Part shown: positions 1 through 22,953 of the stretch, piece after piece
How the letters are laid out: each line of letters starts with the position of its first letter
Position numbering within the stretch: position 1 is the stretch's first letter
Source: a virus
Length of the DNA stretch: 22,953 bases
Direction: 5' to 3' (one strand)
Virus record (IMG/VR): IMGVR_UViG_3300024252_000088
Location: 1-22,953 of that record
Translations under genes and position numbers: made by a program
The notes under the pieces: generated by a model
What the model was told of the DNA's origin: nothing
Databases searched by the model: none
The model's input: the letters and a program-made list of their open reading frames with translations, nothing else

Positions 1-91
1 AAGGAAAGAAGGCAAAAAATTAAGAAGAATACAGGAACGAATAAGAAAGGTCAAAGAAAAGGGTGGGCGGAAGCCATGCCCATTTACATGA
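1..91 (+). CDS. Possible 3' end of a rightward gene cut by the window edge
   Basis: One forward frame is open from base 2 to a TGA at 89-91 and encodes a very basic, helix-like tail rich in K, R, E and Q. A second forward frame is also open, to a TAA at 100-102. A-rich DNA can stay open by chance, so coding is not proven. If real, this gene converges on the leftward cluster that ends near 249. No family can be recognised from about 29 residues. Confidence 0.25.
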   Translation, partial: RKEGKKLRRIQERIRKVKEKGGRKPCPFT

Positions 92-107
92 TAACATGGT
101 AAATGGG
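79..107. repeat. 9-bp perfect inverted repeat (hairpin)
   Basis: CCCATTTAC (79-87) is the exact reverse complement of GTAAATGGG (99-107), with an 11-base centre. There is no T-run on either side, so it is not a standard intrinsic terminator. It overlaps the possible end of the truncated rightward frame and could protect or end that transcript. Confidence 0.5.
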
Positions 108-114
108 TAACAAA

Positions 115-138
115 ATTACATTATTACATTATTACATT
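115..138. repeat. Three tandem copies of ATTACATT
   Basis: Three exact 8-bp copies stand head to tail in a noncoding, AT-rich stretch between convergent transcription units. A function is not evident. Confidence 0.6.
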
Positions 139-142
139 AAAA

Positions 143-157
143 GGTCAAATATTGACC
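143..157. promoter_or_regulatory. Palindrome GGTCAA-N3-TTGACC
   Basis: This is a 15-bp palindrome with 6-bp arms. Closely related palindromes occur at 3489-3502 and 17569-17583, so it may be a binding site for a phage protein. That role is inferred from recurrence only. Confidence 0.35.
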
Positions 158-202
158 ATTCTTAAATCAATCGAAATTCTCTATCTTAAACCATAAAGAC
201 CA

Positions 203-244
203 ATAAAAAGCAGACCTCTACCAGTGTGGTAAAAGCCTGCTTTT
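203..244 (-). terminator. Intrinsic terminator of the leftward cluster
   Basis: Read leftward, AAAAGCAGGC (complement of 235-244) pairs with GTCTGCTTTT (complement of 206-215) through ten positions, one of them a G-U. An inner 5-bp stem (TACCA/TGGTA) follows, and after the outer stem comes TTTTTATT. It lies a few bases beyond the last leftward stop codon at 249, as expected for the end of the operon. Confidence 0.8.
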
Positions 245-248
245 AAAC

Positions 249-461
249 CTATTTCGCTTTTAAAACCTTTCTTACTTCTTTTGCCTGTGGGTGTCTCCAG
301 TACTTAATATTATTAAGAATGTAAAGGGTCTGGGTACGGAATTCTGAACTATCTGGAAACATATTCATTGCAGCCTTACAGTAATTAACAGCATAATTTA
401 AACTTGTTCTATATGCTTTTGTGTCATCCAGAATAATTCTAATTGCTTCATGCTTTGTCAT
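249..461 (-). CDS. Small hypothetical protein, last gene of leftward cluster
   Basis: A 70-residue protein starting at the ATG at 461, seven bases after a GGAGG ribosome site on the minus strand. It is basic, with no cysteines apart from one near residue 28, no membrane segment and no signal peptide. It looks mostly helical, and its C-terminus is lysine-rich. I recognise no family. It is the promoter-distal gene of the leftward small-gene cluster and is followed at once by a good intrinsic terminator. Position and size fit an early phage accessory gene, but that is inference. Confidence 0.7.
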   Translation of the reverse strand: MTKHEAIRIILDDTKAYRTSLNYAVNYCKAAMNMFPDSSEFRTQTLYILNNIKYWRHPQAKEVRKVLKAK

Positions 462-516
462 TTCAAAACCTCCAATTAAATGTTAAAATCTTAAACCATT
501 AAAGCTTTTAAAACTT

Positions 517-804
517 TTAAACCATCTTAAACAAGGTTTTATTAAGGCGTTTAATAGGGCAACTTTTAGAGTTATTCTTACTTTCATATTCTAAAAGAAT
601 ATTTGTTAAAATAGCTGCCATATACAGTCTTTTTGTTTTTGTGGTAAGATGCTTAAATACAGGACAATTTTCAGCACTTGCTGCAATAGTAAAAAACTTT
701 TCACAGCGAATTTCGTCACAAAGCCAGGCCCAAACTTCATCTCCGTAATTTTTTAAAACTTGCTCTTGTCCAGAACAACGCTTAGTCTTTAAAAAACTTT
801 TCAT
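517..804 (-). CDS. Small hypothetical protein with cysteines
   Basis: A 95-residue protein with an ATG at 804 preceded by GGAGA at a normal distance. It contains five cysteines spread over the chain (near residues 10, 29, 34, 47 and 82), with no regular zinc-finger spacing, and a basic N-terminus. I recognise no family. The gene sits between the 160-aa and 70-aa leftward genes in the same orientation. The AT-rich spacers on its two sides share a TCTTAAACCAT-type sequence with the spacer after the 70-aa gene, so spacers in this cluster look repeatedly copied. Confidence 0.65.
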   Translation of the reverse strand: MKSFLKTKRCSGQEQVLKNYGDEVWAWLCDEIRCEKFFTIAASAENCPVFKHLTTKTKRLYMAAILTNILLEYESKNNSKSCPIKRLNKTLFKMV

Positions 805-838
805 TTTAAGTTCTCCAATTAAAATTAATTTTTACTCC

Positions 839-1428
839 AAACCCAAACCCTTTAAAATATACCTTTCCGGTTAAGTGTTAAATCTTAAAAACTTAAAATT
901 ATTTCTTCATCTTCCTCTGCTTAATCAAATGCTCAGCTGCAAGCATGTTAAATTCATCCAACTTCTTCTGGTCGTCCTTAGTAAACGTATCTGGAAAGAA
1001 ACATTTCTTAGCATTTAAACCTTCCAGACTAACAACTTGGCAGACAGCCTTCAGACTCCCAACAAGGCGTTTATTCTCCTTAGCTCCAGTTCCATTTGCC
1101 CTTTCACCAACTAGCTTACCATCTACAAAATCTTGAAACTTTGCCTTTGCTAGCTTAGCTTTCTCCTCGGCAACTTTCACGCTGCTCCCACAGTCTGCCA
1201 ATTTTTGCTTAATTCCGTAAACTACCAGGAATTTTTGAACTTCGTTAAAATCTGGAAACATTGGATAAAGTTTTTCAATCTCAAATTTTTCCAATTCATC
1301 TGCTGGAGTATCTGAATCAATATACTTTCCCATTGCCAAAACACTTCCTACTAAAGTCCAATCAATAAGTCTTTTTGCCATAATTTACCTTCCTTTTTGG
1401 AAAGGCATATTTTAAAAAGTTTGGGTTT
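839..1428 (-). repeat. 30-bp inverted repeat enclosing the 160-aa gene
   Basis: Bases 839-868 and 1399-1428 are inverted copies matching at 27 of 30 positions. In the leftward RNA all three DNA mismatches become G-U pairs (848-850 region and 861 against 1417-1418 and 1406), so all 30 positions can pair. In the opposite-strand RNA they would be C-A clashes. The arms lie just before the ribosome site and just after the stop codon of the enclosed gene. Strand-specific wobble pairing points to function as leftward RNA. Confidence 0.75.
899..1381 (-). CDS. Hypothetical 160-aa protein
   Basis: Starts at the ATG at 1381 with a strong AAGGAAGG ribosome site eight bases upstream on the minus strand. 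The protein is lysine-rich and mostly helical, begins with a hydrophobic stretch too short to be a clear membrane segment, and ends in a highly basic tail. No catalytic motif or known domain is recognised. It is the largest gene of the leftward cluster. Its transcript is enclosed by a 30-bp inverted repeat whose 5' arm ends directly before the ribosome site, so its translation is likely under RNA-structure control (inference). Confidence 0.75.
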   Translation of the reverse strand: MAKRLIDWTLVGSVLAMGKYIDSDTPADELEKFEIEKLYPMFPDFNEVQKFLVVYGIKQKLADCGSSVKVAEEKAKLAKAKFQDFVDGKLVGERANGTGAKENKRLVGSLKAVCQVVSLEGLNAKKCFFPDTFTKDDQKKLDEFNMLAAEHLIKQRKMKK

Positions 1429-1429
1429 T

Positions 1430-1692
1430 GTTTAATTCCTGATTGCAGGTATCAAACCTGCGTTTTATTAATATTTATTTTTAAACCTTACTCTATAAAT
1501 TTCAGTCTCATTCCATACATTATTATAGTAAAAAATTCTTAATCTTTCAGAACAAAAGTATTTAATTACCATATGTGTGAAACAGTATTTTTCAGGTAAT
1601 TCAGTAAATCTTTCAAAAACCCACTGATATTTATTCATTTCAAACCTCCTGATTAAAAGTTAATATTCGATACCTCCAATCAGGAATTAAAC
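1430..1692 (-). repeat. 24-bp inverted repeat enclosing the 56-aa gene
   Basis: Bases 1430-1453 and 1669-1692 are inverted copies identical at 23 of 24 positions. The left arm lies one base from the arm of the neighbouring 30-bp repeat, so the two repeat-enclosed units are tiled side by side. The right arm forms the leader of the 56-aa gene and the left arm follows its stop codon. No target-site duplication is visible that would suggest a transposed element. Confidence 0.75.
1468..1638 (-). CDS. Small hypothetical protein, 56 aa, aromatic-rich
   Basis: A 56-codon reading frame starts at the ATG at 1638, seven bases after an AGGAGG ribosome site, the strongest in the cluster. The product is rich in tyrosine, phenylalanine, lysine and arginine (begins MNKYQWVFERF) and has two cysteines. 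It has no recognised domain. The leader resembles that of the 70-aa gene (a TTTAAT...GGAGGTTTGAA-type stretch before ATG), which supports both as real genes. A 24-bp inverted repeat encloses it. Confidence 0.65.
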   Translation of the reverse strand: MNKYQWVFERFTELPEKYCFTHMVIKYFCSERLRIFYYNNVWNETEIYRVRFKNKY

Positions 1693-1699
1693 CTACGGA

Positions 1700-1798
1700 C
1701 TACCTTAATTTGTTCTGCCCGGTCACGATAATGTCAAAGATCATGGGTTTTTGGTTATGGCTGCCATTCACCGGGCTTACGCCATCCATGCCTTGCAT
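1700..1798 (-). CDS. Possible 32-aa protein, first leftward gene
   Basis: A minus-strand frame from the ATG at 1798 to a TAG at 1700-1702 encodes 32 residues with a protein-like, higher-GC codon pattern (it ends IIVTGQNKLR). The same frame stays open upstream to about 1879 without any ATG, GTG or TTG, and that part contains a CYRCG (CxxC) motif. It may therefore be the remnant of a longer zinc-ribbon-like protein. The ribosome site is weak (GGAA). It would be the first gene read from the leftward sigma-54 promoter at 1832-1847. The same bases hold inverted repeats (1717-1723/1770-1776 and 1786-1800), so an RNA leader is an alternative. Confidence 0.3.
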   Translation of the reverse strand: MQGMDGVSPVNGSHNQKPMIFDIIVTGQNKLR

Positions 1799-1831
1799 GG
1801 GATTCCATTTCCAATTGTTATATATATATAA

Positions 1832-1847
1832 TGCAAGCTCCGTGCCA
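1832..1847 (-). promoter_or_regulatory. Leftward sigma-54 promoter
   Basis: On the minus strand this reads TGGCACG-GAGC-TTGCA, an exact match to the sigma-54 consensus (TGGCACG, four bases, TTGCA/T). The -24 GG and -12 GC are separated by exactly ten bases. The start would fall near 1821, inside an alternating TA stretch, and would drive the leftward cluster. It needs host RpoN and an AAA+ activator, neither of which is encoded in the window. Confidence 0.7.
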
Positions 1848-1890
1848 CAACGGTAACATGCAGCTCTCCAACGATATGTTTATTTATCCC

Positions 1891-1924
1891 GGTTGGATTT
1901 GACCAAGGCTGGTTGGATTAAACC
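1891..1924. promoter_or_regulatory. Two GGTT-N6-AACC-type sites, 20 bp apart
   Basis: GGTTGGATTTGACC (1891-1904) and GGTTGGATTAAACC (1911-1924) share nine leading bases and each forms an imperfect (first) or perfect (second) inverted repeat. They lie between the divergent sigma-54 promoters, about 60-90 bases upstream of the expected first rightward start, where enhancer-binding activators usually sit. The binding role is inferred. Confidence 0.4.
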
Positions 1925-1955
1925 AGTTGTGATTAATTGTGGTTTGGTGTAAACA

Positions 1956-1973
1956 TTGGCATAGTTATTGCAA
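1956..1973 (+). promoter_or_regulatory. Rightward sigma-54 promoter 1
   Basis: TTGGCATAGTTATTGCAA has the -24 GG (1958-1959) and -12 GC (1970-1971) separated by exactly ten bases, with the flanking TTGGCA and TTGC parts of the consensus. The predicted start is near 1983. Confidence 0.65.
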
Positions 1974-2006
1974 GGCACAGATATAAAAATTCATTCAATT
2001 GCTTGG

Positions 2007-2024
2007 TTGGCATGGTACTTGCAA
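2007..2024 (+). promoter_or_regulatory. Rightward sigma-54 promoter 2
   Basis: TTGGCATGGTACTTGCAA repeats the same layout 51 bp downstream of promoter 1: GG at 2009-2010, ten bases, GC at 2021-2022. The start would lie near 2034, just before the 18-bp-phased array. The spacing and close sequence match to promoter 1 suggest a duplicated promoter. Confidence 0.7.
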
Positions 2025-2069
2025 GGGATTTAAATTCTGCAGATCCGGTATGGGGGTTGGTTCATTTAC

Positions 2070-2208
2070 TGAATCTCATTCAGTGTTTGAATTGGTTTAA
2101 CTTTCTGAATCTCATTCAGTGATTAATTCTGGATCAAAGTCTGAACCGGGTTCAAACAATGACTGACGTTCATCCACTGAACCAGCTTCAGAAAATGAAT
2201 CTCATTCA
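2070..2208. repeat. 18-bp-phased array of eight palindromic sites
   Basis: Thirteen-base units of the form TGAAYC-N-GRTTCA are centred at 2076, 2094, 2112, 2130, 2148, 2166, 2184 and 2202, an exact 18-bp pitch. Units at 2076, 2112 and 2202 are identical (TGAATCTCATTCA), 2148 is the perfect palindrome TGAACCGGGTTCA, 2166 and 2184 are near matches, and 2094 and 2130 are degenerate. Five-base spacers vary. The pitch and unit size resemble lambda-type origin iterons or a partition centromere; tandem operators are another option. Confidence 0.85.
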
Positions 2209-2304
2209 GCCGGGGGTACGAGGGCCATACTTCCTTTATTTTTGTATATTCAACCCCCAGATTCCCCATAAGGTAAATTTTGTAAAAGTAATCCCTTAAT
2301 GATA

Positions 2305-2331
2305 CCGGCGTTCCACCGGGTGTGATTTTTA
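2305..2331 (+). terminator. Weak terminator-like hairpin before the sigma-70 promoter
   Basis: CCGG (2305-2308) and CCGG (2316-2319) can form a short stem, and TGATTTTTATT follows within seven bases. It could end transcripts from the sigma-54 promoters before the first rightward gene. The stem is only 4 bp, so this is tentative. The rest of 2209-2353 is noncoding and AT-rich, which would suit an unwinding region if the adjacent array is an origin. Confidence 0.25.
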
Positions 2332-2353
2332 TTCTAGGTATGAAAATAAACTA

Positions 2354-2382
2354 TTGACATCTAATCCAAAACATGATATGGT
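2354..2382 (+). promoter_or_regulatory. Rightward sigma-70 promoter
   Basis: A perfect -35 box TTGACA (2354-2359) is followed after 17 bases by TATGGT (2377-2382) as the -10 box. The expected start is at 2388-2390, which coincides with the ATG of the first rightward gene. It probably drives at least the small genes and terminase region. Confidence 0.75.
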
Positions 2383-2387
2383 TTAAT

Positions 2388-2612
2388 ATGGATATAACTA
2401 CAATAGAAAAATCGCTTTCCACCTCACTAAGCACCACAAAGAAAGACAGAAAGCCTTGTAACCCGCTGGTTGATCATAGGCAACTTTCGGTGATTTATTA
2501 CTGTATGGCGGATAGCCAAGAAGAAACTTGTTTAAGATACTCCCCGGGACCTAATGGGGATTGTACGCATCAGGATATTTTAAACCAGCCTTTTATTTGT
2601 CGGAGCATCTAA
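2388..2612 (+). CDS. Small cysteine-containing protein, possibly leaderless
   Basis: The frame runs to a TAA at 2610-2612. An ATG at 2373 lies inside the promoter spacer, so the ATG at 2388 (74 aa), which coincides with the predicted transcription start, is preferred. The message would then be leaderless, as for lambda cI from PRM. An internal ATG at 2505 (35 aa) is the alternative. The product has five cysteines, four of them in the last third together with a CTHQD segment, so metal binding is possible. No family is recognised. Confidence 0.5.
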   Translation: MDITTIEKSLSTSLSTTKKDRKPCNPLVDHRQLSVIYYCMADSQEETCLRYSPGPNGDCTHQDILNQPFICRSI

Positions 2613-2623
2613 GGAGAAATAAA

Positions 2624-2785
2624 GTGACTGAAGAAAAACCTAAAGAAAAAGTCACTCAAGCAAACACACCACCTCTTGTACCTGAAAGGCTTCCCGAAAA
2701 CGATGCTTTTTTATTCGCCTGTAACTGGGCTGATTGGACAGAGGGATTTTTTATAAAACCTTACAGAAAGATTAGATGGAGTTAA
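2624..2785 (+). CDS. Small hypothetical protein, GTG start
   Basis: A 53-residue protein starting at the GTG at 2624, with AGGAG at 2612-2616 directly after the previous stop codon. A longer reading from a TTG at 2561 would overlap the previous gene and lacks a ribosome site, so it is not preferred. The N-terminus is charged (many K, E and P); the C-terminus holds an aromatic ACNWADWTEGFF segment and a basic end. The function is unknown. Confidence 0.6.
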   Translation: MTEEKPKEKVTQANTPPLVPERLPENDAFLFACNWADWTEGFFIKPYRKIRWS

Positions 2786-2788
2786 GAA

Positions 2789-2989
2789 ATGGGTAAAACA
2801 AAGCTTTTGATAAATAATAAAGAATACTCTTTACAAGAAGCTAAAGAGCTTTACAAAGAACTTAAAGAATTATTTGAAGGTAAAGAGCTTTTACCTTATC
2901 CTGTTTATACTTATCCTGTTTATACTTATCCATATACACCAATAACTAATCCAGACTATGTAATTACTTATTCTGAAGGCGTGGTGTAA
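2789..2989 (+). CDS. Small protein with YPVYT repeat
   Basis: A 66-residue protein with an ATG at 2789 after GGAG. Residues 1-34 look like a charged amphipathic helix (KELYKELKELFEGKEL). Residues 37-49 are YPVYT repeats coded by two perfect 15-bp tandem copies (2896-2910 and 2911-2925) plus a partial third, so the copy number could vary by slippage. It ends two bases before the next start, implying coupled translation. No family is recognised. Confidence 0.65.
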   Translation: MGKTKLLINNKEYSLQEAKELYKELKELFEGKELLPYPVYTYPVYTYPYTPITNPDYVITYSEGVV

Positions 2990-2990
2990 A

Positions 2991-3479
2991 GTGGGCGGAC
3001 AGAACTCTGGAAGAGGCAAAAAAGAAGTGGATATGGAAGCGGCTCTTGATCTGCTAATGCGGGGAGAGAAAGTACCGGCCATTGCCACTGAGCTTGGTGT
3101 ATCCGCCCCGACGCTCCGTAGTCGCATAGCCGAAATACAAAAGAAACAGGGTCTTTTACTCCAGTATCGCTCGATACAATCCCTCCAACTTACCGAACTT
3201 CAAGCTAGGGTTCTCGAAGCAATTACCCCGGAAAAGATAGAAGAAGCGAACCTCCGGGATCTGGTTATGTCTTACAAGATCCTGAAAGACAAAGAACAGG
3301 TTATGGAAGGTAAACCTAATGAGATAAAGGGGCTTGTTGCTCATCTTGTGTATTTGGAAAAGCAGGAGAATGCCCTGGAAGCAGACTCAATAGACGTTAC
3401 CCCGGAACCTGGTACCGAAATACCTAAAGAGAAAACCCTTGCAGAGGAGCTAGCGATCTTAGATGACGGTAATTTCTAA
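2991..3479 (+). CDS. Probable terminase small subunit (HTH protein)
   Basis: 162 residues from a GTG at 2991, right after the previous stop. Residues about 15-50 hold a helix-turn-helix (AIATELGVSAPTLRSRI). The middle region has the helical 'TPEKIEEANLRDL...YKILKDKEQVMEG' pattern seen in many phage small terminases and related DNA-binding proteins. The acidic C-terminus could contact a partner. Small terminases recognise the packaging site and recruit the large subunit. The adjoining HNH gene supports a packaging role, but the large terminase is about 10 kb away. An HTH regulator is the alternative. Confidence 0.5.
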   Translation: MGGQNSGRGKKEVDMEAALDLLMRGEKVPAIATELGVSAPTLRSRIAEIQKKQGLLLQYRSIQSLQLTELQARVLEAITPEKIEEANLRDLVMSYKILKDKEQVMEGKPNEIKGLVAHLVYLEKQENALEADSIDVTPEPGTEIPKEKTLAEELAILDDGNF

Positions 3480-4071
3480 GCATAAAGCGTCAAATTTTGA
3501 CCTTTCTGAGAAGCAATCAGCCTTGGATATGCTGGTTGAATCGCTGGGTGCGGAGCCGCTACAAGAAAAGCCACCCACTCGGGTTAGAAGAAGAAAACCA
3601 AAAATTAATCTTTCTGGTAAAGAGTCCATAGCAGTTGAAGCGGCTATAGCGCTTGGCCTTATATCAAAAGAAGAGCGTTGGACAGAAAAAATTGAACAAT
3701 TAAAAAGGGACGAAAAAGCCAGACTTAAATCTAAAGTGAGTAGAAAAAAGTATATGCAGAGTATTCCCTGGCGACATGACTTTAAAAACAACTGCATTAA
3801 GTGCAATTCCGCGTACCACCTTCAAGAACACCATGTTACATATAACCCCGAGATTAAAACTTACTTGTGCTACTCTTGTCATAAGAAGGTTACAAAGCTT
3901 AATAAACGCGGGTCTTTACTAGCTAATGGTAGTTTAAACGCCAGACCGGAATATACCAATAGACTTCGGGTAACCCTGTGGCGCTGGTTTCTAAAGACAA
4001 AAACTAAATTAACAGAAGCAAACGTAAAACGCTTTCTAAAGACTACTGAATTTAAGGATTATTGTGTTTGA
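3463..4071 (+). CDS. HNH-type zinc-finger nuclease-like protein
   Basis: 202 residues; the ATG at 3463 overlaps the end of the preceding gene by 17 bases. Residues about 112-145 carry CIKC, then LQEHH followed by TYNPE, then LCYSCHKKVT. This is the C-x2-C...HH...C-x2-CH layout of HNH endonucleases with a structural zinc ribbon. The N-terminal half is very basic (RVRRRKPK). HNH proteins beside terminase genes often assist packaging-end cleavage in cos-type phages; free-standing homing enzymes are the other possibility. The catalytic Asn of the classic motif seems to be in TYNPE, but I cannot verify that. Confidence 0.65.
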   Translation: MTVISKHKASNFDLSEKQSALDMLVESLGAEPLQEKPPTRVRRRKPKINLSGKESIAVEAAIALGLISKEERWTEKIEQLKRDEKARLKSKVSRKKYMQSIPWRHDFKNNCIKCNSAYHLQEHHVTYNPEIKTYLCYSCHKKVTKLNKRGSLLANGSLNARPEYTNRLRVTLWRWFLKTKTKLTEANVKRFLKTTEFKDYCV

Positions 4072-4081
4072 TACTAATAAA

Positions 4082-4260
4082 GAACCCGATTACCGGAGCC
4101 CGCTGAGCTTAGCTGGAGAGCGGCTCGACCAAACAACCTTTGGTAATCGGGTTCCCAGTAAACCGCGGGGCATTGCATGTTGTTTGGGGGCCCTTACTTA
4201 CCTCTCATGACGGGCACACCGCTTGCGGTGTGGACGGAATGATGTTAGCGGGCTTAACCG
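4082..4260 (+). ncRNA. Composite structured RNA (or cos-like) element
   Basis: This noncoding, GC-richer gap contains: a 13-bp perfect stem (4082-4094 with 4142-4154); inside it an 8-bp bulged hairpin (4096-4104 with 4119-4126); a loop-to-downstream pairing (4109-4116 with 4155-4161, one bulge); a 9-bp perfect pairing CCAAACAAC (4129-4137) with GTTGTTTGG (4179-4187); a CACACCG-CTTG-CGGTGTG hairpin (4215-4232); and an alternative 11-position partner for the inner hairpin (4096-4106 with 4245-4255, two G-U). The last competes with the inner hairpin, as in riboswitches. There is no T-run, so it is not a simple terminator. Its place after terminase/HNH also allows a packaging site. Confidence 0.55.
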
Positions 4261-4297
4261 TTAAAACCATTAAATATATAAATAAAAGGATATAAAG

Positions 4298-4453
4298 ATG
4301 ACTATCACAGGCCCGTTTGAGACAAAAGTAAGGTATGTATGTCTTAGCACCGATACTAAACCCACAGATGTGGTAGTTGGTGCAGAGATATACGAAACCG
4401 ATACCGGGGATACTTATATATATTCAGGGTCAGCCTGGGTAGAGGAGAATTAA
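4298..4453 (+). CDS. 51-aa fibre N-terminal module protein
   Basis: ATG at 4298 with AGGA upstream; stop at 4451-4453. The whole product matches the first ~50 residues of the next protein: both begin MT-x-x-GP, share LSTDTKPTD, then ETDT, then YSGSAW. It is thus a free-standing copy of the N-terminal module of the 303-aa fibre protein, from a tandem duplication or a fibre gene cut short. It ends two bases before the next ATG, whose ribosome site lies inside this gene. A role as a fibre attachment or collar piece is inference. Confidence 0.65.
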   Translation: MTITGPFETKVRYVCLSTDTKPTDVVVGAEIYETDTGDTYIYSGSAWVEEN

Positions 4454-4455
4454 TT

Positions 4456-5367
4456 ATGACTGTTTACGGGCCGTATGAGGTAAAACATACATGGATGGGG
4501 CTTAGTACGGATACTAAACCTACAGATATTAACCCCGGAGATGAGTTTTTTGAGACGGATACGAAAGTCTGGTATCTTTATTCAGGCTCTGCCTGGGGTA
4601 TTGACGCGACTAAGGCTGTAGGAACAAATTTCACTACTTCGACAGACCCCGGCGTTTCAGCCGCAGTTACCGCAGCAACAGTTAATGCTTATGATGGAGT
4701 AGTTATTACTACCACCGCAGCAGGTAACGCTCAAACCATAGCAAATCCTACCGTAACTACTTTGCAAAAAGAATTTCTTGTAGCGAATAATGACACTTCG
4801 ACTGATTCGATTACAGTAAATTCAGTAGTACTTTCAGTAGGAGAAGCTCAAAAATTCTTCTGGGAAGGTTCTGCATGGCTAACTTTAGATGAGATGGTTG
4901 CTCACGCAGCCACACATACCAGCGGTGCAGATGATATTAGAGACGCGACTAATGCTTTAAAGGGTCTTGCTACAGCAGCTCAGATTACTACTCTTGAAGG
5001 TGCTTTACAAACCTCTGGTGGTGATTTAACTGGAGCGTTAAATGCAGCCTACGCCACAGTAGCCAGCCATGCCACAACTTCCGCAATCTGGGCAGCAGCG
5101 GGGAATATTATAAACTTCACCGGGACTGAAACTATTACAGACTTTCCTGCAGCTGATCAAGCTGGAGCCCAACGGGTTTTAATCTGTGCAGGTGCGTGTG
5201 TATTTACTCATGCTGGGAATATCACAGTCCAGGGCGGAGAAACATATACAGCAACTGCAAATGATGAAGTTACAGTAACTGCTCTTAGTACCACGACTTT
5301 TAAGCTTACTGTAAAGCCCCAAACTTGGGTGTCGCTATGGAATACAGTAATGAGTAATAAAACATAA
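4456..5367 (+). CDS. Tail fibre or adhesin protein, 303 aa
   Basis: Residues 1-50 are the YSGSAW-type module duplicated in the preceding gene. About residue 155 comes HAATHTSGADDI, the HA-x-THxxGxxD motif common in phage fibre proteins. Residues about 198-282 form a Thr/Ala-rich beta domain that recurs in the next gene (72 of 85 residues identical). The low lysine and many small residues fit a trimeric beta-structured fibre. It lies at the start of the adhesion module in the late operon, with a GAGGAG ribosome site. The receptor is unknown. Confidence 0.65.
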   Translation: MTVYGPYEVKHTWMGLSTDTKPTDINPGDEFFETDTKVWYLYSGSAWGIDATKAVGTNFTTSTDPGVSAAVTAATVNAYDGVVITTTAAGNAQTIANPTVTTLQKEFLVANNDTSTDSITVNSVVLSVGEAQKFFWEGSAWLTLDEMVAHAATHTSGADDIRDATNALKGLATAAQITTLEGALQTSGGDLTGALNAAYATVASHATTSAIWAAAGNIINFTGTETITDFPAADQAGAQRVLICAGACVFTHAGNITVQGGETYTATANDEVTVTALSTTTFKLTVKPQTWVSLWNTVMSNKT

Positions 5368-5389
5368 TAACTTTAAATAGAGGTATAAA

Positions 5390-6676
5390 ATGGCAAAGCA
5401 AACAATCGTTCAAGGTGATACTTTCGGGGAAGCCTGGGGCAGACAAAACACAATGAATACGGAGATATACGCCGGGCCGGATTACACTGGTGCGTATAAC
5501 GATGCTTATGCAACTGTAGCCTCGCATGCTACAACTTCAGCGATTTGGGCGGCTGCTGGTAATGTTATTAATTTTACTGGTGCGGAGACAATTACTGATT
5601 TTCCAGCTGCTGATCAGGCGGGGTCTGAAAGAACTTTGATTTGCGCCGGAGCTACTGTATTTACTCATGCAGGGAATATTACTGTACAGGGTGGGGCGAC
5701 CTATACAGCAGCGGCGAATGAATCAATAAAAGTTACAGCACTTACAACAACCACATTCCTTGTTAAACCTCCTGGAATTGCCACAGTTGCACAAATGTCC
5801 AAGCTCGATGCCATTGAAGCGTCAGCAGATGTAACCGACACAACGAATGTAACCGCAGCCGGGGCTTTAATGGATTCTGAGGTTGACGCCGATTTAAAGA
5901 CCCTTAGTCTTCCTGCCTCTACTACGATTTCAGCTTTTGGAGCAAGTTTAGTTGACGATGCAGCAGCTACAAATGCACGAACTACTCTTGGACTTGCAAT
6001 AGGCACGGATGTTTTAGCAGAGCAAACTATTGGTATTGCTGATGATAATCTTTTAGAAGTAGATGGTTCACCTAATAATGGTGAGTATGGAAAGTTTACA
6101 GCAAATGGTATTGAAGGTAAGACTGTTGCTGAAATGAAAACCGATTTAGGTACTGATTATGATACTGTTTGGATAGGTGCGGGAGCAATGGTACCTTGTA
6201 CGACTAATGGTGCAGCAGCTTCAACTGAAGAGTATGGGACAAATGATATTGATCTTGATATTTTGGCCTTTGATACAGGAGCTACAGAAGAAAGAGCGCA
6301 GTTTACCTTGGTGATGCCCGAAACCTGGGATAGAAGTACAGTTAAAGTGAAGTTCTTTTGGGGTAATGCAACTGGAGCAAGCGCAGCAGATACAGTTGAA
6401 TGGGGTATAAAGGCCGGTGCCTTGAGTAATGACGATGCGATTGATGCTGCTTTGGGTGGCGCTGTAGTGATAACAGATACGGTTATTGCAGATGGTGATT
6501 TGCACGTTACAAGCGCAACTCCTGCCTTGACAGTGGGTGGAACCCCCGCGCTTGGAGATTTAATTCAGTTTGAAGTTTATAGAAACACAGATGGTACAGA
6601 TGATATGGCGGAGGACGCATGGCTGATAGGTTGCTGGATTCAATTCTTAAAAACCAATACCGTGAGTGCGTGGTAA
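5390..6676 (+). CDS. Tail fibre protein with duplicated beta domain
   Basis: 428 residues. Residues about 39-123 are the beta domain shared with the previous protein (ASHATTSAIWAAAGN onward). Residues about 125-190 hold a 'MSKLDAIEASADVTD' linker typical of fibre shafts. The C-terminal ~180 residues, from WIGAGAM through the TEE...MPETWD and DAWLIG parts, look like a compact beta-sandwich tip found at the end of many phage fibre proteins. The product probably forms a fibre shaft with a C-terminal receptor-binding or capping module. The assignment rests on motif memory. Confidence 0.6.
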   Translation: MAKQTIVQGDTFGEAWGRQNTMNTEIYAGPDYTGAYNDAYATVASHATTSAIWAAAGNVINFTGAETITDFPAADQAGSERTLICAGATVFTHAGNITVQGGATYTAAANESIKVTALTTTTFLVKPPGIATVAQMSKLDAIEASADVTDTTNVTAAGALMDSEVDADLKTLSLPASTTISAFGASLVDDAAATNARTTLGLAIGTDVLAEQTIGIADDNLLEVDGSPNNGEYGKFTANGIEGKTVAEMKTDLGTDYDTVWIGAGAMVPCTTNGAAASTEEYGTNDIDLDILAFDTGATEERAQFTLVMPETWDRSTVKVKFFWGNATGASAADTVEWGIKAGALSNDDAIDAALGGAVVITDTVIADGDLHVTSATPALTVGGTPALGDLIQFEVYRNTDGTDDMAEDAWLIGCWIQFLKTNTVSAW

Positions 6677-6685
6677 GGGGGCTTT

Positions 6686-7570
6686 ATGTTTTATTTAAAT
6701 AATAGACGGAAGAACTTTAGAACATCCTATATGGTAGCCACAGGCGGAACAATAACCACAGATGGTGATTATAAAGTCCATACTTTTCTGCTTGCTGATA
6801 CTGGTACTGATTTTACAGTTACGAATCTTGGAGGTATTGGAACTGTTGAGTATCTTGTTGTTGGTGGTGGGGGCGGCGGTGGTGGTTATTATTATGCAGG
6901 CGGTGGTGGTGCTGGTGGTTATAGAAATAGCTATGCAAGCGAAACCTCCGGTGGAGGAGGAAGTACAGAGACCCCATTAAGTGTAACCGCACAAGCGTAT
7001 CCGATTACTGTAGGAGCCGGTGGGGCCGGTGGGGTCGGTGACACAGAGGGTATTGATGGCACAGATGGAGAGGATTCTATTTTTAGCTCCATTACTTCCG
7101 TTGGGGGCGGCGGTGGTGGTTCTGGAGCTAGAAACGGTATTGCTGGAGGTTCAGGTGGTGGCGGAGGGGTCGTTGGTGCAGGTGGTGCAGGAACTGCTAA
7201 CCAAGGGTACGCAGGCGGCTCCTCTGGAAATGTTGCGTCTGGTGGTGGTGGTGCCAGTGAAGTTGGTGGTAATGGAGATTCTTTAATAGGTGGAGATGGT
7301 GGAGATGGACTATCTTCATCAATAACAGGTTCACCAATAACAAGAGCTGGCGGTGGAGGTGGTGGAAGTTGGGGTACTACAGGAGGATCAACAGGAGGCT
7401 CTGGCGGGGCTGGCGGTGGTGGTGTAGGTTCAGATCAAGACCCATTAGTACAAGCAGGAGATGGAACAGATAACACCGGTTCAGGTGGTGGCGGAGGAAA
7501 TGGCGAAAGTGCAGCAGACGGTGGTGACGGCGGTTCAGGAATAGTAATTATAAGGTATCAATACAAATAA
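6686..7570 (+). CDS. Glycine-rich tail adhesin
   Basis: 294 residues. After ~55 residues of ordinary beta-like sequence comes VEYLVVGGGGGGGG, then about 200 residues dominated by runs of four to eight glycines with interspersed loops, closing with GGSGIVIIRY. This is the layout of the phage glycine-rich adhesin domain, in which polyglycine-II helices form a sandwich and the loops bind the host surface. Starts at the ATG at 6686 after a run of five G; an internal ATG at residue 16 is also possible. The glycine codon runs are slippage-prone and may vary between relatives. Confidence 0.75.
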   Translation: MFYLNNRRKNFRTSYMVATGGTITTDGDYKVHTFLLADTGTDFTVTNLGGIGTVEYLVVGGGGGGGGYYYAGGGGAGGYRNSYASETSGGGGSTETPLSVTAQAYPITVGAGGAGGVGDTEGIDGTDGEDSIFSSITSVGGGGGGSGARNGIAGGSGGGGGVVGAGGAGTANQGYAGGSSGNVASGGGGASEVGGNGDSLIGGDGGDGLSSSITGSPITRAGGGGGGSWGTTGGSTGGSGGAGGGGVGSDQDPLVQAGDGTDNTGSGGGGGNGESAADGGDGGSGIVIIRYQYK

Positions 7571-7577
7571 GGAAACC

Positions 7578-7640
7578 ATGACAACAATAAAACAAGCACT
7601 AATACAATACTATTCATCTGGCACAGGTGGGCAGCAATGA
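7578..7640 (+). CDS. 20-codon reading frame coupled to the next gene
   Basis: An ATG at 7578 opens 20 codons (MTTIKQALIQYYSSGTGGQQ) and its TGA overlaps the ATG of the next gene in an ATGA arrangement at 7637-7640. The ribosome site GGA is only four bases away. The downstream gene has GGTGGG upstream but no classic AGGAG. The short frame could feed ribosomes to the next start by coupling. It may be chance. Confidence 0.35.
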   Translation: MTTIKQALIQYYSSGTGGQQ

Positions 7641-8380
7641 AAACAATTAAAGACTATCTAATAGAAGGCGGGTATTACCATTTTACTCAATACGAACGTC
7701 TATACGCAGATTGCATAGCTTGTTTCGGTCAGCCAGACAGCGTACAGCTTCAGATGGTTTCTATCGCTGTTAAAGAGAAATGCCCGAAGCCTTCAATCCA
7801 TCCAGATATTTTAATTGCTGAAATACTCAATCCGATGGGGTTGATAACAGGGGATGAATTAGTGGCGTGGCTTGCAGGGGATTGGTCAATGTTTAAAGCT
7901 CAAGGTTACGCTGATATTCTTAATCCTCCTGTACCTGATCTTGGTGAAATGAGAGAGATTGGCTGGAACGAAGCAAGATACCAGATAAGAAGTATAACAG
8001 GTATTCACCCGTTGAGTCTTAACCAGGATGATTCAGTTTACAGGCTGATTAACCCTGAAATGATACTGCCCGTAGCCAAAGCAAACCCGATGAATAATAA
8101 GGCTTATGTCGCAGATGAACGGGATTGTGACGACTTTGTTAAAGGTACGCTGGGTTGGTTATCACGCTGCGGGTACGGGAATATTCTCTTTGGTAGGTCT
8201 GATGTAGTGTTAATGAACAATGGTGTAGAGGGAATACCTCACGTTATCCATCATATTTTAGATACAAATAATCAGCTTTGGATGTACGAACCACAGGTAA
8301 GCACATTTATCTGGAAATACGGAGATACACCGCCGATTTCAAATTGTGATGGGATTAAATTTTTAGGAATTAGAATATAA
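7637..8380 (+). CDS. Transglutaminase-like cysteine-peptidase-fold protein
   Basis: 247 residues. Residues 163-167 are DCDDF, followed at 201-206 by PHVIHH and at 217-220 by YEPQ. This Cys...His...Glu/Asp spacing is that of the bacterial transglutaminase-like cysteine peptidase fold (DC-x-DY/F ... GH ... D/E). The likely catalytic set is C164, H202 and D209 or E218. The N-terminal ~110 residues are unrecognised. Lying among adhesin genes, it may cut or crosslink a surface peptide or a fibre, which is inference. An eight-residue segment, LYADCIA and one preceding residue, recurs at the end of the next small gene. Confidence 0.5.
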   Translation: MKTIKDYLIEGGYYHFTQYERLYADCIACFGQPDSVQLQMVSIAVKEKCPKPSIHPDILIAEILNPMGLITGDELVAWLAGDWSMFKAQGYADILNPPVPDLGEMREIGWNEARYQIRSITGIHPLSLNQDDSVYRLINPEMILPVAKANPMNNKAYVADERDCDDFVKGTLGWLSRCGYGNILFGRSDVVLMNNGVEGIPHVIHHILDTNNQLWMYEPQVSTFIWKYGDTPPISNCDGIKFLGIRI

Positions 8381-8391
8381 CGGAGTTACGT

Positions 8392-8535
8392 ATGGCATTA
8401 GATGTTACATATTCAAATGTGATTAAGGATTTAGAGGAATCACAGCTTTATGACCATGACAACAGAGAAAAGGCTCGTGAGTCTGATCACTTTGTTAATA
8501 AGAAAGATGGTCTATATGCCGATTGTATAGCTTGA
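8392..8535 (+). pseudogene. 47-aa chimeric fragment
   Basis: ATG at 8392 after CGGAG; stop at 8533-8535. Residues 1-40 resemble the start of a phage portal protein (a DNREKARESDHFV-type helix, compare NRLALDDLNFV near the start of the true portal at 15535). The last seven residues, LYADCIA, come from a copy of the neighbouring 247-aa gene: 8511-8534 matches 7699-7722 at 21 of 24 bases. The stop follows directly. It looks like the scar of illegitimate recombination joining two gene pieces. It may still be translated. Confidence 0.5.
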
Positions 8536-8565
8536 TAACTTTAGTTAAATAAAAAGGAGTAAATA

Positions 8566-8928
8566 ATGGCAGGAATAAATAACTATCCCGGCTTTTTATC
8601 CGATATAGTTCAAGGAGATACAAAAGATTTTCGGATTGCTATTACTCTTGAAGGAGTTGCGGTTGATATAACCGGGAGTACGTTTTATCTTACTCTTGAT
8701 GTAGATAAAGTAATTGCAACTGCCCCGGAGTTAGAGGTTACAATAACTTCACTTAGCGACCCAACAAACGGTATTACTACAGGAACAATTACTGACACTG
8801 AAACTGCAGCGCTCACAGCCGGGACAATGTATTACTCACTGCGTTATGTTACTGCAGCGGGTAAAACTTACGTACTTGACATGGGTGAAATTACAGTACT
8901 TCCAGGAGTCTCTTCAAGGATAGCATAA
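8566..8928 (+). CDS. BppU-like baseplate or fibre-base protein
   Basis: 120 residues with a good AGGAG ribosome site. The pattern GDTKDFRI, then VDITGSTFYLTL, then GTMYYSLRYV and a closing GEITVLPG is that of the Ig-like N-terminal domain of phage upper baseplate proteins (BppU, DUF2479-like): a small beta-sandwich that attaches fibres to the tail. It precedes the 900-aa fibre by a single base, so the pair is translationally coupled and may work as adaptor plus fibre. Confidence 0.6.
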   Translation: MAGINNYPGFLSDIVQGDTKDFRIAITLEGVAVDITGSTFYLTLDVDKVIATAPELEVTITSLSDPTNGITTGTITDTETAALTAGTMYYSLRYVTAAGKTYVLDMGEITVLPGVSSRIA

Positions 8929-8929
8929 T

Positions 8930-11632
8930 ATGCCAGATTATACTTTTGACATAACTTCTAGTAATATAGCAGCTAATATAACTGAAGAAACTACAGCAGT
9001 TGAAGTAGCTGAAAATGTTTTAGAAGTAAATATAACTGAAAGTACTTTAGCAGCTGGGCTATCTGAGGATACCCTAACAACAAATATAACTACTGATTCG
9101 CTAGATGTTATAATTGCTGAAGGGTATACTTTTGCGGTTTCTGGTACAACTTCGCTTAGTCTTGGTACAGTTGGTATTAACACAGTTGCAATTACGTCTG
9201 ATGGAGGAGTTGACGATGTAACTCTTCCGGTGGCTACAAACGCTTCTGCCGGGATGGCCTCATCTGCGCATATAACTAAGCTTGAAGGTATACCATCTGA
9301 TGCTACCGCTGATCAAACTTCTATTGTAGGAATATCCGGGACACTTGCGGAGTTTAATACTGCGTTGTCAGATGGGACTTTTGCAACTGGTGGAGGTACT
9401 GTAACAGGTACGAATACTGGTACTAATACCGGAGATAATACTGTATGTACTTCTGGTACAGCAACAACTGCTACGACACTGGAAACCCCGAGAACCATTG
9501 GAGGAGAAACATTTGATGGTAGTGCTAATATAACGCTTCCCGGTGTTAATATTATAGGTGATCAAGATACCACTGGAAATGCATCCACCGCAACTATTGC
9601 GGGTACAGTTTCAGACAACGCAATAACGCTAGGTAAAATGGCTTCGGGAACTGCGGGGAATCTATTAACTTATGATACACTTGGTGATCCAGCTTTTGTT
9701 ACAACCGGATCAGCAACTCAAGTATTAACAAGTAATGGTGTTGGGGCTGAGCCAACATTTCAAACAATTGCTGCTTCACATGCTATCGTAACGTTGAATA
9801 CTACAGCGACTAATGGTGGACTAAGTTTAGATGTTCAGGAGTTAAATTTTCGTGCGGCAACTGATGCTCAAACCGGTTATGCTACTGCCGCGCATATTCA
9901 AGCTATAACAGCAAATACAGCAAAAGTAACTAATTCTACTCATACCGGAGATGTTACCGGGTCAACTACATTAACACTAGATAAAACTGCTATTACCGGA
10001 CAAGATTTAGTAACAGCTTTAGGCACTGATTACGTTGTAATTTCAGACACTACAGATAGTGGAAATTTAAAAAGAGCTTTAATTTCAGATGTAGCTAGTG
10101 CTGGTGGTGGAACTGGTATATATTGGGTATCTGAAATGACTGACTATTGGTCATCACCAATGACTGATTTTTGGGATTCAGCAATGGGTATAGTTGTGAA
10201 TGTAGTTTTAGAGGAAGGTGATGTTACTGAAACTACTGTGTCTGTTGTACCTGAATTAGGGACAAGTGCGGTGTTGGCTTCGGCTTCAACTTTAAGAGCG
10301 GGGTTGTTATCGAAGACTAAATTTGACGAGATTGAAGCAAATACTGTAAAGGTTGGTATAACCGCTGAACAAATAACAGCTATTAGTCATACTGCGGGGA
10401 TGGTACGGGATAATGCTAATCCTTTATTAGGCTTAGATTTACACTATACTTCTATAACTTCTCATGCAACAGTTACTCCCGCGTCAAATGATTATATGCT
10501 GATATCAGATACTAATGATTCTTCTATACTGAAAAAAGTTACCGTTAGTTCCCTTCAAACTGTTTTAGGGGATATTACACTTAGTACTAATTTAGATGTA
10601 AATGGGTATAGAATAGTAAATGGTTCTGGTGATGGGATGCTGATTGATACTTCTGATAGACTTGATGTTGGAGGAGCGGATTATGGGACAAAACTTGGTG
10701 GGGCTAGTCCTCCGCCGGGTGATGCTAATTCTTGGGGAAATTTTTCTAATTTTAGATGTGTAGGTGGAATAAATATAAAAGGTATGTATTCTGACGGTAG
10801 GTTTGGTGGAATATATATATACGATAGTGATAATTCTGGTAACAGAGCAACACTTGTTCAAATGGATTCTTCTCTTAGTACTAAGAGAATAATATTAGGT
10901 CAGTTTAGTAAACAAGATGATGATGATCAGATTATTTATATTGGCGGGAAGAATGCAGCGCTTGGTGGTATGGAATTATTAATGCGAGAAAGCGGAGCAG
11001 TTTCTGGTAAAATGACTGTTAATTCTATAGTACTTGATGGAGTAGAACGTTCTACTTGGCCGACAGTTAATATCTCTAATCTTCCGTATCATACGACAGA
11101 CTGGGACGGAGAAACAACCGTAGCACCGTCTAAAAACGCTATTCGAGATAAGATAGAGTCTCTTCCTGGAGGACATGCTTCGGTGACTTTAGCTACTTCA
11201 GCTACAGATATAGGTTTAGTAATTTCAGGAAGTCAAGAATTATCGTATAACAATTTAGCTGGAATTAAAGTTGATGTTACTGGCTATATTGGAATTGGTA
11301 CTATGACACCAAGTACAAAATTAGATGTTATCGGTACAGTTACTGCTACTGTGTTTAATTCTACTTCTTCTCGTAAGTTAAAAAAGAATATTAAAACATT
11401 TAAAAAGAATGCTCTTAAAATAGTAAACAGTATAAGTGTGAAAGAGTTTAATTTTAAGCGGGACAAGAAAAAATTATACCGAGTGGGATTTATTGCAGAT
11501 GATACAGATATTATATTAGCAGGAAAGGATAAGAATATTTTTGATGTTAACAACACGGTTGGAGTTTTATTAAAAGCTGTACAAGAGTTGAGTAAAAAGA
11601 TTACAAAGATAGAAAGAGGTGAGAGAAAATAA
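8930..11632 (+). CDS. Large tail fibre with C-terminal S74 chaperone
   Basis: 900 residues; the ATG at 8930 follows the previous stop and the ribosome site AAGGA. The N-terminus has degenerate NIT/DSL repeats; the middle contains fibre-shaft motifs such as STHTGDVTGSTTL and ASSAHITKLEGI. The last ~95 residues start at SSRKLKKNI (about residue 812) and end in a coiled coil (VGVLLKAVQELSKKI). This is the peptidase S74 / endosialidase intramolecular chaperone, which folds the trimeric fibre and then cleaves itself at the serine before the conserved K/R-LK-x-NI segment. It is likely the main side fibre or tailspike. Confidence 0.8.
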   Translation: MPDYTFDITSSNIAANITEETTAVEVAENVLEVNITESTLAAGLSEDTLTTNITTDSLDVIIAEGYTFAVSGTTSLSLGTVGINTVAITSDGGVDDVTLPVATNASAGMASSAHITKLEGIPSDATADQTSIVGISGTLAEFNTALSDGTFATGGGTVTGTNTGTNTGDNTVCTSGTATTATTLETPRTIGGETFDGSANITLPGVNIIGDQDTTGNASTATIAGTVSDNAITLGKMASGTAGNLLTYDTLGDPAFVTTGSATQVLTSNGVGAEPTFQTIAASHAIVTLNTTATNGGLSLDVQELNFRAATDAQTGYATAAHIQAITANTAKVTNSTHTGDVTGSTTLTLDKTAITGQDLVTALGTDYVVISDTTDSGNLKRALISDVASAGGGTGIYWVSEMTDYWSSPMTDFWDSAMGIVVNVVLEEGDVTETTVSVVPELGTSAVLASASTLRAGLLSKTKFDEIEANTVKVGITAEQITAISHTAGMVRDNANPLLGLDLHYTSITSHATVTPASNDYMLISDTNDSSILKKVTVSSLQTVLGDITLSTNLDVNGYRIVNGSGDGMLIDTSDRLDVGGADYGTKLGGASPPPGDANSWGNFSNFRCVGGINIKGMYSDGRFGGIYIYDSDNSGNRATLVQMDSSLSTKRIILGQFSKQDDDDQIIYIGGKNAALGGMELLMRESGAVSGKMTVNSIVLDGVERSTWPTVNISNLPYHTTDWDGETTVAPSKNAIRDKIESLPGGHASVTLATSATDIGLVISGSQELSYNNLAGIKVDVTGYIGIGTMTPSTKLDVIGTVTATVFNSTSSRKLKKNIKTFKKNALKIVNSISVKEFNFKRDKKKLYRVGFIADDTDIILAGKDKNIFDVNNTVGVLLKAVQELSKKITKIERGERK

Positions 11633-12655
11633 ATGGCTTATGGTGATTCAACAATAAGTGGAATAGTAGCAGGTACTCCATTAGCAATACGCACTACCGC
11701 TCAATTTGCTGGGGCTATAATGTCTTTAACCTGGAATGGAGTAGAGTTTATAGATGCCTATGATCATGGGAGACAATTACAATCTGCTGCGCAGTTTAAT
11801 GGTACTGGTGAAGATTATAATCCTACTGAGGCTGGTTCTTCTGCTGATGGGACTGGCCCTACAAGTAGTAGTTATTTGAATGGTATAAGCGCTTCCGGTA
11901 ATCATCTTGCTACAGAGATAAATATGGCTTTTTGGTTACCTGTTAATGGAGAAACTATCTCCAACCATATTCTAAATAAAGATGTTACAATTGGGCACGC
12001 TGTTTCATCACACATCATAAAATATTTAGTAGAGTTTCATGTTCCTATCGCACATACTCTTGGTCTTTTTGAATATATAACAGGTTATATGCCAGATATA
12101 TTCTCATCTTTCTGGACATATAATCCTAGAACAGAAGCAATCTCATCCCTATCAGGAGGGCCTGGGACTAGCGGGAATAATAATGAGCCGATAATATTTT
12201 CTTATGGGACTAATTATGCTATGGGTGTTTATTCTCCTGGATTTACTGCCGCTGATGGATCCGGGAGTGGGTATATTTGGTTTACTGAATCATTTTTTGG
12301 TGCAGGCATTGTAAAATGGTCTTTGTGGCATGGAATAACCTCTACACCAATTGGAGTTTATCCCTTTGAAGGTTATGTAATAGTTGGTAATCTTGCAGAT
12401 GTAAAAACTGCAATGACGCAACTTCATAATACTTTCTATCCACTGCCTGTAGAGAATAGTTATAAAGTAAATGGGGTTTTGTTAAATACTATTTTAAAGG
12501 CGAGAATATCTCCAGTTATTGCGAATACTGGTTTTCAAGTAGCTGGGGTAGATTTAGCGCAGTATTATGAGCGTTTGGCGTTAGGGAGTGCCCCTGCTAC
12601 GACAAATTTTAAAGTAAATGGTATAGATTTTAATGCGTTATTTCAAGCGAAATAA
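11633..12655 (+). CDS. Sugar-mutarotase-like tail protein with C-terminal repeats
   Basis: 340 residues. The first ~100 contain SLTWNGVEFIDAYDHGRQLQ, then NPTEAGS and DGTGP, a pattern I associate with galactose-mutarotase-like beta-sandwich proteins that bind sugars. Residues about 277-340 hold three short repeats (YKVNGVLLNTIL, FQVAGVDLAQYY, FKVNGIDFNALF), a type found at fibre tips. It closes the adhesion module and starts right at the end of the S74 fibre gene. A saccharide-recognition role in host binding is inferred. Confidence 0.45.
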   Translation: MAYGDSTISGIVAGTPLAIRTTAQFAGAIMSLTWNGVEFIDAYDHGRQLQSAAQFNGTGEDYNPTEAGSSADGTGPTSSSYLNGISASGNHLATEINMAFWLPVNGETISNHILNKDVTIGHAVSSHIIKYLVEFHVPIAHTLGLFEYITGYMPDIFSSFWTYNPRTEAISSLSGGPGTSGNNNEPIIFSYGTNYAMGVYSPGFTAADGSGSGYIWFTESFFGAGIVKWSLWHGITSTPIGVYPFEGYVIVGNLADVKTAMTQLHNTFYPLPVENSYKVNGVLLNTILKARISPVIANTGFQVAGVDLAQYYERLALGSAPATTNFKVNGIDFNALFQAK

Positions 12656-12706
12656 ATAAAAGAGTTTAATTAATGGAAATTTAATCTCTAAACACGGAGC
12701 AATAAA

Positions 12707-13057
12707 ATGACAACTGTAAAAGGAACTGATCGCAGACAAAAGAGTATCTTTAATTATTTAGTACTTGCTTTATTCGCCGCATACGCAGCTCTTTATACGC
12801 AGCAAAATACGGTTATTGCAGACCAGAAAGATGACTTTAAAGCTGAACAGGTTAAAATCGAACAAAAATTAGCTGAAAAAGTTGATAATAAGGTTTTAAG
12901 TGAAATGATAAAAGCAATTCATATTCAACAATCAATTGATAATGAACAGTGGAAAGAACAAAAAGTTACTAATGATAAAGTACTTGAGAATCTTCAAGAA
13001 CTTAATATTAATGTGATTAGGCTGAATGATAAACTGGACGTACAGAATGGCCGGTAA
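12707..13057 (+). CDS. Membrane-anchored coiled-coil protein, lysis cassette
   Basis: 116 residues after a CGGAG ribosome site. One membrane segment at about residues 15-33 (FNYLVLALFAAYAALYTQ) follows a basic N-terminus, and the remaining ~80 residues are a charged, heptad-like helix. An inner-membrane anchor with a periplasmic coiled coil is the layout of an i-spanin; it precedes the endopeptidase and the holin, which fits. No outer-membrane partner is seen, so accessory holin or anchor roles remain open. Confidence 0.55.
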   Translation: MTTVKGTDRRQKSIFNYLVLALFAAYAALYTQQNTVIADQKDDFKAEQVKIEQKLAEKVDNKVLSEMIKAIHIQQSIDNEQWKEQKVTNDKVLENLQELNINVIRLNDKLDVQNGR

Positions 13058-13073
13058 ATTAAGGGGGGTTTAA

Positions 13074-13421
13074 ATGAAACTTTCAGAAAAGCAACAGGTT
13101 TTTACTGCGTGTCTTGGTAGACTTATTTTATTTGCCAGTACTAAAGGTTATGGTCTTACGCAAGGTGACGGGTATCGTGATCCGAGGGTTTTTGGTGAGA
13201 TGGGAGAAAAGCGGAGTTATGCTTCGAAGAATTCTGTACATAAAATTCGGTTAGCTCATGATTTTAATCTGTTTATTGGTAGTGAACTTATTAAAGATGG
13301 TAGTCATGCGGCTTGGCGTGAACTTGGTGAGTATTGGGAAACGCTTCATGAAGATGCTCGTTGGGGTGGACGCTTTGATGATGGTAATCATTTTAGCTTT
13401 GAACATTGGGGGTGTAAGTAA
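13074..13421 (+). CDS. M15-family endolysin (peptidoglycan endopeptidase)
   Basis: 115 residues, the usual size of a single-domain M15 (VanY-like) phage endolysin that cuts the L-Ala-D-Glu bond of the peptide stem. The SVH-x6-D motif is present at residues 54-63 (zinc ligands H56 and D63), and the C-terminal NHF (H106) supplies the third ligand, followed by a second His at 111. There is no signal peptide, so it relies on the holin encoded next, whose start overlaps this stop by one base. The ribosome site is a run of G. Confidence 0.8.
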   Translation: MKLSEKQQVFTACLGRLILFASTKGYGLTQGDGYRDPRVFGEMGEKRSYASKNSVHKIRLAHDFNLFIGSELIKDGSHAAWRELGEYWETLHEDARWGGRFDDGNHFSFEHWGCK

Positions 13422-13864
13422 TGTTTGGAATAGGAACAGTTTTAGGAAAGGTTTTTGGTACTGATAAAGCAGCAGCTTCTTTAATAAACAACGTATCGTC
13501 TGGACTTGACAAGCTTGTTTATACCAGTGAAGAAAAAGCAGAAGATCAAGCAAAGGCTATTACGGAAGCTAGAACAATGCTTGTTAACTGGATGGATGCA
13601 ACCAAAGGACAGAATTTAGCAAGAAGACTTATTGCTTTAAGCATTGTATCTATTTGGTTATTTCAGTATATTGCTTGTATGTTTTTAAATGTTGTAGCTA
13701 TTTGGGTAGCAAATTCAGATAAACTTATAGAGTCTGCAAATATTATTGGTGGGTATGCGGAGAAGATGAATGGGGCGGTTATGCTTATTCTTGGTTTTTA
13801 TTTTGCTGCCCCGTATATGGGTAAAATGGTAGATGGTGCAATGGCTAAGTTTAGTGGAAAATAA
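13421..13864 (+). CDS. Holin, 3TM/GTA type
   Basis: 147 residues. The N-terminal third is soluble (GTDKAAASL...SEEKAEDQAKAI), matching the 'GT-x-KA ... SEEKA' pattern of the 3TM phage/GTA holin family. Hydrophobic stretches follow at about 66-94 and 116-135, enough for two or three membrane passes. It sits between the M15 endolysin and the large terminase. It would form the inner-membrane lesion that releases the signal-less endolysin. Confidence 0.75.
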   Translation: MFGIGTVLGKVFGTDKAAASLINNVSSGLDKLVYTSEEKAEDQAKAITEARTMLVNWMDATKGQNLARRLIALSIVSIWLFQYIACMFLNVVAIWVANSDKLIESANIIGGYAEKMNGAVMLILGFYFAAPYMGKMVDGAMAKFSGK

Positions 13865-15340
13865 ATGGAATTGAATACTGAAATAAATAAAGGGGTTTTA
13901 GCGAAGCTTACTGAGTGGAAGAAAAGTGCTCTTACATTTGCAGTTGAGTGTATTAAAGTTACCCCTTCGACTCAGCAAATTGAACTTCTTCAAGCTATTT
14001 CAAACGAGAAAAGAGTTTCTGTACGAAGTGGTCATGGAGTTGGTAAAGATGCAAGTGCTTCATGGATTGTGCTGTGGTTTCTGGTTACCAGGCCTTATGC
14101 GAAAGTGGTTGTAACTGCACCGACTAACCGTCAGCTTAGAGATATATTTCTTTCTGAGATTTCTAAATGGCTTAGGCAATCGATAGTAGCTGATGAGTTT
14201 ATAGTTAGAAAAGATTCTATTCAGCATAAAGAGGCTCCAAAAGAGTGGTGGATGCGGCTGATTTCTCCTTCTATTCGAGCTACAAAAGAAGAGCAGGGTG
14301 AAACTTTAGCTGGTTTACATGGCGATCACTTATTGATAGTTTGTGATGAAGCGAGTGGTATTCCTGATCCAACTTACATACCGTTAGAGGGTGCGATTAC
14401 TCAGCCTGATAATAAAGTACTTTTAATTGGTAATATGACTAAGAACTTTGGTTACTTTTACGATACACATTTTCATGCTGAAATAAAAAAGCAGTGGAGA
14501 AAGTTTCATTGGGATTCAAGAAATTCCACAAACGTTGATCCAAGTATGCCTGAATACTTTGCTATGAAATATGGTCTTGATTCGAATGTGTTTAGGATTA
14601 GGGTTGAGGGAAATCCCCCGCTTCAGGATGAAAACACGCTTATACCACTTTGGTCTGCACAGCAGTGTATTGGGCAACAGTTTGAAGTTGCTGAAGATGA
14701 GCCCCTTTACCTTGGTGTGGATGTAGCTAGATACGGCGATGATTGTTCTATTATTTTACCGAGAAAAGGCTTACGAATTGATCCTTGGGAGACGTTTAGA
14801 AAGTTAAACACAATAGATCTTGGTGGGTTTATTAACCAGACTTATCAAGAGTTGAAAGCTGACGGGATTGGGATTGATTCTATTGGTGTTGGAGCCGGGG
14901 TTGCTGATTGGCTTGAAAAACGTAAGTTGAAGAATCTTTATCAAGTAAATGTAACTATGGCTTCAAGTAATATTGCAAAGTTTCATAAACTCCGGGATGA
15001 GCTTTGGTGTAGAGTTAGAGATAATTGTTTACTTGGGAAATACTCGTTTCCTGATGTTAAGGTTAGTGGGGAGCCGGAGAGTCTTGGACAACAGCTTGCA
15101 AGTGAACTTGCTACAGTTAGATATAGTTTTAATGCTCATGGTGGGTATGTTATAGAATCTAAAAAAGATTTAAAGACTAGGGGAATTGATAGTCCGAATA
15201 TTGCTGATGCACTTTGTATTACGGAGTATTTTTCTAATGACAGTACAAGAGTATTTGCTAAGGATAAAGAAAATTATTACTCGGAGTTTGGAAAGTATAG
15301 AGATTATCATAGTAGTGAATCTGCTTGGATGGGGAGTTAA
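13865..15340 (+). CDS. Terminase large subunit
   Basis: 491 residues, the usual length. The ATPase half has Walker A SGHGVGK (55-61), the TAPT motif at 84-87 and Walker B LLIVCDEA (156-163). The nuclease half has an RNase H-like fold with acidic residues in GVDVARYGDD (D286), GIGIDSIGVG (D338) and the C-terminal DSPNIADAL (D447). It is the motor and headful or cos nuclease for DNA packaging, docking on the portal encoded two genes later. Its small-subunit candidate lies at 2991, unusually far upstream. Confidence 0.92.
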   Translation: MELNTEINKGVLAKLTEWKKSALTFAVECIKVTPSTQQIELLQAISNEKRVSVRSGHGVGKDASASWIVLWFLVTRPYAKVVVTAPTNRQLRDIFLSEISKWLRQSIVADEFIVRKDSIQHKEAPKEWWMRLISPSIRATKEEQGETLAGLHGDHLLIVCDEASGIPDPTYIPLEGAITQPDNKVLLIGNMTKNFGYFYDTHFHAEIKKQWRKFHWDSRNSTNVDPSMPEYFAMKYGLDSNVFRIRVEGNPPLQDENTLIPLWSAQQCIGQQFEVAEDEPLYLGVDVARYGDDCSIILPRKGLRIDPWETFRKLNTIDLGGFINQTYQELKADGIGIDSIGVGAGVADWLEKRKLKNLYQVNVTMASSNIAKFHKLRDELWCRVRDNCLLGKYSFPDVKVSGEPESLGQQLASELATVRYSFNAHGGYVIESKKDLKTRGIDSPNIADALCITEYFSNDSTRVFAKDKENYYSEFGKYRDYHSSESAWMGS

Positions 15341-15346
15341 GGGAAA

Positions 15347-15538
15347 ATGGAAATAGTTAAGTATAATGAAAAGAAAAAAGTTTTATCTATGAAATTTAAC
15401 ACTGACGCTATATGGAAGTACAATGGTGTAGATAAAAAAGCGTATGATAAGCTTACATCTGCGAAGTCATTAGAAAAAGCTGTTAAAGATTTACTACATA
15501 AACCACTTATAGTTGGTACACATAAAGAGGTAAAATGA
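15347..15538 (+). CDS. KTSC-domain small protein
   Basis: 63 residues matching the KTSC pattern: VKYNEKKKVLSMKF, a Y-x-Y-like WKYNGV, then AYDKLTSAKSLEKAV. KTSC domains occur alone in phages and also at the ends of lysyl-tRNA synthetases and other proteins; their role is not settled. The stop overlaps the start of the portal gene (ATGATG), so translation is coupled and the dose is tied to portal. Confidence 0.7.
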   Translation: MEIVKYNEKKKVLSMKFNTDAIWKYNGVDKKAYDKLTSAKSLEKAVKDLLHKPLIVGTHKEVK

Positions 15539-17559
15539 TGAGCTCACAAGCAGATAAAAAAATTCTTAAAGAGGTCCAAGATAGGTTTACAAAAGCTGTT
15601 GATGAAGATGAAGAGAATAATCGACTTGCTCTTGATGACCTTAATTTTGTTGGTGTAGATGGAGCTCAATGGCCTGAAGAAGTAAAAGCTATGCGTACAG
15701 CTGATGGAAGACCTTGTTTAACTATTGATAAAATGTCTGCGTTTATTGATCAGGTTGTTGGTGATCAGCGAATGAATAGGCCGTCTATTAAGGTTATTCC
15801 AGTAGATTCTAAAGGTGACCCCGAAGTTGCTAGGATTCTTGGTGGCTGGATTAAACATGTGCAGCATGTTTCGAAAGCGGATATAGCAATAGATCATGGC
15901 TTTGAACACGCAGTTACTTGTGGTGTCGGGGCTATGCGGGTTGTGACTAAATATATAAATGATACTTCTTTTGACCAAGATGCTTATATTGAAAAGGTGG
16001 ATAATGCGTTAGCTATTTATTGGGGTAAACACCTTGAGTATGATTGTTCAGACGCTAAATATTGTATTATTGTTTCTGATATGGATAGAGACGAGTATAA
16101 AGAAAAATATAATAAAGAACCAATGGAGTTTAATACAGTTAGTAACGAGTATGTTGCTGGTTGGTGTACAAAAGATACTGTTAGACTGGTAGAGTACTTT
16201 GTAAAAGAACCCCGGAAACAGGTTATTTATTTGCTTGATGATGATAGGGTTGTGAGTAAGCTGGAAGAGGGTGATGTGGTAAGTCAGAAAAGACGTATAG
16301 AATCTTATGATATTATGTGGTATCTTGTTTCAGGTAGTGAGGTGCTTGAGAAGAAAAAATGGGTAGGAAAGAAGTATATTCCTATTATTCCTATTTGGGG
16401 TAAAGAGTTAAACGTAGGTGGAAAGGTTAAAAGACGGGGTTTGATTAGAAAAGCTAAAGATGCTCAGCGTATGTATAATTATTGGAGCTCTACAGACACT
16501 GAAATAGCTACATTGCAACCAAAAGTTCCTTATCTTGTTACTCCGAAACAGATATCTGGACACGAGTCACAGTGGAACGAAGCACAGAGAAAGAATTATC
16601 CTTATCTGCTGGTTAACTTTGATGAGAAAGCACCGGGGTGGCCTAAGAGAGAAGTACCTCCGCAGGCTTCTAGTGCAATGATTGAGAGGATTCAGACCAC
16701 TGACCAGGAAATGCGTGATACAGTTGGGTTGCAGAAAGCAAGCCTTGGTATGCAAAGTAATGAAAGATCTGGAAAGGCTATTATAGAAAGGAAAAAAGAG
16801 GGTGATGTTGGTACTTTTTCTTTTGTGGATAATTTAGCCCGGTCTATTCAACAACTTGGTAGAGTACTTGTGGATATGGCTCCGGGGTTACTTGATACAG
16901 AAAGAGTCATACGACTTGGTCTGGATAATGGGGAGCAAGAGTTTGTTGGTGTAAATCAAGAAGTAGAAGAGTCTGGAATTAAGCAAATTTTAAATGACAC
17001 ATCTGTAGGTACATATGATGTAGTAGTTACTGTTGGCCCAAGTTTTACTACACAAAGAACAGAAGCCCGGCAGTCTATGTCAGAGTTCATTCAGTACTAC
17101 CCACAAGCTGCTCCAATTATTGGTGATTTGTTTGCGAAAGCTATGGACTGGCCTGGAGCGGAGGAAGTTTCAGAGCGGCTTGAGTTTCTACTTCCACCCG
17201 AGGTTAAAGAAGCTAAAGCAGCTAAAGATGCTAAACAAAGTGGTGAGGCGCCTCCTCCACCTACACCACCTCCTCCGCTCTCACCTGAAGATCAGCTTGC
17301 TATAGAAAATGGGAAGATTAAGCTCCAAGAAGGTCAGTTGAAATTACAGGCTGGGCAGGTTAAACTTCAAGAGGGAAATTTAGCACTTGAAGAACAAAAA
17401 GTTGCACTTGAAGAAGAAAAGGTTAAACTTGCTCAAGCGGAAGTAAAACTTATACAGATACGACAAGAGACGAAAATGAAAGCTGTTGATTTTATTGAAG
17501 GGAGGAAAGAGAAAAAAGAAGAAACAGCTAAGATTGAAAAGACTAAGATTGAAAAGTGA
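15535..17559 (+). CDS. Portal protein, P22 type
   Basis: 674 residues, close to the 725 of P22 gp1. The N-terminal EENNRLALDDLNFVGVDGAQ followed by WP, and LTIDKMSAFIDQVVGDQRMN at about 63-82, are hallmarks of the P22-like portal family. About residue 572 there is a proline-rich hinge (PPPPTPPPP), followed by a long charged helix with a repeating LQEGQLKLQ / LEEQKVALEE pattern up to the lysine-rich end. P22 portal has a comparable C-terminal helical barrel. The dodecameric ring is the DNA gate at the head vertex and docks terminase. Confidence 0.9.
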   Translation: MMSSQADKKILKEVQDRFTKAVDEDEENNRLALDDLNFVGVDGAQWPEEVKAMRTADGRPCLTIDKMSAFIDQVVGDQRMNRPSIKVIPVDSKGDPEVARILGGWIKHVQHVSKADIAIDHGFEHAVTCGVGAMRVVTKYINDTSFDQDAYIEKVDNALAIYWGKHLEYDCSDAKYCIIVSDMDRDEYKEKYNKEPMEFNTVSNEYVAGWCTKDTVRLVEYFVKEPRKQVIYLLDDDRVVSKLEEGDVVSQKRRIESYDIMWYLVSGSEVLEKKKWVGKKYIPIIPIWGKELNVGGKVKRRGLIRKAKDAQRMYNYWSSTDTEIATLQPKVPYLVTPKQISGHESQWNEAQRKNYPYLLVNFDEKAPGWPKREVPPQASSAMIERIQTTDQEMRDTVGLQKASLGMQSNERSGKAIIERKKEGDVGTFSFVDNLARSIQQLGRVLVDMAPGLLDTERVIRLGLDNGEQEFVGVNQEVEESGIKQILNDTSVGTYDVVVTVGPSFTTQRTEARQSMSEFIQYYPQAAPIIGDLFAKAMDWPGAEEVSERLEFLLPPEVKEAKAAKDAKQSGEAPPPPTPPPPLSPEDQLAIENGKIKLQEGQLKLQAGQVKLQEGNLALEEQKVALEEEKVKLAQAEVKLIQIRQETKMKAVDFIEGRKEKKEETAKIEKTKIEK

Positions 17560-17568
17560 AGTAAGAAA

Positions 17569-17583
17569 GGTCAAATTTTGACC
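17569..17583. promoter_or_regulatory. Palindrome GGTCAAATTTTGACC
   Basis: A 7-bp-arm palindrome with a one-base centre in the gap between portal and scaffold. Fourteen of its 15 bases recur at 3489-3502, and a variant lies at 143-157. The flanking TAAGAAAGGTCAAA also recurs at 43-56. A phage regulator site is possible. Confidence 0.4.
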
Positions 17584-17610
17584 AATTAACCCAACAAGTG
17601 GCTAAGCTGC

Positions 17611-17637
17611 TTGCAACAAGTCAAAGGAGACTTGCAA
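17611..17637 (+). promoter_or_regulatory. Hairpin presenting the scaffold ribosome site
   Basis: TTGCA (17611-17615) plus AGTC (17619-17622) pair with GACTTGCAA (17629-17637), leaving a three-base bulge. The loop is AAAGGA, which holds most of the Shine-Dalgarno sequence, and the stem ends on the A of the start codon. P22 scaffold is known to control its own synthesis after transcription, so this is a plausible site for such control here. Confidence 0.45.
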
Positions 17638-18605
17638 TGTTAAAGACGTTAAATGAAATTAAAGATGCAGAAATGTTAGACCCAGGAGTTGTTAATGGAA
17701 TTGATAATCCTAACTTAGATTCTGTTGATTCAACTGAACCTATTTCGTCTGATGGAGACAATCTTACAGACGATGGAAAAGTTGCAGAAGGTGAAGTAAA
17801 AAAAGAGGAAAAGAATGACGAAAAAAAGACTGAAAAAAAGGTCGAAGAAGGGGTTAAAGCGGTCAAAGAAAAAAAAGAAGAACCTGGTAAAACCAGCGAA
17901 GAACTTGATGTAAATGAGAACGATTCAAAAACAGTACAAAAGCGGATTGGTAAGTTGACGAAAAAGTGGCGTACTGCAGAGCGTGAAAGAGATCTTAAAG
18001 AAGAAAAGATTGCTAAGTTAGAAGCAGAATTGCAAAAAGCAACTGCGAAAATTCCGGATGTAAGTAAACCGCTAAAAGTAGATTTTGAAGACGAAGATGA
18101 TTTTATTGAAGCCTTGGCTGAATGGAAAGTTGATGCGAAGTTGAAAACTATTCAAAAAGGTGGAGAAAAGAAAGATGAAGAAAAAGCTACAAAAAAAGAT
18201 GTAGAAGAATCGTACGATGGGCTTGATGATGCAATGGATAGAGGAAAAGAAAAGTACACAGACTTTGATGATCTTGTACTTGATGATACTCTCATTATTA
18301 GTTCAGAAGTTACGCGTATACTTTTAGACACGGAAAGCCCGGAAGATGTTTTGTATTATCTTGCGAGTAATCCTGAAAAGTCTGAAAAAATATGTAACCT
18401 CAGTTTGGTAAAAGCTGCTAGAGAAATTGGTAAAATCGAAGTAAGTTTGGGGAAGGTAGAGGCAGAGCCTAAGCCCAAGCCAAATAAAAAACAATCAAAG
18501 GCTCCAGCTCCAATATCTCCCGTCAGGACAGATGGTGTGGTCGATAAAGACCCTGATCAAATGTCCCCGAAGGAATATAAAGCTTGGAGAGAAAGTAAAA
18601 AATAG
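17637..18605 (+). CDS. Scaffolding protein
   Basis: 322 residues from the ATG at 17637, which has AGGAGA nine bases upstream; a GTG at 17598 in the same frame lacks a ribosome site. Highly charged, with no cysteine apart from one near the end: an acidic N-terminus, a lysine/glutamate stretch, a coiled-coil region (about 120-150) and a short basic C-terminus (SPKEYKAWRESKK) like the coat-binding helix-turn-helix of P22 gp8 (303 aa). Its place between portal and coat is exactly that of P22. It directs procapsid assembly and then leaves. Confidence 0.82.
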   Translation: MLKTLNEIKDAEMLDPGVVNGIDNPNLDSVDSTEPISSDGDNLTDDGKVAEGEVKKEEKNDEKKTEKKVEEGVKAVKEKKEEPGKTSEELDVNENDSKTVQKRIGKLTKKWRTAERERDLKEEKIAKLEAELQKATAKIPDVSKPLKVDFEDEDDFIEALAEWKVDAKLKTIQKGGEKKDEEKATKKDVEESYDGLDDAMDRGKEKYTDFDDLVLDDTLIISSEVTRILLDTESPEDVLYYLASNPEKSEKICNLSLVKAAREIGKIEVSLGKVEAEPKPKPNKKQSKAPAPISPVRTDGVVDKDPDQMSPKEYKAWRESKK

Positions 18606-18616
18606 GAGAAAATAAC

Positions 18617-19834
18617 ATGGTTTCAAGTAATACATTATTGACTCCAACGATTATAGCAAAAGAAGCTTTAATGCAGTTGACTAATAATCTTGGTATGTCT
18701 CAGCACGTTTATCGTTCGTATAAGAATGAGTTTAGAAAAGTAGGTGAAACTATTACTATACGTAAACCTAATAAATTTAGGGTAACCAAAGCTCAGTCAA
18801 GAACTAATACCAATCTTTCTGAGCCTTCAACCACTCTGACTGTAAGTACACAGGCACATGTCTCCTGGGCATTTAGCTCTGTAGAACTTACACAGAATAT
18901 TGAACAATACAGTGCGAGGTATATTACCCCGGCTGCTCAGGCACTTGCGAATCAGGTAGATGCTGATCTTTGTGGTCTGTATGTTGATGTTTATAATTAT
19001 GCTGGAACTCCTGGTACAACACCTGCAACTTTTAAGGTTCTTGGTGATTGTCAGACAATTCTGGATAATGAATCTGCTCCTCAGGAAATGCGTTATGCAA
19101 TGTTGAATCCTGCAGCACATTGGACTTTAGCTGATGGTTTGAAAGGTACATTTGCTGCGAAACCAGCACTTGATCTTCATACTAAAGGTTATCTTGGTAC
19201 AGTTGCTAATCTGTCTCTGTATATGGATCAGAACATTAAAACCCATACTACTGGGGCATTTACTACAAGTGCAACTCCGTTAGTTGATGCAACTGCACCG
19301 GCTACTGGAGCAACTACATTTTCAACTGATGGTTGGAATGCGAGCTCTAGTACTGTTACAGCTGGTGATATTTTTACTGTAGCAACAGTTAATCAGGTTA
19401 ATAATATGTCTGGTGTAAGTACCGGTAACCTACATAGATGGGTTTGTACAGCGAATACTACCTCTAGTGGTGGTAATATGGCAACCCTAGCAATTTCACC
19501 AACTATTACATTTGCTGGTAGTGGTAATCTTGCTTATGATAATGTAGACGCTCTTCCAGTAGATGGCGATGCAATGACTTTTGTTGGTACAGAATCTACT
19601 GCTTATGCACAGAACCTTGTATTTCATCCTAATGCGTTTTGCCTTGTAACCCTGCCGCTGGAAATGCCAGCTAATGTTTGGGGTTCACGACAGACTGATA
19701 AAGATGCCGGTGTTTCCATTAGAGTGGTAAAACAGTATGATATAGATGCCGACGAAGAGATTATAAGGATGGACATATTGTACGGGATTAAGACTTTATA
19801 TCCTGAACTTGCTGTAAGACTCTGGGGAGAATAA
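18617..19834 (+). CDS. Major capsid (coat) protein, P22 gp5 type
   Basis: 405 residues (P22 gp5 has 430), with an AGGAG ribosome site. The N-terminal NTLLTPTIIAKEALMQL, the GETITIRKP strand and VTKAQ, and the C-terminal run of DADEEIIRMDILYGIKTLYPELA are characteristic of P22-type coat proteins with the HK97 fold. The Thr/Ala-rich middle (about 205-320) probably corresponds to the inserted I-domain region. A structured intergenic element follows, which may adjust expression of the next gene relative to coat. Confidence 0.88.
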   Translation: MVSSNTLLTPTIIAKEALMQLTNNLGMSQHVYRSYKNEFRKVGETITIRKPNKFRVTKAQSRTNTNLSEPSTTLTVSTQAHVSWAFSSVELTQNIEQYSARYITPAAQALANQVDADLCGLYVDVYNYAGTPGTTPATFKVLGDCQTILDNESAPQEMRYAMLNPAAHWTLADGLKGTFAAKPALDLHTKGYLGTVANLSLYMDQNIKTHTTGAFTTSATPLVDATAPATGATTFSTDGWNASSSTVTAGDIFTVATVNQVNNMSGVSTGNLHRWVCTANTTSSGGNMATLAISPTITFAGSGNLAYDNVDALPVDGDAMTFVGTESTAYAQNLVFHPNAFCLVTLPLEMPANVWGSRQTDKDAGVSIRVVKQYDIDADEEIIRMDILYGIKTLYPELAVRLWGE

Positions 19835-19842
19835 TAGTAAAC

Positions 19843-19907
19843 TGGTAGATGTAGCTGACTAGGCCACAAGTTACATCTACCATAATTAAAGCAGGGCTTA
19901 ATAGGAG
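19843..19907 (+). ncRNA. Stem with possible pseudoknot before ribosome site
   Basis: TGGTAGATGTA (19843-19853) and TACATCTACCA (19872-19882) form a perfect 11-bp stem, which three more pairs (19854-19856 with 19869-19871) extend to 14. Loop bases TAGGCC (19860-19865) can pair with GGCTTA (19895-19900, one G-U), whose end is two bases before the AGGAG ribosome site at 19903. There is no T-run, so a classic terminator is unlikely. Either mRNA stabilisation after coat or translation control of the next gene is possible. Confidence 0.5.
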
Positions 19908-19915
19908 ATAAGAAA

Positions 19916-21151
19916 ATGGGTTTAAATTTAAGGTATAGTCCACTTGAGTGGGATGAAGCAACTAAAACATTGGAAATGGGAGCTGCTACTACGGGACTTT
20001 CATTAACTGGAGCTATTACTACACCGGTTTCAATAACTGGTGCTTTTACAACAGGTATTAATATAGCGGCTGATGGTACTACTGCTATAGCGGTTACCAG
20101 TGCGTTTACTGGTACAACTATGCTGTCGTTAGCCGGTACAGCAACAGATGGTATTAAAATTAGTGGTATTTGTGCAGATGGTATTGAAATTTCTGCAGCT
20201 GCAACTACAACTGGTCTTAATGTTTCTGCAGATTGTGTGACGGGTATTACAATAGGCGCTCAAACCACGGCTGGAATTTCTATAGGAGCAACCGGAACCG
20301 GGCTTGCCATAACTGGCGCTACCTCAGTTGCTGCTCTTCATATTTCTGGAGTCTGGGGCGAGAGTGCTAATTTGGGCGGTATTTTAATCGCTGGAGATGC
20401 CTCTGGCACAGCGCTTGCTCTTGGGGCGCACACAACGGAAATGATAGTGACCAGGGTAAATGTTACAGCCGCTGTTACAAATAGCAGTAACTTCATGGCA
20501 AATTATACCACGATGGCAACATCTGCGGCAATGGCGGATGGTTTTATAATGGGTCATTATATAAGATGCAATATAAACCATCTTGCATATGAGAATTATG
20601 CTATGTATGGCAGGATGAATGTTACCGTAGCACAGACGGGCGATTCTGCAAATCAGTTCATCGGTGTATTTGGTAACTGTACTATGAGTGGTCATGCCCA
20701 TGCTCTTCTTGATACTGGTGGTTGTTATGGTGTTCTTGGTACAGCTTCAATTGCAACAGGCGGAACGCTTGACCAGCCATTGATTGCAGGTTATTTTGAT
20801 TGTAATGCAGTTGATAATATTGCGGGTGTAACATTAGCAGTAAAAGCAAGAATGCAGGGATACACCGATTTTGGTGTTGAGGCGTTCTGCCAAACAAATA
20901 ACGCTACAGCAGGCTTTCATATCAGAGCTACTGCGGCGGCTGTCCTACCTGTTGGTATTTTATTCACTGGCGAGAATGTTGGTGGGCAGGGGAGTATTAC
21001 AAAAGCGTTTAAGTTTGCAGCGGCTACTAATTGTGGGATTGCAGCGAATACAAACGCGTTAACCCTTACTGAAACATCGCACCATATTGTTGTTGATATT
21101 GCAGGGACAAATTATTATGTTCCTATATTTGACAAGAGTACATGGAATTAA
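19916..21151 (+). CDS. Beta-repeat protein, possible head fibre or decoration
   Basis: 411 residues. Residues about 24-145 are a run of ten- to twelve-residue repeats of the form TGIxIxGAxT, as expected of a beta-roll, beta-helix or triple beta-spiral shaft. The rest is a Gly/Ala/Thr-rich globular part with several cysteines and histidines. It has a good AGGAG site and sits directly after coat, where P22-like phages may carry decoration or head-fibre genes. It is enclosed by two structured intergenic elements, so it may be an inserted module. No named family is recognised. Confidence 0.6.
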   Translation: MGLNLRYSPLEWDEATKTLEMGAATTGLSLTGAITTPVSITGAFTTGINIAADGTTAIAVTSAFTGTTMLSLAGTATDGIKISGICADGIEISAAATTTGLNVSADCVTGITIGAQTTAGISIGATGTGLAITGATSVAALHISGVWGESANLGGILIAGDASGTALALGAHTTEMIVTRVNVTAAVTNSSNFMANYTTMATSAAMADGFIMGHYIRCNINHLAYENYAMYGRMNVTVAQTGDSANQFIGVFGNCTMSGHAHALLDTGGCYGVLGTASIATGGTLDQPLIAGYFDCNAVDNIAGVTLAVKARMQGYTDFGVEAFCQTNNATAGFHIRATAAAVLPVGILFTGENVGGQGSITKAFKFAAATNCGIAANTNALTLTETSHHIVVDIAGTNYYVPIFDKSTWN

Positions 21152-21161
21152 TAAAACCAAT

Positions 21162-21237
21162 TTCCCGAGATAGAGTCCATGGCTTGAACGGCTGATTCCT
21201 GGTCAGCCTTCTCGGGAATAACCCCAGGAAACAGGAG
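21162..21237 (+). ncRNA. Pseudoknotted leader before the 102-aa gene
   Basis: TTCCCGAGA (21162-21170) pairs perfectly with TCTCGGGAA (21210-21218). Inside, GGCTGA (21190-21195) pairs with TCAGCC (21203-21208). The entire seven-base loop TTCCTGG (21196-21202) is the exact complement of CCAGGAA (21224-21230), which ends two bases before the AGGAG ribosome site (21233-21237). This gives a three-helix pseudoknot ending at the ribosome site, suggestive of a translational switch or attenuator. Confidence 0.6.
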
Positions 21238-21246
21238 ATTAAAAAG

Positions 21247-21555
21247 ATGAAACTTGATGTAAGAGAAAGAATTATTTTAAGTCAGATTTTACCGAAAGAG
21301 GGGAGTTTTACAAATTTGAAACTTATTCGTGTAATGCAAGAGGAGTTATCATTTTCTGAGGCGGAGAATAAGATTTTAGACTTTAAACAAGCGGAAGATC
21401 GACTTACTTGGTCAGAGGATACTGTTGAGCAAAAAGATATTGAGTTTGGAGAGGTTATAGAAAAGCTTATAGTAAGTAAACTAACCGAGCTTGATAAAGA
21501 AGAAAAATTAACAAATGAACACTTTTCTTTGTGTGAAAAATTTATGGAGAATTAA
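21247..21555 (+). CDS. Conserved-type small phage protein, unknown function
   Basis: 102 residues after a strong AGGAG site. The protein is charged and helical, with LSxAE- and LTWSED-like segments and a LTNEHFSLCEKFME ending. I associate this general pattern with small conserved phage proteins but can give no function. It lies between the beta-repeat gene and the gp4-like gene. A pseudoknot-type leader directly precedes its ribosome site, which may set its level within the late message. Confidence 0.7.
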   Translation: MKLDVRERIILSQILPKEGSFTNLKLIRVMQEELSFSEAENKILDFKQAEDRLTWSEDTVEQKDIEFGEVIEKLIVSKLTELDKEEKLTNEHFSLCEKFMEN

Positions 21556-21557
21556 AA

Positions 21558-21857
21558 ATGGTTAGTAAAAATAATTTACTTAACTCGGGAATCAGACACG
21601 AAAGAGAAAAGTTAAGTATCAAAGATTTTGAAGAAAATGGTTGGCCTAAGCGTCTTTATCACGAAGACTTTAGAGCCGGTAAAGTATTTCAAACTTTAAT
21701 AGAACAAGAAGAACAATTTAAAGAGGGTTGGGTTGAATCTCCAGCTGATCTTCCAGAAGAAGTAGAGGAAAAGGAAGAAGATTTCTTTAGTGCGTTTGAA
21801 GATAAGAAACCGAAGACTAGAAAAACTAGAAAGACTAAAAAGACTAAAAAAGGATAA
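21558..21857 (+). CDS. Small protein with acidic middle and basic tail
   Basis: 99 residues with a GGAG ribosome site inside the end of the preceding gene. The first half has an HEREKLSIKDFEENGWPKRL-type segment, the middle is strongly acidic (EEVEEKEEDFF) and the tail is a Lys/Thr-Arg repeat (KTRKTRKTKKTKK). The polybasic tail suggests contact with DNA. Possibly a minor head or packaging accessory protein, judged from position only. Confidence 0.65.
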   Translation: MVSKNNLLNSGIRHEREKLSIKDFEENGWPKRLYHEDFRAGKVFQTLIEQEEQFKEGWVESPADLPEEVEEKEEDFFSAFEDKKPKTRKTRKTKKTKKG

Positions 21858-21863
21858 ATAATT

Positions 21864-22577
21864 ATGCAAGTTTCCGCAATATTAAAATCAGCTGCAAGAA
21901 AAATAGGTGTTGTTGCAAGTGGTGAATCGCTTACTTCAGACGAGCAATCCGATGCTTTGACTGCGCTGCAATCTATGTTGCGGTCATGGGCAGCAGAAAA
22001 GATTAATGTTTTTTCTTCAGTAAGAGAGAATGTTACTTTGGTTGCTAGCACGTCTTTGTATACATGGGGTACTGGAGGAACTATATCTACGGCAAGACCT
22101 AACCAGGTACTTAGTGCGTATATTGTAGATTCCTCCGGTACGTCTCATCCAGTAGATATTATTTCAGAGGGTAGATATAATCAGATTAGTTTAAAAACTC
22201 TTGTAAGAAGACCACACTCTCTTTATCCTCAGTACACTTTTCCAAGAGTAAATGTTTATTTATACCCTGTGCCGGATGCAGCAGAAACACTTACAATTAC
22301 TAGTTTAAAACCATTTACAGAAACTAGTTCGTTTAGCTCTACATCTAGTACATTGTCTATGCCAGCGCAGTATGAAGAACCTATTATATATAATCTTGCT
22401 GTACGGCTTGCCCCGGAGTTTGGTAAGACCGTATCTAGAGAACTTGCATTAACAGCAATGAATTCGTATAATAGGTTAACAACACTTAACTCAGCAAATT
22501 ATGTTGAACCAGTAAAAATTGTTCTACCAGTAAGTGCTTCTGGTGGTTATAGTATAAATTCTGATTCTTATAGGTAG
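21864..22577 (+). CDS. Tail accessory factor, P22 gp4 type
   Basis: 237 residues. The N-terminus, with SAILKSAARKIGVVASGESL, then a DALTALQSMLRSWAAEKI helix, is typical of the P22 gp4-like head-completion family that binds beneath the portal and starts tail assembly. The order coat, then gp4-like, then gp10-like follows P22. P22 gp4 is shorter (166 aa) and has muramidase activity; the extra C-terminal length here resembles the longer relatives in other podoviruses, and no muramidase motif can be asserted. Confidence 0.78.
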   Translation: MQVSAILKSAARKIGVVASGESLTSDEQSDALTALQSMLRSWAAEKINVFSSVRENVTLVASTSLYTWGTGGTISTARPNQVLSAYIVDSSGTSHPVDIISEGRYNQISLKTLVRRPHSLYPQYTFPRVNVYLYPVPDAAETLTITSLKPFTETSSFSSTSSTLSMPAQYEEPIIYNLAVRLAPEFGKTVSRELALTAMNSYNRLTTLNSANYVEPVKIVLPVSASGGYSINSDSYR

Positions 22578-22584
22578 GTAAAAG

Positions 22585-22953
22585 ATGGAGATTCCCTTTG
22601 TCGGTGGAGCCTACGAAGGTAGGTCAAAAGATATTAACGCACAGCGGAGTATTAACTTATTCCCCGTTGTAGATAATGAAGATGCTAAATCTGTTGTGGC
22701 TATGTATGGGACACCGGGGAATACTGTGTTTTGCACCTCAGGAACTACGGCTATAGTCAGAGGCATGCACGTTATGGGTAACTATTTGTATTCGGTAGTT
22801 GGTAATACTGTATATCAAATAGTAGCTAATGGAACGCCGACAAGTCTTGGTGTTATTACCACAAGTACGGGGCATGTTGGAATGGCTGATAATGGTACAC
22901 AACTTTTAATTGTAGACGGTACAGCTTTTGGTCATATAGTAACAACTGATACG
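22585..22953 (+). CDS. P22 gp10-like tail hub protein (partial)
   Basis: An ATG at 22585 opens a frame that runs off the window after 123 codons. The start, MEIPFVGGAYEGRS then NAQRSINLFPVVDNE and YGTPGN, is characteristic of the P22 gp10 'packaged DNA stabilisation' family, which forms part of the tail hub below gp4 and holds the packaged DNA. Its place right after the gp4-like gene agrees. The C-terminal majority is missing only because the window ends. Confidence 0.82.
   Translation, partial: MEIPFVGGAYEGRSKDINAQRSINLFPVVDNEDAKSVVAMYGTPGNTVFCTSGTTAIVRGMHVMGNYLYSVVGNTVYQIVANGTPTSLGVITTSTGHVGMADNGTQLLIVDGTAFGHIVTTDT

Follow-up and report, generated by a model that had tools for sequence, protein, structure and literature searches.

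An intergenic region of a tailed-phage genome fragment probably acts as a divergent early/late switch with working promoters for the host sigma factor sigma-54 (RpoN), judging from its sequence. The analyzed DNA (hereafter, the window) is an entire IMG/VR record, a linear fragment of 22,953 bases. Its control region (1382-2390) lies between a leftward block (899-1381), which runs past the contig edge, and a rightward block carrying the HTH, terminase, and portal genes (Table 1). One predicted sigma-54 promoter would fire leftward into a replication operon, and two would fire toward the late side, which has its own predicted sigma-70 promoter at 2354. Alone among bacterial sigma factors, sigma-54 is unable to open DNA without an ATP-driven activator, and phage replication placed under its control would, therefore, be tied directly to a signal of the host. 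The arrangement suggests that some phages may run their main switch via the host's tightly gated sigma-54 system.

Table 1. Features of the control region and of its flanking genes (coordinates refer to the window).
Feature	Position	Strand	Details
First conserved leftward gene, 160 aa	899-1381	-	First in the putative sigma-54 operon; homologues (24-54% identity) in 7 relatives
Leader hairpin, pairing with the Shine-Dalgarno region	1379-1410	-	Leftward transcript; CCUUUCC/GGAAGG
Leftward sigma-54 promoter (predicted), TGGCACGGAGCTTGCA	1832-1847	-	-26 to -11; predicted start ~1821; 19.7 of 20.3 bits
Two copies of GGTTGGATTNNACCA, 20 bp apart	1891-1926		Direct repeat between the divergent promoters; TGGTT-N6-AACCA type
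Palindrome CTGGTTGGATTAAACCAG, the second GGTTGGATTNNACCA copy	1909-1926		62 bp upstream of the leftward site
Rightward sigma-54 promoter 1 (predicted), TGGCATAGTTATTGCA	1957-1972	+	Predicted start ~1983; 17.1 of 20.3 bits
Rightward sigma-54 promoter 2 (predicted), TGGCATGGTACTTGCA	2008-2023	+	Predicted start ~2034; 18.7 of 20.3 bits
Array of 15-bp palindromes, CTGAA-N5-TTCAG	2068-2210		2068-2084, 2105-2119, 2178-2192, and imperfect copies
Sigma-70 promoter (predicted), TTGACA-N17-TATGGT	2354-2382	+	Rightward (late) side
Small Cys-rich ORF, first on the right	2388-2612	+	ORF 2373-2612, start codon uncertain; relatives have a homologous small ORF
HTH protein, small-terminase-like by position	2991-3479	+	Weak HTH matches; 31 related loci
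Terminase large subunit	13865-15340	+	phrog_2, E=1.3e-38
P22-like portal protein	15535-17559	+	PF16510, E=4.8e-176

A preliminary description of this DNA had reported three 16-mers with GG-N10-GC spacing, one leftward and two rightward, and all their positions were confirmed. The sequence check found GG at -25/-24 and GC at -13/-12 in 3/3 sites, and the two rightward promoters, whose starts are 51 bp apart, are 85% identical as 20-mers. For comparison, the published sigma-54 promoter consensus is TGGCAC-N5-7-TTGCT (PMC12316311). The three sites also agree well with the fuller form TGGCAC(G/A)-N4-TTGC(A/T). The pattern TGGCAYRNNNNTTGCW has four exact matches in the record and its reversed form has none. 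The sites were scored using a weight matrix with values hand-set from the known consensus, strong sites being those of at least 16 bits. Four strong sites occur in the window, versus 0.083 expected in second-order Markov sequences, and the objection that similar sites might be found at chance density throughout the genome, thus, fails. Three of them fall within a single 192-bp intergenic stretch. A looser consensus search, allowing three mismatches, stayed at chance level in the window (98 matches found versus 91 expected), so the signal is carried only by high-scoring, near-perfect sites. The fourth strong site (20404-20419, + strand) is located inside a structural ORF (19916-21151), and is probably a chance match.

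Conservation was assessed in two sets of relatives. The first was found via the HTH protein, the promoter not being used in the search. The leftward site is present in 9/9 homologous control regions, a count which takes in the window and all eight HTH-protein relatives with a matching layout (L001, L003, L004, L005, L007, L008, L020, and L032). These nine regions contain 14 sites of at least 14.5 bits, versus 0.12 expected. When their nine 61-nt promoter segments were aligned, the only invariant columns were TGGCA and TGCA, in an alignment that is anchored at the site because the segments were cut around it. The second set was found independently, via the first leftward gene, and each of the new relatives L219, L220, L221, L223, L224, and L228 has a site 129-419 nt upstream, aimed at this gene. 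The distant L231/L232 and L234, found via the same gene, have no such site upstream. Two relatives, of 47,967 and 34,331 bases, have one exact perfect-consensus site each, at the same control region. Clustering of the hits at this region is, thus, seen both in the window and in these 48- and 34-kb relatives. The sigma-54 reading put forward in the preliminary description is well supported: homologous control regions conserve the leftward site, which is also the sole strong hit in near-complete relatives.

The exact site is absent from more distant HTH-protein relatives (L012, L014, L015, L018, L023, L026, L027, and L029), which indicates that the trait belongs to a subgroup of the family. It is also absent from the terminase-related isolates among Zobellviridae (ICP2, P12053L, MEP401, and SIO1) and from phiM5. 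The rightward site is found in L007, L008, and L221, and in a weaker form in L219, and is absent from most relatives. This poor conservation, together with the sigma-70 promoter that the rightward genes already possess, speaks against the sigma-54 reading. Phages of the INPHARED collection contain no homologue of the HTH protein, nor of the small protein found beside the arrays described below.

The gene content on the two sides bears out the view that this is the main divergent region of the phage, as the leftward site faces the replication operon, with the packaging and structural genes lying opposite. In the 48-kb relative L032, the leftward-side genes encode a DNA-ligase OB domain, a PDDEXK nuclease, AAA_24, a ParB-methylase, a uracil-DNA-glycosylase (UDG)-DNA polymerase A fusion, and DUF3987. 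This polymerase, ligase, nuclease, and methylase content identifies the leftward operon as a replication module. The rightward operon is devoted to packaging and structure. The 160-aa protein heading the leftward side has no Pfam match, and its predicted fold (pTM 0.49) has no PDB match below E=0.7. Domain fusions occur in L215 (465-2870; 48-kb relative), where a uracil-DNA-glycosylase-like domain is joined to a family A DNA polymerase, and in L214 (17104-18435), where an N6/N4 DNA methylase carries a ParB N-terminal domain.

Several other elements of the control region could take part in regulation. The 1891-1926 repeats are a candidate enhancer (UAS) for an activator, while the CTGAA-N5-TTCAG array is a candidate operator or enhancer array. 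The same palindrome type occurs in L032 (3586-3602, corresponding to L218 3164), and related CTGAA-N4-6-TTCAG palindromes occur in L219 (3256) and in L001 (1863)/L233. Another palindrome, TCGACA-N4-TGTCGA, from which that of the window (CTGGTTGGATTAAACCAG) differs, precedes the leftward -24 box by 55-117 bp in L001, L003, L004, L005, L007, L008, L223, and L224. Enhancer-binding proteins usually sit at about such distances upstream of their promoters, typically ~80-150 bp. The CTGAA-N4-6-TTCAG and TCGACA-N4-TGTCGA palindromes are probably operators of two different regulators, and TCGACA-N4-TGTCGA and CTGAATCTCATTCAG are candidate targets of an activator or a repressor. On the rightward side, a TTGAC-N-TATGGT sequence similar to the predicted sigma-70 promoter precedes the homologous small ORF in L001, L003, L004, and L005.

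On the leftward side, the leader motif TTCATGCCTTCCAT precedes the first gene in the window (1379-1434, - strand), as well as in L001, L003, L008, L220, L221, L223, L224, and L226. It is followed by a hairpin in most relatives, which in some of them also pairs with the start codon, and equivalent hairpins made of different base pairs are found in L003, L001, L008, and L223. The motif and its hairpin look like a translational switch, and an Rfam search of the window returned no match.

According to the preferred explanation, host RpoN-RNA polymerase would wait at the sites as a closed complex. The replication operon would be started once a host AAA+ enhancer-binding protein on the palindromes ~55-120 bp upstream became active. 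The phage would thereby read the host state, or exploit stress triggered by the infection itself. The leftward transcript would begin with a 129-430 nt leader, whose hairpin, by masking the ribosome-binding site, would constitute a second control step. A domain search found no Sigma54_activat domain in the window and 49 related or array-bearing records, many of which are fragments, and sigma-54 itself is not encoded in any of the 34 records tested (many of them fragments); both domain searches gave matches in control genomes. As no sigma-54 or AAA+ activator gene was found in these phage records, both would come from the host. Of the links drawn in the preliminary description, that to a host AAA+ activator is putative, and that to nutrient or stress state is hypothetical.

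If this explanation is correct, such promoters would offer a direct genetic handle on host-state sensing by environmental phages, and rpoN and its activators would be phage-susceptibility genes for a non-metabolic reason. They would also add an extra layer to phage promoter annotation, which mostly seeks sigma-70-type boxes. The motif is strict enough for computer screening of virome data.

Similar sites are found as arrays in other viral contigs. Two tandem TTGGCAY-N5-TTGCA units occur in at least 120 viral stretches, compared with 2 when the internal spacing of each unit is N6. Three tandem units occur in 83 stretches from 2.9 million viral contigs, versus 2 from 11.3 million cellular contigs (257 Gb); one of these two lies at a contig end adjoining a nuo operon, and the other among small ORFs. 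The 165 array loci, of which 85 are non-redundant, constitute 33 components without common neighbor genes (87 loci in one of them), and the trait has, therefore, probably arisen or spread many times. In the non-redundant arrays, 373 exact sites have the correct spacing and 0 have a spacing one base shorter or longer, and the reversed pattern was found 0 times in 43 whole records. Variation among single-mismatch array sites mostly affects -15 (26/62), followed by -11 and -20, and hardly GG or GC. Positions left free by the search pattern have sigma-54-like preferences as well (R at -20, A/G at -19, T at -18/-17, and G/A at -28). The arrays are placed at 37 divergent versus 7 convergent gene junctions, and in the largest group, a small protein, an endolysin, and a terminase are encoded on one side, and small early-type genes on the other. 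The family of the window shows this placement too, as a separate case with fewer sites.

The arrays carry 3-14 sites, on both strands. Sites on the same strand (L033-L209) are often spaced by 25-29 bp, with peaks near 26, 38, 47, and 56 bp that are separated by roughly one turn of the helix, and 19 of the 85 arrays contain face-to-face pairs 1-12 bp apart. With such spacing and facing pairs, the sites of an array could not all fire together, and a dense array might be a poised store, a mutually exclusive switch, or a decoy. The facing pairs were also considered as hairpins or palindromic operators, and rejected as such, since their spacer likeness is 0.26, versus 0.53 for other pairs in the same arrays. 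A more speculative proposal, less likely than not, is that a large and diverse set of environmental phages uses clustered sigma-54 boxes at early/late junctions as a viral device, acting either through many poised RpoN-polymerase complexes that fire jointly once a host stress activator is triggered by infection, or as an RpoN sponge, and, thus, constituting a general control point not previously recognized. A Chitinophagales MAG contig (L156, 766-5356) contains 12 sigma-54-like sites in less than 5 kb among small ORFs, and this stretch is perhaps a mobile island.

Other explanations of the sites have to be weighed against working sigma-54 promoters. They might mainly titrate host RpoN holoenzyme as the phage genome multiplies, promoter activity being secondary. 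The high number of sites in some arrays (up to ~14 per locus), their dense and helically phased spacing, the facing pairs, which should block each other as promoters, and the lack of an activator gene in the phage records all fit with such a decoy. Nevertheless, there are just 1-3 sites in the window and in its relatives, the conserved one lies at a sensible distance from the gene at which it is aimed, palindromes are present at enhancer distance, and even the arrays favor divergent junctions, like promoters. A decoy is, thus, unlikely here, and more suited to phages with dense arrays than to the window. It is quite unlikely, too, that a DNA-binding protein encoded by the phage uses the motif as its operator, the resemblance of the motif to the sigma-54 consensus being a coincidence. 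Tandem and alternating arrays do resemble operator arrays, and TGGCA and the similar TTGCA, 11 bp away, could be half-sites. However, variation obeys the sigma-54 rules (nearly fixed GG and GC, variable T at -15, R at -20, and strict spacing), 33 components with unrelated neighbor genes would require many convergent operators, and the mismatched spacers of the facing pairs are not those of palindromic operators.

A reading of the sites as sigma-70 promoters, in which TTGGCA would serve as a weak -35 box, is very improbable. In a test for TTGACA/TATAAT with 16-18 bp spacing, neither the leftward site nor rightward site 1 had a match of at least 9/12. Rightward site 2 can be read as TTGGCA-N18-TAAATT (9/12), and may have a minor sigma-70 role. 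In several relatives, AT-rich, TATAAT-like stretches just downstream of the leftward site (14-16 bp from its box) make dual sigma-70 use possible. This reading, nevertheless, leaves the invariant TGCA at -12 and the strict 16-mer geometry unexplained, no -10 hexamer is found downstream of the array sites, and the spacing is too short in several members. As for chance matches to a short consensus, which probably account for the one strong site of the four that lies inside a structural ORF, their probability as a general explanation is negligible: they are ruled out by the excess of strong sites over expectation and by conservation in all nine homologous regions.

The predicted sigma-54 promoters share with bacterial RpoN promoters, such as glnAp2 and pspA, the letters and spacing of the -24/-12 boxes, the divergent or tandem layouts, and the upstream palindromes, which would be at enhancer distance. 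They differ by their location in a phage early/late control region, and the multi-site, two-stranded arrays of other phages are almost absent from cellular genomes. As in lambda- and T7-type control, a compact divergent intergenic region parts the replication and structural transcription units. Nevertheless, lambda and T7 types combine host sigma-70 with repressors, antiterminators, or an RNA polymerase of the phage, whereas host sigma-54, which needs an ATP-driven activator to start, is predicted here.

A connection between phage and host sigma-54 systems also exists in Salmonella, where Gifsy-1 prophage genes are linked to the RtcR/sigma-54 RNA-repair operon; the sigma-54 promoter is that of the host operon (PMC9879122), while in the present case, it is the phage genome that carries the sites, which are aimed at phage replication genes. 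Loss of rpoN lowers infection by Salmonella phages Aji_GE and FelixO1, an effect that was ascribed to glutamine shortage and RpoS activity (PMC8744999) and, unlike here, was not assigned to phage promoters. Searches of the open-licence literature gave no account of phage control regions that use sigma-54, and the novelty of such regions is, thus, provisional. The preliminary description had called such control unusual, a term to be tempered, since clusters of such sites are widespread in environmental phage contigs, although no paper describing them was found.

In L001, the Cys-rich ORF is separated from the HTH gene by an extra gene (2223-2960) and another ORF. The product of the extra gene (245 aa) contains the motif SGGLDSSLL, suggestive of an ATP-pyrophosphatase-type enzyme.

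Candidate sites are also present in named isolates, which opens the way to laboratory tests. Pseudomonas aeruginosa phage CHA_P1 (88 kb) has two exact sites, at 50800 and 50949, 149 bp apart in a gene-free stretch; like CHA_P1, phage PAK_P3 is a Nankokuvirus, and its transcriptome paper does not mention RpoN (PMC4933390). Vibrio phage pVp-1 has three exact sites in gene-free stretches. Vibrio phage Thalassa (NC_042095) has two, also gene-free and repeated at both genome ends (501, 3562, 121708, and 124769). The Thalassa sites are probably inside a terminal repeat, which, by analogy with T5, would carry early genes.

Follow-up and report, generated by a model that had tools for sequence, protein, structure and literature searches.

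The window, by which we mean the whole stretch of DNA analysed (22,953 bases), is a fragment of a viral contig that is classed as linear and is cut at its left end. An array of short palindromic units separates small leftward genes, on its left, from a rightward set of tail, lysis and packaging genes. The rightward set comprises a TerS-like HTH gene at its head, tail-like genes, an endolysin gene, TerL (at 13865), and portal, scaffold and capsid genes. TerL lies 11.7 kb from the array, and the adjoining gene is predicted to be TerS-like. The region to the left of the array includes a second repeat element at 1891-1946, in which GGTTGGATT occurs twice with a 20-bp spacing, and an interrupted palindrome, CTGGTT-GGATTA-AACCAG, at 1909-1926. 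Elsewhere in the window, the adjacent genes at 4456-5367 and 5390-6676 have a common repeated stretch (YATVASHATTSAIWAAAGN...NFTG), which suggests a duplicated tail-protein domain.

Table 1. Coordinates of the array and of the features around it in the window.
Feature	Position	Strand	Remarks
Leftward gene	899..1381	-	55% identity to the first gene across the array in L035
Small leftward ORF	1468..1638	-	56 aa; closest to the array on the left
Possible ninth unit	2052..2064	.	In register; right half GGTTCA alone conserved
Eight-unit array, TGAA-Y-N3-R-TTCA	2070..2208	.	18-bp pitch
Strong array units (starts)	2070, 2106, 2142, 2178, 2196		
Weak (degenerate) array units (starts)	2088, 2124, 2160		
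17-bp block GGGGGTACGAGGGCCAT	2212..2228	+	Directly adjoins the array; the copy in the syntenic relative L035 has one mismatch
Sigma-70-like promoter, TTGACA-17-TATGGT	2354..2382	+	TG preceding the -10; sequence and place conserved in L035
First rightward gene, small protein	2391..2612	+	Conserved with L035:4538-4792
HTH protein, possible small terminase	2991..3479	+	Weak HTH_23 and DNA-invertase-HTH matches only

The array consists of eight 13-bp palindromic units at a pitch of exactly 18 bp, with 5-bp spacers, just as the original prediction had placed them. The expected excess of self-identity at lag 18 is clear: the value for the array is 0.545, whereas 2000 shuffles that preserve dinucleotides give 0.262 ± 0.041, and in none of them is the value of the array attained, either at lag 18 or across lags 5-59. 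The identity at lag 36 is higher still (0.64), and strong and weak units alternate along the array. In addition, a single 18-bp phase holds all six TGAA and all seven TTCA half-sites of 2052-2208, with TTCA offset by 9. The maximum number of same-phase half-sites per 157-nt stretch is 13 in the window, as compared to at most four in 300 simulated windows. Details of the prediction had to be revised. The consensus TGAAYC-N-GRTTCA becomes TGAA-Y-N3-R-TTCA, because the three identical units (TGAATCTCATTCA) carry C, not G, at position 8, and the number of degenerate units is three instead of two. We also considered a coding repeat, with reference to the overlapping ORF 1937-2122, which begins well before the array and stops inside it. 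We rejected this reading because the ORF looks mechanical and because a relative retains the sites at altered spacings.

Do related phages keep the array? The expectation that it would be found in close relatives with the same flanking genes holds for one locus, L035 on the 48-kb contig G001, in which both flanks are syntenic with the window. The flanking genes are 55-71% identical, with 55% for the leftward protein at 899-1381 and 71% for the TerS-like protein. In the equivalent gap between divergent genes, L035 has a looser array, about 300 bp long, and the GGGGGTACGAGGGCCAT block and the promoter are kept in both sequence and order. This promoter reads rightward and lies about 146 bp past the array in the window. 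With up to two mismatches allowed, the block had no match in the rest of the loci collected at that stage. In contrast, four loci (L004, L006, L007 and L010) encode TerS-like proteins that are 66-70% identical to that of the window, yet lack the array. These loci share the TerS-like gene only, and they yielded no relative of the window's left-hand flanking gene. L032 has an array of 8-bp period (ATAGTTGG-like; 751-866) and, about 1.4 kb downstream of it, a gene related to the window's TerS-like gene.

The motif and the pitch recur in other phages. When 2.9 million viral contigs were scanned for three tandem units with an 18-bp pitch, 15 stretches matched. The number of independent true arrays is smaller, because inspection showed at least four of these stretches to be simple or coding repeats, and because two pairs consist of near-copies. 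The pattern matches L072, L094, L135, L153, L159, L161 and L164 were set aside because they are simple or coding repeats; two more, L108 and L080, are doubtful. In the control scan of 2.9 million viral contigs, the scrambled half-site AAGT/ACTT had no match, and the control with a 19-bp pitch had one (L203), which again has TerS-like and TerL-like genes downstream. The scan of 257 Gb of cellular genomes gave four matching stretches, of which only one is a true array, on a contig that is also recorded as viral. Counted by TerL similarity, the uncultured phages with this motif and pitch represent about six terminase lineages, and each genome has one array cluster. A BLAST comparison of the arrays with named phages gave no meaningful match. 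In a grid scan, the arrays have up to 25 units, and in the larger phages the sites are spread over 1.3-3.6 kb. About 1.8 kb from the longest array, that of up to 25 units, L143:1310-2206 encodes a protein with a ParB-like N-terminal domain, as judged by reading only.

The spacing is consistent among the arrays. Over 26 pooled loci, 18 bp (107 cases), 36 bp (20) and 37 bp (11) dominate, a count that is partly circular because several of these loci were originally found via the 18-bp pattern itself. The phase is maintained across missing units in the same pool. Loci fetched by protein have the same spacings, namely 18 in L171, L175 and L190, 36 in L170, and 37 in L176.

Next, we consider the position of the array relative to the packaging genes. 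The array is usually 0.2-6 kb upstream of terminase genes. TerL, as detected by phrog_2, is near the array in most array contigs and is 1.9-6.2 kb off in the larger phages; phrog_2 did not detect it in G020 and G022. Combined over contigs, the proximity of TerL to the array has p = 1.6e-4. We take this proximity as suggestive of a real association, because the members of clade A (described below) are not independent in the test, because p = 0.02 without them, and because G027 is a clear exception with TerL about 40 kb from the array. The motif accompanies at least three TerS-like types that were unlinked by the searches run.

In clade A, the gene order is a TerS-like gene, the array, a divergent gene for a coiled-coil/winged-helix protein, and then a primase-like gene, the last of which is so called because annotated phage primases match it weakly in tblastn. 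A primase also adjoins the array in L102/L160, with a clear PHROGs match in L102. We fetched loci by the winged-helix protein alone and removed the five already known. In the resulting 134.5 kb, TGAA-N5-TTCA occurs 59 times, mainly in the gap from the TerS-like to the winged-helix gene. In the same 134.5 kb, ten of the eleven permuted half-sites occur 0-8 times, and the remaining one, AATG, 18 times; TGAA at other spacer lengths occurs 3-8 times. The motif is statistically linked to the winged-helix gene in clade A. Moreover, promoter-like sites, which are consensus matches only, oppose each other on the two sides of the clade A array, mostly without overlapping it. Three clade A members (L173, L174 and L183) have a different repeat unit at the array's place. 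The region L183:3117-3574, between the TerS-like and winged-helix genes, holds about 27 copies of a 17-bp repeat, and L173:3480-3760 and L174:3540-3850 hold TACNACANTGTNGTA-containing repeats.

The clade A winged-helix protein is short and has an N-terminal coiled coil, and its model is confident (mean pLDDT 89). Its closest relatives in both sequence and fold are the dimeric ArsR/SmtB and MarR repressors (HlyU, CzrA). These repressors bind inverted repeats as dimers; the clade A proteins differ from them in being short, in having the coiled coil, and in being paired with tandem arrays. This small protein encoded beside the array is the likely binder in clade A. The family was not found in the named-phage collection that we searched, and a profile search did not detect it in most other array phages. 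The exceptions outside clade A are G031 (hhalign E 3e-5) and G001, which has a generic winged-helix protein (E 1e-4). The profile search thus does not support this family as the common binder of all array phages, and the comparison of neighbouring genes in G019, G021 and G029 with the family gave no support either. In the window, the protein of 899-1381 has no similarity to the clade A family, and its fold model is unusable (pLDDT 43).

How might the array work? We put at roughly even the chance that it serves for the cooperative, helically phased assembly of a dimeric DNA-binding protein encoded by the phage, within a region of early/late control. Because TGAA and TTCA half-sites alternate every 9 bp, dimers could lie side by side, one per 18 bp, and would then form a continuous filament along the array, with cooperativity filling the weak units. 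The filament would hold one or both of the divergent promoters off. With enough protein, or upon a change of state, transcription would switch from early to late. The leftward genes would be the early ones and the rightward packaging and structural genes the late ones, and the binder in the window would presumably be encoded by the phage as well. Several observations count against this reading. Unlike a classical operator, the array lies clear of the core promoters. Its conserved place by the terminase genes would also be expected of a packaging site. In addition, the winged-helix family was not detected in most other array phages, and the repeat is swapped in the three clade A members described above.

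Three functions had originally been put forward for the units: replication iterons, a partition centromere, and a cooperative operator array controlling both directions. The last is the best supported, since divergent genes flank the array in the window and in its relative, as do opposed promoter-like sites in clade A. At a replication origin, the units would serve as iterons for an initiator, either lambda-O-like or a winged-helix protein, and replication would begin alongside. We consider this unlikely. In its favour, two lineages have such genes close by: a primase-like gene beyond the winged-helix gene in clade A, and a primase by the array in L102/L160. The lambda O iterons are likewise tandem inverted repeats, of about 19 bp (PMC7466680), and the array presents tandem sites with a dyad symmetry of ~18-19 bp, in a single cluster per genome. 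The cumulative GC skew of the window has its minimum at 1890, beside the array; however, divergent gene orientation alone would yield such a minimum, and that of G001 is not at the array. The stretch 2221-2353, which the prediction had called AT-rich, has 64% A+T as compared to 61% window-wide (69th percentile among 133-nt windows), and it is therefore not notably AT-rich. Lambda, in contrast, has four iterons within the O gene, by an AT-rich stretch. The arrays described here have 8-25 units, as compared to 4-6 iterons in lambdoid origins, they are mainly in divergent intergenic regions by terminase genes, and the 1.3-3.6 kb spread of sites in the larger phages also argues against an origin. 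No initiator gene was found in the window, with its cut left end. It is also rather improbable that the array is a packaging (pac) site, which the small terminase would bind to start DNA packaging. In keeping with such a site, about six terminase lineages have the array upstream of TerL or a TerS-like gene, and the pac site of SPP1 covers the promoters and the start of the small-terminase gene and includes repeats (PMC4737164); the pac region of SF6 is alike in that repeats adjoin the small-terminase gene and its promoter. The SPP1 repeats, however, are a few direct repeats with little binding role, whereas the palindromes of the array are many and strictly phased, and in the window they stop 146 bp short of the promoter. 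Furthermore, the motif does not track with the type of TerS-like gene: at least three types, unlinked by the searches run, carry it, TerS-like relatives of 66-70% identity lack it, and TerS-like genes of the L158 type can occur with a different array. The proximity outside clade A reaches only p of about 0.02. In published work, pac-type TerS proteins show weak DNA binding with no clear preference for a sequence (PMC9611059, PMC4737164), and a dimer suits alternating inverted half-sites better than would a ring whose subunits all face alike.

Two explanations remain. Operators of a transcription factor common to the phage hosts, for instance MetR or another regulator of the LysR type, would explain the same motif in unrelated phages without a common binder, and the 13-bp sequence TGAANNNNNTTCA, the published E. 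coli MetR-like consensus (PMC3353975), is identical to the array motif. We regard this explanation as very unlikely. MetR binds a single host operator, as compared to 8-25 phased phage sites here, and no LysR-type or MetR gene was recognised in the window. To our knowledge, arrays of 8-25 phased units are atypical of LysR-type regulators. True three-unit arrays are nearly absent from the 257 Gb of cellular genomes, and clade members can swap the motif and yet retain an array. A partition centromere of a plasmid-like prophage is slightly less likely still. Tandem phased sites do look like plasmid centromeres, and winged-helix centromere-binding proteins exist; nevertheless, the arrays adjoin terminase genes, and the one true array in sequenced cellular genomes is on a contig that is also viral. 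Reading and family scans of some of the neighbouring genes revealed no partition NTPase near the arrays, and this part of the original prediction found no support.

None of the known systems compared (MetR, lambda and SPP1) combines the position, number and phasing of the array, and our searches of an open-access library, in which most subscription journals are not included, gave no description of such an array. The same array adjoins packaging genes in several unrelated phages, and it therefore probably marks a control switch shared by several unrelated uncultured phages. More tentatively, and with more doubt than confidence, this may be a widespread early/late switch, in which a lattice of half-sites phased at 18 bp nucleates a filament of a dimeric winged-helix protein beside packaging genes with unrelated terminases. 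If so, phages with unrelated packaging genes would have one control element in common, which could be found by a short pattern search. The clade A protein would be a ready candidate, and the early/late switch of several uncultured phage groups would become directly testable. In metagenomic phage contigs, the array would then show where early genes give way to late ones.
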